This document shows, one piece after another, positions 1 through 64,000 of a stretch of 64,000 nucleotides of DNA; the first letter of the stretch is position 1, and every line of letters starts with the position of its first letter. The stretch lies in NCBI GenBank assembly GCA_002050125.1, contig MWTA01000044.1, forward strand, positions 1-64,000, in the 5' to 3' direction. Below the pieces are notes generated by a model. That model was given only the letters and a program-made list of their open reading frames with translations, did no database searches and was not told the origin of the DNA. Made by a program: the position numbers and the translations under genes. The stretch comes from Anaerolineae bacterium UTCFX2. GTDB taxonomy: Bacteria > Chloroflexota > Anaerolineae > Anaerolineales > UBA4823.

Positions 1-903
1 CCGAAATGGGTGTTCTGGCGGGGAGCCTGAAACCCAATTCATTGGACCGGCGAATAATTGATCCGAACCCAACTCGGTCAGTGGTCCAACAACCAGGGCG
101 TTGCGCTGGAGATCTTTCGAAATAACATACAGTGGTTTGGCGCTGGTTATACCCAGACCTTTGCGTTGACCTATCGTGTAGTAAGGTAATCCCTGGTGCT
201 CGCCAAGCGGGTTTCCTGCGGAATCGAGTATTGGACCAGGATTATTTGCTCCCGGCGCGTTTCTTGACAGGAAGTCTCGATAATCGTTGCCCGCCAGGAA
301 GCACAAATCCTGACTTTCTTTGCGATCCGCCACAGGCAAACCAAGTTGACGCGCCTTCTGGCGCACCTGGCTTTTGGTCAGCTCGCCCAATGGGAGTAAG
401 GTCTGAGATAGTTCCTGCTGGCTAAACATATGCAGCACGTAAGACTGATCTTTTTGCTCATCGATCGCTTTGAGAAGTTGAACCGGGCCGTCTGCGTTTT
501 GAACAACCCGGGCATAATGCCCGGTTGCGAGGTAATCCGCGCCAAGCGTCCGGGCGCGATCCAGCAGCAGCCCCCAGCGGATTTGCCGGTTGCATTCCAG
601 ACACGGATTTGGCGTAATCCCCGCGAGATAACCCTCAGTAAATGATTGCACGACGGCGAGCCGGTGCGCCTGTTTGGCGTCCACAACATAAAATGGAATT
701 GAAAGAATCGCGGCTACCCGGCGGGCGAGAGCCATCGCCTCGGGCGTGCAGCAGCGATTGTCGATTTGGCGCCCCTGCTCGCTCCACAGGCGCAGCATCA
801 TTCCAATCACCTGGTAGCCCTGCTCAATCAGCAGGGCGGCGGCGACCGAGCTATCCACCCCCCCGCTCATGGCGACGACAACTTTAGCCGAGTTTTCGGA
901 CAC
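1..903 (-). CDS. mnmA: tRNA-specific 2-thiouridylase MnmA (3' part missing)
   Basis: MnmA activates U34 of tRNA(Lys/Glu/Gln) with ATP and inserts sulfur to make 2-thiouridine in the cytoplasm. The translation shows the PP-loop signature AMSGGVDSS near the N-terminus, the catalytic-cysteine motif NPCLECN, ATGHYAR, and DQSYVL and SQDLCF further on. The reading frame runs off the left edge, so roughly the last 60 residues are missing. The start is most likely GTG at 903, inside the end of the upstream cysteine desulfurase gene (overlap about 20 nt). An internal ATG at 870 would fall within the PP-loop. The upstream desulfurase is the natural sulfur donor, so the pair forms a sulfur-relay operon. 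The family call is secure; the start is less so. Confidence 0.93.
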   Translation of the reverse strand, partial: MSENSAKVVVAMSGGVDSSVAAALLIEQGYQVIGMMLRLWSEQGRQIDNRCCTPEAMALARRVAAILSIPFYVVDAKQAHRLAVVQSFTEGYLAGITPNPCLECNRQIRWGLLLDRARTLGADYLATGHYARVVQNADGPVQLLKAIDEQKDQSYVLHMFSQQELSQTLLPLGELTKSQVRQKARQLGLPVADRKESQDLCFLAGNDYRDFLSRNAPGANNPGPILDSAGNPLGEHQGLPYYTIGQRKGLGITSAKPLYVISKDLQRNALVVGPLTELGSDQLFAGPMNWVSGSPPEHPFR

Positions 904-2050
904 GCTCCACCATTGCAGGCAAATCGTTCAGAAACGCCGCGATTTCGTCCGGTGTATTGCCCATCCCGAGCGTGATTCTCAGCGAGCCCAAAGCAAGCGA
1001 ACGGGGCAAATTCAACGCCAATAACACATCCGAGGGTTCCGGGTCGCCGGTCTTACAGGCAGAACCAGAGGAACAGGCATAGCCTTCTACATCTAGCAGC
1101 ATCAACAAGCTGTTGCCATCAACGCCATTAAAAACGAAGCTGACATGGTTGGGAAGACGTTTTTGAGGATGACCGGTGAGCTTTGAGCCGGGGATTTCTT
1201 CCAGCACATTCGCAATAATATGATCCCGCATTGGCTCGACATGCTTGATCCTGGTTTCACGCTCCGTTTGACTGAGGAACAGCGCTTCAGCTAACCCAAC
1301 AATGTAAGGGATGTTATGCGTGCCTGCCCGGCGATTGGCTTCCTGACTCCCGCCGGTTAATATGGGCAGGAGAGGCGTACCGCGGCGCAGGTATAGGGCG
1401 CCGACCCCTTTAGGACCGTAGAATTTATGCGCGCCCAACGAGAGCGCATCTACGTTGAGGTCATCGACAGATACCGGCAAATATCCGGCGGCTTGAACGG
1501 AATCGGTGTGAAAAGGGATGCCTGCTTCGCGGCAGACCAGACCGATCTCGCGAATTGGGTTGACCGTGCCAATTTCGTTGTTGGCATGGATTACGGAAAC
1601 GAGCGCGGTTGTACGGCGCAAACGACTTGCCACGTCCTCGGGGCTTACCCGACCGAACTCGTCAACGGGCAGATATTCGAGCTCGAATCCGAATTGGCTG
1701 GCGAGCTGCTGAGCAGTGCGCGTGACCGCGTGGTGCTCAACCGGGCTGACCAGCAAGTGATCCGACTGATTTTGCATTTTCCGCGCCAGCGCAATGCCTC
1801 TCAATGCCAAGTTATCGCTTTCGGAGCCGCAAGAGGTGAAAATCAACTCGCCTGGCTGGCATCCCAGGCAGTCGGCAACTTTCTGGCGCGCCTCTTCGAG
1901 CGCCGTTTCAGCTTGCTGTCCGTAAAAATGGATCGATGAGGGGTTGCCAAAACCCTGGGTAAAATAAGGAAGCATCTTTTCAAGCACTCGCTTATCGACC
2001 GGAGTGGTGGCTGCATAATCTAGATAAATATGCCGGTTGTCATTGGTCAT
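884..2050 (-). CDS. Cysteine desulfurase (NifS/IscS family)
   Basis: PLP enzyme that removes sulfur from L-cysteine and passes it as a persulfide to thiouridylase or Fe-S assembly. The N-terminus has YLDYAATTP. The PLP lysine lies in GAHKFYGPKG about halfway along, and the sulfur-carrying cysteine in SSGSACKTGDPEPS near residue 330. Length (388 aa) is normal. An upstream in-frame ATG at 2062 gives 392 aa; ATG 2050 is preferred because the 2062 codon sits right behind TACCTG with no Shine-Dalgarno. It precedes and overlaps mnmA, which suggests sulfur donation to tRNA thiolation. The nearby Wood-Ljungdahl enzymes also need Fe-S clusters, but no scaffold gene is adjacent, so an IscS versus NifS label is not justified. 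Confidence 0.93.
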   Translation of the reverse strand: MTNDNRHIYLDYAATTPVDKRVLEKMLPYFTQGFGNPSSIHFYGQQAETALEEARQKVADCLGCQPGELIFTSCGSESDNLALRGIALARKMQNQSDHLLVSPVEHHAVTRTAQQLASQFGFELEYLPVDEFGRVSPEDVASRLRRTTALVSVIHANNEIGTVNPIREIGLVCREAGIPFHTDSVQAAGYLPVSVDDLNVDALSLGAHKFYGPKGVGALYLRRGTPLLPILTGGSQEANRRAGTHNIPYIVGLAEALFLSQTERETRIKHVEPMRDHIIANVLEEIPGSKLTGHPQKRLPNHVSFVFNGVDGNSLLMLLDVEGYACSSGSACKTGDPEPSDVLLALNLPRSLALGSLRITLGMGNTPDEIAAFLNDLPAMVERVRKLG

Positions 2051-2169
2051 TTTAGATCTCATCAGGTATCTGCGTAATTTGAGTCGAATAAAGATTATAT
2101 CGAAGATTGGTGAAATATTGGCTGATTACTCTTAAAATTCTTGCTCCTCTACCAGGGACATCCTTACCT

Positions 2170-2178
2170 TGATATAAT
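2170..2178 (+). promoter_or_regulatory. Extended -10 promoter before tatD
   Basis: TGATATAAT is a perfect -10 hexamer (TATAAT, 2173-2178) with the extended TGn element. No good -35 is seen 17 nt upstream. It would start transcription near 2185, which excludes an ATG start at 2141 for the following gene. Confidence 0.5.
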
Positions 2179-2224
2179 AAGCTTGTACCGTTTCTCACAT
2201 ATTCAGACGAGGTCTGTTCTGTTT

Positions 2225-3037
2225 TTGTATACCGACACCCATTGCCATTTATATTTTGAACGCTTTGATGCAGATCGTGAAGCTGTCCTACGGCGAGCGA
2301 CTGAAGAAGGAGTAGACCGAATACTGATCCCTGGGATCGATCTGCAAACGAGCGGCATGGCGGTAGATTTAGCCCGGCGTTATGAGAATCTCTTTGCCGC
2401 GGTGGGTGTACATCCAAACGACGCGTTATCCTGGACGGATGAAAGCCTGGATGACCTCAGAATCCTAGCAAAGCAGCCGAAAGTCGTGGCGATCGGTGAA
2501 ATTGGTCTGGATTATTATTGGGAAAGCGCTCCTAGAGATGTACAAAAGCATGTTTTTACCAAACAGCTTGAACTGGCAATGGAGTGTGAGCTTCCGGTTG
2601 TAATTCATGTGCGAGACCGCGACCTGGTTACTTCTCCAGCGCTTTGCGATACTGTGACGATCATCCGAGAATGGATTTCGGGTCTGGTAGAAAAAAATTC
2701 GCTGTTAGCCGCTCGACCAGGTGTGTTACACTCTTATAGCGGCGATCTCGAGACGGCACGAGAGGCTTATGATCTCAACTTTAAAATTGGTATTACTGGT
2801 CCGGTGACATTCAAGAATTCTGGCTGGCTTCGGGAAGTCGTAAAAAATATGCCAATTCAAGCGTTGCTGACTGAAACGGATGCCCCATTCTTGACGCCGC
2901 ATCCGTTTCGTGGAAAGCGGAACGAGCCGGCTTTTGTGCGCTATGTTGTAGAAGAAATTACTCGGCTTCGCCAGGATGAAGCCGATTCGGTGTCTGTAGA
3001 AATTGCGCGAAATGCACAGAAGGTGTTTCATTGGTGA
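2225..3037 (+). CDS. tatD: TatD family metal-dependent DNase/hydrolase
   Basis: TIM-barrel metal-dependent hydrolase of the TatD family (3'-5' exonuclease / DNA repair or quality control). Visible family motifs: DTHCHL at the N-terminus (metal ligands), IGEIGLDYYW, VIHVRD, LHSYSGD and TETDAPFLTPHPFRGKRNEP near the C-terminus. The open frame reaches back to an ATG at 2141, but that codon lies upstream of the likely promoter and adds a non-homologous leader. The TTG at 2225 (or CTG at 2219, 6 nt behind GAGG at 2209-2212) gives the usual TatD N-terminus. The gene overlaps the polyprenyl synthase by a GTGA junction, so the two are translationally coupled. There is a 10-15 residue insertion after VRDRDLV, mild for the family. 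Confidence 0.9.
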   Translation: MYTDTHCHLYFERFDADREAVLRRATEEGVDRILIPGIDLQTSGMAVDLARRYENLFAAVGVHPNDALSWTDESLDDLRILAKQPKVVAIGEIGLDYYWESAPRDVQKHVFTKQLELAMECELPVVIHVRDRDLVTSPALCDTVTIIREWISGLVEKNSLLAARPGVLHSYSGDLETAREAYDLNFKIGITGPVTFKNSGWLREVVKNMPIQALLTETDAPFLTPHPFRGKRNEPAFVRYVVEEITRLRQDEADSVSVEIARNAQKVFHW

Positions 3038-4011
3038 AAAGCGTTGTTAAATCGAGTGACTTTATGTCCCTCGTCCAAGAAGAAATGCAGAGCGTAGAGT
3101 TATTGATGCGCTCGCAGGCAGAGGACCGGCATCCGGACCTGGAATCGGTGTTAAATCACTTGCTTTCCTCGGGGGGCAAGCGGATTCGACCCATTGTGGC
3201 GTTGTTGTCAGGCAGGATGCTCAACGCCGACCCGGAGAGGTTGGTGAAGTTAGCTGCAGCAATAGAGATGCTGCACACCGCCACGCTGGTTCATGACGAT
3301 TTGATCGATGGGGCTATTCTGCGGCGTGGAATTGCCACGATCAACTCTCAATGGTCGCCCGCGGCAACCGTCTTGACAGGCGACTTCGTCTTCGCCAGGG
3401 CGGCAAAACTGGCAGCCGAAACAGACTCGGTAACATTAATGAGGTTGTTCGCGGAGACATTAGCAATCATTGTCAACGGAGAACTTACGCAGCTTTTTTT
3501 GAGCCGCCGGGTTGCCAGTCGGGAGAATTACGACCAGCGCATCTATGCAAAAACAGCCTCATTGTTTGAGTTGGCAACCACTGCTGCGGCGCTTCTAAGC
3601 CCGGTGAGCGAAGAGGTTGTTGAGAAGATGCGTTGTTTTGGTTATGCGATCGGCATGGCATTTCAGATCGTAGATGACATTTTGGACTTTACAGGCGACC
3701 AGGCGAACGTGGGAAAACCGGTTGCCAGCGATCTGCGCCAGGGATTGATTACTTTACCAGCGTTGTTCTATCTGGAGGCAAATCCGGATAATCCAGATTT
3801 GAATCAATTGCTTTCGGAAAATTATTTGAGTGAAACCCAAATTTCCCGGTTGGTTGGCGCGATTAGGCAAAGCGGGGGGATTCAGCGGTCCTTAGAGGTG
3901 GCGCAAGCATACATTTCCCAAGGGCGCCAGTGCTTTGATTCGTTTCCAGACAATCCACACAGGCAGGCGCTGGATGACCTGGCGCGCTATATTGTTGAAA
4001 GAGATTTTTAA
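3034..4011 (+). CDS. Polyprenyl diphosphate synthase (trans-isoprenyl)
   Basis: Condenses isopentenyl diphosphate with allylic diphosphates to make long-chain prenyl diphosphates for quinones or carotenoids. The first Asp-rich motif is LVHDDLIDGA and the second QIVDDILDFTG; GGKRIRP and the basic residues of the family precede them. Length about 325 aa is standard. The start is taken as GTG 3034 (8 nt behind AGAAGG), overlapping the tatD stop; TTG 3031 and ATG 3064 are alternatives. Residues before the first Asp motif do not let chain length be assigned with confidence, so hepta-, octa- or geranylgeranyl-type remain open. A terminator follows at once. Confidence 0.9.
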   Translation: MKSVVKSSDFMSLVQEEMQSVELLMRSQAEDRHPDLESVLNHLLSSGGKRIRPIVALLSGRMLNADPERLVKLAAAIEMLHTATLVHDDLIDGAILRRGIATINSQWSPAATVLTGDFVFARAAKLAAETDSVTLMRLFAETLAIIVNGELTQLFLSRRVASRENYDQRIYAKTASLFELATTAAALLSPVSEEVVEKMRCFGYAIGMAFQIVDDILDFTGDQANVGKPVASDLRQGLITLPALFYLEANPDNPDLNQLLSENYLSETQISRLVGAIRQSGGIQRSLEVAQAYISQGRQCFDSFPDNPHRQALDDLARYIVERDF

Positions 4012-4040
4012 GCAGAAACAGAAAACCGTGATTGCCATTT

Positions 4041-4068
4041 AAAAAGATGCCAAAGTCGGCATCTTTTT
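4041..4068. terminator. Intrinsic terminator, bidirectional
   Basis: A perfect 11-bp stem (AAAAAGATGCC / GGCATCTTTTT) with a 6-nt loop. The A-run on one side and T-run on the other let it serve both the polyprenyl synthase on the plus strand and the converging aldo/keto reductase on the minus strand. Confidence 0.85.
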
Positions 4069-4125
4069 AAATTATTGGCTGCGCCTAATTGGATGGTTGG
4101 CAGAAGCCGGACAAGTCAATCAGGT

Positions 4126-5070
4126 TCAACCGTCAATGATTGATACATCTTCTTTTGTGAGTTGGAGGTCGCCGGCAGACATGATCTGTTCTGCTTGTCG
4201 GGCGTTGCGCACGCCCACAATCGCGCCGGTTACTGCAGGGTGCTTCAATGTCCAGGCGATCGCCGCTTCACCGGCTGACCGACCATACTTTGCGCCAACC
4301 TCCTTGAGCCGTTCGACCAGATCGAGGTTCTTGGAGAGGTTGGGTTCAACGAAGTCAACATCCTGCTTGCGCCAGTCGCTGTCGGGCAGGTTCTGCACGC
4401 GCTCGCGAGTCATCGCTCCGCTGAGCAAGCCGCAATACATAGGGGAATAGACGATCACCCCAATTTTCTCTAGTTGGCAAAAAGGCAGAATCTTCGCCTC
4501 GATTTCGCGGCGGATCAATGAATAAGGCGGCTGGAGAGAGGTGATAGGGGCAATCGCCTGCGCCCTTTGCATCTGCCCGACATCGAAATTCGAAACCCCG
4601 AGCCAGCGGATCTTCCCTTCTTGCTGAAGGCGGGCGAGGGCGCCCCAGGCTTCATCGATATCCGTCATTTTGTCCGTCGGCCAGTGGATCTGCATCAGAT
4701 CAATGGCTTCGACCTGGAGCCGGCGCAGGCTGTCTTCAGATTGTTGCCGGATCGATTGGGCGGTGAGGTTTGGGGAGATATTTCCCGCCTCATCCCAGAT
4801 AAGTCCACACTTGGTGAAAACGTAGGGTTTGCTTCCCGACCATCCCTTCAATGCCTGGGCAACAATTTCTTCAGAATGCCCCTTTCCATATCCGGAGGCG
4901 GTGTCGATCCAATTGATCCCGAAATCCAGCGCTCGTTGGATGGCTTCGACCGAATCGCGGTCATCCTGAGGTCCCCAGGAATACTGGTAGCCCAAACCTC
5001 CGATTGCCCAGGTGCCAATTCCCAGGCGGGTAATGTTCATATTTGAACTGCCAAGCTGATTAGTTTGCAT
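4126..5070 (-). CDS. Aldo/keto reductase
   Basis: NAD(P)H-dependent reductase of the AKR superfamily, cytoplasmic. Visible are the N-terminal LGIGTWAIGG, the catalytic Asp/Tyr region DTASGYGKGHSEE, the Lys in FTKCGL, the His in QIHWP, WLGVSNF and the C-terminal cofactor motif GAIVGVRNARQ. ATG 5070 is chosen because GGAGGGCG sits 5 nt upstream; the frame extends to 5133 without such a signal. It is the last gene of the long minus-strand sugar locus, 52 nt after the FGGY kinase, so it probably interconverts a sugar and a polyol or keto sugar in that pathway. The substrate cannot be read from the sequence. Confidence 0.9.
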   Translation of the reverse strand: MQTNQLGSSNMNITRLGIGTWAIGGLGYQYSWGPQDDRDSVEAIQRALDFGINWIDTASGYGKGHSEEIVAQALKGWSGSKPYVFTKCGLIWDEAGNISPNLTAQSIRQQSEDSLRRLQVEAIDLMQIHWPTDKMTDIDEAWGALARLQQEGKIRWLGVSNFDVGQMQRAQAIAPITSLQPPYSLIRREIEAKILPFCQLEKIGVIVYSPMYCGLLSGAMTRERVQNLPDSDWRKQDVDFVEPNLSKNLDLVERLKEVGAKYGRSAGEAAIAWTLKHPAVTGAIVGVRNARQAEQIMSAGDLQLTKEDVSIIDG

Positions 5071-5122
5071 AGATCGCCCTCCAATTAATGAGTATTTGAT
5101 CTTGTAATATTTGTTTGACAGA

Positions 5123-6673
5123 TCATCCAACACGGAATCGGTTGTAGATCCGAGTATTCACATTTTTAAGTGCAGGATATATTTCACGAAATATCTCGAA
5201 CAGTTCAGCGTACAACTGCACGTTTTTCGCGTCCGGTTCGTATTGCCGACCGGAGCGGTAGACCCGCTGGACAGCCTCCTGCAAATCCTGGTACACGCCG
5301 ACGCCTGTCCCGGCTAACATTGCCGCTCCCAGAGCCGTAGCTTCCTCCAGTTCAGGCGCATCGACCACGCAGCCGGAAACGTCCGCTTTATTTTGCATCC
5401 AAAACTCATTCCGGACCGCCCCGCCGATGGCGGTGATCCTGTCAGCTTTGCGTCCTGAGCCAAGTTCCAGTGCGCGTAACATATCAACGAAGGCGTAATC
5501 CAGCCCCTCGATGACGGCGCGCAGCATATCTGCTCGGGTGGTTGTGTCGTTGAGACCCAAGAAAGCCCCTAACGAACGCGGATTCAGTTCAGGACATGCA
5601 GTGCCGTTAAAGTGGGGCAGGAAGAAAATGCCATTAGCGCCGGCGGGTGAGTTCTGCGCTTCCTGCATGAGGTTCGACCAGATATTGCCCTGTCCCGCCT
5701 CCGCTCGCTGCTGAGCTACGGTGCCGTATTGGTCTTTGTACCATTCCAACATATTGGCAGCCGTGCCGCCACCCCAGATGCAGTAGGTATCCGGGACGGC
5801 GTGGGCTTCCACTGTCAGCCCTAGGTTACGGATCTCCTCCGTCCAGTGGGGTGTAACCGTGGGGGTGATGACTAACTCCCAGGTGCCGGTAACGTCCAAA
5901 ATGACCCCGGGCTGGATGGCGCCTGCAGCCAGGGCGCCGATCAGGTAATCATGCCCGCCCTGAAAAATTGGGATGCCAGGGAGAAGCCCGGTTTTTTCTG
6001 CGGCAAGAGGTGTCACTTCACCGATGAAACTCCCGCTCCATTGGGGAGTGGGGAAAAGGTCCTTCTCCAGCCCAGCGATTTTCAACAGTTCATCGGACCA
6101 GGTCAAAGAGCGCTGATCGAGCAGCAGAGTTGGGGAAGCATCCGTATAATCCGTGGAATATTTGCCGGTCAGCTTGTAATTGACGTAATCTTCGATGATT
6201 AACCATTTGCTCACCCGGCGGGCGATCTCCGGCTCATTTTCTTTCAACCACATGAAGCGGAAAACGGTGTTCCATACAAATGGCTGCCAGCCGGATACCT
6301 GAAAGGTCTTTTCCAGCCCAATGTGCTCCAGCCACCATTCGAATTGCGGAGTAGTGCGCGTGCATAACCAGTTGATAAACGGGTAGACTGGCTCGCCTTG
6401 GCTGTCCAACGGCACTGCGTCCGCGCCAAGCCCCGTCACCGCTGCGGCTTTGATCCGGTCACCCGGTGGGAGCTTTCCAACGGCTTGGCGAATGGCTGAA
6501 GAAATGCCATCCCAGATGTGGTCGGGCAGGAACACCTGCCAGTTGGAATGGTTGGGATCATTGGCGACGGATTCGGTGGGGTGACTCCCGGTTGAAACAA
6601 CATTGCCCTCGAAATCGTACACCAGGGCTTTCATGCTGGTTGAACCGACATCGATGCCTAAGAGATATTCCAT
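5123..6673 (-). CDS. FGGY family carbohydrate kinase (xylulokinase-like)
   Basis: Phosphorylates a sugar or ketose with ATP. ASKHA/FGGY features: GIDVGSTSMKALVYD at the N-terminus (phosphate-1), GGHDYLIGALAAG in the middle, VTGTWE, and AIGGAVRNEFWMQNKAD near residue 420 (the GGGA..N..W.Q..AD motif of the C-terminal domain). The 516 aa length is normal. The start is supported by GGAGGCGCTCG right upstream. It follows the sugar ABC genes and precedes an aldo/keto reductase. Together with UlaE- and AraD-like genes in the same run it may be an L-xylulose (LyxK-like) kinase, but glycerol-, ribulo- or erythritol-type specificity cannot be excluded. Confidence 0.9.
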   Translation of the reverse strand: MEYLLGIDVGSTSMKALVYDFEGNVVSTGSHPTESVANDPNHSNWQVFLPDHIWDGISSAIRQAVGKLPPGDRIKAAAVTGLGADAVPLDSQGEPVYPFINWLCTRTTPQFEWWLEHIGLEKTFQVSGWQPFVWNTVFRFMWLKENEPEIARRVSKWLIIEDYVNYKLTGKYSTDYTDASPTLLLDQRSLTWSDELLKIAGLEKDLFPTPQWSGSFIGEVTPLAAEKTGLLPGIPIFQGGHDYLIGALAAGAIQPGVILDVTGTWELVITPTVTPHWTEEIRNLGLTVEAHAVPDTYCIWGGGTAANMLEWYKDQYGTVAQQRAEAGQGNIWSNLMQEAQNSPAGANGIFFLPHFNGTACPELNPRSLGAFLGLNDTTTRADMLRAVIEGLDYAFVDMLRALELGSGRKADRITAIGGAVRNEFWMQNKADVSGCVVDAPELEEATALGAAMLAGTGVGVYQDLQEAVQRVYRSGRQYEPDAKNVQLYAELFEIFREIYPALKNVNTRIYNRFRVG

Positions 6674-6736
6674 CGAGCGCCTCCGAAGATTATTATTTCA
6701 CTCTCTATCGAGGTTGCGTTTGCAGCTATCACAAGG

Positions 6737-6766
6737 GGGCGGACGGCGGAGGTCCGCCATCCGCCC
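6737..6766. other. GC-rich hairpin between binding-protein and kinase genes
   Basis: Outer stem GGGCGGA/TCCGCCC (7 bp) and inner stem GGCGG/CCGCC separated by one mismatch, 4-nt loop. Genes on both sides run on the minus strand, where the hairpin is preceded by AAAAA and not followed by a T-run. It is better explained as an mRNA-stabilising or partial-termination stem-loop behind the abundant binding-protein message than as a full terminator. Plus-strand reading would end in TTTTT, but no plus-strand gene is near. Confidence 0.6.
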
Positions 6767-6845
6767 TTTTTCAGTAATTTCTACCAGGATCAGGTGATCC
6801 GTCCACTGCTCGCAAGAAAAACGAGCGATGGACGAAACTCAAAGG

Positions 6846-8996
6846 CTATTGCGTCTGACCAGCCATATACTCCTGCAGCGTCTTGCCAGGATAGTAATGC
6901 TCAAAGGCTGCTTCCACATTCTCTTTTGTGACAGACATGTTTTCATAGAAGAAAACGCCTGGGATCGGCGCGCCGTTGAGCAGGTTAACGATCGCAGTCA
7001 TAGACCAGCGCGCGGGTGCGATGGAAGAGTAGGTAGCGGTGCCAACGATCTCGCCATTGTAGATGGCAGCTAGGATCGGCTTGTCGTTGTCAACGGAAGA
7101 CAGCAGGAGGTCGTCCATTCCATTGGCTTTCTTGGCGTTCAGCATTCCGATCGTGGCTGAGGAGTACAGACCCCACGCGCCAATCATATCTGGGTGCGCC
7201 TTGATAGCTCCATCGAACGCATTGAAATGTTCTTCGGGCGAAATGCCGGTAAGCTCGATGATTTCAATGTCCGGATATTTTGCGAAGACATCCTTGAAGC
7301 CCTTGGCGCGGGTGGCGGCGTTGGGGTGTACGAAAGGCAGCGTCTGATAGACGACTGGACCCTTCATAGGTTTTCCGCTTGCCAACATGGCTTGTTCGAG
7401 CAGTTCGCCGGCGATTTGGCCTTGTTCGACCGTGTCCGAAATGACGACAGCATCAGTGTTCCCTGCAAGCGGCGCGTTGAGTGTAACCACCGGGATGTTA
7501 GCCTTCTCAAGCGCATCGAGAGAGGTCTTCACGCCGGTGAAGTCGCAGGGAGCGAGGATAACGCCGTCCACTCCTTGCAGGATCCATTGCTCAATTGCCT
7601 GATTTTGAGCATTCTGGTCGTAGTTCGCGTCATTGACCAGCAGTTCAACTCCGGCCTCCGCTGCGGCGGCTTTCATAGTTTCCAGAATCATGGCGCCCAC
7701 TTCGTCCACTGTGTAGTACACCGAGAAGCCGATTGTGTATTTCTCGTTGGCTTTGGGCATTTCGGTGGTAAAAACATCCGGGACCTTTACCGCGCCGGGC
7801 GATCTAATCGTGACATTCGCCTCAACGTCAACATCCGCGTACCAACCGTTCAGGTCGAATACGTCATTCGGGTTGCCCACGACTGTGAAATCGGGCGCAT
7901 TGGGGTTCCCCTCGAACGCCGCTGGGGTTTCCGGCGCAGCGGGTTCTTCAAGCTCCGGCTCTTCCAGGAATTCTTTTGCATTTGCATTGGTGATCAGCAC
8001 GGTTGGGACTTCGGTGAGCGGCGGAATATCGGTCCGTTTAGGGTCAACACAATATTTCAGCCAGGCGTCCACGGCTGCCTTTCCGAATTCGTAAGGCTGC
8101 TGCTGGACGGTTGCGCCTTTCACAGCTCCGCTTGCCAGAAGCTCGATTTCCTCTTGGATACCATCGAAGGCGCCGACATAAACATCCTCTCTGCCCAGGT
8201 TAGGCAGAACCGTTGCAGCCGCAGGAATTCCATAACCCGCATAGTTGAAAACAGCCACTGCGTCGGGCGCGGCGGTTAGCAGGTTTTCGATCATCGCTGC
8301 ATTTGCGGGGATGGTCACTTCTTCTCTCATTGCATGGCCGGCTATATTCACATCCGGGTATTTGGCGATGACATCTTTGAAAGCGTTCATTCGCTCTATT
8401 ACAACCGAGACCTGGGGGCCGTCCGATAAAACGACATCGCCTTTGTGACCGATCTGTTCGAGGATGTATTCGGCTACTTCAGATGCGCCTTTGTAGTCAT
8501 TAGACCGAATGAAAGTGACAATGTCAGCTTCTTCGGCTGGATCGGGTCCAAGCGCCACCACGATAACAGGAACCCCTGCTTCGTTGGCTTTACGGACCGC
8601 CTCCATGCTGCCAACCGGATCGGTCATGCTGATCAACAGCACATCAATATCCTGGGCAAGGAAGTTTTCAACCGCAGCCAGCTCTTTTTTCAAATCGCCA
8701 GCGGAGTTGATGATCAACAGTTCGCCGCCTGATGCATCCACGCCTTCCTTAAGACCGGCGGATATCGCATCATAGAACTGATTCGTCTGAAATTCCACGT
8801 AACCTGCTTTGTAGGGCGGGCAGGCTGCCAGGGCTGGAGCTTCCGTCGCGGCGGGCGCTTCGGGCGCGGCAGGCGCTTCGGTAGCTGCGGCTGGCGGAGC
8901 AGTTGGGGGTTGTGCAACCGGGGTTGCTGGGGCGCAAGCCGGGAGGATTAGCGCCAGAACCAGCAAGAGCGATGCAAACCGAAACAGTGATTTCAT
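6846..8996 (-). CDS. Sugar ABC transporter substrate-binding lipoprotein with two tandem binding domains
   Basis: Extracytoplasmic solute-binding protein of the ribose/galactose type (Peripla_BP_4). The start is ATG 8996, with GGAGG 7 nt upstream. Residues 1-21 form a lipoprotein signal ending in LPAC, followed by an Ala/Pro/Glu-rich tether to about residue 58. Unusually there are two complete-looking binding domains. The first (about 59-345) starts YKAGYVEFQTNQFYDAISAG. The second (about 420-716) starts YTIGFSVYYTVDEVGAMILE and contains GVDGVILAPCD and FKDVFAKYPDIEIIELTG. A Pro/Glu-rich linker and a short Asn-rich segment join them. At about 716 aa it is twice the usual length. It is transcribed after the permease gene, so it serves this transporter. 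The ligand is unknown. Confidence 0.92.
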   Translation of the reverse strand: MKSLFRFASLLLVLALILPACAPATPVAQPPTAPPAAATEAPAAPEAPAATEAPALAACPPYKAGYVEFQTNQFYDAISAGLKEGVDASGGELLIINSAGDLKKELAAVENFLAQDIDVLLISMTDPVGSMEAVRKANEAGVPVIVVALGPDPAEEADIVTFIRSNDYKGASEVAEYILEQIGHKGDVVLSDGPQVSVVIERMNAFKDVIAKYPDVNIAGHAMREEVTIPANAAMIENLLTAAPDAVAVFNYAGYGIPAAATVLPNLGREDVYVGAFDGIQEEIELLASGAVKGATVQQQPYEFGKAAVDAWLKYCVDPKRTDIPPLTEVPTVLITNANAKEFLEEPELEEPAAPETPAAFEGNPNAPDFTVVGNPNDVFDLNGWYADVDVEANVTIRSPGAVKVPDVFTTEMPKANEKYTIGFSVYYTVDEVGAMILETMKAAAAEAGVELLVNDANYDQNAQNQAIEQWILQGVDGVILAPCDFTGVKTSLDALEKANIPVVTLNAPLAGNTDAVVISDTVEQGQIAGELLEQAMLASGKPMKGPVVYQTLPFVHPNAATRAKGFKDVFAKYPDIEIIELTGISPEEHFNAFDGAIKAHPDMIGAWGLYSSATIGMLNAKKANGMDDLLLSSVDNDKPILAAIYNGEIVGTATYSSIAPARWSMTAIVNLLNGAPIPGVFFYENMSVTKENVEAAFEHYYPGKTLQEYMAGQTQ

Positions 8997-9134
8997 TTTC
9001 TTACCTCCACATAACTTCTTAGGTTTGGTTTCCAATAGCCAAAGTTCCTTGATTTATTAACGAAAAGGTTAGGGCATACTCCTCCTTTCTCTGTTTCTTC
9101 CATCGGTGTTTAACACTTCGTCCAGGAGACATGG

Positions 9135-10121
9135 TCATCTTTGTCTGGACTTCAACCCGTTGTCCATCAACACCGCAAGGATGATGACCAGCCCTTTGAC
9201 CAGGATTTGCACGTGATACTGGGCGCCCAACAACGACATACCGTTGTTTAGGGTTGCCATAATCAAGCAGCCGCCCAGCGTTCCCCATATCGAACCGACG
9301 CCTCCGGAAATCGCGGTTCCACCCAGAATAACGCCTGCGATACAGTCCAGCGCTAGGGTGGACCCCACATCTGGCAGCCCGGAGTTCATCAGCGCGGCGA
9401 GGATCAAACCCGATATAAAGGCATACCCGCCGTTCATCGTATATGCCGCGATCTTAACGCTGCTAATATCGATGCCGGCGACCCGCGCCGCTTCAGGATT
9501 GCCGCCAATGCTGCGCACATAGAATCCGAACTTGGTTTGGGTGAAAAGGAACCAGGACACCAGTAACACAACCATCGAAATAACGACCGGGGTAGGGATG
9601 AGGTTGAATAGTGTTCCATTGCCAAACATCTTGACAAATTTCTCGATGACAATTGGAACGGGCTTGCCCGCCGTAAGCGTGAGCGCAAGCCCTCGGTACA
9701 TGAACATTGTAGCCAACGTCACCAGGAATGGCTCAATCTTACCCTTGACAGAGACAACGCCGTTGAAGAAGCCGAGCAGCAGCGCCGCGATCAGTACGAT
9801 GAGGAGCGCCGGGAGCGCATGCATAAATTCGCCTCTTACCAGCATTGCGAAGCCGACGCCTACAACCGCCGCAATTGAGCCCACGGAAAGATCCAGCCCT
9901 CCGAGTGTAATGATGAACGTCATCCCCAATCCGGCGATAAGCACATAGCTCATATTTTTCAGAATTGAAAGCAGGTTCAAGGGGCGGATAAATACCGGTT
10001 TTAGTAAGGTAAACACGATAATTAACAAAATTAAAATCAAGACTGTGCGATACCGGATGATGAGGTTCCAGATTATTGAGCTGGTTGTGCTGACACCAGG
10101 TTTTGTTTGCGCTTGTATCAC
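9135..10121 (-). CDS. Sugar ABC transporter permease (RbsC-like)
   Basis: Integral membrane subunit of a ribose/galactose-type importer. It is highly hydrophobic with about 8-10 predicted membrane segments, the conserved GGLDLSVGSIAAV block and the cytoplasmic coupling region GNPEAARVAGI, then GVILGGTAISGG and GSIWGTLGG near the C-terminus. 328 aa is typical. The start codon overlaps the ATPase stop (ATGA), so translation is coupled. A 138-nt gap separates it from the binding-protein gene downstream. Confidence 0.94.
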   Translation of the reverse strand: MIQAQTKPGVSTTSSIIWNLIIRYRTVLILILLIIVFTLLKPVFIRPLNLLSILKNMSYVLIAGLGMTFIITLGGLDLSVGSIAAVVGVGFAMLVRGEFMHALPALLIVLIAALLLGFFNGVVSVKGKIEPFLVTLATMFMYRGLALTLTAGKPVPIVIEKFVKMFGNGTLFNLIPTPVVISMVVLLVSWFLFTQTKFGFYVRSIGGNPEAARVAGIDISSVKIAAYTMNGGYAFISGLILAALMNSGLPDVGSTLALDCIAGVILGGTAISGGVGSIWGTLGGCLIMATLNNGMSLLGAQYHVQILVKGLVIILAVLMDNGLKSRQR

Positions 10122-11659
10122 GGTCTATCTCCTCCGGTCGATGTGTAGACAGGCTGCTGGGTTTTCTGCGTCGCTAGGCTCATCACAAGCTCTTGTGAAG
10201 CCTCTTCTTTCGATACGATCCCTTTCATCCGACCATCTTGTATCACCATGATCCTATCTGCCACGCTGATAAGCTCAGGTAGTTCGGACGAGACCATCAC
10301 GATCGCCGCGCCGCGTGCGGCTAGTTCCCCCATGATCGAATAAATCTCTGTTTTTGCACCGATGTCAATGCCGCGGGTTGGTTCATCAAAGATGATGACC
10401 TCTGGCGAAAAATCCAGCCATTTGGCGAGCGCCACTTTTTGTTGGTTGCCGCCGGAAAGCGAACTCATTATTTGTTCGATGCTGCTGACTCGGATGTTCA
10501 AAGTATTTCGGTGAGTGTTGGCGATTGCTTTGAACTTAGACCAATCCAGGTAGCCTGCGAAAGATGGCTGCTGGACGTTGACTAAATTGATGTTTTCATA
10601 GACCGGAAGACATAATACCAATCCCGACTTCTTTCTGTCTTCGGTAACAAACGCAATTTTGTGCTTGATCGCCTGCCGCGGGTTGTTTGGGTGGAATTCT
10701 TTTCCGTTGAGAGATATCTTTCCAGCGGTGATCTGCCGCATTCCAAAAAGCGTTTCCAGCAATTCCGAACGCCTTGAGCCAATCAATCCGCCGATGCCAA
10801 AGATTTCACCCTTGTGTACGTCGAAAGAAATCCCTTTGAGCAATTCGCCGCTCGCCAGTTTCTCCACTTTCAGCACAACGTCGCCAATGGGGACTTCTCT
10901 TTTCGGATATACTTTTAACAGTTCGCGGCCGACCATCATGGTGATCAGTTCTTTTTCGGAGACGTCATCCTTGTTCACTGTGCCTACCAACTCGCCATCC
11001 CGCAGAACCGTGATTCGATCTGCGATTCCACCGATTTCATGCAGCCGGTGGGATATGTAGATAACCGCAACACCGCTAGCCCGGAGGCCGCGAATAATGT
11101 CCATGAGCCGGTCTGCGTCATTTTGGGATATTGATGACGTTGGTTCATCCATCAGGACGATTTTTGCTTTTGAAGTGACGGCTTTGGCGATTTCCACCAC
11201 CTGCTGTTGACCAATGGATAGATCCTTTACCAGCCGGTTGGGGTCTATCTCATGCTGACCCAGGTCTTCCAGCGCCTGGGCGGCGATTGCCTGATATTCC
11301 CGCTTCTTTTGCATGAAGCCTTTGAACTGGTCCTGTTTGTCCAGGACAATATTTTCTGCCACCGTCATATGAGGGCAGAGCGTCAATTCTTGATAGATGG
11401 TATGGATCGACGCATCCATCGCATCTTTGGGGTTTCGAAAAGCCACCGGGTTGCCATTGATCAGGATTTCACCGCCTTTATCTGGCTGGTGATATCCGCT
11501 CAAAATCTTGATCAGCGTGGACTTGCCGGCGCCATTCTCGCCCAACAAGGCGTGGACTTCGCCGCGCCTCACCCTCATATTTACGTTCTTAAGGGCGACG
11601 ACGCCAGGAAATGTCTTGCTGATGTGCCTCAGTTCGAGTATATACTCGTCTAGGCTCAC
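10118..11659 (-). CDS. Sugar ABC transporter ATP-binding protein (RbsA/MglA-like)
   Basis: Two-domain ATPase driving the importer. Domain 1 has Walker A GENGAGKST (about residue 40), signature LSIGQQQVVEIAKA, and Walker B IVLMDEPT. Domain 2 has a degenerate Walker A (GIGGLIGSRRSELLE), signature LSGGNQQKVALAKWL and Walker B VIIFDEPT, as is normal in this family. Length 513 aa. It begins with GTG at 11659, 5 nt behind AGGAGG. It lies 9 nt downstream of a PIG-L deacetylase gene and overlaps the permease gene, so transporter and deacetylases are probably co-expressed. Confidence 0.95.
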   Translation of the reverse strand: MSLDEYILELRHISKTFPGVVALKNVNMRVRRGEVHALLGENGAGKSTLIKILSGYHQPDKGGEILINGNPVAFRNPKDAMDASIHTIYQELTLCPHMTVAENIVLDKQDQFKGFMQKKREYQAIAAQALEDLGQHEIDPNRLVKDLSIGQQQVVEIAKAVTSKAKIVLMDEPTSSISQNDADRLMDIIRGLRASGVAVIYISHRLHEIGGIADRITVLRDGELVGTVNKDDVSEKELITMMVGRELLKVYPKREVPIGDVVLKVEKLASGELLKGISFDVHKGEIFGIGGLIGSRRSELLETLFGMRQITAGKISLNGKEFHPNNPRQAIKHKIAFVTEDRKKSGLVLCLPVYENINLVNVQQPSFAGYLDWSKFKAIANTHRNTLNIRVSSIEQIMSSLSGGNQQKVALAKWLDFSPEVIIFDEPTRGIDIGAKTEIYSIMGELAARGAAIVMVSSELPELISVADRIMVIQDGRMKGIVSKEEASQELVMSLATQKTQQPVYTSTGGDRP

Positions 11660-11668
11660 ACGTACCTC

Positions 11669-12442
11669 CTACAAATTGGATCCTGCGGGTGCCGCCGAAT
11701 GTGCATTGACCTGCACAGGCGGAAGCAGCCGGTACGGCTTGTGGTTCGGCCAGGTCTGTTCGACCCTAAAGGCTTCGGCGTACTTGCAGCCACATTGAAA
11801 GCCGCGTAGCTTGCTGACCACCGTCATATATTCGAACCAGTCATCGATCCCAAATTGTTTCTTGACGAAATCGCTGTACTGGCTCTCGTGCTGACGGCAG
11901 GCTTCAAGTTTCTGTTCGAATTCTTCGGTGATATCGACATAATAATCCGGAGGAGCCACACGGGTCATCCAGACCGTTTCCGCGCGGAACACGGTCGGGA
12001 TGTGATCGATGGGGGGATACTGAGTGTCCGGGATATTGGCAACACTCGCCCAGATCGCCGCCCGATATGCCAGCTCTCCGACATTGGAGTGGTCGTGGAC
12101 ATAGTCGTCCCGATCCAATGTAATGATTACATCCGGGTTGGTGCGCCGGATCAAATCGACATACGTTTTCCAAGTCGGGTTGTTTTGCCAGACTTCGCCG
12201 TCACGATAGCCAAGCATGATCAGTTCCGCGCCAATCACGTCTGCGCCGCGCTGCGCCTCAACGGCGCGAATAGCCTCGATCTCCAGTCCGGTGTGAAGCT
12301 TAGACCCGACATTGCCGGTGCAGGCAATGGCGATGTAGACCTTATGACCCTCTTTGACGTAGCGTATGAGCGTCCCGGCGCACAACACCTCGACATCGTC
12401 CGGGTGAGCGGTGGCGGCTAAAACTGTGAGCTTTTCTGGCAT
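11669..12442 (-). CDS. PIG-L family N-deacetylase, copy 1
   Basis: Zinc-dependent de-N-acetylase fold (LmbE/MshB/BshB type). Motifs: TAHPDDVE (metal-binding HPDD) at the N-terminus and YVHDHSNVGELAYRAA (HDH) in the middle. ATG 12442 is preferred: AGGAGA lies upstream, whereas the longer frame opens at a TTG (12472). About 257 aa. It is a close tandem copy of the next gene upstream. Substrates in the family are N-acetylglucosaminyl compounds; here the sugar-transport context suggests an N-acetylated sugar or glycoside taken up by the adjacent importer. That is inference. Confidence 0.88.
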   Translation of the reverse strand: MPEKLTVLAATAHPDDVEVLCAGTLIRYVKEGHKVYIAIACTGNVGSKLHTGLEIEAIRAVEAQRGADVIGAELIMLGYRDGEVWQNNPTWKTYVDLIRRTNPDVIITLDRDDYVHDHSNVGELAYRAAIWASVANIPDTQYPPIDHIPTVFRAETVWMTRVAPPDYYVDITEEFEQKLEACRQHESQYSDFVKKQFGIDDWFEYMTVVSKLRGFQCGCKYAEAFRVEQTWPNHKPYRLLPPVQVNAHSAAPAGSNL

Positions 12443-12491
12443 ATTCGAAATGTCTCCTGTGGCTCCTTCCAATCAGAGGATTGAGTTTAGA

Positions 12492-13238
12492 TCACCGCGG
12501 TCCGAGTTGGACGGGCGGGAGCAGACGATAAGGCTTGTGGTTCGGCCAGGTCTGGACGACGCGGAAGGCTTCGGCATATTTACAGCCGCACTGGAAGCCG
12601 CGCATCTTGTTGAGCACTTCCAAATATTCGAACCAGTCTTTGACGCCAAACTGTTTTTCAAGGAAGTCGCCGTGCTGGCTCTCATGTTGGCGGAACGCTT
12701 CGACCTTCTGTTCGAATTCCTGGCTGATATCGACATAATGATCGGGCGGCGCGACGCGATGAGTCCCGATCGTCTCGAAATAAAACACGGTCGGAATATG
12801 GTCAATGGGTGGATACTCGGTATCCGGAATATTAGCGACGCTTGCCCAAATGGCTGCCCGATAAACTAATTCTCCGACGTTGGAATGGTCGTGGACGTAG
12901 TCATCTCGATCGTGGGTGATGATCACATCGGGGTTCGTGCGCCGGATCAAGTCCACGAATTTTTTCCAGGTTGGGTTGTCAAGCCAGACTTCTGCATCGA
13001 GGAAACCCATCATAATCAACTCGGCGCCAATTGCATCAGCGCCTCTCTGTGCTTCCACGGCGCGGATGGCTTCGATCTCCGGTCCGGTGTGGAGCTTCGA
13101 GCCAACATTGCCGGTGCAGGCAATTGCCATGTAGACCTTATGACCTTCTTTGACGTAGCGGATGAGGGTGCCTGCGCATTGAAGCTCGATGTCATCCGGG
13201 TGCGCTGATGCGCATAGTACAGTCAGTTTTTTGTCCAT
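12492..13238 (-). CDS. PIG-L family N-deacetylase, copy 2
   Basis: Same family and architecture as the following gene, with SAHPDDIE and YVHDHSNVGELVYRAA. Most of its 248 residues match copy 1, including the long shared block from AGTLIRYVKEGHKVY through GNVGSKLHTG. The start ATG has AAAGGAG 7 nt upstream. Copies 1 and 2 lie 49 nt apart in one operon, a tandem duplication. Differences fall around the DAEVWLDNP segment and the loop after IPTVF, which could alter substrate choice. Confidence 0.88.
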   Translation of the reverse strand: MDKKLTVLCASAHPDDIELQCAGTLIRYVKEGHKVYMAIACTGNVGSKLHTGPEIEAIRAVEAQRGADAIGAELIMMGFLDAEVWLDNPTWKKFVDLIRRTNPDVIITHDRDDYVHDHSNVGELVYRAAIWASVANIPDTEYPPIDHIPTVFYFETIGTHRVAPPDHYVDISQEFEQKVEAFRQHESQHGDFLEKQFGVKDWFEYLEVLNKMRGFQCGCKYAEAFRVVQTWPNHKPYRLLPPVQLGPR

Positions 13239-13333
13239 AACAAGAACTCCTTTCGAAAATTCATATTGCTTGGCTGATCATTCTGGTACAAACTGAAATC
13301 TCCGATAGCAACCTCCTTTTCGCTTGAAGAGGC

Positions 13334-14635
13334 TCAGATTAGAAAATACGGGTTCTCCAATTTGTTTTTCACCTCGTTCAAGAAATTCGCCGCAGCTACT
13401 CCATCGACTATCCGGTGGTCGGCGCAGATAGTCAATTTCATCAATGGTTTTTCCAGCATCGTTTGCTCCACCTTAACAAAGGTGTCCACAATCGATCCAA
13501 CTGCCAGGATGGCTGATTCGGGTGGATTGATGATTGCGGTGAACGATTCGATCCCATACATGCCCATGTTTGAGATCGTAAAAGTGCTGCCGTTCATCTC
13601 TGCGGGAGTCAGTTTCTTGGCGCGGGCGCGCTCCAGTAAATCGCCCAAGGCGATCACAATCCCTTCCAAGTCTTTCGACTGGGCCTCCCGGATCACCGGT
13701 ACGACCAGATAGTCAGCGACGTTGGCGGCAATGCCCAAATGCACATCTTCCCAGACGATGATCTGGTCTCCAGCCAGTGAAGCGTTCAGAAAGGGGTGGT
13801 TGGCAAGCGCCGACGTTACGACTCGAGCGATGATGGCGGTGAAGGACACCCGGTAGCCGGTCTTCTCCTCCAGCTTTTTCAGCGTCATGGATCGCAAGCG
13901 GGTCGCTTCAGTCATATCTACGCTGGCGGTAAGCGTGATGTGCGGCGCGGCGGCAGCGCTGTACGCTAGGCGCTCGGCAATGATTTTGCGCGGACCAGCC
14001 AGCGGGACGATCCTTTTTTGGCGGGCGTTCGGTAAGGGAATGGCAAGCCCGGTGAGGGCTTGCACAGGAGCAGGGAGGTTCAGCGGGGATGTTGTGCGCT
14101 CGACAGCAGGCAGCTCTGTTGCAGCTGGCGCTGGCTGTTCCACGGCGCTGAGCACGTCGGCTTTATGAACCCGGCCGCGCGGACCGCGACCCTGCACATG
14201 CGCCAGATCCACCCGGAGCTGAGCCGCCATGCGGCGGGCAACTGGCGTGGCGCGTACTTTGCCGCGCAACTCGCCTGATGGAATGGGCGCCAATTCGGCA
14301 GCCGTCACAGTTGCTGTCTGGCTTAATGTCTCTGGCTGCGCTTCGCTCCCATATCCCGCAATGGCGGGCTGAGGCGTTCTATCGGGCGCTTTTTCGCCGG
14401 GCGCCAGAATATAACCAATGGTTTGCGTGACGGGAATAACGTCATCTGGGCGCGCGCTTATCTGGGATAGTATTCCGCTCGCGGGAGCTTCGATCTCTAT
14501 GGCAGACTTATCGGTCATGATCACAAAGAGCGGCTGACCCTTCTCGACCTGCTCGCCTTCCGCGCGCAGCCACTCGACAAAGGTGCCCGTCTCCATCACC
14601 ATATCTACCTTGGGCATGATAATTTCGGTTGCCAT
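13334..14635 (-). CDS. 2-oxoacid dehydrogenase E2 (dihydrolipoyl acyltransferase)
   Basis: E2 core of a pyruvate/acetoin/branched-chain type complex, moving acyl groups from E1 to CoA. Residues 1-80 form one lipoyl domain with the lipoylated lysine in MTDKSAIEIEAP. A peripheral-subunit-binding domain lies at about 125-165 (ATPVARRMAAQL..GRGPRGRVHKADV). The catalytic domain ends with ADHRIVDGVAAANFL (His and Asp of the active site). Length 433 aa is normal. It starts 2 nt after the E1-beta stop. No E3 (dihydrolipoamide dehydrogenase) is in the operon, so it must borrow one. Confidence 0.94.
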   Translation of the reverse strand: MATEIIMPKVDMVMETGTFVEWLRAEGEQVEKGQPLFVIMTDKSAIEIEAPASGILSQISARPDDVIPVTQTIGYILAPGEKAPDRTPQPAIAGYGSEAQPETLSQTATVTAAELAPIPSGELRGKVRATPVARRMAAQLRVDLAHVQGRGPRGRVHKADVLSAVEQPAPAATELPAVERTTSPLNLPAPVQALTGLAIPLPNARQKRIVPLAGPRKIIAERLAYSAAAAPHITLTASVDMTEATRLRSMTLKKLEEKTGYRVSFTAIIARVVTSALANHPFLNASLAGDQIIVWEDVHLGIAANVADYLVVPVIREAQSKDLEGIVIALGDLLERARAKKLTPAEMNGSTFTISNMGMYGIESFTAIINPPESAILAVGSIVDTFVKVEQTMLEKPLMKLTICADHRIVDGVAAANFLNEVKNKLENPYFLI

Positions 14636-14637
14636 GC

Positions 14638-15639
14638 CTACCTTCCCTCACGCGCCAGCGCGCGGGCGGCTTTCTCGATGTCTTCAACTTGCGGAACCGA
14701 GGCGCGCTCCAGGGTGCGGTTGTAGGGGATGGGGATATTGCGCCCAGCCAGGCGGCGAATGGGTGCATCCAAATAATCGAATGCTTCGCTTTCGGCGATC
14801 ACCGCTGCCAGCTCGCCGCCAAAACCGCCCGTTACGGGCGCTTCGTGTACGATGAGCACCCGCCCAGTTTTGGACACCGACTGGACGATGGTTTCCGTGT
14901 CTAGGGGCTTTAAGCTGCACAGGTCGACGACCTCAACTTGGATGCCTTCTTCAGCTAATTTAGCAGCCGCCTCTAAAGCCCTGGGCACCATGATGGAATA
15001 AGACAGCAAGGTCAAGTCGCTGCCTTCGCGGACAACCTTGGCTTTACCGAAGGGGATCGCGTAAACCTCTTCGGGAACGCTAGCTTTTGTCCGATAGAGC
15101 AGCTTATGTTCGATGAAGAAAACCGGATTATTGTCTCGGATAGAAGAAATCAGCAGTCCCTTAGCATCGTACGCATTCGAAGGGGAAACGACCTTGATCC
15201 CCGGCGTATGGACGAACCAGGCTTCCAAACACTGGGAATGCTGGGCGGCAGCTCCGGTACCTGAACCGGCTGGGGCGCGGCAAACCATCGGCACGCTCAC
15301 TGCGCCGCCTAACATGAAACGCATCTTGGCGGCTTGATTAACCAACTGATCCATCGCTAGGGTCGCGAAATCCATGAACATGATCTCCATGATGGGACGC
15401 ATGCCCATCAGAGCCGCGCCAACCGCAGCCCCGGCGATCCCTTCTTCTGAGATTGGCGTCTCCCGCACCCGTTCTGGTCCGAATTCCTCCAGCATCCCTT
15501 TGCTGACCCCGAACGCCCCGCCGTACACGCCGATGTCTTCGCCGATGAGGAAGACTTCAGGATTCCGGCGCATTTCCTGGACCATCGCTTCTCGGACGGC
15601 TTCCAGGTAGGTGATCTCGCGTTTTGTGTTCTCGCTCAT
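14638..15639 (-). CDS. 2-oxoacid dehydrogenase E1 component, beta subunit
   Basis: Beta chain of the thiamine-diphosphate-dependent E1. The N-terminus reads [10 protein letters not shown] and [16 protein letters not shown], followed by [16 protein letters not shown] with the conserved catalytic Glu. The C-terminal half has [15 protein letters not shown] and [16 protein letters not shown]. 333 aa is standard. The start overlaps the alpha-subunit stop by 4 nt (ATGA). The alpha2beta2 arrangement is typical of pyruvate, acetoin or branched-chain complexes; the substrate is not decided by what can be read. Confidence 0.94.
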
Positions 15640-16685
15640 GGGGCGTACACCTCGTCTTCCATATTCTCGGGGGTCGGTTCGGGCATTAAAATGGCTGCCT
15701 CAGCCGCGTCGTCGATTGTTTGCTTGGCAGCGCGGTCGATTGCTTCGATCTCGTCTTCGCGCATGACCTGAGAGGTAAGCAGCAACTGCTTGAAGCGTTT
15801 AATCGGGCAGCGATTCATCCAGTCTTCGATCTCATCCTGCGTGCGGTAGAGGTTGCGGTCGCTCTTTGAATGTCCCCGCCAGCGGTATGAGACGTTTTCC
15901 ACCAATGTTGGGCCCTTACCGGAGCGAGCGCGCCCGATAGCTTGCGACACGACCTGGTAGACGGTCAGCACATCGTTGCCGTCAATTGAGATGCCGGGCA
16001 TGCCGTAGGATGCGGCGCGCGTGGAGATGTACTCGACGTTCATCGAATGCCTAAAATCCATGGACATGCCGTATTTGTTGTTATCACAGATGAAGACAAT
16101 GGGCAGGTCCCAAACCGAAGCCATGTTCAACGCCTCATGGAAGGCGCCCTCATTGGTTGAACCGTCACCAAAATAACTGAGCAGTATTTGAGGCGACTTA
16201 CGCATTTGAAGCGCCAACCCGATGCCGGTAGCGATGGGAATGCCCCCGCCGACGATGCCGGTAGCGCCCATGTTGCCGTCAGACACGTCCGCGATGTGCA
16301 TAGAGCCGCCGCGGCCGCGGCAGTACCCGGGTTCTTTGCCCAAGAACTCACCCATCATGGTCACAATATTGGCGCCTTTAGCAATGGTGTGACCATGTCC
16401 GCGGTGATGATGGATGATAAAATCCTCCGGCTCCAGAGCGGCAATGCTGCCAACAGGCGAGGCTTCCATGCCAATCGAGAGGTGCATGGTGCCGTGAACA
16501 AGACCGCGAGTGTACAATTCCTCAGCTTTCTCTTCGAAATAGCGGGTCAGGCACATTTTTTCAAGCATCCAGGCAAGCTTTTCGACGGGAAGCTGTTTTA
16601 CAAAAACACTTGAATCGAGAATGGGATTCCAATCAACCTCGCCCACCTGGTTTAATGCGCCGACTAAAACGCTAGAGTCCGTCAT
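15636..16685 (-). CDS. 2-oxoacid dehydrogenase E1 component, alpha subunit
   Basis: Alpha chain of E1. The thiamine-diphosphate motif runs from [12 protein letters not shown] (about residue 173) to CDNN (about 200). HHRGHGH at about 93 and [10 protein letters not shown] at about 124 are conserved in PDH, acetoin and branched-chain E1-alpha chains. 349 aa. It is the first of three coupled genes (alpha, beta, E2) placed 31 nt after an epimerase gene in a sugar operon. That placement suggests the complex oxidises a 2-oxoacid or acetoin-like product of the pathway rather than serving as the cell's main PDH; this is inference. Confidence 0.94.
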
Positions 16686-16716
16686 AACAAATCAGTTCCT
16701 TTCTACCCTTTATAAA

Positions 16717-17583
16717 CTAAGCTTTATCAGCTGTTTTTACCAAGCTACGCACAAGCTGATTTGCGTCCGCTGCGGCGCGGACGGGATCACCGGTGCGATC
16801 CAGGTGAGCCCACATCTCAACGACCAGCGGACCAGAGAAAGCTAACTCTGCCAATGTCTGGAAAACGTCACTAAACGGAACAATGCCTTGTTCAAAAATC
16901 ACGCCGCGCACTTCGCCCGGCAGGGCATCTTTAACGTGAATTCCTACCAGGCGACCTTTTGCCAGATTTATCTGTTCTACCGGATCGTACCCAGCGGCTG
17001 CCAGATTGCCCATGTCGGGGTAAACGTTCAGCCACGGCGAGTTGACTTCACGAACGAAGCGCAGGGCTTTTTCGACCGAGTCCACGGTTTCAACATCCAC
17101 GTTTTCCAGCGCCAGCATGACGCCAGCTGCGCTGGCACAGCGCGCCCCTTGAATCAGACCTTCTATGAAGCGCGCCTGGGTTCCTGCGTCGCTGGTCTCA
17201 TAGAAGACGTCGTACCCCATCAGTTGAATAACCCTTGCATCCAAGTCATACGCCAGCTCGATCGCGCGGTAGAGCATGTCCAGCCCTCGGGAGCGCGTCT
17301 GGGCGGAGTTGCTGCCCAGCGGGAACTTGCGGTGACCGCTGAGACCCATCGTCAGGATGGGGACTCCGGTGTTCTCCATCGATAGCCGTAAAGCAAGCCG
17401 GGCGGATCGTGGCCATTCCAGGCGGGACAGGCGTTCATCGCTGTCATCGATGGACATCTCTAAAAAGTCATATCCAGCTTTGGCTGCCTGGTTTAAGCGC
17501 TCTTCCCAGGAAAGATCCGCCGGGAACGCTTTCTCGTAGATTCCCAGGGGATTATTTCCGAAATTTAGCATTTCCTGCCTCAT
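16717..17583 (-). CDS. L-ribulose/L-xylulose-5-phosphate 3-epimerase (UlaE-like)
   Basis: TIM-barrel sugar-phosphate epimerase (AP endonuclease 2 superfamily). The N-terminal LGIYEKAFP followed by FLEMSIDDSDERLSRL is characteristic of UlaE/SgbU. Metal-ligand acidic and His positions appear in LALENVD, VYPDMGNL, GIHVKDALPGE and VVEMW. 288 aa from ATG 17583 (TTG 17586 and ATG 17571 are alternatives). It overlaps the end of the SorC-type regulator by about 30 nt. With the AraD/UlaF-like protein in the same operon it supports L-xylulose-5-P to L-ribulose-5-P to D-xylulose-5-P. Confidence 0.88.
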   Translation of the reverse strand: MRQEMLNFGNNPLGIYEKAFPADLSWEERLNQAAKAGYDFLEMSIDDSDERLSRLEWPRSARLALRLSMENTGVPILTMGLSGHRKFPLGSNSAQTRSRGLDMLYRAIELAYDLDARVIQLMGYDVFYETSDAGTQARFIEGLIQGARCASAAGVMLALENVDVETVDSVEKALRFVREVNSPWLNVYPDMGNLAAAGYDPVEQINLAKGRLVGIHVKDALPGEVRGVIFEQGIVPFSDVFQTLAELAFSGPLVVEMWAHLDRTGDPVRAAADANQLVRSLVKTADKA

Positions 17584-18640
17584 CAACTTTCTGGGTTTTC
17601 TGCATGAAAGAGTAACTCTCGGCTATGGTCTCCCTTGATCTCTTTAGCTCCACCGGCAAATCTACGTCTTGGTGTATGAGACAACAATCAATAACTCCAT
17701 TTGCAGCGGCTTCATCGGTTACCAGACTGCTCAAGTGACCGCCTCTCAAGGCGCCGTAGATCGCCTGGGATTTTTCGGCGGAACTGGCAACTCCAAGGCG
17801 CAAGGGAATGCGTTTCAATTCATCTAAAGAAAGCCCAACCACCCGGTCGGCGTACTCCGGCGCACACGGATTTCCATCAATATCGTAGACAACCGCAAGG
17901 GTTTCGCCTACCCCTCCGTAAAGTTCTGTTATCTGAAGCATTTCTTCGGGCGATAACGCGGTGAACAGCACGAAACGTGATGAATTGGGATCCACAGTGC
18001 CTACGCCGATCAGCGCGATAGAAGCCCGGCGCGCAATGTCCAGGACTTCCTTGATAGGCGCCATCTGCAATAACGCCTCACGCTGGTCTGGGGTTTCGAC
18101 AAATGCGGGAGAGAAAAGCTGGTATGACCTTCCGCCCAGCCGTTCAGCCAGCTGAGAAGCTAGAAAATTCACGTCGGTGGTTGACCGTCCTTGAATTCCA
18201 CCGACCGCTGGCACGACCTCCACCTGGTACTTTCGTTCTGTCACGACTGATTCGACGAGGGCATAGATTGTGGCGCCGCCGCCGACGGCTATCACATCTC
18301 CATCCTGGAGATGATTCAGCAGGAAACGTGCGCCTGCCATGCCAATCGAGCGCAGGCTGGTTTCAGATCCTTCGAGTGGGACAATCCAGGCGTCATGCAA
18401 ATCAAAGTGCTTCTGAAGCTCAGCCTCCATATCGAAGAGGTATTGGAATGGCGTCTTAATGGCAAACTCTACCATCTTGTTCCGGCGCGCCAGTTGCAGC
18501 AAGCGATTCACCTTGGTGGTGGATAGCCCAAGCTGGTGAGCAATGTCAGACTGGGTTAGATCGTTGACGTAATACAAGTTCAATATCCGGTTCATCAACC
18601 GGGCCTGGAGGTAGTCGTTGTCGAGCAGCCAATCTACCAC
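17552..18640 (-). CDS. Sugar-binding transcriptional regulator, SorC/DeoR type
   Basis: DNA-binding regulator with an N-terminal helix-turn-helix (LTQSDIAHQLGLSTTKVNRLL, about residues 29-48) and a C-terminal SorC-type sugar-phosphate-binding domain. Domain features are VAVGGGATIYALV, PAVGGIQG, ALIGVGTVDPNS and the C-terminal GVVIDCCL-like end block. It starts with GTG 18640, with AAGGA upstream. 362 aa. Encoded inside the sugar operon between the aldolase and UlaE genes, so local autoregulation by a phosphorylated pathway intermediate is likely. It is the second regulator of the locus besides the HutC-type protein. Confidence 0.9.
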   Translation of the reverse strand: MVDWLLDNDYLQARLMNRILNLYYVNDLTQSDIAHQLGLSTTKVNRLLQLARRNKMVEFAIKTPFQYLFDMEAELQKHFDLHDAWIVPLEGSETSLRSIGMAGARFLLNHLQDGDVIAVGGGATIYALVESVVTERKYQVEVVPAVGGIQGRSTTDVNFLASQLAERLGGRSYQLFSPAFVETPDQREALLQMAPIKEVLDIARRASIALIGVGTVDPNSSRFVLFTALSPEEMLQITELYGGVGETLAVVYDIDGNPCAPEYADRVVGLSLDELKRIPLRLGVASSAEKSQAIYGALRGGHLSSLVTDEAAANGVIDCCLIHQDVDLPVELKRSRETIAESYSFMQKTQKVDEAGNAKFRK

Positions 18641-18681
18641 GGGGTTTTCCTTCCAGACAGAACTTAATGATTACAGTTGGC

Positions 18682-19323
18682 TTATTGCCCGTAAAGAGTT
18701 GCGTAGATATTTTGGAATTCGGTTACCTGTTCGGGCGTCAAAACGATTGGATTGCCGTGCAGCATAGCGTAGTGAGCAATCTTTGCCAGGTCTTCCACCT
18801 CGACGGCGATCACGGTGGCTTTCCATACGGTCGGCGCAAAGGTATAGACGCCATGGTTCTGCATCACGATTGCAGAACAATTGCCGATCTTTGCCATGAT
18901 CTCCGATCCGATATCTTCGCCTCCGACGGGGGCATAACCGCCAATCGGGATCTCTCCGCCTAAGAGAGCTACGGAGGTCATTACCGGCGGGATGGGCTTG
19001 CCCAGAACTGCGAATATGCTGGCGAAAGGCGAATGGGTGTGCACAATGCCATGGATATCGGGGCGGCGCTTATACATATACAGGTGGGTTTCGGTGTCGC
19101 TTGATGGTCTGAGATTCCCCTCCAGACGCTTTCCCTCAGCGTCGATCACCAGCAGGTCTGCCGGGGTTAGCCGGTCGTAGCGGAATCCGGTGGGTTTAAT
19201 CACAATCAAGCCGGTGGCGGGATCGCGCCCGCTGACGGTACCGCTGTGCATCGTAACAAGATGATTCTTAGGTAACTCAATTAGCGATTCGTATACTTCC
19301 TGGCGAAGTTCATTAAGCATCAT
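18682..19323 (-). CDS. Class II aldolase/adducin family (AraD/UlaF-like 4-epimerase or aldolase)
   Basis: Zinc enzyme of the class II aldolase fold, either L-ribulose-5-phosphate 4-epimerase or an L-fuculose-phosphate-type aldolase. Motifs: SGRDPATGLIVIKPTGFRYD, PSSDTETHLYMY, the zinc ligands in GIVHTHSPFAS, and MQNHGVYTFA. 213 aa, slightly short of the 230 typical of AraD. ATG 19323 has GGAG 8 nt upstream. The SGRDP.TGL.VIKP block is closer to ribulose-phosphate epimerases. With UlaE next door this gives the last step to D-xylulose 5-phosphate, a reading that is likely but not proved. Confidence 0.87.
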   Translation of the reverse strand: MMLNELRQEVYESLIELPKNHLVTMHSGTVSGRDPATGLIVIKPTGFRYDRLTPADLLVIDAEGKRLEGNLRPSSDTETHLYMYKRRPDIHGIVHTHSPFASIFAVLGKPIPPVMTSVALLGGEIPIGGYAPVGGEDIGSEIMAKIGNCSAIVMQNHGVYTFAPTVWKATVIAVEVEDLAKIAHYAMLHGNPIVLTPEQVTEFQNIYATLYGQ

Positions 19324-19387
19324 GTGTGCTGCTCCTTTTCAATATCATCCTTCTGCTCAGTGAGTGCAGTAGACTTGCGAAGTGCGA

Positions 19388-20221
19388 TTAACGCACGAAA
19401 CCTCCCAGACCGCCCCCATCAATCACCAGGGCGTTTCCGGTCATTTTTGCGGATCTGTCGCTAGCCAGGAAGACAACCAACTCGGCGATTTCAGCCGGGT
19501 CAATGATCACTCCCAAGGCATTGGCTTTTTTATATTCTTCTTCTAAAGCGTCTGCCGAATAACCGTGAAGGTCGGCGCGAGCCTGGCGAAGCTCTTGCGT
19601 CCACATTTGGCTGCCCCCAAAGACCGCCCCGGGGAGCACGCTGTTGGCGCGGATATGGTGGGGACCAAACTCGTTCGCAATCGTGCGCGCCATGTGCAGA
19701 ACTGCTGCTTTTGAGGCGTTATACGCCAGGAAGTGTTTGCTAGGCTTCAGGGAGTTGTCGCTGTTGGTATAGACCAGCACCCCGCCATCCGCTTGTTGCT
19801 TGAAAACCTTGATCGCTTCGCGCGATACCAGGAAGCTGCCGGTGCAGTTTACATTCATCACCCAGTTCCATTGCTCAAGGGTACATTCGTCGGATGGTAC
19901 GCTTACCGAAACCCCGGCATTATTCACCGCGATATTCAGCCTGCCGAAATGATCGACCGTGGATTTCATACCAGCCACAACGTCTTCATCTTTCGTAATA
20001 TCGCAGGTCACCAAAAAAAGCTGTTCTTCATCTGCACTCTGGCGCAGCGCTTCTTTAGCCTGCTCTAGCCGGGCAACATTAAAATCCCACAAGGCGACTT
20101 TTGCCCCTTCCTGAACGAACCTCCTGGTGATGGCAAGTCCAATCCCGGACGCAGCCCCCGTGATCACTGCTACGCGATCGAGAAGTTCTTTGCGTGGGTG
20201 TATATCAGGTTGTTCGGTCAT
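19388..20221 (-). CDS. SDR family oxidoreductase
   Basis: NAD(P)-dependent short-chain dehydrogenase. Rossmann motif VITGAASGIG, NNAGVS, catalytic YNASK and the C-terminal PAEIAELVVFLASDRS block. 277 aa. It sits between the HutC-type regulator and the aldolase gene, 46 nt after the former, so it is likely an early step such as oxidation of a sugar or polyol to a keto sugar. The substrate is not readable. Confidence 0.92.
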   Translation of the reverse strand: MTEQPDIHPRKELLDRVAVITGAASGIGLAITRRFVQEGAKVALWDFNVARLEQAKEALRQSADEEQLFLVTCDITKDEDVVAGMKSTVDHFGRLNIAVNNAGVSVSVPSDECTLEQWNWVMNVNCTGSFLVSREAIKVFKQQADGGVLVYTNSDNSLKPSKHFLAYNASKAAVLHMARTIANEFGPHHIRANSVLPGAVFGGSQMWTQELRQARADLHGYSADALEEEYKKANALGVIIDPAEIAELVVFLASDRSAKMTGNALVIDGGGLGGFVR

Positions 20222-20267
20222 GATTCAGACTGCTCCTTTTGGGGTTCCGCAAGAGGATTGCGAAATA

Positions 20268-21062
20268 TCAACTTGAACGGTAAATGTAAAAAGTAAAGGC
20301 GTCCGGTACGTAGTATTCGTCCGTCAGCGCTAACGGCTCTTCATCCACACTAAAATCGACTTGTTCCAGGTGCAGGACGCTGCTGCCACGCGGGATGGCT
20401 AACTTCTCTGCCAGATAGGCTTCGGCTGTCAGGGGACGAATCCAGGCAATACCGTGGTGGATTTCCTTGCCCAGACGCTCGCGGATGAAGGTGTACATGG
20501 ATTGGTTTTCCCGAATATACTCTTCAATTTCCGCGAGAGGGATCATACCGGTCGAGTTTTGAAACAATGCCTGTGGCAATATGTCGAGGCAGAATACCAC
20601 AATGCGTTGATTGGCGAGGCGCACGCGTTCTAAAACTACCACGGGGGCGCCAGGTTCTATGGAAAGGCGGTTCGCCACGTGCTCACTTGCCGGGCGAGTG
20701 ACCATCAAGAACTCTGTATGACCCGGTTCGGCGCCGGAAGATCGAATTAGCTGGGTAACCCCTGAATTTATGCTCAGGTTGTTGTAAGTGGGGGGGCTCT
20801 TCGCGATAAATGTCCCGACCCCCCAGCGGCGCTGGATAAACCCACCCTGCTCTAATATGGTGAGAGCGGACCGGACCGTGCTGCGGCTGACATTTAACGC
20901 AGTCGCAAGGTCAGGCTCGTTGGGTAGTTGGTATTCTGGAGGAAGCGCGCCTTCCATGATAAGCGCGCGCAACTGTTCGACAACGCGTTGAGCCAGGGTA
21001 GTACTATCGTTGGCGTCCCCAAAAATTCGCTTGAAAGGTTGGGGTGGTGTAGTATTATCCAT
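20268..21062 (-). CDS. GntR family regulator, HutC/UTRA type
   Basis: N-terminal winged helix-turn-helix (LPNEPDLATALNVSRSTVRS, about residues 45-64), then GFIQRRWGVGTFIA, and a C-terminal UTRA effector domain (PVVVLERVRLANQ, VLHLEQVDF). 264 aa from ATG 21062; the longer frame opens only at a TTG. It is first in the minus-strand run and faces the aminotransferase operon across a promoter region with two similar short half-symmetric sites, so it probably controls both divergent transcripts in response to a sugar phosphate. Confidence 0.9.
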   Translation of the reverse strand: MDNTTPPQPFKRIFGDANDSTTLAQRVVEQLRALIMEGALPPEYQLPNEPDLATALNVSRSTVRSALTILEQGGFIQRRWGVGTFIAKSPPTYNNLSINSGVTQLIRSSGAEPGHTEFLMVTRPASEHVANRLSIEPGAPVVVLERVRLANQRIVVFCLDILPQALFQNSTGMIPLAEIEEYIRENQSMYTFIRERLGKEIHHGIAWIRPLTAEAYLAEKLAIPRGSSVLHLEQVDFSVDEEPLALTDEYYVPDAFTFYIYRSS

Positions 21063-21074
21063 CGCGCCCAGCAA

Positions 21075-21086
21075 AGATGTATGACA
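21075..21086. promoter_or_regulatory. Candidate GntR operator, site 1
   Basis: AGATGTATGACA, containing the near-palindrome TGTaTGACA. It lies in the gntR 5' untranslated region between its -10 and the ATG. The same 12-mer with one change occurs at 21223. Confidence 0.35.
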
Positions 21087-21098
21087 TCACTCCACACT

Positions 21099-21127
21099 AT
21101 AATACCGAATTATATTTCATTTGTCAA
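21099..21127 (-). promoter_or_regulatory. Sigma-70 promoter for the minus-strand sugar operon
   Basis: On the minus strand: -35 TTGACA (complement of 21122-21127), exactly 17 nt, -10 TATTAT (complement of 21099-21104). It is 37 nt from the gntR start codon. Confidence 0.8.
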
Positions 21128-21168
21128 TATATATCCGTATTTAGCATAATTTTTCTAATATATGAGGC

Positions 21169-21197
21169 TTGACATTCCTTTTTTCGGCTGATATACT
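21169..21197 (+). promoter_or_regulatory. Sigma-70 promoter for the plus-strand operon
   Basis: -35 TTGACA (21169-21174), 17-nt spacer, -10 TATACT (21192-21197). It leaves a leader of about 180 nt before the aminotransferase ATG at 21383. The leader holds the second candidate operator; no strong hairpin was seen in it. With 21063-21168 this accounts for the 320-nt gene-free stretch here. Confidence 0.82.
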
Positions 21198-21222
21198 GAG
21201 ATTGCAAGGGCTATTTCGGCTT

Positions 21223-21234
21223 AGATGTCTGACA
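21223..21234. promoter_or_regulatory. Candidate GntR operator, site 2
   Basis: AGATGTCTGACA contains the perfect half-sites TGTC-t-GACA. It lies about 20 nt downstream of the plus-strand transcription start, mirroring site 1 on the other transcript. Confidence 0.35.
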
Positions 21235-21382
21235 ACGACGCATTAATAATCCCTTCTTTTCCGACCTTCTTGCCAATAAACTTCTGGCAGTCGACAAGTT
21301 GTATGACCTTTAGCATGTAAAGGATGTACGAAAACATCTCGTAATAAAAAATAACCAAGTCTATTGTAAAAGGAGAGTACCA

Positions 21383-22696
21383 ATGGAAAAACTCGCAATT
21401 GATGGCGGAACCCCAGTCCGCACCAAAGCCCCGATTGTCGAAACAGATGTTTTTGAGCAGGAAGAATTCGATGCGCTGATGGCAGTGGCGAAATCAAAAA
21501 AGTTGCGCCGCGCTGAGGTGACGTTGGAGTATGAACGAACGATCGCCGAGTGGTTTGGGACAAAACACGCCATTGCAGTTACCAGCGGCACGACTGCCTT
21601 GCACATCGCTTTAGCTGCGTTTGGAATTGGTCCTGGCGACGAGGTGATCGTCCCGCCGTATACTTTCGTGGCAACCGATACGGCGGTTTTGGAACAAAAC
21701 GCCATTCCCATATTTGCAGATGTCGATCCGGTCCTACTGACCATGGATCCTGAAGATGTTAAGCGCCGCATCACCCCGCGAACCAAGGCGATTATCCCGG
21801 TGACAATTTCGGGCACCCCGGTCGATATGGACCCCATCATGGAACTGGCGAAAGAGCACAATCTGTGGGTCCTGGAAGACGCCTGCCAGTCACCTGGTGC
21901 GCGTTACAAAGGGCGGCTCGTGGGTACAATCGGGCATGTTGGAGTTTTTAGCACCATCACCGGAAAGAACATTAATACGGGCGAGGGTGGGTTCGTTATC
22001 ACGGACGACACCGATCTTTATGAAAAGATGTGGGGTTACATGGACTTTTCGCGGCGGCGCTCGCTAGGTCCCGCTTCAAAATACCACTTTGACTTGCCCT
22101 GCACCAATTATCGCATCACCAATATGCAGGCTGCCGTTGGCATCCAGCAGATTAAACGCCTCGCGCAGATGAATAAAACGCGCACTGAGAACGCCCACTA
22201 CATCTCGGAGAAATTAGCCGGACTGCCCGGTATCACCTTGCCTCCAGAGCCAGAATGGGGCGAGCGCGTGTATTTCTACTACTTGATCCGCTTGCTTCCA
22301 GAGGTGCTGGGAACCGACATGCTCAACTTTGCCGTCGCGCTGGCAGCAGAGGGTGTGTATAACATTAACTATCTCAGCACAACCCGCTGGATGATTCCGC
22401 AGCATTTGGAGCCTTTGTTTGTCAACAAAGCCGGTTACGGTGGGACGAAGTGTCCTTTCGAGTGCCCCTGGTATGAAGGGAAAGTGGAGTACTATCGCGG
22501 GCTGTGTCCAGTTGCTGAAAAGGCTTGCGAAGAGGTGCTCTGGCTGGCGAGCGTTCATCCTTTGCTCGAAAAACAAGATCTGGACGATGTTGCCGATGCG
22601 GTTATCAAAGTCGTCAATGCGTTTATCGAGAAAAAAGAAAAGGGCATCCCGATCAATTACGCCACCGACGCGCACCGGGCTGCTTTAGCATATTAG
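21383..22696 (+). CDS. DegT/DnrJ/EryC1/StrS family aminotransferase
   Basis: PLP-dependent sugar aminotransferase fold. Motifs: LAIDGGTPVR, VTSGTTALHIALAA, EVIVPPYTFVATDTA, LEDACQSPGA and the PLP lysine in TGKNINTGEGG. 437 aa. It has GGAGAG 8 nt upstream of ATG. Biosynthetic members make amino sugars, while here it leads a catabolic-looking operon with a VOC protein and CoA-transferase, so it may remove or shift an amino group from an amino sugar or cyclitol. Long C-terminal region with CPFECPWYEGKVEYY, rich in Cys and aromatics. Confidence 0.9.
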   Translation: MEKLAIDGGTPVRTKAPIVETDVFEQEEFDALMAVAKSKKLRRAEVTLEYERTIAEWFGTKHAIAVTSGTTALHIALAAFGIGPGDEVIVPPYTFVATDTAVLEQNAIPIFADVDPVLLTMDPEDVKRRITPRTKAIIPVTISGTPVDMDPIMELAKEHNLWVLEDACQSPGARYKGRLVGTIGHVGVFSTITGKNINTGEGGFVITDDTDLYEKMWGYMDFSRRRSLGPASKYHFDLPCTNYRITNMQAAVGIQQIKRLAQMNKTRTENAHYISEKLAGLPGITLPPEPEWGERVYFYYLIRLLPEVLGTDMLNFAVALAAEGVYNINYLSTTRWMIPQHLEPLFVNKAGYGGTKCPFECPWYEGKVEYYRGLCPVAEKACEEVLWLASVHPLLEKQDLDDVADAVIKVVNAFIEKKEKGIPINYATDAHRAALAY

Positions 22697-22719
22697 GCGA
22701 GGATCATAAAAGGTATTCT

Positions 22720-23232
22720 ATGACTGAAACGAAGTCCACCTCGGCTGAGGTCAGCGTAGATCAAATTGGCATTGTTGTGAATGACCTGCGCTCCATGGTC
22801 GCTAACTTGAAAGACGTTTTAGGGATCGATGACTTTCGAATCATGGAATGGCCCCTCGAAGGAGTTGATCCGCAGGCTACCTACCATGGAGCGCCTGGGA
22901 ACTACCGGATGCTTTTGGCATTCGCTACGATCGGCAACACTCAAATCGAAATTGTCCAGCCGCTGGAAGGGCAGAACATCTATAGCGATTTCCTGGAAGA
23001 ACACGGGCCTGGGCTGCACCATATCCGCTTGACCGTGCCAGATTTCGAAGAAAAGACAGCTTCGCTGGAGGCGCGCGGGATTAAGAACATCGCCAGCGGC
23101 ACCGGTGTTCATGTTGGTTCCAAATGGGCGTATTTCGACACGAGTCACCTGCTGGAGGGTGTGGTCGTAGAACTGCGTAAGCGTCTGGATGGTTCCGGTG
23201 GAGAGGGACAATGGATCGTAAAAGATGAATAA
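22720..23232 (+). CDS. VOC family protein (methylmalonyl-CoA epimerase/glyoxalase-like)
   Basis: Vicinal-oxygen-chelate fold, about 170 aa. The N-terminal [18 protein letters not shown] and the mid-protein [17 protein letters not shown] contain the repeated beta-alpha-beta-beta-beta pattern with metal-binding His residues, and [23 protein letters not shown] resembles methylmalonyl-CoA epimerases. ATG 22720 follows AAAGG; the same frame is open further upstream but overlaps the aminotransferase in another frame. Co-located with a CoA-transferase, so epimerisation or isomerisation of an acyl-CoA or sugar acid is plausible. Confidence 0.85.
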
Positions 23233-23276
23233 GTGACACTATTCATCTAATACAAGAAATATCGTTGGTCTCTCTA

Positions 23277-24851
23277 ATGCGAAATAAAATCTTCAGCGCT
23301 GCGGATGCAGTCACCCTGATTGAGAATGGCTCCACCGTAGTGAGCGGCGGGTTCGTGGGGAATAACCATCCCGAGGAACTCACGTTAGCACTGGAGAAAC
23401 GCTTCCTGGAAACTGGAAAGCCACGGGGCCTCACCCTGGTTTACGCCGCTGGACAGGGAGATGGGAAAACTCGAGGCCTCAATCATCTGGCTTATGAAGG
23501 TCTGGTGCGGCGAGTGATCGGCGGGCATTGGAATCTGGCGCCCAAACTCGGCGCACTGGCAGCCCAGAATAAGATTGAGGCCTATAACTTTCCCCAAGGG
23601 GTGATCTGCCACCTGTTCCGGGACATTGCCGCCGGAAAGCCTGGTACGATCACGCATGTGGGTTTGCGAACGTTTATCGATCCCAGGCAGCGTGGGGGCA
23701 AACTCAACGCCGCTGCTACCGAAGACCTGATCGAATTGATCCACATCCAGGGACGAGACTGGTTGTTCTACAAAGCCTTTCCAATTCATGTTGCTTTACT
23801 GCGCGGCACGACAGCCGATCTGCATGGGAATGTGAGCATGGAAAAAGAAGTCGGTTCGTTCGAGGTCTTATCCATTGCCCAGGCAGCCAAGAATTCGGGC
23901 GGCATAGTGATCGTTCAAGTCGAAAAAGTCGTCGAGGTTGGATCAATCAATCCCAGAGATGTTAAGTTGCCAGGCATACTGGTCGATGCCGTTGTAATAT
24001 CCGAGCCGATAAACCATCAACAGACTTTCGCGGAAGAATTCAACCCGGCATATTCTGGGCAGGCGCGGGGACATCTGGATTTATTAGCGCCCATGCCGCT
24101 TGATGAGCGTAAGATAATCGCTCGGAGGGGCTTATTCGAATTGACGCCGGGCGCAATCATTAACCTTGGGATTGGCATGCCTGAAGGGGTTGCCAGGGTA
24201 GCCTCCGAAGAAGGTGTGTTGGACGATATTGTTCTCACTGTAGAATCGGGTCCTATCGGGGGCATCCCGGCTGGCGGATTGAGTTTTGGCGCCAGCGCAA
24301 ACCCCGAGGCGATCATCGACCAGCCCTACCAGTTCGATTACTACGACGGCGGCGGACTGGATATGGCTTTCCTGGGCATCGCACAGGTAGACCCCCTCGG
24401 CAATATCAATGTCAGCCAGTTTGGATCCAGGCTGGCAGGCGTTGGCGGGTTCGTCAATATCAGTCAGAATGCTAAGCAGGTTTTCTTTCTGGGCTCGTTC
24501 ACGGCTGGCGGGCTGGAGCTCGAGATCAGCAAATCCGGCTTGAAGATTACGAAAGAAGGCGAGCACAAACGGTTTTTGCGCCGCATTGATCAGATCAGCT
24601 TTTCGGGTGAGTATGCCGTTGAAAACCAGCGGAGAGCGCTGATTATCACCGAACGGGCGGTTTTCAGCCTTGAAGCTGGCGGGTTGGTCTTGGAGGAAAT
24701 TGCCCCGGGAATCGATTTGCAAAGGGACATCCTGGATCAGATGGAATTCGCGCCCATGATTCCTAAACCGCCCCGCTTGATGGATGCCCGGATTTTTATG
24801 GACCGGGTGATGGGGTTCTGCTTTAACTCAGAAATTTACCTAAAACCATAA
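23277..24851 (+). CDS. Family I CoA-transferase (propionate/acetate CoA-transferase-like)
   Basis: Fused alpha-beta CoA-transferase, about 524 aa. The alpha half starts with [20 protein letters not shown]. The beta half has [12 protein letters not shown] and the catalytic glutamate in [14 protein letters not shown] (about residue 323), plus [22 protein letters not shown] 23277 is chosen; TTG 23265 would add four residues; neither has a strong Shine-Dalgarno. The YdiF/Pct-like layout moves CoA between short acyl acids. Its place in a sugar operon suggests activation or release of an organic acid product. Confidence 0.9.
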
Positions 24852-24921
24852 AGCTGCCACCACCACAATACATTTATAATAGCGGTATGCGACGCCACTA
24901 AATCATAAGGAGGAACCCCCG

Positions 24922-25677
24922 ATGCGTTTGAAGGATCAAGTGGCTGTGATTACCGGCGGTGCAAACGGGATCGGTCGAACAACCGTTGCACGCTTCAGGC
25001 AGGAGGGCGCCAGGGTAGCCATCTGGGATGTCGCCGAGCCTGCCGAAACCCCAAATGATGATGAACAGTTGTTATTCCAGAAAGTCGATGTATCTGATCC
25101 AAACGCGGTCGAAAATGCTGCCGCGGATGTTGTACAAAAATGGGGCAGGATCGACATCTTGATCAACAACGCCGGCATTTTGCGCGATGCTCAATTGGCT
25201 GCCTACAAAGAGGGCGAATTGAAATCCCGGATGCGCGTCGAAGATTTCGACGATGTGATCCGGGTTAATTTGCGCGGCGTGTTTATTTGCACCCGCGCCG
25301 TAGCCCCCATCATGATCCGGCAGCAGTACGGGCGCATCATCAGCGCCTCCTCGGTCGTGGGAATCTACGGCAACTTTGGACAGACGAACTACGTAGCCGC
25401 CAAAGCCGGCGTGATCGGAATGACGCGGGTATGGGCAAGGGAGTTGGGACGCCACAACATCACAGTAAACGCGGTGGCTCCCGGTTTCATCCAGACTGAA
25501 ATGATTAACAATCTTCCAGAAAAGGTTCTGGAAAGCATGCTTGCTAAGACCCCTCTGCGGCGTCTGGGCAAACCAGAAGACATTGCCAATGCGTTTGTGT
25601 TTCTGGCAGAGCCAGATGCCTCGTTTATTTCAGGCGCGATCCTGTCCGTTGACGGCGGGCTGGTTGTGGGAACGTAA
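24922..25677 (+). CDS. SDR family oxidoreductase (FabG-like)
   Basis: Short-chain dehydrogenase: VITGGANGIG, NNAGILRD, SASSVVGIYGNFGQTNYVAAK (catalytic Ser, Tyr, Lys) and the C-terminal ISGAILSVDGG. 251 aa, with AGGAGG upstream of ATG. The sequence is FabG-like, but the context (after a CoA-transferase, before a sugar isomerase) points to an acyl-CoA or sugar substrate instead of housekeeping fatty-acid synthesis. Confidence 0.92.
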   Translation: MRLKDQVAVITGGANGIGRTTVARFRQEGARVAIWDVAEPAETPNDDEQLLFQKVDVSDPNAVENAAADVVQKWGRIDILINNAGILRDAQLAAYKEGELKSRMRVEDFDDVIRVNLRGVFICTRAVAPIMIRQQYGRIISASSVVGIYGNFGQTNYVAAKAGVIGMTRVWARELGRHNITVNAVAPGFIQTEMINNLPEKVLESMLAKTPLRRLGKPEDIANAFVFLAEPDASFISGAILSVDGGLVVGT

Positions 25678-25696
25678 TCATTGATGCGGGACGATC

Positions 25697-25708
25697 GTAT
25701 CTAGATAC
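25697..25708. repeat. Perfect 12-bp palindrome
   Basis: GTATCTAGATAC, nearly symmetric further out (ATCG on the left, CGAT on the right). It lies 20 nt after the SDR stop in the 273-nt gap before the isomerase gene; a possible operator. A TATAAT occurs at 25847-25852, but without a convincing -35. Confidence 0.4.
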
Positions 25709-25738
25709 CGATTTGTCTTCCGTTTGAATAGAATATAT

Positions 25739-25790
25739 GCGGATTGTGCGTGCAGGTGTACAATGAAACGACCTGCCGGGTGATATCCGC
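25739..25790 (+). other. Two-tier stem structure upstream of isomerase-kinase genes
   Basis: Outer stem GCGGAT (25739-25744) pairs with ATCCGC (25785-25790); inner stem GCAGGT (25752-25757) pairs with ACCTGC (25771-25776) around a 13-nt loop. There is no T-run, so it is not a terminator. It could be a structured leader or a processing site. The rest of the gap holds nothing recognisable. Confidence 0.35.
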
Positions 25791-25950
25791 GCCACCTAAC
25801 CTACCATCGAAGTATTCAGGAATGGATCCGCTCGAAGGTGATTGAATATAATCTATGGACCTTTGTAAAGGATGTAAAGGGCGGGGGAATTGGGTTTAAT
25901 GGGCGATCTTGAACAGCCCGATATCATAATATCAAGAGAGGGAGTATTCC

Positions 25951-27606
25951 ATGAAACCTTATCTCACACCACATATTCCAGATGTTTCAATCGCAGAACC
26001 CGCTGCGGTCTACCTGATCGCTAGCGGAGACCTGCGGTTATCGGCAAACCAGGTTTGCTGGCCGGCTCAGAGGAATATGGAAGAACAAATCGGCGCAGCC
26101 TTTTCCAAAGCGGGATATAAAGTCATCCGTACCCATCCATACGATGCGGATCTAGACCATGGCTTTATCTGGAGCCAGCGCATGGGGATGGACATATTCC
26201 AAACGATCCCGCCAAACGCCCCCTTGGTGGTTGCGGTGGCGGTCTGGCAATACAGTTATCACGTGCTGGCTGGTTTGCGCGACCATCAGGGACCCATCTT
26301 GACCGTGGCAAATTGGAGCGGTCAGTGGCCTGGCTTGGTGGGTTTGCTCAATTTGAATGGTAGTTTGACCAAAATGGGCGTTCCATACAGCACCATCTGG
26401 AGCGAGGATTTTACAGACCCATTTTTCATTGACGGCATTCGCGCCTGGCTCAAGGAAGGGAAAATCGAACATGATGTCCGCCACGTACGGGATTTGAACT
26501 CAGCGAAACTGCCTGCAAGAGAATTCGAACTCGGTTCCGCCCTGGCAAAACAACTCCAATTTGAAAAAGCTATTCTGGGGATTTTTGACGAGGGCTGCAT
26601 GGGGATGTACAATGCGATTATCGACGATGAGCTCCTAAACGCCTGCGGGATTTACAAAGAACGCCTCAGCCAATCCGCGCTGGTCGCCGCGATGCGTCAA
26701 GTGAGCGATGACGAGGCGAAAGCCGCGCGTTTATGGCTAGACAACAAAGGGATGCGTTTCATCACTGGCGTCGATGAAGCGACTGAGCTGACAGACGCTC
26801 AAATCCATGAACAGTTTAAGATGTACATTGCTGCAATGCGCATCGCCAATTCATTCAATTGCGACGCGATCGGAATTCAATATCAGCAGGGGCTCAAAGA
26901 TTTGGTGGCTGCATCCGATCTAGCTGAGGGTCTGTTAAATAATGTCGAACGCCCTCCAGTGTTTGACGAAATCAGCGGGGAGGAATTGTATCTTGGTCAG
27001 GCGCTGCCTCACTTCAATGAAGTGGATGAGGGCGCCGCGGTGGACGCGCTGGTGACCAACCGGGTTTGGACGGCGATGGGTTTGGATCCAGCGAACACTT
27101 TGCATGATATTCGGTGGGGGAAACGATATTCAATTGACGGCGAAGATCAATTTGTGTGGATATTCGAAATTTCTGGGGCTGTGCCGGCATCTCATCTGGT
27201 GGGGGGCTACGCAGGCGCGGTGAGCGAACGGCAGCCTCCAATGTATTTCCGGTTGGGCGGCGGGACTTTGAAGGGAGTCAGCAAACCGGGTGAAATCGTG
27301 TGGAGCCGGGTCTTTGTGATGGACGGTGAACTACATGCAGATATCGGGCGAGGCACCGTTATCGCATTGCCAGAAAGCGAAGTGCAGGCTCTCTGGGCAG
27401 CTACCACCGAGCAATGGCCGATGATGCACGCAGTTTTACATGGGGTGAATCGCGACCAACTGATGGCTCGCCACAAAGCAAATCATATTCAGGTCGCGTA
27501 TGCGCCTGACGCTGAGACAGCCGACTTGGCATTAGCGGCGAAATCGGCTATGTTTGCTGAAATGGGGATTAACGTTCATCTGTGCGGAGACATCAAGGTG
27601 GGGTGA
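25951..27606 (+). CDS. L-fucose/L-arabinose isomerase-like protein
   Basis: 551 aa protein that looks like the L-fucose isomerase superfamily (aldose-ketose isomerase with Mn2+): an N-terminal Rossmann-type half (VYLIASGDLRLSANQVCWPAQ, PLVVAVAVWQYSYHVLAG, GPILTVANWSGQWPGLVGLL), the acidic region FDEGCMGMYNAIIDDELL in the middle, CDAIGIQYQQGLKDL, and a C-terminal substrate-domain-like part. The typical length is 590. It starts 11 nt after GAGAGGGAG and is separated by 1 nt from the FGGY kinase, the usual isomerase-kinase pair. Aldose specificity is not readable; the FucI label is family-level only. Confidence 0.75.
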   Translation: MKPYLTPHIPDVSIAEPAAVYLIASGDLRLSANQVCWPAQRNMEEQIGAAFSKAGYKVIRTHPYDADLDHGFIWSQRMGMDIFQTIPPNAPLVVAVAVWQYSYHVLAGLRDHQGPILTVANWSGQWPGLVGLLNLNGSLTKMGVPYSTIWSEDFTDPFFIDGIRAWLKEGKIEHDVRHVRDLNSAKLPAREFELGSALAKQLQFEKAILGIFDEGCMGMYNAIIDDELLNACGIYKERLSQSALVAAMRQVSDDEAKAARLWLDNKGMRFITGVDEATELTDAQIHEQFKMYIAAMRIANSFNCDAIGIQYQQGLKDLVAASDLAEGLLNNVERPPVFDEISGEELYLGQALPHFNEVDEGAAVDALVTNRVWTAMGLDPANTLHDIRWGKRYSIDGEDQFVWIFEISGAVPASHLVGGYAGAVSERQPPMYFRLGGGTLKGVSKPGEIVWSRVFVMDGELHADIGRGTVIALPESEVQALWAATTEQWPMMHAVLHGVNRDQLMARHKANHIQVAYAPDAETADLALAAKSAMFAEMGINVHLCGDIKVG

Positions 27607-27607
27607 G

Positions 27608-29101
27608 ATGGCTGAATTGTTGCTTGGGATTGATGTAGGCACCTACAGCAGTAAAGGGGTTTTGGTCCAACCCGATGGCAATGTGTTGCGGTCCGAAGTT
27701 GTGGATCATACAATCGATATTCCCCATCCGGGGTGGGCGGAACAGGACGCAGACGCCATCTGGTGGGCAGATGTGACCAAGTTATGCCATAAACTTCTGG
27801 ACGGCGCGCCATATCGAGGCGATGACGTCGCGGCTGTAGCGCTCAGCGCGATTGGTCCTTGCATGTTGCCGTTGGACGCCAATGGGAAACCGTTACGCCC
27901 CGGCATCCTCTACGGCGTTGATACGCGGGCAGCCGCAGAGATCGATTATCTGAATCAAAAGCTGGGCGAAGCGGAGATTTTTGATTTCAGCGGTATGGCG
28001 CTCACCAGCCAGTCGATTGGGCCCAAAATCCTGTGGATGAAGAACCACGAGCCAGAACTCTGGAAAAAAGTTGATCACATCACAACCGCCAGCAGCTATT
28101 TGATCTACCGGCTTACTGGAGAGAAAGTGATTGACCGGCATACCGCCAGTCACTTTATGCCCTTGATCGACATTCGCCGCCTTGAATGGTCTGATCGGTA
28201 TTCCGCCGAGATTATCGAAACACGCAAACTTCCCGAACTGAAGTGGAGTGATGAGCTAGCCGGCGTTGTCAACCAAGCAGGCGCTGAGGCTACCGGATTA
28301 AAACCAGGCACGCCCGTGGCAGTTGGCGCGGTGGACGCTCTGAGCGAAGCGGTTAGCGTTGGGGTGGTCGAGCCCGGGGATCTGATGATTATGTATGGGA
28401 GCACCACATTCTTCATCCTTGTGATGAATGAACCCATCCATGATCGGCGCATGTGGACGGTGGCTGGAGCTTTCCCCCGTCAATACTGCCTGGCAGCCGG
28501 GATGGCGACTACTGGCTCGCTCACGCGCTGGTTTCGCGATGAATTTACGCGAGAGCTGTCTGAAGATCTGGCTTATGCCACGCTTTTCTCCGAAGCGGAA
28601 CGAATAGAGCCTGGCGCGGGCGGTTTAATTCTGCTTCCCTACTTCAGCGGAGAGCGGACGCCAATCAATGATCCGAAAGCGAAAGGGGTGATTGCCGGAT
28701 TGACATTAGCGCACACGCGCGCGCATTTATATCGCGCCATTTTGGAGGGCGTAGCCTATGGAATTCGGCATAATCTGGAGACGTTTGAATCAATCAATGC
28801 AAAAGTAGCGCGGGTGGTTGCGGTAGGAGGCGGCACAAAGAGTAAAACCTGGCTGCAAATCGTCTCGGACGCGGCGGGGGTTGAGCAGATGGTGCCGGAA
28901 CAAACCATCGGCGCCAGCTATGGAGACGCCTTCCTGGCAGGTCTCGCGGTCGGGATGTTGAAAAAACCGGATCTATCGCAATGGGTGAAGCCTGGGATTA
29001 CCGTTTCGCCCATTCCGGCTAACCAAGAAGTCTATCAACGTTTGTACCCCAATTTTCTAGAGCTTTATGAAAGAACCAAGGATATCGCCCATCAATTATG
29101 A
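27608..29101 (+). CDS. FGGY family carbohydrate kinase (xylulokinase-like)
   Basis: ATP-dependent sugar kinase, 497 aa. N-terminal GIDVGTYSSKGVLV, then HPGWAEQDADAIWW and GAVDALSEAVSVGVVEPGD, MYGSTTFFILV, and AVGGGTKSKTWLQIVSDAAG. ATG 27608 lies 1 nt after the isomerase stop with GGTGGGG upstream; an earlier in-frame start would overlap the isomerase. It likely phosphorylates the ketose made by that enzyme. It is not a close copy of the kinase at 5.1-6.7 kb, so the locus probably handles two ketoses. Confidence 0.9.
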   Translation: MAELLLGIDVGTYSSKGVLVQPDGNVLRSEVVDHTIDIPHPGWAEQDADAIWWADVTKLCHKLLDGAPYRGDDVAAVALSAIGPCMLPLDANGKPLRPGILYGVDTRAAAEIDYLNQKLGEAEIFDFSGMALTSQSIGPKILWMKNHEPELWKKVDHITTASSYLIYRLTGEKVIDRHTASHFMPLIDIRRLEWSDRYSAEIIETRKLPELKWSDELAGVVNQAGAEATGLKPGTPVAVGAVDALSEAVSVGVVEPGDLMIMYGSTTFFILVMNEPIHDRRMWTVAGAFPRQYCLAAGMATTGSLTRWFRDEFTRELSEDLAYATLFSEAERIEPGAGGLILLPYFSGERTPINDPKAKGVIAGLTLAHTRAHLYRAILEGVAYGIRHNLETFESINAKVARVVAVGGGTKSKTWLQIVSDAAGVEQMVPEQTIGASYGDAFLAGLAVGMLKKPDLSQWVKPGITVSPIPANQEVYQRLYPNFLELYERTKDIAHQL

Positions 29102-29139
29102 ATCAATTTGCCAATACCGGCGCACAGTGTTAAGGATTG

Positions 29140-29168
29140 TTGACAAAACCATCTAAGCGTAGTAACAT
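29140..29168 (+). promoter_or_regulatory. Sigma-70 promoter for tRNA-Met
   Basis: TTGACA (29140-29145), 17-nt spacer, TAACAT (29163-29168). The expected start is about 8 nt before the tRNA. Confidence 0.75.
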
Positions 29169-29183
29169 TTCGCCGCTCGTTCT

Positions 29184-29256
29184 GGCGAGGTAGCTCAGTT
29201 GGCAGAGCAGTGAGCTCATAATTCACGGGTCGTGGGTTCAAGTCCCACCCTCGCCA
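29184..29256 (+). tRNA. tRNA-Met (anticodon CAT)
   Basis: Full cloverleaf: acceptor GGCGAGG/CCTCGCC, D-arm with AGCTCAGTTGGCAGAGC, anticodon stem GTGAG/TTCAC with loop CTCATAA (anticodon CAT), T-arm GTGGG-TTCAAGT-CCCAC, discriminator A. The 3' CCA is not encoded and a T-run follows. The first acceptor pair is a normal G-C, unlike most initiator tRNAs, so this is the elongator or, if modified by TilS, tRNA-Ile2. The rest of the 336-nt gap between genes (29257-29437) shows only a weak hairpin at 29356-29372. Confidence 0.95.
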
Positions 29257-29437
29257 TTTTTTTTATCAGCGCACAGCCGTGTAACAAGTTAGGCGATTCT
29301 TTCCGGAATACCCGATAAGCAGCTTGTGAAGGAAACTGGGCTTTAATGCGTTGGTCAGGCGCGTTTAGCCTGTTTATTGGTAATTCCCAAACGGATAAAA
29401 GTTGACGCACTAGGAGTTTATAAGGATCTGAGACATC

Positions 29438-31039
29438 ATGCCAGAAGTCACTGTAATTTATGGAGAAGAAGTTGTAAAGGTAGATGCGGAGAAGGGCAGC
29501 CTGCTGGGCGATGTAATTGCAAAAACCGGTCTCCCGCTCGAGCAACCGTGCGCCGGAAGAGGAACGTGCGGAAAGTGCAAGGTGCTGGTTGAAACGGGGA
29601 TTACGCCGCCAGATGAGATAGAGCTCGAATTCCTTACTGAAGGCGAATTGAAGATCAACAACCGATTGGCGTGCCGGGCACGCATCCAGGACGATGCCAA
29701 AGTAATGCTCGCGCCGATCGTGGTGTATTCAAACAAAATATTTCGCTCCAGCAATCGCTATAAGTGGGCGGACGCGCCATTGGGATTGGCGATCGACCTG
29801 GGTTCTACGACCGTGGCTGCATTCTTAACCATGCTCGATAACGGAGAAGTTTGCGCCGGCGGAGCGGGCTTGAACCAGCAAACCGTGTTTGGGGCGGATG
29901 TAATTTCTCGTCTGGCAGCCGCGCTGCGCGATCCGGAAAGCGCGGATCGGCTTCGCCGTCTGGCGCTGGCATCGATCAACCAAGCGGTTGATTCGTTAAA
30001 ATTGTCCTCGAAAATCTTTGCCCGCGTGGAGCGCGTGACGATTGTGAGTAATGTGGCGATGCACCATCTGCTCACCGGATTGCCGGTTGATCGGCTGGCT
30101 GTTCGCCCGTTTCAGCCCGTAGATAAATCCGCCAGACGCGATGTCAACGAGTTGATGGGCGGCATTTTTCCCGAGAGAGCCAAGGTGATGCTGCCGCCGC
30201 TGATCGGCGGGTTTGTCGGGTCTGACGCTCTGGCTTGCCTGGCTTACTTTGGGTTCGACCATGCGCCGGGTCCGATGGCGGCGATTGATATGGGAACCAA
30301 CGGAGAGGTGCTGGTAACCGACGGAAAACGGATTTTGACTGCTTCAACCGCGGCTGGCCCGGCATTTGAAGGCGTGCTTATCTCTTGCGGATCACGCGCG
30401 GTGGACGGCGCAATCGTCGCGGCGGAAGTCCTGGACGGTACTTTGAAATATCGGACGATCGCGGATGCGGCTCCCATTGGCTTGACCGGATCGGGGCTGC
30501 TCAGCCTGGTACATGCTTTGCGCCAGGCGGGCGTGATCGAACCGAGTGGACGGATACTGACGGATCCGCCGCGGCTGAAAGATCGAATTGGAGTGGACCG
30601 CCACAACACGCGCCGCGTCGTATTGACCGATGATGGACAACTTGGGCTGACACAATGGGATGTGCGTGAACTGCAAAAAGCCAAAGGCGCAATTCGGGCG
30701 GCGATGGAAATATTGATGGCGCAACTGTCGCTCACCTCCGCCGACCTGGAGCGCGTAATTCTTACCGGTTCGTTTGGCGGTCAAATTGATGTGCAATCTG
30801 CAATTGACCTGGGTTTGATCCCGCCTGTTCCGGTTGAAAGAGTCGAGACGATTGCGAATGGAGCTGGTCTCGGCGCGGCGATGTTTCTCACTGATGAGGG
30901 TTTTGCTTTGGGTGAAGAGATTGCCCAAAAAGCCGAGCAGGTGGATCTGGATTCTGACCCGAGTTTTATGTCCCGCTATGTTGGAGCGATGTCGCTCACG
31001 CCCGAGACTCTCGAGATCAACATTCCCAAAACGAAATGA
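29438..31039 (+). CDS. RACo-like corrinoid activation protein, copy 1 (2Fe-2S + ASKHA)
   Basis: ATP-dependent reductive activator of corrinoid proteins (RACo/RamA-like family, DUF4445). N-terminal plant-type ferredoxin domain with Cys 38, 44, 47 and 79 (PCAGRGTCGKCKV..LACR). After a linker, the actin-like domain starts at LGLAIDLGSTTVAAFL (about residue 110), then MAAIDMGTNGEVLVTDG, GPAFEGVLISCGSRAVDGAI and LTGSFGGQIDVQSAIDLGLIP. 533 aa, about 110 residues shorter than the second copy in this cluster. It lies upstream of the CODH promoter and a hairpin (31070-31093), so it is transcribed separately. Its partner may be AcsC/AcsD or an unlinked corrinoid methyltransferase. Confidence 0.88.
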   Translation: MPEVTVIYGEEVVKVDAEKGSLLGDVIAKTGLPLEQPCAGRGTCGKCKVLVETGITPPDEIELEFLTEGELKINNRLACRARIQDDAKVMLAPIVVYSNKIFRSSNRYKWADAPLGLAIDLGSTTVAAFLTMLDNGEVCAGGAGLNQQTVFGADVISRLAAALRDPESADRLRRLALASINQAVDSLKLSSKIFARVERVTIVSNVAMHHLLTGLPVDRLAVRPFQPVDKSARRDVNELMGGIFPERAKVMLPPLIGGFVGSDALACLAYFGFDHAPGPMAAIDMGTNGEVLVTDGKRILTASTAAGPAFEGVLISCGSRAVDGAIVAAEVLDGTLKYRTIADAAPIGLTGSGLLSLVHALRQAGVIEPSGRILTDPPRLKDRIGVDRHNTRRVVLTDDGQLGLTQWDVRELQKAKGAIRAAMEILMAQLSLTSADLERVILTGSFGGQIDVQSAIDLGLIPPVPVERVETIANGAGLGAAMFLTDEGFALGEEIAQKAEQVDLDSDPSFMSRYVGAMSLTPETLEINIPKTK

Positions 31040-31155
31040 GTTTGTTCCTTTGTGAGGGGAGACTCGAGCGCTAGCCGCTTTGATTGGGCTAGCTCACAGC
31101 TTCAGTTTCTTCGCCACTAGGAAAAAATCCTAACAAAATATGTAATATTTGTCAC
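31040..31155. other. Intergenic region after the first RACo-like gene
   Basis: The first part of a 313-nt gene-free stretch (31040-31352). A 7-bp stem GCTAGCC/GGCTAGC at 31070-31076/31087-31093 follows the gene by 30 nt, with only a weak T-rich tail, and may act as its terminator. The rest of the stretch is the CODH leader described below. Confidence 0.4.
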
Positions 31156-31184
31156 TTGTCACTCATAGGGGGATTTGTTATAGT
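31156..31184 (+). promoter_or_regulatory. Sigma-70 promoter of the CODH/ACS genes
   Basis: TTGTCA (31156-31161), 17-nt spacer, TATAGT (31179-31184). A second TTGTCA-like element overlaps just upstream (ATTTGTCAC). It would give a leader of about 160 nt before the ATG at 31353. Confidence 0.7.
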
Positions 31185-31256
31185 CGTTGGTGAAAAACTT
31201 GCGATGATGGTGACCGGTGTGCAGAATATCCGCGATGTGTTTTTATGTGGCTCTAG

Positions 31257-31306
31257 AACGCCTGGCAGAGTAGTGCATTCTACTCATTTTGTCAGGCGTT
31301 TTCTTT
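31257..31306 (+). terminator. Intrinsic-terminator-like hairpin in the CODH leader (attenuator candidate)
   Basis: Outer stem AACGCCTG (31257-31264) with CAGGCGTT (31293-31300) and inner stem GAGTAG/CTACTC (31268-31273/31280-31285), followed by TTCTTT. Since it lies between the promoter at 31156-31184 and the first gene at 31353, it can act as an attenuator. Confidence 0.7.
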
Positions 31307-31352
31307 ATCAACAATCCGTAAATCAACCGTGCTCAAAGGAAGGAAGCTATCG

Positions 31353-31751
31353 ATGAATAGAACTGTCACATTCAATACCCCCGTCCTTTTTGGTGATCAC
31401 CATGTATTAGAAGTCCGGCGGCTCCTGTCCGATATCTCTGGCGTGGATAATGTGTACGCCAGCAGCGCTTTTCGGATCGTGGAGGTCACCTTTGACCCAG
31501 AAGCGACTTCGGAAGAAAAGCTCGCGCAAGTTCTGGATGAAGCAGGATACCTGAGCGAATGGTCGGCTCCAGCAGAAACAGGGATACCAGCGACGGAGAA
31601 TGGCGATCGAGCATTAACCTACTTCCGTCATACCGAAGTGTTTGAGACCAGCCGCCAGGTTGTCAGCTTTGCTCAGCGAGTAAATTATTCTGGTAAACCT
31701 TTGTGGAATTGCCCTGGTTTTGGTGTGATTAAGAGCAAGATGGAGGATTAA
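31353..31751 (+). CDS. HMA-like small protein preceding CooS, without the CxxC motif
   Basis: 132 aa protein of unknown function. Residues 1-70 look like a heavy-metal-associated ferredoxin-like fold: VTFNTPVLF at the first strand, ALLSDI-type helix with VRRLLSDISGVDNVYAS, then RIVEVTFDPEATSEEKLAQVLDEAGY. The usual GMxCxxC loop is replaced by TPVLFGDHH, with an Asp and two His. The C-terminal half is separate, with a single Cys in WNCPGFG and a basic end. ATG 31353 has AAGGAAGGAAG upstream; a longer frame starts at 31329. It ends 4 nt before cooS, so it is translationally linked to it. A role in nickel delivery or CODH maturation is possible but inferred only from position. Confidence 0.8.
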   Translation: MNRTVTFNTPVLFGDHHVLEVRRLLSDISGVDNVYASSAFRIVEVTFDPEATSEEKLAQVLDEAGYLSEWSAPAETGIPATENGDRALTYFRHTEVFETSRQVVSFAQRVNYSGKPLWNCPGFGVIKSKMED

Positions 31752-31755
31752 AAAA

Positions 31756-33771
31756 ATGGCAAAAACGAAACGGACTTACGAAGAACAAACAACCGATCCC
31801 GCTGCCCAGCAGATGCTGATTCGCGCTGATGAGTTGGGCATAGGAACGGCGTTCAGCCGGGCGGATGAAATGGCGCCGTGCAACATCGGCGGTGCAGGTA
31901 TGTGCTGTAAAATCTGCTCTATGGGTCCCTGCCGCCTGACGAAGGAGGGTCAGACAGGGGTATGCGGCGCAACCCTCGATACCATTCAGGCGCGCAATTT
32001 TATCCGTTCAATCGCTGGGGGCGCAGCAGCCCATTCAGATCACGGACGAGATATGGCTTTCACATTAAAGGCAGTTGCCAATGGAGAAGCTGAAGGCTAT
32101 ATCATCCGGGATGTTGCTAAGCTGCGCACGGTGGCAAAAGAAAATGGGATCGCAATTGAAGGGCGCTCGCCGACTGAAATTGCTGACGAACTTGCCGACC
32201 TTTACATTGCTCAATTTGGTCAACAAAGAGGCCGGATCGTCGTCACCAAGCGCGCGCCCGAAAAAAGGCAGAAATTGTGGGAAGAACGCAACGTCATGCC
32301 GCGCGGCATTGACCGGGAAGTGGTCGAGGCGCTCCATCGCACCCATGTCGGTGACGACCAAGACCCGGAACACATCCTGGTACATGCAATTCGCACTGCG
32401 CTATCCGATGGCTGGGGCGGCAGCCTGATCGCGACAGATGTATCGGATATTCTGTTTGGCACGCCCGCGCCGGTTTTAGGACAGGCTAACCTGGGCGTGC
32501 TAAAAGACGACATGGTGAATGTGGTTGTTCATGGACACGAGCCAACCCTGAGCGAAATGATCGTCGCGGCTTCTCAAGATCCGGAAATCATCGAATATGC
32601 CAGGCAAGCGGGCGCGCAGGGTATTAATCTATCTGGAATTTGTTGCACAGCCAATGAAATCCTGATGCGCCAGGGCATTCCTGCCGCGGGCAACTTCCTT
32701 CATCAGGAGCTGGCTATCTTGACCGGAGCGGTCGAGGCGATGATCGTAGATGTGCAGTGCATCATGCAAGCGCTCGTTAACCTGTCCTCGAATTTTCATA
32801 CGAAGATCATCACCACCTCTCCAAAGGTCCGCCTCAAGGGCGCCACGCATATTCAATTTGACGAACATAAAGCGCTGACGATTGCCAAGGAAATCCTCAA
32901 AGTTGCGATCGACAATTATCAGAACCGGGGACAAACCCATATCCCTCAGATTCGTGAGGATTTGGTCCCTGGCTTTTCACATGAATATATCAATTACATG
33001 CTTGGCGGCTCGTACCGAGCTTCGTTCCGACCGCTCAATGATGCGATCATGTCGGGGCGCATACGCGGTGTGGCTGCGATCGTTGGCTGCAATAACCCGC
33101 GCAGCAAGCAGGATTTTCTGCACACGTATGTGACGGAGGAACTGCTCAAACAAGATGTCCTGGTTGTGGAGACTGGCTGCGGCGCGATTGCGAGCGCTAA
33201 GGTCGGCTTACTCTTGGGGGAAGCAGGTCTTGATAAAGTTGGTCCGGGCTTGCGTGAGATCTGCGAGACCGTCGGCATCCCGCCGGTGCTGCACATGGGT
33301 TCTTGCGTCGACAATACGCGCATTCTCACCGTGCTGACCCAGATGGTTGAAGAAGGCGGGCTGGGAGACGACATCGACCAGGTGCCGGCAGTCGGGCTGG
33401 CGCCGGAATGGATGAGTGAGAAGGCTCTTTCGATCGGCACCTACTGTGTTGCATCGGGCGCTTATGTGATTTTTGGCGGCTCTTCACCAATCAGCGGTAT
33501 GCCCGATCGAGTGGCAGACAGCGACATTGTCATCAATTACATCAGCGAGGGTTGGGAAAAACTTTATGGTGGAAAAATGGAGTTTATTCCTGATCCAGAC
33601 GAAATGATCCAGAAGACGCTGGAGCACATCGATAAAAAGCGGGTTGCGTTAGGTTTACCCGAGTACGACCCTGCCCGGTTCGGTCGCAGCGGTGACAGGC
33701 GGATGCTCGAGTTAGAGCAAATGCCGGTGGAAGAGCAGCGTCAGGCGCTTTATGGAGTTGCTGCGGATTGA
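31756..33771 (+). CDS. cooS/acsA: Anaerobic carbon monoxide dehydrogenase catalytic subunit
   Basis: Ni-Fe-S enzyme that interconverts CO2 and CO, the carbonyl branch of the Wood-Ljungdahl pathway. The N-terminal cysteine cluster region ADEMAPCNIGGAGMCCKICS and GPCRLTKEGQTGVCG supplies clusters B/D (Cys about 42, 50, 51, 54, 59, 70). Further hallmarks: GICCTANEILMRQG (about residue 295), GCNNPRSKQDF, ETGCGAIASAK and HMGSCVDNTR (C-cluster ligands). 671 aa, normal for the bacterial monofunctional or ACS-associated chain. It is followed by acsB 27 nt later, which fixes its role as AcsA. Confidence 0.97.
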   Translation: MAKTKRTYEEQTTDPAAQQMLIRADELGIGTAFSRADEMAPCNIGGAGMCCKICSMGPCRLTKEGQTGVCGATLDTIQARNFIRSIAGGAAAHSDHGRDMAFTLKAVANGEAEGYIIRDVAKLRTVAKENGIAIEGRSPTEIADELADLYIAQFGQQRGRIVVTKRAPEKRQKLWEERNVMPRGIDREVVEALHRTHVGDDQDPEHILVHAIRTALSDGWGGSLIATDVSDILFGTPAPVLGQANLGVLKDDMVNVVVHGHEPTLSEMIVAASQDPEIIEYARQAGAQGINLSGICCTANEILMRQGIPAAGNFLHQELAILTGAVEAMIVDVQCIMQALVNLSSNFHTKIITTSPKVRLKGATHIQFDEHKALTIAKEILKVAIDNYQNRGQTHIPQIREDLVPGFSHEYINYMLGGSYRASFRPLNDAIMSGRIRGVAAIVGCNNPRSKQDFLHTYVTEELLKQDVLVVETGCGAIASAKVGLLLGEAGLDKVGPGLREICETVGIPPVLHMGSCVDNTRILTVLTQMVEEGGLGDDIDQVPAVGLAPEWMSEKALSIGTYCVASGAYVIFGGSSPISGMPDRVADSDIVINYISEGWEKLYGGKMEFIPDPDEMIQKTLEHIDKKRVALGLPEYDPARFGRSGDRRMLELEQMPVEEQRQALYGVAAD

Positions 33772-33798
33772 GCAGCCCGCGATAAAGGAGAATCTGCT

Positions 33799-36087
33799 AT
33801 GTCAAAATACATTGCTACGCGCGCGATCCGTGGATCGAACGCTCTGGTCACCGAAGCTGAATTTATGCTCCAGAAGGCGCTGAATGAAAAGGGACCAGAT
33901 GCCAAGGTCGAATTTCCAAATACCGCTTATTATCTCCCCTTGACCCTGGGAATGATGGGATTGGAAGTTGAGACCCTAGGACAACTAAATGATGTACTCG
34001 AACACGCCCGCAAATTGCTTCATCCGGTCCCGTCAAGCAGACGCTGGACGCCCTATCTTGGCGAAACTTTAGATGCAGGGATGGCGACTTTGCTCGCCGC
34101 CGAGGCAATCGAAGCAATTCGTTATGTATATGGTTTGCAACCCGAACCGTTCCCCGGCTTTCAGCTTGCAGGGGGCACAGCATTTTTTGGCGCGAATGGC
34201 TCCACGGGCGAAAAGGGTTTGGAAAACCATCTTAACGGACCCATTGATGATATCCAGCTTCGTTCCTGGGGTATTCAATTGGTGGATGGGCGTATGCCCG
34301 GTTTTGCGGCAATTGTTGGAGCAGCGAAATCGAATGAAGTGGCGGTCAAGATTGTCCGTGAACTCCAGAAGCGCAATATCCTCACATTCCTGTGCGGCAA
34401 TGTCAACGGTCGGAGCATTATCGATCAACTGGTCGAAGAGGGAGTGGAATTGGGTTATGATACTTACACGGTTCCCTTTGGACGAGACACCCTGAGCGCG
34501 ATCTACGCTTTGGGGTTTGCAGTTCGTTCGGCGTTGACCTTCGGCGGGATGAAAGGCGGGCAGGCGCGCGATATTCTGCTGTACAACCGTGAGCGGGTGT
34601 TCGCTTTCGTGCTCGCTTTAGGTGAGGTGGACGACTTGAAATACGCTGCCGCAGCCGGCGCGATCAACTTTGGCTTCCCGGTTATTGCCGATACGGTTAT
34701 CCCGGAGATTTTGCCAACGGGCATCACTAAGTATGAGCACGTTGTGAGCATGCCCTTCAACGAAATCGAAGGCAACGACGATTTCGAACGCGCGGAGCGG
34801 CTCGTGCAGAAATGTATCGAGGTGCGTGGTGTAAAAGTCAAGATTGCCGATGTGCCGGTGCCGGTTCCTTATGGGTCCGCATTCGAGGGCGAAGTGGTGC
34901 GCAAAGCCGATATGCGGATCGAGTTTGGCGGAAAGCATTCGCGGTGCTTTGAATATCTCCAGATGGTCCCGCTGGATGAAGTGGTCGATGGAAAAGTGGA
35001 AATCGTTGGTCCTGGATTTGAGCAGGTAGCCTCCCAAGGCAGCATGGATCTGGGGATCGTCGTCCAAGTGGCGGGGCGGCAAATGCAGACGGATTTCGAA
35101 CCGGTACTCGAACGCCAGATCCACTATTTCATCAATGGCGCGTCGGGCATTCAACACATCGGGCAACGCGATATTGCCTGGATTCGAGTTTCGAACGCAG
35201 CCGCCGAAAAAGGCTTCAACCTGGAACATTTCGGGAAAATCCTGCACGCTCGTTTTAAAACTGATTTCGGCGCGATTGTAGATAAAGTGCAGGTCACAAT
35301 CTTTACTGTTCCGGAGAAGATTCAGGAGTGGCTGGCAGTCGCGCGCGAGGCTTTCGATTTCCGGAATAAGCGGTTGGCAGATCTGACTGACAACAAGGTC
35401 GAAGAGTTCTACTCGTGCACTTTGTGCCAGTCTTTTGCGCCCGACCACGTGTGCGTAGTCAGCCCTGAGCGGCTTGGGTTGTGCGGCGCATATAACTGGC
35501 TGGACTGCAAAGCCTCATTTAGCATCAATCCTACTGGACCAAACCAGCCGATCAAACTCGGCAAACTGATTGACCCCATCAAGGGATACTGGACGGGCAC
35601 CAACGATTATGCCAAGGTTGGTTCGCATGGTCAGGTTCAGGAAGTCGCGATGTATTCGATTATGGAAAACCCGATGACGGCTTGCGGGTGTTTTGAATGC
35701 ATCGTGATGCTGATCCCCGAGGTAAACGGTGTCATGGTGGTGAGCCGTGAAGATACCAGCATGACGCCAGCAGGAATGACGTTCAGCACCCTGGCAGGGA
35801 TTGCCGGCGGCGGTTTGCAGACTCCGGGTGTGATGGGGGTAGGGAAATTCTATCTCGTTAGCCCCAAGTTCATCTCTGCCGACGGAGGCTTCAAACGCGT
35901 GGTCTGGATGAGCAGTAATCTGAAAGAAACGATGGCGGAGGAGTTTAAAGCTGTCGCAATCCGCGAAGGCGATCCAGATCTGATCGAAAAGATCGCTGAC
36001 GAAAGAAGCGCGGCAACCGTAGAAGATTTGATGGTTTTCCTTGAGGAACACAATCATCCTGCGTTAGTAATGGAGGCGATGTTCTAA
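33799..36087 (+). CDS. acsB: CODH/ACS acetyl-CoA synthase subunit (bacterial type)
   Basis: Joins CO, a methyl group from CoFeSP and CoA into acetyl-CoA. A-cluster ligands are intact: C540, C543, C552, C562 (spacing CxxC, then 8 and 9 residues, as in Moorella) and C629-G-C631 for the distal nickel in TACGCFEC. 762 aa with the N-terminal CODH-binding and central domains, i.e. the bacterial type, not the split archaeal one. A strong terminator lies behind it at 36115. The operon partner cooS is 27 nt upstream. Confidence 0.97.
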   Translation: MSKYIATRAIRGSNALVTEAEFMLQKALNEKGPDAKVEFPNTAYYLPLTLGMMGLEVETLGQLNDVLEHARKLLHPVPSSRRWTPYLGETLDAGMATLLAAEAIEAIRYVYGLQPEPFPGFQLAGGTAFFGANGSTGEKGLENHLNGPIDDIQLRSWGIQLVDGRMPGFAAIVGAAKSNEVAVKIVRELQKRNILTFLCGNVNGRSIIDQLVEEGVELGYDTYTVPFGRDTLSAIYALGFAVRSALTFGGMKGGQARDILLYNRERVFAFVLALGEVDDLKYAAAAGAINFGFPVIADTVIPEILPTGITKYEHVVSMPFNEIEGNDDFERAERLVQKCIEVRGVKVKIADVPVPVPYGSAFEGEVVRKADMRIEFGGKHSRCFEYLQMVPLDEVVDGKVEIVGPGFEQVASQGSMDLGIVVQVAGRQMQTDFEPVLERQIHYFINGASGIQHIGQRDIAWIRVSNAAAEKGFNLEHFGKILHARFKTDFGAIVDKVQVTIFTVPEKIQEWLAVAREAFDFRNKRLADLTDNKVEEFYSCTLCQSFAPDHVCVVSPERLGLCGAYNWLDCKASFSINPTGPNQPIKLGKLIDPIKGYWTGTNDYAKVGSHGQVQEVAMYSIMENPMTACGCFECIVMLIPEVNGVMVVSREDTSMTPAGMTFSTLAGIAGGGLQTPGVMGVGKFYLVSPKFISADGGFKRVVWMSSNLKETMAEEFKAVAIREGDPDLIEKIADERSAATVEDLMVFLEEHNHPALVMEAMF

Positions 36088-36114
36088 ACCCGAACGATAA
36101 ATTTGCCCGCTTTG

Positions 36115-36160
36115 CGTAGAGGGGCGTACCATAAAGTGCGCTCCTCTACGAGCGATTTTT
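36115..36160 (+). terminator. Intrinsic terminator after acsB
   Basis: A 12-bp stem (CGTAGAGGGGCG / CGCTCCTCTACG, one G-T pair) with a 12-nt loop and a TTTTTT tail at about 36156-36161. It separates the cooS-acsB message from acsD, so acsD-C needs read-through or a further promoter; no convincing promoter was seen in 36161-36340. Confidence 0.8.
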
Positions 36161-36208
36161 TATAGGATATAACGAAACTTTCTGTTGTGGGTGAGAGATT
36201 TACTGAAT

Positions 36209-36310
36209 ATGGGAGTTGCGAACCGTTCTCCAGAAGCATCAATTGCAGAGACCGCAAAATTAACATTGGAAACAAGGCTGGAAGCATTGAAAAACCGCAT
36301 CATCCAGTGA
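36209..36310 (+). CDS. Possible small protein between acsB and acsD
   Basis: A 33-codon frame from ATG 36209 (or 39 codons from GTG 36191). The peptide is rich in Ala, Glu, Leu and Lys with an amphipathic helix-like stretch (AETAKLTLETRLEALKNRI). Ribosome site is weak (GAGAG, 11 nt upstream). It ends 30 nt before acsD, in the same direction. It could be a real microprotein or chance; conservation in other genomes would decide. Confidence 0.3.
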   Translation: MGVANRSPEASIAETAKLTLETRLEALKNRIIQ

Positions 36311-36340
36311 TGAATCATAGAGAAAAAACCAGGAGGAAAT

Positions 36341-37321
36341 ATGCCAATCGAAATACCAAAGGATAAATGGCCTGGGTCTGTGCGTCAGGTCGTACTGGGA
36401 GCGACGGCGGCTGAAGGCGGAACCCGCACCAGCAAAGTCGTCGTTGGCGGCGAAACATGCATGCCCTTTATGCATTTCGAAGGCGCGATCCCAAATCGAC
36501 CGGTTGTCGCGCTCGAAATCCGTGATCGTAGACCGGACGATTGGTCGCCCTTGCTGGTGAAAACCTGGGAAAATGTGATCGATGATCCTGCAGCCTGGGC
36601 AAAAGCCGCCGAAGAAGTTGGGGCGGATGCCATTCAATTAACCTTGAGTCTCACGGACAGCGCAGGTCAGCCAATGTCGCCCGAGACTGCGGTGGCAACT
36701 GTCAAAGCGGTTTTGCAAGCGAGCGGGCTCCCGCTCATCGTGTTTGGGCCGGGGCAGTCTGAAGTGGACAATTTGCTATTGGTGGCGGTTGCAGAGGCGA
36801 CCAAGGGCGAGCGGTTGGCGCTTGGAATTTGCGAAGATAAAAATTACCGCACTATCGTGGCGACTGCGATGGCAAACGATCACGTAATCACTGCGCGCTC
36901 TCCGATGGACGTAAACCTGGCAAAACAACTCAACATCCTGATCAGCGATATGGGTTTGCCGCTCGACCGCGTGATCATGGACCCGACCACCGGCGCGCTG
37001 GGTTATGGAATTGAATATGGCTATTCAGTAATGGAGCGTCTGAGATTGGCGGCGTTACAGGGCGATGCGATGACCCAACTTCCGATGCTGGTGACCCCGG
37101 GTTACGAGGCCTGGAAAACCAAGGAATCCAAAGTTGGCGAAGGCGTTCCCGAATCCTGGGGCGACTGGCTGCAACGAGCAATCAATTGGGAGACTATGAC
37201 TGCAATTGCGCTGCTGGAAGCCGGCGCAAACATCCTGGTGCTGCGCCATCCTGAAAGTTTGAAGCAGGTAGAGGCAGCGATTCAGGATTTGATGACCGCA
37301 CCCGATATGGTCTCGGTCTAA
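36341..37321 (+). CDS. acsD: Corrinoid/iron-sulfur protein small subunit
   Basis: CoFeSP carries the methyl group from methyl-H4folate to acetyl-CoA synthase; this is the TIM-barrel small (delta) subunit. The N-terminus has WPGSVRQVVLGATAAEGGTRTSKVVVGGE; conserved barrel parts are HFEGAIPNRPVVALEI, GADAIQLTLSLTD, VIMDPTTGALGYGIEYGYSVMERLR and NWETMTAIALLEAGANILVLRHP. 326 aa is standard. AGGAGG precedes ATG. Partner acsC follows 46 nt later. Confidence 0.95.
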   Translation: MPIEIPKDKWPGSVRQVVLGATAAEGGTRTSKVVVGGETCMPFMHFEGAIPNRPVVALEIRDRRPDDWSPLLVKTWENVIDDPAAWAKAAEEVGADAIQLTLSLTDSAGQPMSPETAVATVKAVLQASGLPLIVFGPGQSEVDNLLLVAVAEATKGERLALGICEDKNYRTIVATAMANDHVITARSPMDVNLAKQLNILISDMGLPLDRVIMDPTTGALGYGIEYGYSVMERLRLAALQGDAMTQLPMLVTPGYEAWKTKESKVGEGVPESWGDWLQRAINWETMTAIALLEAGANILVLRHPESLKQVEAAIQDLMTAPDMVSV

Positions 37322-37367
37322 ACGAATTATAGAACATCTATTATCGAATATCATCGGAGAGAGAACA

Positions 37368-38690
37368 ATGGCTCTTTCAGGCATACAAATCTATAAACTG
37401 CTGCCGCAAACGAATTGCAAAGAATGTGGATTCCCGACCTGTCTGGCTTTTGCGATGAAACTGGCTGCTAAACAGGTGGAATTGAGCGCCTGCCCTTACG
37501 TGACGGAGGAATCAATAGCCTTGCTGGCGGAGTCATCCGCCCCGCCGATCCGGCTGGTTTCGCTGAAGTCCGACGGATATGAAACAAAAGCCGGCAACGA
37601 GGTGGTGCTTTTTCGGCACGAAAAGACCTTCTACAATAAACCGGGTTTGTTCGTCAAGGTTGTTGACACTGAATCGCCTGAGGCAATAAAAGCAAAAATA
37701 AGCGCGGCAGACAGGTATGTTGTGAACTATGTCGGAATTGAACTCACTGTGGATGGTTTTGCAATTGAAGCCGCCAGTGGAGATCCGGAGAAGTTCAGCG
37801 CCGCAGTTAAGCTTGCGCGTGAAGCGAGCAAACGCCCCCTGATTCTGGTGAGCCGCGATCCGAGCATCATCAGCGCCGGTCTGAAAGCGTTGGAAGCTGG
37901 CGAAAGTGCATTAATTCATGGCGCGGATAAGTCGAATTGGGAAGTAATGGCCGCGCTTGCACAGGAACATAAGGCAGCGCTGGCGGTCATCTCGACGGAC
38001 CTGGAAACTTCTGCAGACCTGACGGAAAAGATCCGCGGCAAAGGCGTGGAGGATCTGGCTATCGATCCGGATACGACTGGGTTGGGAGCGATGCTGACCT
38101 TCAACACAATAGCGCGGCGCATGGCGTTGAAGAAGAATTTTAAACCTCTGGGTTTTCCGATTATTGTCTTCCCTAAGGATCTGGTTGCGGCGACCCAGGC
38201 GATTTCGAAATACGCTGGGTTTGTTGTCATAGACGATTTCAAGCCTGATGAGGTGTATCCATTATTGGTCCTGCGCCAAAACATCTATACCGATCCCCAA
38301 AAACCGATCCAGGTCCAGCCAGGCGTGTATGAAATCAACAATCCGAACTCTGAAGCCCCGGTTCTGGTGACTACCAATTTCAGCATTACTTATTTCAGTG
38401 TTGCGAATGAGGTTGAGGGATCGGGTTTGCCCGCCTGGTTGATGGTGTGCGATGCAGAAGGAATGAGCGTGCTGACCGCCTGGGCTGCGGGGAAATTCGA
38501 CGCTGAGCGAATTGCAAAATCGGTCAAGGGCAGCGATCTGGCAAGTAAAGTCAGCCCGAAACGAGTCGTGCTACCGGGCCACGTTGCAGTGCTTTCAGGC
38601 GAACTGGAAGAAGAGCTGCCCGGATGGGACGTGCGGGTCGGGCCACGCGAGGCGGTTGATATTCCAAAATTCCTTAAAGAGGCGCTTTAG
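37368..38690 (+). CDS. acsC: Corrinoid/iron-sulfur protein large subunit
   Basis: Large (gamma) CoFeSP subunit. N-terminal 4Fe-4S motif at Cys 17, 20, 25 and 42 (TNCKECGFPTCLAF..ACP), then a TIM-barrel and the C-terminal corrinoid-binding domain (VTTNFSITYFSVANEVE and the end EELPGWDVRVGPREA). 440 aa is standard. GAGAGAG precedes ATG. The low-potential cluster reduces Co(II) in vivo; reactivation is the job of the RACo-like gene directly downstream (23 nt). Confidence 0.95.
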   Translation: MALSGIQIYKLLPQTNCKECGFPTCLAFAMKLAAKQVELSACPYVTEESIALLAESSAPPIRLVSLKSDGYETKAGNEVVLFRHEKTFYNKPGLFVKVVDTESPEAIKAKISAADRYVVNYVGIELTVDGFAIEAASGDPEKFSAAVKLAREASKRPLILVSRDPSIISAGLKALEAGESALIHGADKSNWEVMAALAQEHKAALAVISTDLETSADLTEKIRGKGVEDLAIDPDTTGLGAMLTFNTIARRMALKKNFKPLGFPIIVFPKDLVAATQAISKYAGFVVIDDFKPDEVYPLLVLRQNIYTDPQKPIQVQPGVYEINNPNSEAPVLVTTNFSITYFSVANEVEGSGLPAWLMVCDAEGMSVLTAWAAGKFDAERIAKSVKGSDLASKVSPKRVVLPGHVAVLSGELEEELPGWDVRVGPREAVDIPKFLKEAL

Positions 38691-38713
38691 CCAAATAACC
38701 TGGCAATTTACTG

Positions 38714-40648
38714 ATGAAGGAATTTACTGTAAGATTTGATCTGGGAGATAAAGCCGTTCAGGTGCCATCAGGCACGCTACTTTCCGAAGCGGCGCAGCTG
38801 GCGGGGATCGATGTAAATCAACCTTGCGGAGGGCAGGGACGCTGCGGGCGGTGTGCGGTGCAGATTTTGGATGGTACTGTGCGCCGCCGCAGCACACTGC
38901 GCTTAACGACTGAGGATGTCGCGCTGGGTTACGCGTTGGCGTGTCAGACGGTTGTCGAGGGCGACGTGGATGTCCACGTGCCTGCCCAAGAGAAAATCGA
39001 ACGACGCCTGACAACCGACCTGACGGTTGCGGAAGTCCGCGTACCCTCCGATTATCTTTTCTCCGCCGATCAATCTATTCGTAGAGTGAAATTGAATCTG
39101 TCCGAACCCAATATGGACGATCAGACAGATGATCTCAGCCGCCTCCTCACGGCTTTGCGGCAGCAAGTTGGATTAGCGCCAGTCACGGTTTCGCTTGCAA
39201 CGCTGCGGAAGCTGGGAGGTATACTGCGGGAGGGGCAGTGGGAGGTTACAGCCCTCCTCGATACCGGGACTGAGGTTGGCGAAGACCTCCAGCCTGCCCG
39301 GCTAATTGATCTGTTGCCGGGGTTAGTAGCTGATATAGAGCCTATTTGGGGCGCAGCCATCGACATTGGAACGACGACCGTAACGGTCTGGCTGGTAGAT
39401 CTGGTGTCAGGACAGGTACGTGCGCAGGCGTCGGAATACAACGGTCAAATTTCACGCGGCGAAGATGTCATCTCGCGCATCGTCTATGCCGGCAAGAACA
39501 GCGGCGATGAAGAACTCCGGCAGTTGGTGCTGGCGACCATTAACAGCCTGATCGAGCGGGTCAGCCAGCGAGCCGGAGAGCAGGCGCAGGATTTATCGGG
39601 GCGGACTGTAAAAGCGGTCGTTGCAGGGAACAGCACGATGATCCATCTGCTGCTCGGCATTCCGGCGGCAAGCATTCGACTATCCCCATTTATCACCGCG
39701 GTTAACCAGCCGCCATTGCTTACCGCGCAAGAGGTTGGGATCGATATCCATCCTGAGGCGACGGTTGATTGTCTTCCAGGAATTGCTTCTTATGTAGGCG
39801 CTGATATTACCGCCGGCGTACATGCTTCGGGGATGGATCTCTCTGAGAAGATAACGCTTTTTATGGATGTTGGCACAAATGGAGAAATTGTGCTCGGGTC
39901 GGAAGAATGGCTGGTTGCGTGCGCCTGTTCTGCGGGACCGGCGTTTGAAGGCGCCGGGGTGGCTAATGGAATGCGAGCGACCCGGGGCGCAATCGAAGAA
40001 GTGTGGATCAATAACAATGACCTGGAACCGAACTACCGGGTGATTGGCGGCGCAAAACCGGCTGGAATTTGTGGGAGCGGGCTGATTTCCCTGCTGGCAG
40101 AGATGTTCATCACCGGGATAATCGACAAAGCCGGTAATTTTAACTTGCACCTGGAAACCCCGAGAATCCGCGAGGGCGCTCAGGGTCCCGAATATGTTCT
40201 GGCTTGGAAGGATGAGACACAAACCGGAAAGGATATCGCAATCACGCGCGTTGATGTGGACAATCTGCTGCGGACTAAAGGGGCGATCTATGCCGGCTAT
40301 AATGTTCTGGCTGAGAGCGTTGGCGTTTCAATGGAGATGATCGAACAAATGCTGATAGGAGGTTCTTTCGGTAAATACATCAATATCGAAAAAGCGATTC
40401 AAATTGGGTTGCTGCCGGATTTACCGTGGGATCACTTCCAGTTCCTGGGCAACACCTCGGTTCGGGGGGCGTATTATGCGTTGCTGGACCGTAAATCGCG
40501 CGAACGTATCACCGAAATCGCCTCAAAAATGACGTATATCGAACTTTCAGCCGACAACAGGTTCTATGATGCATTTATGTCGGCGCTGTTCTTGCCGCAC
40601 ACCGATCTTTCGAAATTCCCAAGCGTCAACGGAATGTTCGCAGGATGA
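38714..40648 (+). CDS. Reductive activator of CoFeSP (RACo), copy 2
   Basis: Uses ATP hydrolysis to return the inactive Co(II) form of CoFeSP to Co(I). Ferredoxin domain with Cys 38, 44, 47 and 77 (PCGGQGRCGRCAV..ACQTV), a middle linker domain (about 120-215), then the actin-like domain starting AAIDIGTTTVTVWLV, with FMDVGTNGEIVLGSEE, GPAFEGAGVANGMRATRG, AKPAGICGSGLI and MLIGGSFGKYINIEKAIQIGLLP. 644 aa, the length expected of true RACo. Position between acsC and acsE makes CoFeSP its likely substrate. Confidence 0.93.
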   Translation: MKEFTVRFDLGDKAVQVPSGTLLSEAAQLAGIDVNQPCGGQGRCGRCAVQILDGTVRRRSTLRLTTEDVALGYALACQTVVEGDVDVHVPAQEKIERRLTTDLTVAEVRVPSDYLFSADQSIRRVKLNLSEPNMDDQTDDLSRLLTALRQQVGLAPVTVSLATLRKLGGILREGQWEVTALLDTGTEVGEDLQPARLIDLLPGLVADIEPIWGAAIDIGTTTVTVWLVDLVSGQVRAQASEYNGQISRGEDVISRIVYAGKNSGDEELRQLVLATINSLIERVSQRAGEQAQDLSGRTVKAVVAGNSTMIHLLLGIPAASIRLSPFITAVNQPPLLTAQEVGIDIHPEATVDCLPGIASYVGADITAGVHASGMDLSEKITLFMDVGTNGEIVLGSEEWLVACACSAGPAFEGAGVANGMRATRGAIEEVWINNNDLEPNYRVIGGAKPAGICGSGLISLLAEMFITGIIDKAGNFNLHLETPRIREGAQGPEYVLAWKDETQTGKDIAITRVDVDNLLRTKGAIYAGYNVLAESVGVSMEMIEQMLIGGSFGKYINIEKAIQIGLLPDLPWDHFQFLGNTSVRGAYYALLDRKSRERITEIASKMTYIELSADNRFYDAFMSALFLPHTDLSKFPSVNGMFAG

Positions 40649-40729
40649 CGAATATCCCGTAAAAGTTACACATTGCAGGGAAAAAATACCGCCTGGCTGA
40701 TTATCAGACGCAAAAAAAGGATGGAAAAG

Positions 40730-41653
40730 ATGTACATCATTGGCGAAAATATTCACATCATCTCTGAGAAGGTAAAGGAGGCGTTGGCAAACCGGGATGC
40801 AAAATTCTTTCAAGACCTTGCCGTGCGGCAGGTGGAAGCCGGCGCCCAGGCGCTCGATCTGAACCTGGGTCCGCGCAAAAAGGATGGCGAAGAAGTCTTC
40901 CCCTGGATGGTCGATGCGGTCGAGGCGGTGGTGGATGTGCCGCTCAGCTTCGATTCGACCAACCTGCTGGGGATTGAAGCCGGTTTGAAGAAGGTCACTA
41001 AAGCGCAGCCGATCATCAATTCCACCTCGGCAGAACCGGAGCGCCTGGAAAAAGTGCCGCTGCTGGCGAAGCAATATAACGCGCGCCTCATTGCGCTGAC
41101 GATGGGTACATCGGGGATCCCAATCGCGGCAGACGAACGGGTCAACATCGCGGTCGAGACCCTGATCCCGCGCATGATGGAAATCGATTACCCAATGGAG
41201 AATCTGATTATCGACCCGCTGGTATTGACGGTTTCGGGATGCCAGGAATATTGTCCACATTTAATTGAAGCGGTGAGGACGCTGCAATACGCCTGGGATC
41301 CTCCACCCAATATTTCTGTTGGATTGTCCAACGTGTCAAACGCGGTGCCGAACGAGAACCGCCCGCTGATCAACCGGGTGTATGGCGCGATGTTGATGGG
41401 TGTGGGTCTTCAGATGATGATCGCCAATCCAATGGATATCGAACAACAAGAGACCATTCGGATTATTGAAGAACGCGATGAGAGCACAGCAGTTGGCAGA
41501 CTCTATCTAAAAATTGCCGATCGGATCGCCGCGATGGAAGAGCCTCAATTCGACGATGTCGATCCATCCGATCCGGAGCAAATGGCGATCTGGAAGACCG
41601 TACAAATTCTGCTGAACAAAGTTATCTATGCAGATGGCTACCTGAATCAATAG
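40730..41653 (+). CDS. acsE: Methyltetrahydrofolate:CoFeSP methyltransferase
   Basis: Transfers the N5-methyl group of methyl-H4folate to cobalt of CoFeSP. Pterin-binding TIM-barrel: IGENIHIISEKVKEAL, LDLNLGPRKKDGEEVFPWMV, SFDSTNLLGIEAGLKK, IINSTSAEPERL, VTVSGCQEYCPHLIEA-like block and GLSNVSNAVPNENRPLINRVYGAMLMGVGLQMMI. ATG 40730 (308 aa) has AAGGA 8 nt upstream; the open frame begins earlier at a TTG (40673). It is 80 nt after the RACo gene, and a terminator follows. Confidence 0.95.
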   Translation: MYIIGENIHIISEKVKEALANRDAKFFQDLAVRQVEAGAQALDLNLGPRKKDGEEVFPWMVDAVEAVVDVPLSFDSTNLLGIEAGLKKVTKAQPIINSTSAEPERLEKVPLLAKQYNARLIALTMGTSGIPIAADERVNIAVETLIPRMMEIDYPMENLIIDPLVLTVSGCQEYCPHLIEAVRTLQYAWDPPPNISVGLSNVSNAVPNENRPLINRVYGAMLMGVGLQMMIANPMDIEQQETIRIIEERDESTAVGRLYLKIADRIAAMEEPQFDDVDPSDPEQMAIWKTVQILLNKVIYADGYLNQ

Positions 41654-41670
41654 AGTTGTTCTCACTTCAG

Positions 41671-41704
41671 ACCCTCTGATTGTGCTATAAATCAGAGGGT
41701 TTTA
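41671..41704 (+). terminator. Intrinsic terminator after acsE
   Basis: A 10-bp perfect stem (ACCCTCTGAT / ATCAGAGGGT), 10-nt loop and TTTTAG. It separates acsE from the MetV-MetF gene, which needs its own start signal; a -10-like TACAAT occurs at 41719-41724. Confidence 0.85.
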
Positions 41705-41767
41705 GTCCTATATTAAGATACAATGGTTATTGGTTGAAGTAATAAAACAGTACAAAGGAGAAACAAT

Positions 41768-43219
41768 ATGCCTGGATTCACACCGGGGCGCCGCTGGCAG
41801 CCCGCATTTATGCCTTTCAAGAAAGAACCATTCGGGACGCGTGTGCTGGTAACCGTAGAACGGCTTGTCAAGGGGCCATTGTTTGGCTGCCGGATGTGCG
41901 GCAACTGTTTGCTCCAGGAAACAGCCTTTATCTGTCCAATGGAGTGTCCGAAAGGGCTTCGAAATGGCCCATGCGGCGGATCGACCCCGGAGTTTTGCTA
42001 CGTGGATGAAACCCGTCCATGCGTTTGGTACAAAATCTACGAACGCGCCTTCAAAATGGGTCGTGAGGAAATGCTGCTGGAAGTGCTCCCGCCGCTTGAT
42101 TGGGACAAGGCGGGCGGAGAAACCTGGGGCGACGTAGTTCGCCAGGTGCAAAAGGTGGGCACGAAGCACTTCGTCGGCGAAATGCTTTCGGGCAATCCCG
42201 CAAGACGGACTACGGCGTGGGACTCGGTCTTCCGACCGGTGCGCCAACCGGAGTGGTGGCAGGGAGATTCGGAATATCATCCGCCGGCGTATAGCGAACC
42301 TGCCTCCGAATTGGAGCGCCGTTTGAAAGCTGGAGAGTTTGTCGTTACCTGCGAGGTCGCGCCGCCGCAGACGATTGCCACTAAAAAACTGATCGAAAAC
42401 ATCAACCTTGTTAAACCCTACGTCCCAGCCATAAACTTTACCGATTCCCCATCGGCGACGCCCCGCATGTCGAGTTGGGCGTGCAGCACAATCTGTGTTC
42501 AAAACGGCGCGGAGCCGGTAATGCAGATCGCCGCGCGAGACCGAACGCGGGTTGGATTACAAGCTGAAGTATTGGGCGCAACTGCGCTCGGGGTGAGAAA
42601 CATCTTATGCCTTTCAGGCGACAGCATGGTATTGTCGCCGGATCCGCGGGGAAAGATGGAGATCGTGGACGTCGATTCGGTGCAGATGCTCTGGGTACTG
42701 CGCCGGATGCGGGATGAAGGTGTGTATATGGACGGACGCACCATGAAGTTCCCGCCCAAATTTTTCCTGGGCGCGGCAGCCTCTCCTTTTGCATCAGAGC
42801 CGAAATTCCAGGCGCTGCGCGAGCATAAAAAGGTCAATGCCGGCGCTCAATTCTTCCAGACGAACCTGGTTTATGACCCCGATGGATTGGAAATCTGGCT
42901 GAATGAAATGGCAAAACGGAACATCCTCGATAAGGTTTACATCCTTATCGGGATCACCCCGCTGAAAAGCTATAAAGTGGCGCAATATATGGACAAGGAA
43001 GTTCCAGGGGTGTTTGTGCCAGAGCATATCCTGAAACGCATGGAAAAAGCGGGCGACGGGGCAGCGGAAGAAGGCGTTCAGATTGCACTCGAGTTGATTG
43101 AAGCAGTCAAGAACAAGCAAGGCGTCAATGGCATTCACCTGATGGCAGTGGGATGGGAAGAGATTGTGCCGCGCATCATCACTGAAGCAGGTTTGGAACC
43201 TAAAACGGTCGCGGTCTAG
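41768..43219 (+). CDS. metF: MetV-MetF fusion: methylenetetrahydrofolate reductase
   Basis: Reduces 5,10-methylene-H4folate to methyl-H4folate, the last methyl-branch step before AcsE. Residues 1-105 match the MetV zinc/iron-sulfur-type domain (cysteines at about 41, 44, 47, 56, 60, 69, 77 and 85 in GCRMCGNCLLQ and CPMECPKGLRNGPCGG). After a linker, residues 185-480 form the MetF TIM-barrel (TCEVAPPQTIATKKL, NFTDSPSATPRMSS, MQIAARDRTRVGLQAE, NILCLSGDS, GAQFFQTNLVYD). In most acetogens MetV and MetF are two genes, so a single 483 aa chain is notable. AAAGGAG precedes ATG. Confidence 0.93.
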   Translation: MPGFTPGRRWQPAFMPFKKEPFGTRVLVTVERLVKGPLFGCRMCGNCLLQETAFICPMECPKGLRNGPCGGSTPEFCYVDETRPCVWYKIYERAFKMGREEMLLEVLPPLDWDKAGGETWGDVVRQVQKVGTKHFVGEMLSGNPARRTTAWDSVFRPVRQPEWWQGDSEYHPPAYSEPASELERRLKAGEFVVTCEVAPPQTIATKKLIENINLVKPYVPAINFTDSPSATPRMSSWACSTICVQNGAEPVMQIAARDRTRVGLQAEVLGATALGVRNILCLSGDSMVLSPDPRGKMEIVDVDSVQMLWVLRRMRDEGVYMDGRTMKFPPKFFLGAAASPFASEPKFQALREHKKVNAGAQFFQTNLVYDPDGLEIWLNEMAKRNILDKVYILIGITPLKSYKVAQYMDKEVPGVFVPEHILKRMEKAGDGAAEEGVQIALELIEAVKNKQGVNGIHLMAVGWEEIVPRIITEAGLEPKTVAV

Positions 43220-43235
43220 CTCTGCTCGACAGTCC

Positions 43236-44453
43236 GTGGAAAATTCCTGGATCGATCAATATATTCTTTTGGCGCTGCGAATGGATCGAGCGTTTCAGGC
43301 GGTCGATTCATCGCCGTTTCTGGATGCGTATTATGGTCCTCCAGAATTAATGCGTGTGTGCGAAAGCGAAGAGCCCTGGACGTTTTCGGCGCTTGCGGGA
43401 CAGGCGCAATCTTTGCAGGATCAGCTCGAAAAGGAGGATTTCAGTCCCTCACGATCTCAATATTTAGCTAAGCACGTTAAGTCAATGGAAACTATCGCGC
43501 GGGTGCGCGCCGGCGCCGAGGCGCCGTTTTTCGAGATCATCGAAAACGTTCTGGATATCCAGCCGGCGTGGATCTCAGAGAGTGAATTTTTAGAAGCCCT
43601 GGCGATCATGGATCAAGCTTTACCTGGGCGAGGCGATGTCAGAAAACGATTTCAACGCTGGCAGAAACGCGCCGTTTTTCCAGCCGATAAACCAGATGAA
43701 CTGCTGGAGACGCTGAAGATCATCTTGGCTGAAGCGCGCAAGCGAACCCGCCAGATGATTGAATTACCTGAGAATGAGGAAATTGAAATCATCCCAGTAC
43801 GCGGGGTATCCTACGGCGCGGCGAATTGGTATATGGGAAATTACTTCTCGCGCATGGAATTAAACCTCGACCGCCCGGTTTATTTGTTCTCGCTTCTTTA
43901 TCAGTTGTGTCATGAAGCCTACCCGGGGCATCACACTGAATTTTGCTGTAAAGAGCAGCATCTTTTTCGTGAAAAAGGTTATTTGGAGCAATCGGTGTTT
44001 TTCTCGCTGGGTCCCCAGCTCACAATTGCTGAAGGGATCGCCTCGCTGGCGATGGAAATGATCTTCTCCCCACAGGAAGCGGCTACCTGGATCGAAGAAC
44101 ATATCTTGCCCTTTTGTAAAATAAAAGCACGTGAATTCGATCTTGCATTAATCCTAAAAGCCTTCACGATTGCGTCGCCGGACGATATGAGCAGCAATAT
44201 GGCGCAATTGATCGAAGTGGGGCGTTCGTTCGAGAGTGTGCTGGACTACGCTCGCACCTATTCACCTTATTCGACGGAGCAGATCTCCAGTTTGTTTCCC
44301 TGGCTGGCATCCCCCTTATCACGGCTTTATGCTTTTACATACTCGCACGGTAAGCGTTTGCTCAAACCCTTGATCTATGGTCCAGAGAAGAATTCCTATA
44401 TCAGAAAATTATTGACCGAACAGGTGTTGCCATCCACATTGTCCGGATACTAA
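43236..44453 (+). CDS. DUF885-like putative zinc metallopeptidase
   Basis: About 405 aa protein with the metal-binding motif CHEAYPGHHTEFCCKEQ, the HExxPGHH signature of DUF885-type metallopeptidases, and downstream GIASLAMEMI with a possible third ligand. The start is not clear: the frame is open from 43164 inside metF; GTG 43236 (17 nt after the metF stop) and ATG 43281 are the choices, with no strong Shine-Dalgarno. No signal peptide is evident, so it is probably cytoplasmic. A link to methyl metabolism is not apparent; it is likely only co-transcribed. Confidence 0.75.
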   Translation: MENSWIDQYILLALRMDRAFQAVDSSPFLDAYYGPPELMRVCESEEPWTFSALAGQAQSLQDQLEKEDFSPSRSQYLAKHVKSMETIARVRAGAEAPFFEIIENVLDIQPAWISESEFLEALAIMDQALPGRGDVRKRFQRWQKRAVFPADKPDELLETLKIILAEARKRTRQMIELPENEEIEIIPVRGVSYGAANWYMGNYFSRMELNLDRPVYLFSLLYQLCHEAYPGHHTEFCCKEQHLFREKGYLEQSVFFSLGPQLTIAEGIASLAMEMIFSPQEAATWIEEHILPFCKIKAREFDLALILKAFTIASPDDMSSNMAQLIEVGRSFESVLDYARTYSPYSTEQISSLFPWLASPLSRLYAFTYSHGKRLLKPLIYGPEKNSYIRKLLTEQVLPSTLSGY

Positions 44454-44499
44454 CTTCGATTGTGTTGTGAATCACGTCAAAGATGTGTCTTTTAGTCCG

Positions 44500-44528
44500 T
44501 TGTAATCTCCGCTTATCTCAAATATAAT
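44500..44528 (+). promoter_or_regulatory. Sigma-70 promoter before panB
   Basis: TTGTAA (44500-44505), 17-nt spacer, perfect TATAAT (44523-44528). It is 58 nt from the panB ATG. Confidence 0.78.
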
Positions 44529-44586
44529 GGGATAGAGCATTCTCTAAGTACTCGTGAAAATCTATTCAAAAAAACGGAGGCATAGA

Positions 44587-45438
44587 ATGACCGATCGTAA
44601 GAAACCGACCATCCCCATGCTCTTCAAAAAAGTTGAAGATGGCGCGCCGATCACCTGGTTAACTTGTTACGATTATCCAACGGCATATTTGCAGGAGCAG
44701 GCTGGAATCGATATGATCCTGGTGGGAGACAGCCTCGGGATGACGATGCTTGGATACGATTCGACGCTGCCGGTGACGATGGATGACATGATTCGTCACA
44801 GCCAGGCGGTGAGGCGCGGCGCTCCCAACGTTTTTGTCATTGGAGACATGCCATATATGAGCTATCAAGCCAGCACCGAATCGGCTATTCGCAATGCGGG
44901 GCGGTTTATGGCTGAAGCCGCGTGCGATGCGATCAAACTGGAAGGCGGCGTCGAGGTTTGCGAGCGGATCGAAGGCATCGTTAAAGCTGGGATTCCAGCA
45001 ATTGGACATTTGGGTCTGACCCCGCAAAGCGTCAGCGCGCTGGGCGGATATAAGGTTCAGGGGAAGGGCGCGCTGCAAGCCAAGAAAATCATCGATGCAG
45101 CTAAGGCGCTCGAAGACGCCGGCGCGTTTATGATCTTGCTAGAAATGGTCCCCGATCGGGTATGTGAGCTGATAACCCAACGCGCTGAGCACTGCATCAT
45201 CATGAGCCTGGGTTCGGGTCCCAATGCGCATGGTCAATTGTTGATTTATCATGACATGTTTGGGCTTTACCCGCGGTTTAAGCCACGCATGGCAAAGGTG
45301 TTTGGCAACGCTGGCGAGGTGATCCTGAATGGGCTGAAGGGCTACGTTGCCGAAGTCACCGACCGCACATTCCCTCAGCCGGAACATTGGTTTGGGATCA
45401 AGGATGAAGAATTTGACGAATTGCAGGGAATGTTGTAG
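44587..45438 (+). CDS. panB: 3-methyl-2-oxobutanoate hydroxymethyltransferase
   Basis: Adds a hydroxymethyl group from 5,10-methylene-H4folate to alpha-ketoisovalerate, the first committed step to pantothenate and CoA. Motifs: WLTCYDYPTAYLQEQAG, MILVGDSLGMTMLGYDSTLPVTMDDM, VIGDMPYMSYQ, AIKLEGG, IGHLGLTPQSV and PRFKPRMAKVF. 283 aa from ATG 44587 with GGAGG upstream; a longer frame from GTG 44554 is unlikely. panC and panD are absent. It shares the methylene-H4folate pool with the MetF upstream. Confidence 0.95.
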   Translation: MTDRKKPTIPMLFKKVEDGAPITWLTCYDYPTAYLQEQAGIDMILVGDSLGMTMLGYDSTLPVTMDDMIRHSQAVRRGAPNVFVIGDMPYMSYQASTESAIRNAGRFMAEAACDAIKLEGGVEVCERIEGIVKAGIPAIGHLGLTPQSVSALGGYKVQGKGALQAKKIIDAAKALEDAGAFMILLEMVPDRVCELITQRAEHCIIMSLGSGPNAHGQLLIYHDMFGLYPRFKPRMAKVFGNAGEVILNGLKGYVAEVTDRTFPQPEHWFGIKDEEFDELQGML

Positions 45439-45480
45439 AAGATTATCCGCATTTTAGATAGCAGCCTGAGGAGAGCGGTC

Positions 45481-46749
45481 ATGGACGAAAGTATGCGTGA
45501 GAGACTGAAGATTCCATATGCGCGTTTGGATGAGATCAACGCGGTCTTGTTGAATCCGGACATGAGAGTGGTCAATGATGTTCTCGCAGTCGTCGAGAAG
45601 TACGGCACGGTTGAAGAAATCAATCGTCAAGCGGCGGAGGCTGCCAAACTGCCGAATCTGCTGGAAAAGGTTAAAAGCAAAAATTCGGAATACATGCGCG
45701 ATTTGGATTGGCTGATTGACCAACGGGACAAGAAGGTTTTTATCAGCATCCCAGAATACCGCAGAAAAATTCTGGGAGACAAATCCGAGCAATTCCAATT
45801 CATGGATGACTTTGCAGTGACGCTGGAGATCAGCGCGACCCAGTACTTTCCCTGGTTGATGGAAATTGCCCGGCGTTCGAAAGCTGAACAGATGCTAATG
45901 CCGGGCAGATACATCAAAGTACGGAAGATGAAAGAGCAGGAAAACGATGGGGATTTGCCGGCAATTGCCGCAGCCATGCAAATCATCGGCGCCAGCTATG
46001 TCGAAACGCTGGACACCAAGGGCACAGATGGCTCGAATATTCACTTGGGCGGTCCAGCGACCATCACCGGCTACTTCGGCGGCGTCGGTCAGCCAAACCA
46101 TTACCCATTAAAGTGGCTGGATGAGTTCCTGTATTACTACACAAATTATGGGGTGAGGCAGGTGCTGAACGTCAATCCTGGCACGGTATTGGTCGGATAC
46201 CTGCTTTACCGCCTCGGAGTGGACATCGAATATAAGATTTCAGTGTTTATGGGGAATGACAACCCATATGCCGGGCTGTGGACGTTGTTAGGCGCTAAAC
46301 TCTTTGCTCGAGACGATGGCAGCTCTCCGTTGATCGGTTTCAACTGGAGCAATTCGGTGAATAACGAGACTATGGAGATCACTGCCCAGTTCAGGAAGCA
46401 ACTGGGTTTTGAGGACGTGGTGAGGTTTGAACACCACATCACCGAAACGTATAAGAGCATCGTTCGCCAGCCATATAACCGGCGGGCTGAATTGGTCGAA
46501 CTGGCGGATCATGTCGCCAATATCTCCGCCAAGCATGAAGGCGGCGACGAATACGACGAGCTAGTGAGGCAGCATCCATCGGACATTCTGGATTATTTCC
46601 GCGACAAAAGCGAGATCATCGCTTCTGGCGACTGGGATGCAATGCAGGAGAACTTCATCGACAAATGGGCAGCCACAAACCGCACGGCGCAGGCTTTAAC
46701 CGAATGCGGTCTTTCGTTTGTGGCTGCACAGAATTTACACGAAGCGTAA
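45481..46749 (+). CDS. Conserved-looking protein of unknown function, downstream of panB
   Basis: 422 aa, not recognised. It has a mostly helical start (residues 1-85), then ISIPEYRRKIL, and a C-terminal part with strand-helix alternation and dense Gly/Asn clusters (LDTKGTDGSNIHLGGPATI, NPGTVLVGYLLYRLGV, NDNPYAGLWTLLGAKLF, FEHHITETYK). No signal peptide, no membrane span. The alternation suggests a TIM-barrel-like enzyme, but no catalytic motif could be named. GAGGAG lies 7 nt upstream of ATG, and it follows panB by 42 nt, so both are co-transcribed from the promoter at 44500. Confidence 0.85.
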   Translation: MDESMRERLKIPYARLDEINAVLLNPDMRVVNDVLAVVEKYGTVEEINRQAAEAAKLPNLLEKVKSKNSEYMRDLDWLIDQRDKKVFISIPEYRRKILGDKSEQFQFMDDFAVTLEISATQYFPWLMEIARRSKAEQMLMPGRYIKVRKMKEQENDGDLPAIAAAMQIIGASYVETLDTKGTDGSNIHLGGPATITGYFGGVGQPNHYPLKWLDEFLYYYTNYGVRQVLNVNPGTVLVGYLLYRLGVDIEYKISVFMGNDNPYAGLWTLLGAKLFARDDGSSPLIGFNWSNSVNNETMEITAQFRKQLGFEDVVRFEHHITETYKSIVRQPYNRRAELVELADHVANISAKHEGGDEYDELVRQHPSDILDYFRDKSEIIASGDWDAMQENFIDKWAATNRTAQALTECGLSFVAAQNLHEA

Positions 46750-46763
46750 TTGCGCGCTAGGAT

Positions 46764-47759
46764 TTACGCAATCGAGGACAACTCGACCGTCCTTCCGGTT
46801 TGCGCAGATCGATACAGCGCCAGAGCAGTACGGATGTGATCTCGGGTTTCCGCCAACGTGATATATGTCGGCGCGCCGTGCAGGATGGCGTTATTCAGGT
46901 CCTCAATCTCGCCGACATATAGTTCCTGTTCTGGGACGGGGAGCTCCACAGGCTCTCCGTCTTTTGGATAAAAAACTAGCTGGCGCGCTTCATCCATTTG
47001 AGTAAACGGGCGGTTCAGGCTGAGGCGTCCCGCGGTTCCAATCGCCTCGAAATGAGTAAAAACTGGAGTCCTGAAGGAGCTGGAAATCTGGGCGAACCGG
47101 TTGCCCGCGAAACACAACTCGCCGGCGAAGGTTTCATCGACGCCGCTTTCGCCAATCCACTGTGAACCGAAGACGGCGATTGGGGGAGCGCCAAAGAAGT
47201 ATTGAGCCAGGCTCAGCGGGTAAACGCCCACGTCCCACAGGCTGCCGCCTCCCATTTCAGGGCTAATTCGGACATCGGGGCGGCGGTCAAGGGGAAACGA
47301 GAACGTCCCCCAGGTGTGGCTCAACTCGCCCAGATTCCCTTGACGAATGAAGTCACCGGCGATTTTTGTTTGGGGGTGATGCCGGTACATGAAGGCTTCT
47401 GCCAGGCAGCGCCCATTTTTCTGGCTGGCGGCGATCATCGCATCGACTTCGGGCAGTGTGATCGCGAACGGTTTTTCGCACAGAACGTGAACCCCGCTCT
47501 CGAGCGCTCGGATTGTCCATTCTGCGTGGAGATGATTTGGCAGGCTAATATAGACGGCGTCGATTGCGCCGGAATCCAGCATCTCTTGATAGCTTCCGTA
47601 TGCACGGGGAATATTCCACGTGCGGGCGTAGTTTTCCGCTTTGCTCTGATCGCGGCTGGCAACGGCGGTCAGTTCGCCCTCTTTAGAGGCGCGGATCGCC
47701 GGAATGACCCTTCGATTGATGTTTGCCGTGGACAACAAACCCCATCTAGCTCTGTTCAT
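46764..47759 (-). CDS. Gfo/Idh/MocA family oxidoreductase
   Basis: NAD(P)-dependent oxidoreductase of sugars or cyclitols. Rossmann half: WGLLSTANINRRVIPAI, ASRDQSKAENYARTW, then YISLPNHLHAEW and the catalytic CEKPFAI (Lys). The C-terminal half has GGGSLWDVGVYPLSL with the His-region analogue. 331 aa. Start has GGAG upstream. It converges on the unknown protein gene with only 14 nt between stops. It follows YigZ by 19 nt on the minus strand. Confidence 0.9.
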   Translation of the reverse strand: MNRARWGLLSTANINRRVIPAIRASKEGELTAVASRDQSKAENYARTWNIPRAYGSYQEMLDSGAIDAVYISLPNHLHAEWTIRALESGVHVLCEKPFAITLPEVDAMIAASQKNGRCLAEAFMYRHHPQTKIAGDFIRQGNLGELSHTWGTFSFPLDRRPDVRISPEMGGGSLWDVGVYPLSLAQYFFGAPPIAVFGSQWIGESGVDETFAGELCFAGNRFAQISSSFRTPVFTHFEAIGTAGRLSLNRPFTQMDEARQLVFYPKDGEPVELPVPEQELYVGEIEDLNNAILHGAPTYITLAETRDHIRTALALYRSAQTGRTVELSSIA

Positions 47760-47778
47760 CGCTGCTCCTGTTTGAAAA

Positions 47779-48441
47779 TCATTTGATTGGGTGGATCTTA
47801 TCTTCAGTGTGCAGTATTTGTAACTCGATTTTCCTTTGCGCCGCGCGCTCCAACTCGGATTGGAAATTTGCGAAACTCTGAACCGGCATTTCGAAAGTGA
47901 AGCTTACATCCGCCGCAAATTCCTGGTTCTCGATTCGTCCTTCATGTTTTTCGATGATCGATTTGGCAAAATTATAGCCTCTATATGGCAGGACCAGCTT
48001 GGCAGTGTGGGTAGGTGTTTTCCTGGCAATGGGCAGGGCGGCTAAGACCTGTTGAACGGATTCGGTATAGGCACGTACCAGCCCGCCGGCGCCAAGCTTT
48101 ATGCCGCCAAAGTAGCGCGTTACCACCACCGCGATATCTCCCAAGCCGCTGTTTGAAAGCACGACCAGCGCCGGACGACCCGCGGTTCCCGACGGTTCGC
48201 CGTCGTCGCTCGAATGGGCGATCACGGAGGCGCCGAACCCGATCAGATAAGCTGGGACGTTGTGCGAAGCATCCGGGAATTCGGCTTTGATGCGCGCAAT
48301 GAACTGGCGCGCCTGTTCGATCGTGAAAGCGGGCGCGGCGGTAGTGATGAAGCGGGATTTTTGAATTCGGAGTTCGGTGCGCGTCTCTCTGGCAGGGATG
48401 TGGTAGTGAGTCATTTCTGGGTCCGGCGGGATTGAATACAT
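47779..48441 (-). CDS. YigZ/IMPACT family protein
   Basis: 220 aa protein of the UPF0029/Impact family. Visible signature: SRFITTAAPA, AYLIGFGA..HSSDDGEPSGTAGRPAL and VVVTRYFGGIKLGAGGLVRAYTESV, the core of the IMPACT domain, followed by a small ferredoxin-like domain (residues 140-220). Start ATG 48441 or 48414. The precise function in bacteria is not established. It may be in an operon with the oxidoreductase. Confidence 0.92.
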   Translation of the reverse strand: MYSIPPDPEMTHYHIPARETRTELRIQKSRFITTAAPAFTIEQARQFIARIKAEFPDASHNVPAYLIGFGASVIAHSSDDGEPSGTAGRPALVVLSNSGLGDIAVVVTRYFGGIKLGAGGLVRAYTESVQQVLAALPIARKTPTHTAKLVLPYRGYNFAKSIIEKHEGRIENQEFAADVSFTFEMPVQSFANFQSELERAAQRKIELQILHTEDKIHPIK

Positions 48442-48504
48442 TCTAAGGATATCAGACTCCTAGCATAATGCAACACACCCGGCAAAGAATCCCTATACAA
48501 GCCT

Positions 48505-48987
48505 TCAGATGCCTCGCGCCGCGATCATCATTAGAAAGATCACCAGCAGAACAATTCCTAGCCCGATGCGCGGCACTACCTTAAGCAGTGCGATCATCCG
48601 GTCAAGCTCAGCATCGGACATTGTGTCCGCATGAATGGCGACCGGCTCGAGCCGATTTTCTACGAAGAAGTGAAACAGCGTGAGCAGCAACCCTAACAAT
48701 CCGCCTGCCAGGATGCTGATTCCCCAGCGGCTATTAAGCAACGCGCCTAAGTCTCGCCATCCCGTCAACAGATAGCTCAGCACGGCGCCGGATGCTATGG
48801 CTGTGGCTGACAAAATGGACGCTAATCGAAAAACGCGAGGGAACACGTTTTGAAGAAAGACGATACGCTCGGGTTTGGCAAGTTTGAGCGCGATGGGAAT
48901 GAGCACGAAGTTTACGGTTATCACTTCCCCCAGCCAAGACACCCCCGAAATAATGTGGATCCAGCGCACAACGATAATCAGATGCAT
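48505..48987 (-). CDS. Small integral membrane protein (CopD/DUF2269-like)
   Basis: 160 aa, four membrane segments (about 5-30, 50-75, 90-110 and 140-158). The first has RWIHIISGVSWLGEV, resembling the His-containing helices of CopD-like and DUF2269 proteins. Start ATG 48987 has GGAG 9 nt upstream. Function unknown; heme or copper binding is possible through the helix His but not shown. Confidence 0.75.
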   Translation of the reverse strand: MHLIIVVRWIHIISGVSWLGEVITVNFVLIPIALKLAKPERIVFLQNVFPRVFRLASILSATAIASGAVLSYLLTGWRDLGALLNSRWGISILAGGLLGLLLTLFHFFVENRLEPVAIHADTMSDAELDRMIALLKVVPRIGLGIVLLVIFLMMIAARGI

Positions 48988-49269
48988 AGTTGCTTCTCCA
49001 TTATAAATTTGTGAAACCGATCATGGGATACGGGTTTGCAGCTGCAGGACAATGACTGGATTATTCGCTATCTTTCGCAGTATATGGTTATAATGGGTCA
49101 GAATAGTATTATATATACTTCCTTGTAAAAAGTCTACTCAAACAAGGATGCTAATTTGACGACCAATCACTGTCTCACCTTTCTTCTTGGGCGTTCTAGC
49201 CGTTCAAAAACCAGGCGGGAGGTGTTAGAATTTAGATGCAATTCACCGATCAAAATTGAGAGGAAGACC

Positions 49270-50352
49270 ATGAAGCCACGCGAGCGCGTTTTGACGGCAT
49301 TACACCATGAAACACCGGACCGCTGCCCGATGCAGGTCTCATTCACGCCTGAGTTTGCCCAGCGATTGAGCAAGGAATTGGGTCTGGAGGATGAGAAGCT
49401 GCACAATCCACACGGGGGCGGCAACACCTACGAACTGGAGCGCGCTTTGGGCGAGGATATGCTGTTGACTTCAGTTGGGTGGGCAAATTCCTATTATCAG
49501 GATGCGCGCGAATATGTGGACGATTGGGGAATCGGCTGGCGGTCGGTGGATTACGACACGCCTTTTGGCATGGGGCGTTACACCGAAATGGTGGGACGCC
49601 CGCTGGCTGACGCTGAGGAGATTGACCGCTATGAGGCCCCCGACCCGCAGGCGCCGGGTTTGTACGACGAAGCCGCTTGGGTGCTGCGGACATTCAAAGA
49701 CGAATACTGGATTGTGGGCGTCACCGTCACGACCATCTTCGAGACGGCTTGGGCGCTGCGCGGCTATGAACGCCTGCTTTCGGACATGGCGCTGAACCCC
49801 GAGCTGGCTGAACGTGTTCTAGACATCCCATACCGATATCATCTGACGGCAGCCAAACAGCTCACGCGCATGGGTGTGGACATGATCTGGCTGGGCGATG
49901 ACGTTGGCGCGCAGAAGGCGATGCTGATCTCGCCAGGTATGTGGCGCAAATTCTTTAAGCCGCGCATGGCGCACCTGATTGCGGAACTCAAAGCGATTAA
50001 CCCTCAAATGAAGGTTGCATACCACTCCGACGGAGTAATTTATCCGATCATTCCAGACCTGATCGAAATCGGTTTAGACGTGCTCAATCCAATTCAGCCC
50101 GCCAGCATGGACCCGGTTCGGCTCAAGCGGGAATTTGGCAAGCATCTGTGTTTTTGGGGCTCGATTGACGAACAACACACCCTGCCGTTTGGCTCGCCCG
50201 AGGACGTCAAGGCAGAGGTATTAGCCCGAATTGAGACCCTGGGGAAAAATGGCGGCTTGATTCTGGGACCGACTCACCACGTCCAATTGGACACCCCGAT
50301 GGAAAACTTCTGGGCAATGATCAACACCATCACCCAAACACGATGCTCATGA
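49270..50352 (+). CDS. Uroporphyrinogen decarboxylase (URO-D) family protein
   Basis: 360 aa TIM-barrel of the URO-D superfamily. N-terminus MKPRERVLTALHHETPDRCP, typical of non-canonical members, then EDMLLTSVGW, VDYDTPFGMGRYTEMVGRPLADAEEI, a metal/substrate region with DMIWLGDDVGAQKAMLISP, AYHSDGVIYPIIPDLIEIGLDVLNPIQP and GLILGPTHHVQLDTPMENF. The frame opens earlier at TTG 49156, but ATG 49270 has GAGAGGAAG upstream. Canonical HemE motifs are missing, so it is more likely a corrinoid/coenzyme methyltransferase-like or unassigned member. A weak TATAAT (49089-49094) lies upstream. Confidence 0.85.
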   Translation: MKPRERVLTALHHETPDRCPMQVSFTPEFAQRLSKELGLEDEKLHNPHGGGNTYELERALGEDMLLTSVGWANSYYQDAREYVDDWGIGWRSVDYDTPFGMGRYTEMVGRPLADAEEIDRYEAPDPQAPGLYDEAAWVLRTFKDEYWIVGVTVTTIFETAWALRGYERLLSDMALNPELAERVLDIPYRYHLTAAKQLTRMGVDMIWLGDDVGAQKAMLISPGMWRKFFKPRMAHLIAELKAINPQMKVAYHSDGVIYPIIPDLIEIGLDVLNPIQPASMDPVRLKREFGKHLCFWGSIDEQHTLPFGSPEDVKAEVLARIETLGKNGGLILGPTHHVQLDTPMENFWAMINTITQTRCS

Positions 50353-50928
50353 AGAATGAAATCCATCTCCATCGCGAACATCGATCTCGATGATCTCTCC
50401 ATTGGCTGGAATCAGCTCGCGAACCCTTTCGAACGGGGTGCTGCTGAAATAGGCGCGCAAGACCGCCAGTGTGTAACCATGCGCGACGATAGCCACTGAA
50501 CCAGTGGGGTGGCGGGAAAGGATGTCTCGAATAGCCGCCAGAGAGCGCTGCTGGACCTGGGCGCCGGTCTCGCCTTCTGGAGCGGCGACGTTGAATTGGT
50601 CTTTACGGCGCTCCTCGAGTTCTTTTAGATAGCTCTTTTCGATCTCCTGTCTGGTGAGCCCTTCCCACACTCCCAGATTGATTTCTCGCAGGCGCGGGTC
50701 AGCCTGAATCGCGATTCCTTTGTTTTGACTGAGCAGGCGCGCGGTCTCGCGGGCGCGCCGGAGATCGCTGGTGTAGATCGCATCGATGGGATAGTCCTCC
50801 AGGTCAGCAACCAATTGGCGAGACTGCTCGTGCCCATTCTGGTTGAGAGGAACATCCGTATGACCTTGCCAGCGACCTTGGGCATTCCAATCGGTTTCCC
50901 CGTGCCGGATCAGGATCAATCGCGTCAT
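50347..50928 (-). CDS. Histidine phosphatase (GpgP-like), glucosylglycerate pathway candidate
   Basis: 193 aa phosphatase of the phosphoglycerate-mutase-like family. Catalytic RHGETDWN at the N-terminus, then DLRRARETARLL, GVWEGLTRQEIE and AIVAHGYTL (second His). The start ATG overlaps the gpgS stop by 4 nt (ATGA), so translation is coupled. Actinobacterial glucosyl-3-phosphoglycerate phosphatase (GpgP) belongs to this family, so it likely removes the phosphate from glucosyl-3-phosphoglycerate. A cobalamin phosphatase (CobC) role is the alternative. Its 3' end overlaps the convergent URO-D gene by 6 nt. Confidence 0.87.
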   Translation of the reverse strand: MTRLILIRHGETDWNAQGRWQGHTDVPLNQNGHEQSRQLVADLEDYPIDAIYTSDLRRARETARLLSQNKGIAIQADPRLREINLGVWEGLTRQEIEKSYLKELEERRKDQFNVAAPEGETGAQVQQRSLAAIRDILSRHPTGSVAIVAHGYTLAVLRAYFSSTPFERVRELIPANGEIIEIDVRDGDGFHSS

Positions 50929-52739
50929 CGTTTTCTCGTCTCATTGTATTCAGGAATGCTGATCATCGGTGGGCGATCCAGTTCGGAAATCTCCTCTACC
51001 TCCAGAAACAAGCGCCCAGTTTCATAGCGAATTAATTTCATGGTTCGGTTCACATCCTCAAGTACGGAATAGCCGGAATAGTCATCCAGCTTATGGGTTA
51101 CTGCCTGGATAATCGCAAAAGACATTTTGCTCAACGCCTCCAGGGATTGATTGTGGTGGACGCGCTCTTGTAAATCAACCTGAGCAATGCAGCCCAATCC
51201 ACAGGTCTTAAACACGTCGATTATAAGACCGATCTCTACACCATAGCCTGAGAAAAAGGGCAGTTTCTCCAGGAGCGACCGGCGGCCTCCGTATTCGCCC
51301 GAGAGCGGTTGAATCAAGCCCGAGAGCTCAGGGAAAAACAAGTTCAGGAGCGGTCTAGCGGTCAATTCGGTGACGCGCCCACCGCCGCCGGCGACCAGGC
51401 GTTCACCAACTTTTATCGGTCGGCGGTAGAACCCTTTGACAAATTGAATATCTGGGTTAGCCAATAGCGGCCCTGCCAACCCATAGATGAAGCGCGGGTG
51501 GATGTTTACAATATCTGTATCGATCCACAGGATGATGTCGCCTTTAGTGACATACAGGCTTTTCCACAAAGCCTCTCCTTTACCGCGCCGCGCGCCGCAC
51601 CTGGGGAGAACTTGTTGATGGACATATACCGGTATCCCCAGGCTGGCGGCAATCTGACGGGTTTCATCCTGAGAGTTTGAATCGATCAGCACAATTTCAT
51701 CGAGGAGAGAGCTGTGGTCCATCAGCTCCTCTTTAATCGTTCCGATCACCTTTCCGACTGTTTTAGCCTCGTTTAGCGCCGGTAAAGCAACGCTGATGGT
51801 CAGGTTTTGACTGTGTTTCAAACGGACCAGTTCATCCAGGTCTGAAAATTCTTTGGCATGATAGGTATTTTGGGCAAACCAGCGGTCGACGAGCACCGAA
51901 ATAGCCTGGCTGCCGGCTGCTTCCGGGTGAGGGTCGATTACCATAGGTCGGTGGGTTTTCACTACGACGAGCCCAGTAGTACTGTTTTCCAACAGGCGCT
52001 GGGCGACGGCGCCCAAACCCTCGAACTGCTCGGTTGGCTGGGCAGTCGCACCCATGACGATCAAATCAAAACGCGGCGCAAAATCCATAATCGCGGCAGC
52101 CGGTTCATCGCTGGTAATCTCGCGCTTTTCTAGCTCAGGCAGGTTTTTTAGGACGCGGTTGATGCCACGGAAAGGCGCATCCATCTGGGCAGAGCCGCTT
52201 TCGGGGCGGATGTGGAGCGAAGTCGCAACCGCGCTTTGGCTATGACACATAGCGAGGGTAATGCGGATAGCCAGTTCCGCATGTGGTCCGCCGCGAACTG
52301 GTGCCAGAATAGTGTCCACCTTTTTTGGTACAGGTCCGCGAACCAGTAAAACGTCACAAGGCAGCTCCTGAAATACCTCGAATGGGGTTACCTGAAGCTG
52401 ATCGAAATGACCTGGCCATTCGAGAATGATTAGATCAGGCTGCTGGTCGTGGACGATCTGTTTGAATTCATCCCATGGGCAGCTCGAAACCGCAACGAAT
52501 GACAGGCAGCGGAGTTGGGTGCCGCGCATAAGCTGGCGAAGTTTGAGACGGAGCCCCTGTGCTTTGTAAGCGCCTTCGCTTATCGATCCCTGTTCAGCGA
52601 TTCCAACCATGCCAGCCAGCAAAATAGAGTTATCTCTGGTGATCCAACGCGCAATTTCAAGCGCAGCGCCGGTTTCGGTGGTTTGAAAAACTGGCAGAAT
52701 TGTCTTTCGAAAGGGGTTATTAACATAGACTTGTTTCAT
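50925..52739 (-). CDS. gpgS: Glucosyl-3-phosphoglycerate synthase fused to universal stress domains
   Basis: The C-terminal half (about 310-604) is a GT81 glycosyltransferase making glucosyl-3-phosphoglycerate from an NDP-glucose and 3-phosphoglycerate. It has VALPALNEAKTVGKV, IDSNSQDET, RRGKGEALWKSL, LWIDTDIVNIHPRF, GGGGRVTELTARPLLN and IQPLSGEYGGRRSL, all close to the mycobacterial enzyme. Residues 1-300 look like two tandem UspA-type domains (ILPVFQ and LILEWPG in the first, ILAPVRGGPHAELAIRI and DLIVMGATAQ in the second). That fusion is unusual. Full length 604 aa versus about 320 for free GpgS. It is followed by the phosphatase, with ATGA overlap. Confidence 0.92.
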   Translation of the reverse strand: MKQVYVNNPFRKTILPVFQTTETGAALEIARWITRDNSILLAGMVGIAEQGSISEGAYKAQGLRLKLRQLMRGTQLRCLSFVAVSSCPWDEFKQIVHDQQPDLIILEWPGHFDQLQVTPFEVFQELPCDVLLVRGPVPKKVDTILAPVRGGPHAELAIRITLAMCHSQSAVATSLHIRPESGSAQMDAPFRGINRVLKNLPELEKREITSDEPAAAIMDFAPRFDLIVMGATAQPTEQFEGLGAVAQRLLENSTTGLVVVKTHRPMVIDPHPEAAGSQAISVLVDRWFAQNTYHAKEFSDLDELVRLKHSQNLTISVALPALNEAKTVGKVIGTIKEELMDHSSLLDEIVLIDSNSQDETRQIAASLGIPVYVHQQVLPRCGARRGKGEALWKSLYVTKGDIILWIDTDIVNIHPRFIYGLAGPLLANPDIQFVKGFYRRPIKVGERLVAGGGGRVTELTARPLLNLFFPELSGLIQPLSGEYGGRRSLLEKLPFFSGYGVEIGLIIDVFKTCGLGCIAQVDLQERVHHNQSLEALSKMSFAIIQAVTHKLDDYSGYSVLEDVNRTMKLIRYETGRLFLEVEEISELDRPPMISIPEYNETRKR

Positions 52740-52804
52740 TTCAACTTCCGATCTCGTTCATTCATTGACAAAAGACTGATCTTTGCCAACTGTGAAGCGC
52801 CTGT

Positions 52805-54055
52805 TCAGCGGGGTTGAACAGCTTGCAGACACATCGGCTCAATCTGCTGGCGGTAAATGACCTCCCAGTCGTAAAATTGGCGAACCCTTTTCCGCAGGCT
52901 ATAAACCTGATTGTATTTCAGGCGTTGATGGATCATCAGCGCGATTGTTTCGGGCGAATCGCCCGGGCTGAAATAATCCGCATCATCTCTGGCAAGTTCA
53001 CGTAAAGCTGGAATATCGGTGCAGAAAATCGGGAGACCGCTCAAGCCCGCCTCAAGCACCGGGATGCCAAAACCCTCCTCCAGGCTGGTAAGCAGCAAAC
53101 CATCAGCCAGATGATAGAAATCCGCAATGACCTCATCGGGCAGGAATTCCTGGCTTAGCTCCGCCAGGAAATGAACAGCCGGCTGCCTATCGGCGCGGAA
53201 AAGCTCCAGACTATTCCGCAGTTCGAGCAACTCTGAAAAATAACGCAGGTTTGCAGGATTGTGCGGGCCTATCGGTCCGGTGATCAACAGTTGAGCGGCT
53301 GGCATCCGTTTGCGCAGGCAGGCGATTGATTGCAGCGCAAGTTCAATATTCTTGCGCCGGGTCAATCGCACTGGCATCAACAACAGCGGCGCGGCTTCGA
53401 GCAGGTTTAATTTCTCAAGTATCGCGCAGGTTTTTGGGGGAAGTTTAAGAAATTCCGGGATATCGATACCGTTTGGTATTACAAGAATCTTTTCTGGTGG
53501 AATATCCATCAGCTTAGCCAACTCCTGCCGGCGCTGCTCAGATACCACAATCTGGCTGCGCACACCCGGCCACGCGGTTGATAAAGCAGTCCAAGGATAG
53601 CGATTGTACAGTTCGCTTTGATAGCGCGGCGTTGTCCAAGCCAAATCATGATGCCACAAAACCACGGGTGGGCGTGCTTCTGCGTTGGCGAAATTCATCA
53701 GCGCGACCGTAAGCGGCAAATTCTTGTTTAGCGATGCGACATTATGAGCGATTAGAAGGTCGATTCCATGCAGATGACTTCGCAGTAATGTTTCGATTTT
53801 CTCAACCATATGATCAAAAGAGACTGGAAGGTGTCCGCGATCCAATTCGGCTTTAATCTGCAGGATTTCTGAGTGACGGCTGTCAAATAATGGCACATGG
53901 ACAAACTCGACCTTGGGAATTACCGCTTCGCCGCGCCCGGCTAAAATCCGAACCTGATGACCGGCAGACGTCATCAGGCGGGCATGGTGGCGGATTACAC
54001 TTTCCACACCACCCACAACCGGCGGCGCCGCGTAATGTAGAATGGCAATATGCAT
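52805..54055 (-). CDS. Glycosyltransferase family 4
   Basis: 416 aa GT-B glycosyltransferase. N-terminal acceptor domain begins IAILHYAAPPVVGGVESVIRHHA; C-terminal donor domain has LLMPVRLTRRKNIELAL and the GT4 signature LLTSLEEGFGIPVLEAGLSGLPIFC. RBS AGGGAG lies 15 nt upstream. Sits 65 nt upstream of gpgS in the same operon, so it may extend glucosylglycerate or add mannose. Its donor is not readable. Confidence 0.88.
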   Translation of the reverse strand: MHIAILHYAAPPVVGGVESVIRHHARLMTSAGHQVRILAGRGEAVIPKVEFVHVPLFDSRHSEILQIKAELDRGHLPVSFDHMVEKIETLLRSHLHGIDLLIAHNVASLNKNLPLTVALMNFANAEARPPVVLWHHDLAWTTPRYQSELYNRYPWTALSTAWPGVRSQIVVSEQRRQELAKLMDIPPEKILVIPNGIDIPEFLKLPPKTCAILEKLNLLEAAPLLLMPVRLTRRKNIELALQSIACLRKRMPAAQLLITGPIGPHNPANLRYFSELLELRNSLELFRADRQPAVHFLAELSQEFLPDEVIADFYHLADGLLLTSLEEGFGIPVLEAGLSGLPIFCTDIPALRELARDDADYFSPGDSPETIALMIHQRLKYNQVYSLRKRVRQFYDWEVIYRQQIEPMCLQAVQPR

Positions 54056-54142
54056 CTCGATTATTCCAACTCCCTTTCTGGTACAACCATTCGATCCAGT
54101 CAGCCCCCAATTTCGATGAGCACTCGCAAGCAGGCGGCTTGT

Positions 54143-55924
54143 TCAGTTATTCAAACGCTTGGTTTGTTCATTGGTTGCCTGGATTGCAAGGTCGATCAAG
54201 ATCGCAGCAGACCAACCAAAGATCGGAGCGGCTTTTGGCGGATTGGCGCCAGTGATCGGGTGATAATATTCATAGATGTCTGGCTGGCTGCAAATCATAT
54301 CTAGCGTGCGGCGTCGAAGCTCGCGCGCCAGATCAGCATAGCCGCTCCTAAATAGTCCTTCAATCAACAGGTAGTTAATATTGATCCATGTTGGTCCGCG
54401 CCACATCTGGTCGGGATTGAATTTTGGATCATTCCTCGCAACAGTGGCAACCGGGAAAGGTGTCCAGAATTGTTGCTCATCAATGAGGTTTTGGACGAGG
54501 CGGGCTGAGATGCTTTGAGGAATCCGACCAGTGATCAAAGGGAAGAGATTAAATGGCGTGCGCGCATCGACGCGTTGACCATTTCGGCTGGCCCAGAAAA
54601 AACCAGCCTCTTCATCCCACATTGATTTTATCATACGATTTATCAGATCATTAGCCTGGCTGTCCCAGGCTTGCGCATCTGATTTCTCTCCGATCACGCC
54701 AGCGATTTTCGAAAGATAATTGAGCTGCAGGTACAGGTAGGTATTCAGGTCTGGAGCTTCGACTGGCATACCGTCATCCCAAAGCGGGCTGTCATCCAAA
54801 CCCGATGAGAATGGATGTTGGTATTCACATAAACCGTTGTGATCTGTGTCGCTGTGTTCAAACCACCAGCGGTTCCAGCGGGTTAATGGTTCATAGATTT
54901 CATTTAGGAACTCGGTGTCCTTGCTAGTTTCATACAACTTCCAGGCTGCCCAGGTAATCAGCGGGGGCTTAGTGACGTCCGCATCAATCGGAAAATCCAG
55001 ATGTGTTACCACGCCCTCATCGTGAACGGCATCTGGCAGCATACCGTCCGCGCGCTGGTGGTCGAGCAGAACCCGCAATTGATCCTTTGCAAGGTTCATG
55101 TCGACGTGTCGATAGGCGATTGCATGGAAATATGCATCCCACTGCCAAACCCCCAGATAGAAAAACTTTGAAGGAGTCATCGATTCTCGCGTGGTGTAAT
55201 AGCGAGTCGATATCAGACCGGCGCGCATCACCCACCAGGCATAATAATATTGAGGTTGGTAGGGGTCTGCAACAGGCGGGACGGAGGCAAACCAGTCATG
55301 CCAGCGGCTGGCTGCACGTTCGAGGGCGGCAAATGGATCTGGGATGTAGCGATTTAAGCCAAGTCGAGGCGTGATGTTAATTTGAAAGGAGTCGCCCGCT
55401 TGCGAGAGGAACCTCGTTTGGCTGACCAGTTGGGTGTCAGCCGGCGCGCTGATTTCATTGCTTAGTAATTGTGCGTTGGTGGTATAGGCGATATTACGCT
55501 GGATTTGCCCGGTGGTGCGCAGAACTCCACCACGCCGGTCAACCTGCCCTTCGTCGACGTTGGCGAGGAAATTTAATCCGAAATTACCGGCGGGAAGGAG
55601 AATTGAAAGCGTTTCCTGGTCTTGAAAAAAGATTGTGAAAACCCCCAGGCTTGTCTGGCAATGCAAGCAATGTGGGTAACTGGTGAGCGAGAAGTCGAGC
55701 GGGTTACCCTGCCGGTCGGTGAATTGCAGATCTTGGATTATCGGCGGTCGTTTTCGATAGGCAGCGAGCTGCCCGCTGCGTTTGAACCAGCGTTCTGCGA
55801 GTCGAATGGAAAACGAATGATTCGTACGGTATACCAGAAGCCGGGATCCTCGGTCGGTAAAGGGAATCTCGCGCAGCTCGATGCGGTTCTCTAGCATGGT
55901 AAGAAATGGTGAATCGATAAGCAT
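54143..55924 (-). CDS. GH63-like glycoside hydrolase (mannosyl-/glucosylglycerate hydrolase candidate)
   Basis: About 593 aa; an N-terminal beta-sandwich domain (about 1-210) and an (alpha/alpha)6 catalytic domain. Hallmarks: FFYLGVWQWDAYFHAIAYRH, LDDSPLWDDGMPVEAPDLN, EDAGFFWA-type acidic stretch (EEAGFFWASRN) and MWRGPTWININYLL, which fit MGH1/GH63-type hydrolases. GgH and MgH of this group hydrolyse glucosylglycerate and mannosylglycerate, but they are shorter (about 440 aa) and usually lack this N-domain. ATG 55924 (with GGAG upstream) or TTG 55942 is the start. It overlaps or nearly abuts the GT4 gene upstream in the operon. Confidence 0.82.
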   Translation of the reverse strand: MLIDSPFLTMLENRIELREIPFTDRGSRLLVYRTNHSFSIRLAERWFKRSGQLAAYRKRPPIIQDLQFTDRQGNPLDFSLTSYPHCLHCQTSLGVFTIFFQDQETLSILLPAGNFGLNFLANVDEGQVDRRGGVLRTTGQIQRNIAYTTNAQLLSNEISAPADTQLVSQTRFLSQAGDSFQINITPRLGLNRYIPDPFAALERAASRWHDWFASVPPVADPYQPQYYYAWWVMRAGLISTRYYTTRESMTPSKFFYLGVWQWDAYFHAIAYRHVDMNLAKDQLRVLLDHQRADGMLPDAVHDEGVVTHLDFPIDADVTKPPLITWAAWKLYETSKDTEFLNEIYEPLTRWNRWWFEHSDTDHNGLCEYQHPFSSGLDDSPLWDDGMPVEAPDLNTYLYLQLNYLSKIAGVIGEKSDAQAWDSQANDLINRMIKSMWDEEAGFFWASRNGQRVDARTPFNLFPLITGRIPQSISARLVQNLIDEQQFWTPFPVATVARNDPKFNPDQMWRGPTWININYLLIEGLFRSGYADLARELRRRTLDMICSQPDIYEYYHPITGANPPKAAPIFGWSAAILIDLAIQATNEQTKRLNN

Positions 55925-55931
55925 CCGTAAA

Positions 55932-57239
55932 CTACTCTCCAAAACAGTCCGAAATCAGCGTCTCGAGCCGCCGCTTTAGCACCGCGAAAGAGAAAAACCG
56001 GACGCCCAATGCGTAGTTTAATTCAATCATATCCTTACGCAGCGCGGCGTTCTGCAAGACTTGCCTGGTTTTTTCGATGGTCTGTTCGGTGATAAAACCG
56101 TCGAACTCGATCACATTGAAACCTTTAGGTTTGATATCCGTCGAAAAAATGGAATAATTATTAACGATAACTGGCTTGCGAAAGTAGATGGCTTCTAGAA
56201 AAGCATTACCGAACCCCTCTATAGTAGAGGGGTATGTAACCAAATCGCATTTCTGATATGCATCTGCTAGAGAATAGATTTTTTGACCGTCGTGCGTCCG
56301 ACTACGTTGTTCGAGAATTATTTCTGATACGAAATTAACCGGCACTTCCAGCAGCTCTGCATATTTACGCACGTGCCGCTCATATTCATAACCCTCGTCG
56401 CCTGAGGCGTGCGAGATCACCAGCCGGGCTTTCATGCCCAGGCGGCGAACGAGCTCGATTGCATTTTCGATACCTTTGCGCTGAACGACTCGGGTAGGCT
56501 GCAGGATGAAAAGCTCGTCCGGTTGAAAATTCAGATCCTGACGCAATTCGTCCGCATAGTGGTCGTCATCCTGCGGCGGGTGCTCGAAATCCATGACGTT
56601 GGGTATCAGCATGCTTGAAATCCCGGTACGGAGGCTGAGCTGGTTCTGAGCAGAGGTGTTGATTACAACATGTCGAATGGATGGCAGGTGGGGCGGAAAA
56701 GCCATGTTGAGATAATCCCAAACACAATTGACCAAGAAACGCTTGCGCTCCCAAAAGAAGTCGTGGTGGTGGGCAATGGTAGGGATACCCGTTTCGGCGA
56801 TAAACTCTGTTAGCGCCAAGCCAAGTGGGATATTCATTGGAATTGCCAGGGCGTTTTGAACGACCAGAAGATCGATTTCAAACTGACGAACATAATTTGC
56901 TAGATGATCCGCGAGGCGCTCGGCAAGACGATGGATGTTCAAAGTTAGTTCGCGCGGCCGGCGGCGCATTGAGAATGCTTTCTCGTAAATTTCCTGAATT
57001 TCGGGGTGATAGAAATTTGCCTCCGGAATTTGATATGAGACATTTCCGGGTTTATCGTTTAAACCGGCGAAGAAGAACAGCTCATGCCCTAATTCGCGCA
57101 GTACCCCAGCCCATTTTTCTGTTTCTAAGGATACGCCATCCGTTCCGGAAAATCGGGTTGATACAAATCCGATCCGATGTGTCTCGTGGGAAGGGGAGTG
57201 AACCGAGAATGGGTATGGAGTAGGGTTTGACATGATCAT
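55932..57239 (-). CDS. Glycosyltransferase family 4, mannosylglucosylglycerate synthase candidate
   Basis: 435 aa GT-B enzyme. N-terminal IGFVSTRFSGTDGVSLETEKW, then HHHDFFWERKRFL, and a C-terminal donor domain with ILQPTRVVQRKGIENAIELVRRL, VTYPSTIEGFGNAFLEAIYFRKP. The N-terminal motif and neighbours fit GDP-mannose:glucosylglycerate mannosyltransferases of Thermotogota-type MGG pathways, but that assignment rests on resemblance and context, not on a search. It lies 43 nt after the GH13_18 gene. Confidence 0.85.
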   Translation of the reverse strand: MIMSNPTPYPFSVHSPSHETHRIGFVSTRFSGTDGVSLETEKWAGVLRELGHELFFFAGLNDKPGNVSYQIPEANFYHPEIQEIYEKAFSMRRRPRELTLNIHRLAERLADHLANYVRQFEIDLLVVQNALAIPMNIPLGLALTEFIAETGIPTIAHHHDFFWERKRFLVNCVWDYLNMAFPPHLPSIRHVVINTSAQNQLSLRTGISSMLIPNVMDFEHPPQDDDHYADELRQDLNFQPDELFILQPTRVVQRKGIENAIELVRRLGMKARLVISHASGDEGYEYERHVRKYAELLEVPVNFVSEIILEQRSRTHDGQKIYSLADAYQKCDLVTYPSTIEGFGNAFLEAIYFRKPVIVNNYSIFSTDIKPKGFNVIEFDGFITEQTIEKTRQVLQNAALRKDMIELNYALGVRFFSFAVLKRRLETLISDCFGE

Positions 57240-57282
57240 TTTTGTTAGTCCGATGTTGTTTATCGTTTACTCAGATTGATTA

Positions 57283-59046
57283 TTATTCAGCGCGAGCCAA
57301 CCAGCACACCTGGTAAGGAGCAAGCTCGATTGTTAGAGTCTCACGATAATCGTGCACTTGTTCGGTAACGAGGTCCGTTAAGGCGGCTAGATGCCCCGCT
57401 TCGATCCCAATCTGTTCGAAGTTCAAGGCGACAGATTGAGATTTGGCAGTGATGTTGTGCAAGCAGATTATTCGATCAGCGGGGGAGCGCCTCTTCCAGC
57501 GCATCAAACCAAAGACTTCCGGTCCGAGACTGATCGATTGTTGCTCGCCATAAGGGTCGAAACCGGCGCGGCTGGCTCTGGCAAGCAGCAGACGTTTGTA
57601 GCGCGAATAAATCTTTGCGCGGCGCGCATCGGGGTCATCAAGCGCCTGTTCGAGATCCATTCGAGATAGCTTACGGCGGTTAATCGCTCGATTGTAACCG
57701 AGCAGCTTTACGCCTTCAGTCCAGCCACGCGAGCCGAAGAGGCTGTGGAAATAAATACCTGGCAAACCGACCAGGGATAGCATGACAGCCTGTGAACAGA
57801 TGAAACGGTCCACTTGCAGATCAAGCGGTTCAAGAGACTGGGGGTCGTTAAGCGCATCGTAGTAATTGATATTCAGTTCATAAGGACTGCGCGATCCGTT
57901 GGCGTTGGCTTTGTAGCTGACGAGACCGCCATGCCGTTCAGCCTGATTTACCAGCGCTTCAATTTCTGCGTCAGAAAGAATGCCGCGCGCCGGGTTCAAA
58001 CCAATTCCGTCATGCGATGCCAAGAAATTGAAGAAGGTGATTTGATCGGAGGGGAGCTTAAATGTGTCGACCCAAGCATTCAACGTACTACAATTTCCGG
58101 TCCGGAAGGTATGTAATAGGAGCGGTGGCAGGGTGAAGTTATAAACCAGATGGGCTTCGTTTGACCCATCTCCAAAATACGAAAGATTATCCGCGTGAGG
58201 CACGTTGGTTTCCGTAATAATCAGCATATATGGCGTAACCCAATCGTAGATGGCGCGGATAAGCCGGACAATCGCATGGGTTTGCGGCAGATGAACGCAG
58301 GGAGTGCCTGGCTCTTTCCAGACGAAGGCAATAGCGTCTAGGCGGATGAGTTGGGCGCCGTGGGCAGCGTAGAAAAGGAGCAGATCTACAAGCTCGAGCA
58401 ATACTTTTGGGTTTTTATAATTGAGATCAATTTGATCGGCGCTGAACGTGGTCCAGACCTGGCGGGATCCTGACAGAGTGTCGAAGTACGTTAGCAGCGG
58501 CGTGGTGCGCGGCCGGACAACCATGGTGAGATCCGGTGCATCATCTATGGTAATAAAGTAATCCTGATATCTGGGATCGCCTCTCAAAAAGCCTTGAAAC
58601 CAGGCGCTCTGAGATGAGACGTGGTTAACGACAACATCGAACATAAGTGCAAAATCCTGGCTGAGATGCTGGATGTCTGCCCAATCTCCCAAAGCTGGAT
58701 CGACCTGGTGATAATCGATTACCGAAAATCCGTCATCTGAAGAATGAGGATAGAAAGGGAGCAGATGAATCCCACTGACAACGCCTTGCAGGTATTTTTG
58801 TGCAAATTTTTGTAGAGTCTCGAGCGGTAATAAGCGAGCATCTTGCAGCATATCAGCATAGGTGATCAACAAAGCGTCTTTTTGACTCAAACGAGACTGC
58901 ACAACGGAAAGGCGGTCCGAGGGGTTATCTTTCGCATAGCTTACAAGACGCTCTTCAATCTGTGACAACAGATTAGTGGCTGCCTCTGCGCTATAAAGCT
59001 GCTTCAGGAGCGTTAAAATCTTTCTTTTAGGGTGTTTGGCGACCAT
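57283..59046 (-). CDS. GH13_18 phosphorylase (sucrose/glucosylglycerate phosphorylase type)
   Basis: About 587 aa (beta/alpha)8 enzyme. Conserved GH13 regions: DVVVNH (I), RLDAIAFVWKE (II, nucleophile Asp), ITETNVPH (III, acid/base Glu) and FLASHDGIGL (IV). VVSGIHLLPFYPHSSDDGFSVIDY is the subfamily-18 N-terminal block, and FYAAHGAQLIRLDA is close to sucrose phosphorylases. Subfamily 18 includes glucosylglycerate phosphorylase, which fits the neighbours better than sucrose. Start ATG 59046 is preferred to GTG 59085. It heads the minus-strand operon. Confidence 0.9.
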   Translation of the reverse strand: MVAKHPKRKILTLLKQLYSAEAATNLLSQIEERLVSYAKDNPSDRLSVVQSRLSQKDALLITYADMLQDARLLPLETLQKFAQKYLQGVVSGIHLLPFYPHSSDDGFSVIDYHQVDPALGDWADIQHLSQDFALMFDVVVNHVSSQSAWFQGFLRGDPRYQDYFITIDDAPDLTMVVRPRTTPLLTYFDTLSGSRQVWTTFSADQIDLNYKNPKVLLELVDLLLFYAAHGAQLIRLDAIAFVWKEPGTPCVHLPQTHAIVRLIRAIYDWVTPYMLIITETNVPHADNLSYFGDGSNEAHLVYNFTLPPLLLHTFRTGNCSTLNAWVDTFKLPSDQITFFNFLASHDGIGLNPARGILSDAEIEALVNQAERHGGLVSYKANANGSRSPYELNINYYDALNDPQSLEPLDLQVDRFICSQAVMLSLVGLPGIYFHSLFGSRGWTEGVKLLGYNRAINRRKLSRMDLEQALDDPDARRAKIYSRYKRLLLARASRAGFDPYGEQQSISLGPEVFGLMRWKRRSPADRIICLHNITAKSQSVALNFEQIGIEAGHLAALTDLVTEQVHDYRETLTIELAPYQVCWLARAE

Positions 59047-59360
59047 GGTTGTACTCAACAGATCATCGCTATGCCATGTAAGCACGGGCCCGCCGAGGTG
59101 AGATAATCCGCATAAATGCGCCCCCGCGGCTGAAACGGCATCGGCTTCTAAAAAAGAAAGCTAAAAAGATTATAACTCAGTCCAGCAGGTTAATCCTTCT
59201 CATACTCAAGAGAGGAGGTCGGGCACGATGACAACGGATGCAAGAAGGTAAAAAAATAGGCGGAACGAACAAATCACATGATGACATTTGGCACTAGCGC
59301 GATTTCTCAGGCGGTATAAAATGAAAGATTAAGAAGATATAGATTTGATCTACATTCGCG

Positions 59361-60344
59361 ATGCAGACTGAAAAAGAGCGGTCGGACCTGCAATTTGGGA
59401 TCAACATTCGGAGACTGGATCCGAATGACTTATCCCAATTAACCGACTTGCAGAACCGATACGCGCTGCGATATCCGGGTTCGACGGTTTTGCAGGGAAA
59501 CACCTATCGGCTGCCGCGCTTCAGTAAGGTTGAAGATTTCTTCGGCGTCTTTGACGAGACACGAAACCTGATAGGGTATGTGGCTCTCCACCCAATGTTG
59601 GTATTCGACGGGCCCGCGAACCTGTCTCACGTCCTCTGGGCTGATTTAAAGGTTGATCCCGGATGCGAGAATCTGCAAGCGATGTTTGATGTAATGCTCG
59701 ATTATTTAATAAAGACCGCACGCAATCTAGTCAATCGTTTTCCGCCGCGTTCGACCCAGATGGTCTTTCAAAAGTTCCCCATCGAAGTGGAGATCATCCA
59801 ACACTTGCACCAACGCGGTTTTGTGCACACAGAGAGCATTTTTCAAATGTCGCGCCGCCTCAACGCGCCGATTCAACCGATGCTGGCGCCGCCTGGAATG
59901 CAGTCAGTTCCATGGCGAATGCACACGGTGGAAGAACAGCGTAAATATCTTCAAGGGCGCAACCAGGCTTTTCCCGAAGCGGCGATCACATTAGAGGATT
60001 GGCGTTGTTTTATGCGCTCTGCTTTTTGGGAGACCGGTATCTGTTTGGCTATCTTAGATGGTGATGAACTGGCAGGCAGCATTTTATTGTACTGGGATGA
60101 GGAACAAAACCGGCTTAACGATAAACTGGTTGGTTTTACTGAGTATATCTTTGTCCTGCCGCGTTGGCGCGGTTTGGGGCTGGGCAGCTTTCTGGTCACA
60201 CAGGGTTTGCTATATCTTAAGAAACATGGCTTGGCGGAAGCGCAACTCGAAGTGAAGGCAGCAGACATTGGGGCGCTAGGGTTGTATTCACGCCTGGGTT
60301 ATCAGGTGATCCGCGAATCCTGGTTCATGGAAAACACCCTCTGA
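59361..60344 (+). CDS. GNAT family acetyltransferase, two-domain
   Basis: 327 aa. The C-terminal half holds the acetyl-CoA-binding pattern LPRWRGLGLGSFLVTQGLLYL and GALGLYSRLGYQVIRESWFME. The N-terminal half, with FGVFDETRNLIGYVALHP and LWADLKVDPGCENL, looks like a second degenerate GNAT fold. No strong ribosome site; ATG 59361 is the only reasonable start. Divergent from the GH13_18 gene across 275 to 315 nt that contain no clear promoter; a TATAAA-type box occurs near 59322. Substrate unknown. Confidence 0.88.
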   Translation: MQTEKERSDLQFGINIRRLDPNDLSQLTDLQNRYALRYPGSTVLQGNTYRLPRFSKVEDFFGVFDETRNLIGYVALHPMLVFDGPANLSHVLWADLKVDPGCENLQAMFDVMLDYLIKTARNLVNRFPPRSTQMVFQKFPIEVEIIQHLHQRGFVHTESIFQMSRRLNAPIQPMLAPPGMQSVPWRMHTVEEQRKYLQGRNQAFPEAAITLEDWRCFMRSAFWETGICLAILDGDELAGSILLYWDEEQNRLNDKLVGFTEYIFVLPRWRGLGLGSFLVTQGLLYLKKHGLAEAQLEVKAADIGALGLYSRLGYQVIRESWFMENTL

Positions 60345-60407
60345 GACATCTTTGTTCGCATGGCTGCAGGATAAGAATACAATTTCGCAGCTAATGGGGA
60401 GGCGCGC

Positions 60408-61283
60408 ATGTCGAAACTTGAAATTGTTACAGACAGCATCACCTGCATCCCAGAGAATTTGCTCCAGGAATTGAATATTCACACGGTGCCTTATTATATC
60501 CATCGTGGCAGCGAAGTTCTGCGTGACCTGGTTAACATCGACCGAGATAGTTTTTACAAATGGCTGCCCCAAGCAACGCAGCTTCCTACAACTGCCAGCC
60601 CGGGCCCGGGCGACTACATGCAGATGTATCAGAGGCTGGCAGAACACGAAGGCGTCAATGAAATCGTCAGTATTCATATGAGTTCGAAGGCGAGCGGCGC
60701 CTATCAAGCTGCCACGGTGGCGAAATCTTTGATAGCCGAGGCGCTCCCCAGATTGAAAGTAGAGGTGATTGATACGCTCAACGTATCGATGTGCCATGGC
60801 TGGATGACGATTGAAGCAGCTAGAGCCGCCATTGCAGGGATGAGCCTGAGCGAAGTGATTAACCGAGTGCGCGCGATGATTCCGATCACCAAAATGATCC
60901 AGACAGCAGACACGCTAAGGTATCTTTATCTGGGCGGTCGGATCGGTAAAGCGAAACACCTGATCGGTTCGCTTTTAAATATTAAGCCGCTGATTGGGAT
61001 GGAGGATGGCGTTATTGTTCCGCTGGGTACGGCGCGCAGCCGCAAACAGGCTTACCGGATGATGGCTGAGATGATCGAAAAGAAAATCGGGACGAAAACG
61101 CGGATCAAGATCGCCTATGTGCACGCCGCTGCGCTCGACGAAGTGTTGAAGATCCAGGAGCTAATCGAAGCGCGCTTCAAAGTGGTCGAATCGTTAATCT
61201 GTGAGCTGTCGCCCGCGTTGGGGGTTCATTCGGGACCCGGCACCGCCGGCTTATGTTATTTCCCGGTTTACAAGCCGGAGTAA
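60408..61283 (+). CDS. DegV family fatty-acid-binding protein
   Basis: 291 aa protein of the DegV fold, binding a fatty acid for FakA/FakB-type phosphorylation. N-terminal EIVTDSITCIPENLLQELNI, then TTASPGPGDYMQMYQRL, the ligand-binding SIHMSSKASGAYQAA, and IQTADTLRYLYLGGRIGK with the C-terminal HSGPGTAGLCYFPVY. Start has GGGGAGG upstream. The FakA kinase is not in this window. Confidence 0.94.
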   Translation: MSKLEIVTDSITCIPENLLQELNIHTVPYYIHRGSEVLRDLVNIDRDSFYKWLPQATQLPTTASPGPGDYMQMYQRLAEHEGVNEIVSIHMSSKASGAYQAATVAKSLIAEALPRLKVEVIDTLNVSMCHGWMTIEAARAAIAGMSLSEVINRVRAMIPITKMIQTADTLRYLYLGGRIGKAKHLIGSLLNIKPLIGMEDGVIVPLGTARSRKQAYRMMAEMIEKKIGTKTRIKIAYVHAAALDEVLKIQELIEARFKVVESLICELSPALGVHSGPGTAGLCYFPVYKPE

Positions 61284-61307
61284 GATAGGTTAGCGGAGGC
61301 GCGGTTT

Positions 61308-61727
61308 CTATTCTTCGTCGTCGGCGGTCATTCCGGGTTGTTCAACCTCGATTATTTCGCCGTGGATGTTGATGCGAATTTTGAACCCCATCATGCCCAA
61401 GTAGGCGCGTAATTCCTCGGGAATTCCAGTCTGAATCAGGGTGCTCATCTGTTGATCGATGTTTTTTAACTGGTTTTCAATCATGGCAACCGAGAATGGA
61501 TCCTCTGAGCCAAGCATCTTGGCAGTCTGGGTGGAGAGCAAATCCTCGTGACCTTCAATCATATCAAGCATGGCGGCGAAGACTTGCGTGTCCACCTGCT
61601 CGCTAGGGATATGGCGGCGAAAGCCAAAATCATCCACCACGTAGCAGGGCTCTTCCCCCACGTAGACAACTTCCGCTGGGCGATCATACTCGTCGATCAC
61701 CAGTCCTTCAAAAACAGCTTTCTTCAT
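61308..61727 (-). CDS. Hypothetical protein, acidic, 139 aa
   Basis: Not recognised. The N-terminal half has beta-type content (KKAVFEGLVIDEYDRPAEVVYVGEEPCYVVDDFGFRRHIPSEQV), the middle is helical (MLDMIEGHEDLLSTQTAKML, IENQLKNIDQQMSTLIQTG), and the end is acidic (ADDEE). No signal peptide or membrane segment. It stands alone on the minus strand, opposite DegV (24 nt away), with a weak ribosome site. It may be a lineage-specific protein. Confidence 0.7.
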   Translation of the reverse strand: MKKAVFEGLVIDEYDRPAEVVYVGEEPCYVVDDFGFRRHIPSEQVDTQVFAAMLDMIEGHEDLLSTQTAKMLGSEDPFSVAMIENQLKNIDQQMSTLIQTGIPEELRAYLGMMGFKIRINIHGEIIEVEQPGMTADDEE

Positions 61728-61802
61728 AACTAATGAAGATTATACCGCGCAGGGAACGTGCGGTTTGTTAGAAGGGTATTACTAATTTGGGGTTTATCTG
61801 AG

Positions 61803-63137
61803 TTATTCGTGCACGTTGACGACAGTGCCAACGGAGGCAAAGTCAAACAGCCAGGCTGAATCAGCAGGACTCAAATTGACGCATCCGTGGCTCATCGGAG
61901 TTCCGAAATTGTTGTGCCAGTATGTGCCATGTAAGCCGTAGCCCTTGAAAAAATACATCACATTCGGCACGTTCGGAAGGAAATAATCATCCCCCGACAT
62001 ATTTGCCTGACGGTATTTGACATAGATTTTGAAAACGCCCGTAACTGTGACCGTCGGCCAACGCCCCGTAGAGACAATAAACGAATTTTCGATTTGATCG
62101 CCCAGCATGGCATAAGTCTGCTGGGAAGAAAGGTCCACGTCAATCCAGCGATCGTTCAGGGAAACCCCTTCCGGGCGGAGGCCGGGGTTGGCGGCAGCCA
62201 CCGCTTTCTTCTTGTGCTTTTTGGTTGGCTGAACCTGGGGTTCCGGCGTGGGCGTTGGAGATGCTGGAGCGGGTGTTGACGTGAAAGTTGGCTCTGGAGT
62301 TGGCGTCTCAGTCGGGACGGGCGTTTCGGTAGGAAGAGGCGTCGCAGTAGGCAGCTCGGTTGGCGTGGCGGAAGGTAGTCCTGTCGGGGGCGGCGTTGGC
62401 GAAGCAGGCGCTTCTTGAGTGGGCTCCAGGGTCGGAGGGTTATCCAATGCAGGCAAGAGGAGCCCGGCTACTTCCTCGACTGGTTCGGCTGGCGCAGAGG
62501 TCGTCTCCGTTGGCTCAAAGGAATAGGCTGCAATGGTAGCCAGGACGGGGACTTGAGCGATTTTTTCTGACGGGAGACCGGCGATAACGCGCGGATAATA
62601 GGGCGCGAGCGATAACGCAAATAAAGCCAGCGATAGAAACAGGATGAAAAACGCGTAGTAGAAAATTGCCGGTACCCTAGTCTTGGGTTTCTTTTTGACG
62701 GTGTACACCGGGACAACGGTGCGCTTACGAACCGGCGCGGTATAAAGGGAGGGCGCGGCAGGCTGAGGAGTTTTGACCAATGGCTGAGGGGCGAGTTGGT
62801 CAGGCGATCGATCTGTGGGTTTGACCGCTGCGGGTTTGGCTTCGGGCTGCTGCTGCGCCAGACGCGGCAGAGCCCACTGCAATCCCTTTTGGGCGCGTTC
62901 GCTGGAAGGGTTGATCTCCAGGGCGCGTTGTAGATAGGCAACGCTGGCTTTGGGGCTGCCCAGGGCTGCTAAAATCAACCAGGGATCTTCCAGGTGAGGG
63001 GCGAGGGCAGCGGCTTGTTCTGCACGGCGCCGGGCTTGAAGCCGCTCATTATGGATCAAGTTCTGGCGGGCAAGCTTGATTAATTCCAGCGCCTGGCTGC
63101 GGCGATCCGGGGTTGGATGATCGAAAGAAGGGCTCAT
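61803..63137 (-). CDS. Membrane-anchored L,D-transpeptidase (YkuD) with Pro/Thr-rich stalk
   Basis: 444 aa. Residues 1-95 are helical with TPR-like repeats (QALELIKLARQNL, ALAPHLEDPWLILAALG). One membrane segment at about 157-179 puts the C-terminus outside. A Pro/Thr/Glu-rich stalk covers 208-305. The YkuD domain spans about 328-444 with the active site H403 in GLHGTYW and SHGCVNL (Ser416-Cys419). It cross-links peptidoglycan or attaches proteins to it. The start overlaps the amidase stop (63134-63137), so the two are coupled. Confidence 0.93.
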   Translation of the reverse strand: MSPSFDHPTPDRRSQALELIKLARQNLIHNERLQARRRAEQAAALAPHLEDPWLILAALGSPKASVAYLQRALEINPSSERAQKGLQWALPRLAQQQPEAKPAAVKPTDRSPDQLAPQPLVKTPQPAAPSLYTAPVRKRTVVPVYTVKKKPKTRVPAIFYYAFFILFLSLALFALSLAPYYPRVIAGLPSEKIAQVPVLATIAAYSFEPTETTSAPAEPVEEVAGLLLPALDNPPTLEPTQEAPASPTPPPTGLPSATPTELPTATPLPTETPVPTETPTPEPTFTSTPAPASPTPTPEPQVQPTKKHKKKAVAAANPGLRPEGVSLNDRWIDVDLSSQQTYAMLGDQIENSFIVSTGRWPTVTVTGVFKIYVKYRQANMSGDDYFLPNVPNVMYFFKGYGLHGTYWHNNFGTPMSHGCVNLSPADSAWLFDFASVGTVVNVHE

Positions 63138-64000
63138 GGAATGGCTGCCGGGCTAGTTTCGGTGACGTTGCTCTCCGGCGTAGCAATGCCAACGCTCTCG
63201 CCGCGAAGATAGCAGAGGATGCCCGCAGCTACGCCCTCGGCGATCCGATCCGGTTCCTGGGTAAGTATGGTGCGGTCCAGGTTCATAAAGCCGGTTTCGA
63301 TAATTGCCGCCGGTGTGTTTTCGTTGATTTCCCCAAAAGCGTGATAGCTTGTCATGTCCGGAGTGACGCTGGTGCTGTGTACCGGTAGACCGGTGATTGC
63401 GCCATAGCGCGCCCGCAAGCAGGAAGTTAGGCTGGCGGTTCGTTCCGGATAGCGGGTGGCGAACGCGGCGGCGACTTTATAGCCGGTCGCCTCGTTGTTG
63501 ATGAATTCGCACGAATCGTTGTGGATCGAGACAAGGGCGGCTGCGTGAAAACCGGTCAGCCGTTCGTCAAATTCCTGGAGCAACTCGACCTGATAGCCTT
63601 CGCGGGTCAAGATTTTCTGGACCTGGGTGGCAATGTTCAAGTTCAGGTCCACTTCTTTCAGCCCGTCCGAACAAACGGCGCCCGAGTCGTTTTTCCAATG
63701 ACCAGCAACGATTCCCACCAGGTTTGGGTTTGGCAAAGTGGGGGTTGGCGCCCCGGGCAGGAAGGTCGGGGTCGGCTGGAGCGCCAGGCTGGAGTTCGTG
63801 GCAGTCAGCGAAGGGAAAAGCGTATTTGGACGACCGGGTGTCCAGGCTGTGAACAAGGTTGCCAGAACGGCGGCAACCGCAAAAACGACTTCGAGATGGA
63901 ACAGCATCCCTTTCCGGGCGGGCTTGTTGGGCGTGCTCCAGATCAGATCCAAAATACGGCGGGGGGAGTGAGCCTGGGCAGGATGAGAGGCTGGCTGAGA
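63134..64000 (-). CDS. N-acetylmuramoyl-L-alanine amidase (Amidase_3), N-terminus beyond window
   Basis: Zinc amidase cleaving peptidoglycan stem peptides. Motifs: GIVAGHWKND (His ligand), DGLKEVDLNLNIA (Glu), LVSIHNDSCEF (His) and AAIIETGFMN (catalytic Glu). A membrane segment (VVFAVAAVLATLFTAW) precedes a short Thr/Pro-rich stretch, so the enzyme is anchored outside the cell. The minus-strand frame stays open to the window edge with no ATG before about residue 16 of the visible TTG-initiated form, so the true start is probably outside the window. Together with YkuD it forms a cell-wall operon. Confidence 0.88.
   Translation of the reverse strand, partial: SQPASHPAQAHSPRRILDLIWSTPNKPARKGMLFHLEVVFAVAAVLATLFTAWTPGRPNTLFPSLTATNSSLALQPTPTFLPGAPTPTLPNPNLVGIVAGHWKNDSGAVCSDGLKEVDLNLNIATQVQKILTREGYQVELLQEFDERLTGFHAAALVSIHNDSCEFINNEATGYKVAAAFATRYPERTASLTSCLRARYGAITGLPVHSTSVTPDMTSYHAFGEINENTPAAIIETGFMNLDRTILTQEPDRIAEGVAAGILCYLRGESVGIATPESNVTETSPAAIP

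Follow-up and report, generated by a model that had tools for sequence, protein, structure and literature searches.

Members of the Anaerolineae are abundant but poorly represented in culture. The genome of Anaerolineae bacterium UTCFX2 carries six adjacent genes that appear to build and dismantle compounds based on glucosylglycerate, a small protective sugar acid. Why would genes for making and breaking the same compounds be kept in one run, and on which bonds would the individual enzymes act? We addressed these questions using a 64,000-nucleotide stretch of DNA (the window), which is part of a 65,948-bp contig (G000:C78) of a 2.92-Mb genome estimated to be about 83% complete.

Operon layout and gene identities

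The six genes are intact ORFs on the minus strand that fill positions 50347-59046 in the ORF list of the window (Table 1). They are transcribed in the order GGaP, GT4a, GH63, GT4b, GpgS, and His-phosphatase, with successive gaps of 43, -11, 87, 65, and -4 bp. These values bear out the unidirectional run with short gaps (-11 to +87 bp) described by the original prediction, and the final gap of -4 bp means that its ATGA overlap between the GpgS and phosphatase genes is real. Our profile searches also gave the same domain calls. The operon is flanked by two plus-strand genes. A GNAT gene diverges at its 5' end, and a gene for a URO-D/MtaA-like methyltransferase (49156-50352) converges on its 3' end and overlaps the end of the phosphatase gene by 6 bp. 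Promoter-like and terminator-like matches at the operon are in no excess over shuffled sequence, and therefore we infer from gene spacing that the six genes form one transcript.

Table 1. Genes of the predicted operon in transcription order
Gene	Predicted product	Length (aa)	Position	Strand	Basis
GGaP	GH13_18 glucosylglycerate phosphorylase	587	57283..59046	-	YcjM identity, two GGaP signatures
GT4a	MggS-like GT4 glycosyltransferase	435	55932..57239	-	NF041101, 248 bits; E-x7-E motif EGFGNAFLE
GH63	Capless protein with MGH1-like catalytic domain and N-terminal beta domain	599 (TTG start)	54143..55942	-	PF22422
GT4b	GT4 glycosyltransferase accompanying GpgS	416	52805..54055	-	PF13439/PF00534
GpgS	Glucosyl-3-phosphoglycerate synthase; universal-stress-protein region N-terminal to a GT2-type domain	604	50925..52739	-	NF010496
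His-phosphatase	Candidate GpgP	193	50347..50928	-	PF00300, 207 bits; RHG motif; ATGA overlap with GpgS

The first gene can be assigned firmly, judging by its sequence, to glucosylglycerate phosphorylase (GGaP; EC 2.4.1.352). Its product is 44% identical to Escherichia coli YcjM over the full length of the protein (578 alignment columns, 483 bits), and it carries both signatures that separate GGaP from sucrose phosphorylase (PMC7178133). Specifically, the (T/S)ETN motif of strand beta-5 is present as TETN at residue 278, and loop A has Glu rather than Gln (SPYELN, compared with SPYEIN in YcjM). Nearly every GGaP homologue in the neighborhoods that we collected shares these two features. A grouping with sucrose phosphorylases, which the original prediction had named as evidence against itself, is not borne out; the sucrose phosphorylase model scores only 197 bits against a cut-off of 334. 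A glycerate kinase (PF13660, 261 bits) is encoded elsewhere in the same genome.

The assignment of GpgS is likewise firm. The NF010496 model scores 379 bits, above its curated cut-off of 262, and solved GpgS/MpgS relatives match with E values down to 2e-75. With this enzyme and GGaP both securely identified, the proposed union of synthesis and breakdown genes in one cluster holds. The N-terminus of GpgS is fused to a universal-stress-protein region (PF00582, residues 142-261). This fusion appears to be phylum-wide because the match begins at or before query residue 42 in 81 of the 87 Chloroflexota genomes with a hit. A literature search returned no paper in which GpgS and universal-stress-protein terms are combined.

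The remaining biosynthetic genes are less easily classified. The phosphatase fits GpgP, as had been suggested, only by its position beside GpgS, and its closest solved relative is another bacterial phosphatase (1h2e/1ebb, 114 bits) rather than Mycobacterium tuberculosis GpgP (73 bits), and no phosphatase gene was seen in many related clusters. The two GT4 proteins are 25% identical to each other. Neither reaches the 640-bit cut-off of the MggS model NF041101, which GT4b matches at only 74 bits and which no protein in 301 Chloroflexota genomes passes. The suggestion that one GT4 enzyme could add mannose is weakly supported: GT4a resembles mannosylglucosylglycerate synthase (MggS), but its score is far below the cut-off. 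We left the sugar donors of both enzymes unassigned because solved sequences in the PDB gave no match for GT4a and weak, mixed matches for GT4b.

We also searched for enzymes of mannose supply. Neither a GMP_PMI-type mannose-1-phosphate guanylyltransferase nor a GDP-mannose dehydratase was found in this 83%-complete genome. We considered whether this indicates that GT4b does not use GDP-mannose, and dropped the argument upon searching four genomes of a more distant family (f24), which have no strong GMP_PMI match and carry a GDP-mannose dehydratase above the cut-off. At another locus (L089), a GH125 alpha-mannosidase-like protein (17440-19203, 49.5 bits) is encoded near GGaP and GH63. As a single case, it was set aside as support for mannose.

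A GH63 protein that lacks the glycerate-binding cap

The original prediction allowed that the GH63 protein might hydrolyze glucosylglycerate. Its catalytic domain matches PF22422 at 270 bits, whereas the equivalog model for glucosylglycerate hydrolase (GgH), NF047898, requires 550 bits and gives only 109. The predicted structure (pLDDT 82, falling below 50 in catalytic stretches 380-384 and 554-573) comprises a beta domain at the N-terminus and a catalytic domain of the alpha/alpha type. It matches E. coli YgjK along its whole length (VIA Z 32.5, 3.7 A, 538 residues) and Thermus MgH across the catalytic domain (VIA Z 32.5, 2.0 A, 317 residues).

For a residue-level comparison, we aligned the sequence with Mycolicibacterium hassiacum GgH (MhGgH), Thermus MgH, and sixteen orthologues, taking the roles of the glycerate-contacting residues from published work (PMC6608630). 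D383 and E558 align with the catalytic pair Asp182/Glu419 of MhGgH, and Tyr36, Trp40, Trp42, Asp43, and Trp376 (MhGgH numbering) are kept in GH63 and its orthologues. The segment that runs on from the catalytic Asp and holds the cap and Arg216 is reduced to 23 residues from 80, leaving no equivalent of Arg216. Moreover, Tyr88 (H314), Gln115 (Lys), and Tyr375 (M513) are replaced in this protein and in nearly all orthologues. An apparent match of Tyr222 with Y402 falls in the deleted stretch and was not trusted. Because the protein is built like YgjK, glucosylglycerate itself is an unlikely substrate, and with the cap and most glycerate-contacting residues missing that assignment is not supported.

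The genomic settings of related proteins bear on the same question. At three loci (L083, L113, and L120), a short GgH/MgH-like GH63 is encoded near the long GH63 and GGaP, together with genes for a LacI regulator and an ABC importer. These short proteins keep all of the glycerate-contacting residues, and therefore the long GH63 probably acts on something else. Long GH63 genes also adjoin TreS-like GH13 genes (L047-L049 and L099) and GT20 genes resembling trehalose-6-phosphate synthase (L097, L099, and L109). By inspection of their sequences, the GH13 genes look TreS-like, and we rejected them as divergent GGaP genes. In 29 of the 80 additional loci described below, the GH63 orthologue has no GGaP, GpgS, or GT4 gene nearby. 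Given these orthologues, and those beside TreS-like genes, the substrate of GH63 may lie elsewhere.

Recurrence of the gene set among Anaerolineae

Among the 301 Chloroflexota genomes, we detected GpgS in 87, GT4b in 65, GGaP and the MggS-like GT4 in 37 each, and orthologues of GH63 in 21. GpgS and GT4b occur together in 63 genomes compared with 18.8 expected (within 500 bp in 57 of the 63), and GGaP and GT4a in 25 compared with 4.5 expected (within 500 bp in 17), although detection thresholds differ by family and the relatedness of the genomes inflates such statistics, so that the P values serve as indications. Since these families co-occur far above expectation, the six-gene arrangement is not a product of chance. 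GT4b is present in 19 of the 21 genomes with GH63 (4.5 expected) and GT4a in only 10 of them; GH63 tracks GT4b more than GT4a. The pairing pattern suggests that two modules, GpgS with GT4b and GGaP with GT4a, are joined in this operon with GH63 between them.

A scan of GTDB contigs using the GH63 alignment yielded 80 further loci, nearly all of them labelled Chloroflexota or Anaerolineae. At least one of GGaP, GpgS, GT4a, and GT4b is present at no fewer than 51 of these loci. Because contig ends cut many flanks, the individual counts are lower bounds: at least 35 loci for GGaP, at least 31 each for GpgS and GT4b, at least 15 for GT4a, and at least 10 for the phosphatase. All four of the former genes lie beside GH63 at 12 of the 80 loci, and 5 of these 12 have the phosphatase as well. 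The more distant family f24 keeps GH63, GT4b, GpgS, and GGaP in a row, with neither GT4a nor the phosphatase nearby, and cultured Longilinea arvoryzae (L088) carries GT4b, GpgS, phosphatase, and GH63 genes side by side.

The gene set or its core therefore recurs across Anaerolineae, contrary to the initial view that it is unusual in Chloroflexota. Likewise, GGaP genes are frequently accompanied by genes for glycerate kinase, GpgS, or GpgP (PMC7178133), so that synthesis beside breakdown was already known in principle. In a literature search that covered mostly titles and the beginnings of abstracts, with few subscription papers, we encountered no description of this gene set in Chloroflexota and no paper linking Anaerolineae to glucosylglycerate.

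A proposed make-and-break cycle and its alternatives

We favor, with modest confidence, a scheme for a glucosylglycerate-based oligosaccharide in which every bond has its own maker and breaker: GpgS and GGaP for the inner bond and GT4b and GH63 for the outer one. In the cell, GpgS would join glucose from an NDP-glucose donor to 3-phosphoglycerate, yielding glucosyl-3-phosphoglycerate, from which the phosphatase would probably take off the phosphate. GT4b would then attach an outer sugar, and GT4a would supply a further or alternative sugar, probably by adding mannose to glucosylglycerate or otherwise by extending it. During breakdown, GH63 would release the outer alpha-linked sugar, and phosphorolysis of the glucosylglycerate left behind, catalyzed by GGaP, would yield glucose 1-phosphate and glycerate, with the glycerate entering glycolysis via the glycerate kinase. 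That GH63 follows GT4b and not GT4a suggests, as a correlation rather than a proof, that it removes the GT4b sugar. More tentatively, the capless GH63 might be an exo-alpha-glycosidase of new specificity for that sugar, which would make GpgS, GT4b, GH63, and GGaP a self-contained cycle for a glucosylglycerate oligosaccharide so far undescribed in Chloroflexota.

Other readings of the operon differ chiefly in the roles given to GGaP and GH63. GGaP might instead act as a synthase that supplies GT4a with glucosylglycerate formed from glycerate and glucose 1-phosphate; GGaP with GT4a would then be a second biosynthetic route beside GpgS with GT4b. The phosphate level in cells usually favors phosphorolysis, and we regard this route as rather unlikely, even though GGaP and GT4a are direct neighbors in 17 genomes and the reaction is reversible (PMC11009771). 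The pair is also found apart from GpgS and GT4b in three genomes (G005, G018, and G112), and in two more (G184 and G240) it occurs with no detected GT4b or GpgS of the type found in the operon. It is improbable that the products are simply glucosylglycerate and mannosylglucosylglycerate, with GH63 as a GgH/MgH-type hydrolase of the former; the MGH1-like domain and the place of Thermus MgH among the top fold matches speak for this, and the low equivalog score, absent cap, and substituted glycerate contacts speak against it.

The absence of the cap, which in GgH/MgH closes the glycerate subsite, is, together with the two GT4 enzymes, compatible with glucosylglycerate being the primer of a longer polysaccharide that GH63 trims, and in mycobacteria glucosylglycerate is an early intermediate of a methylglucose lipopolysaccharide-type polymer (PMC4555173). 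Nevertheless, the ORF list and domain calls reveal no methyl- or acyltransferase within the operon, and GGaP would break down the primer itself, which makes this reading very doubtful. Also hard to accept, and in our view the least probable, is that the breakdown genes mainly salvage imported glucosylglycerate glycosides and cluster with GpgS only secondarily. Several loci (e.g., L083, L089, L103, L107, L108, L113, and L120) do combine GH63 and GGaP with an ABC importer and mostly a LacI regulator, and some of them include the short GgH/MgH-like GH63. Yet in the window we saw neither an importer gene nor a LacI gene adjoining the operon, in which synthesis and breakdown genes are interleaved.

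The make-and-break scheme assigns concrete, testable enzyme functions to conserved gene pairs, including a GH63 group that has had no assigned substrate. The gene set is common in Anaerolineae and for the most part brings known enzymes together in a new way, with the capless GH63 as the exception. Its GGaP has both signatures, as do the enzymes from the clusters of Meiothermus silvanus, Spirochaeta thermophila, and E. coli (PMC7178133), whereas here two GT4 genes and a capless GH63 gene are interleaved and glycerate kinase is encoded elsewhere. GpgS and an MggS-like GT4 recall the pathway to mannosylglucosylglycerate, which is a known solute of Petrotoga and Rhodopirellula (PMC3694870), but GT4a falls well short of the MggS model, and this locus adds a second GT4, GH63, and GGaP. 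GH63 shares its catalytic domain, Asp/Glu pair, and W-x-WD motif with GgH/MgH of M. hassiacum and Thermus thermophilus, and differs in lacking the cap, Arg216, and Tyr88, in the replacement of Tyr375 by Met and Gln115 by Lys, and in its extra N-terminal beta domain. Finally, it has the two-domain architecture of E. coli YgjK and the whole-length fold match to that GH63 enzyme, although the two are only 20% identical and the score of 130 bits is far from the cut-off of 625.
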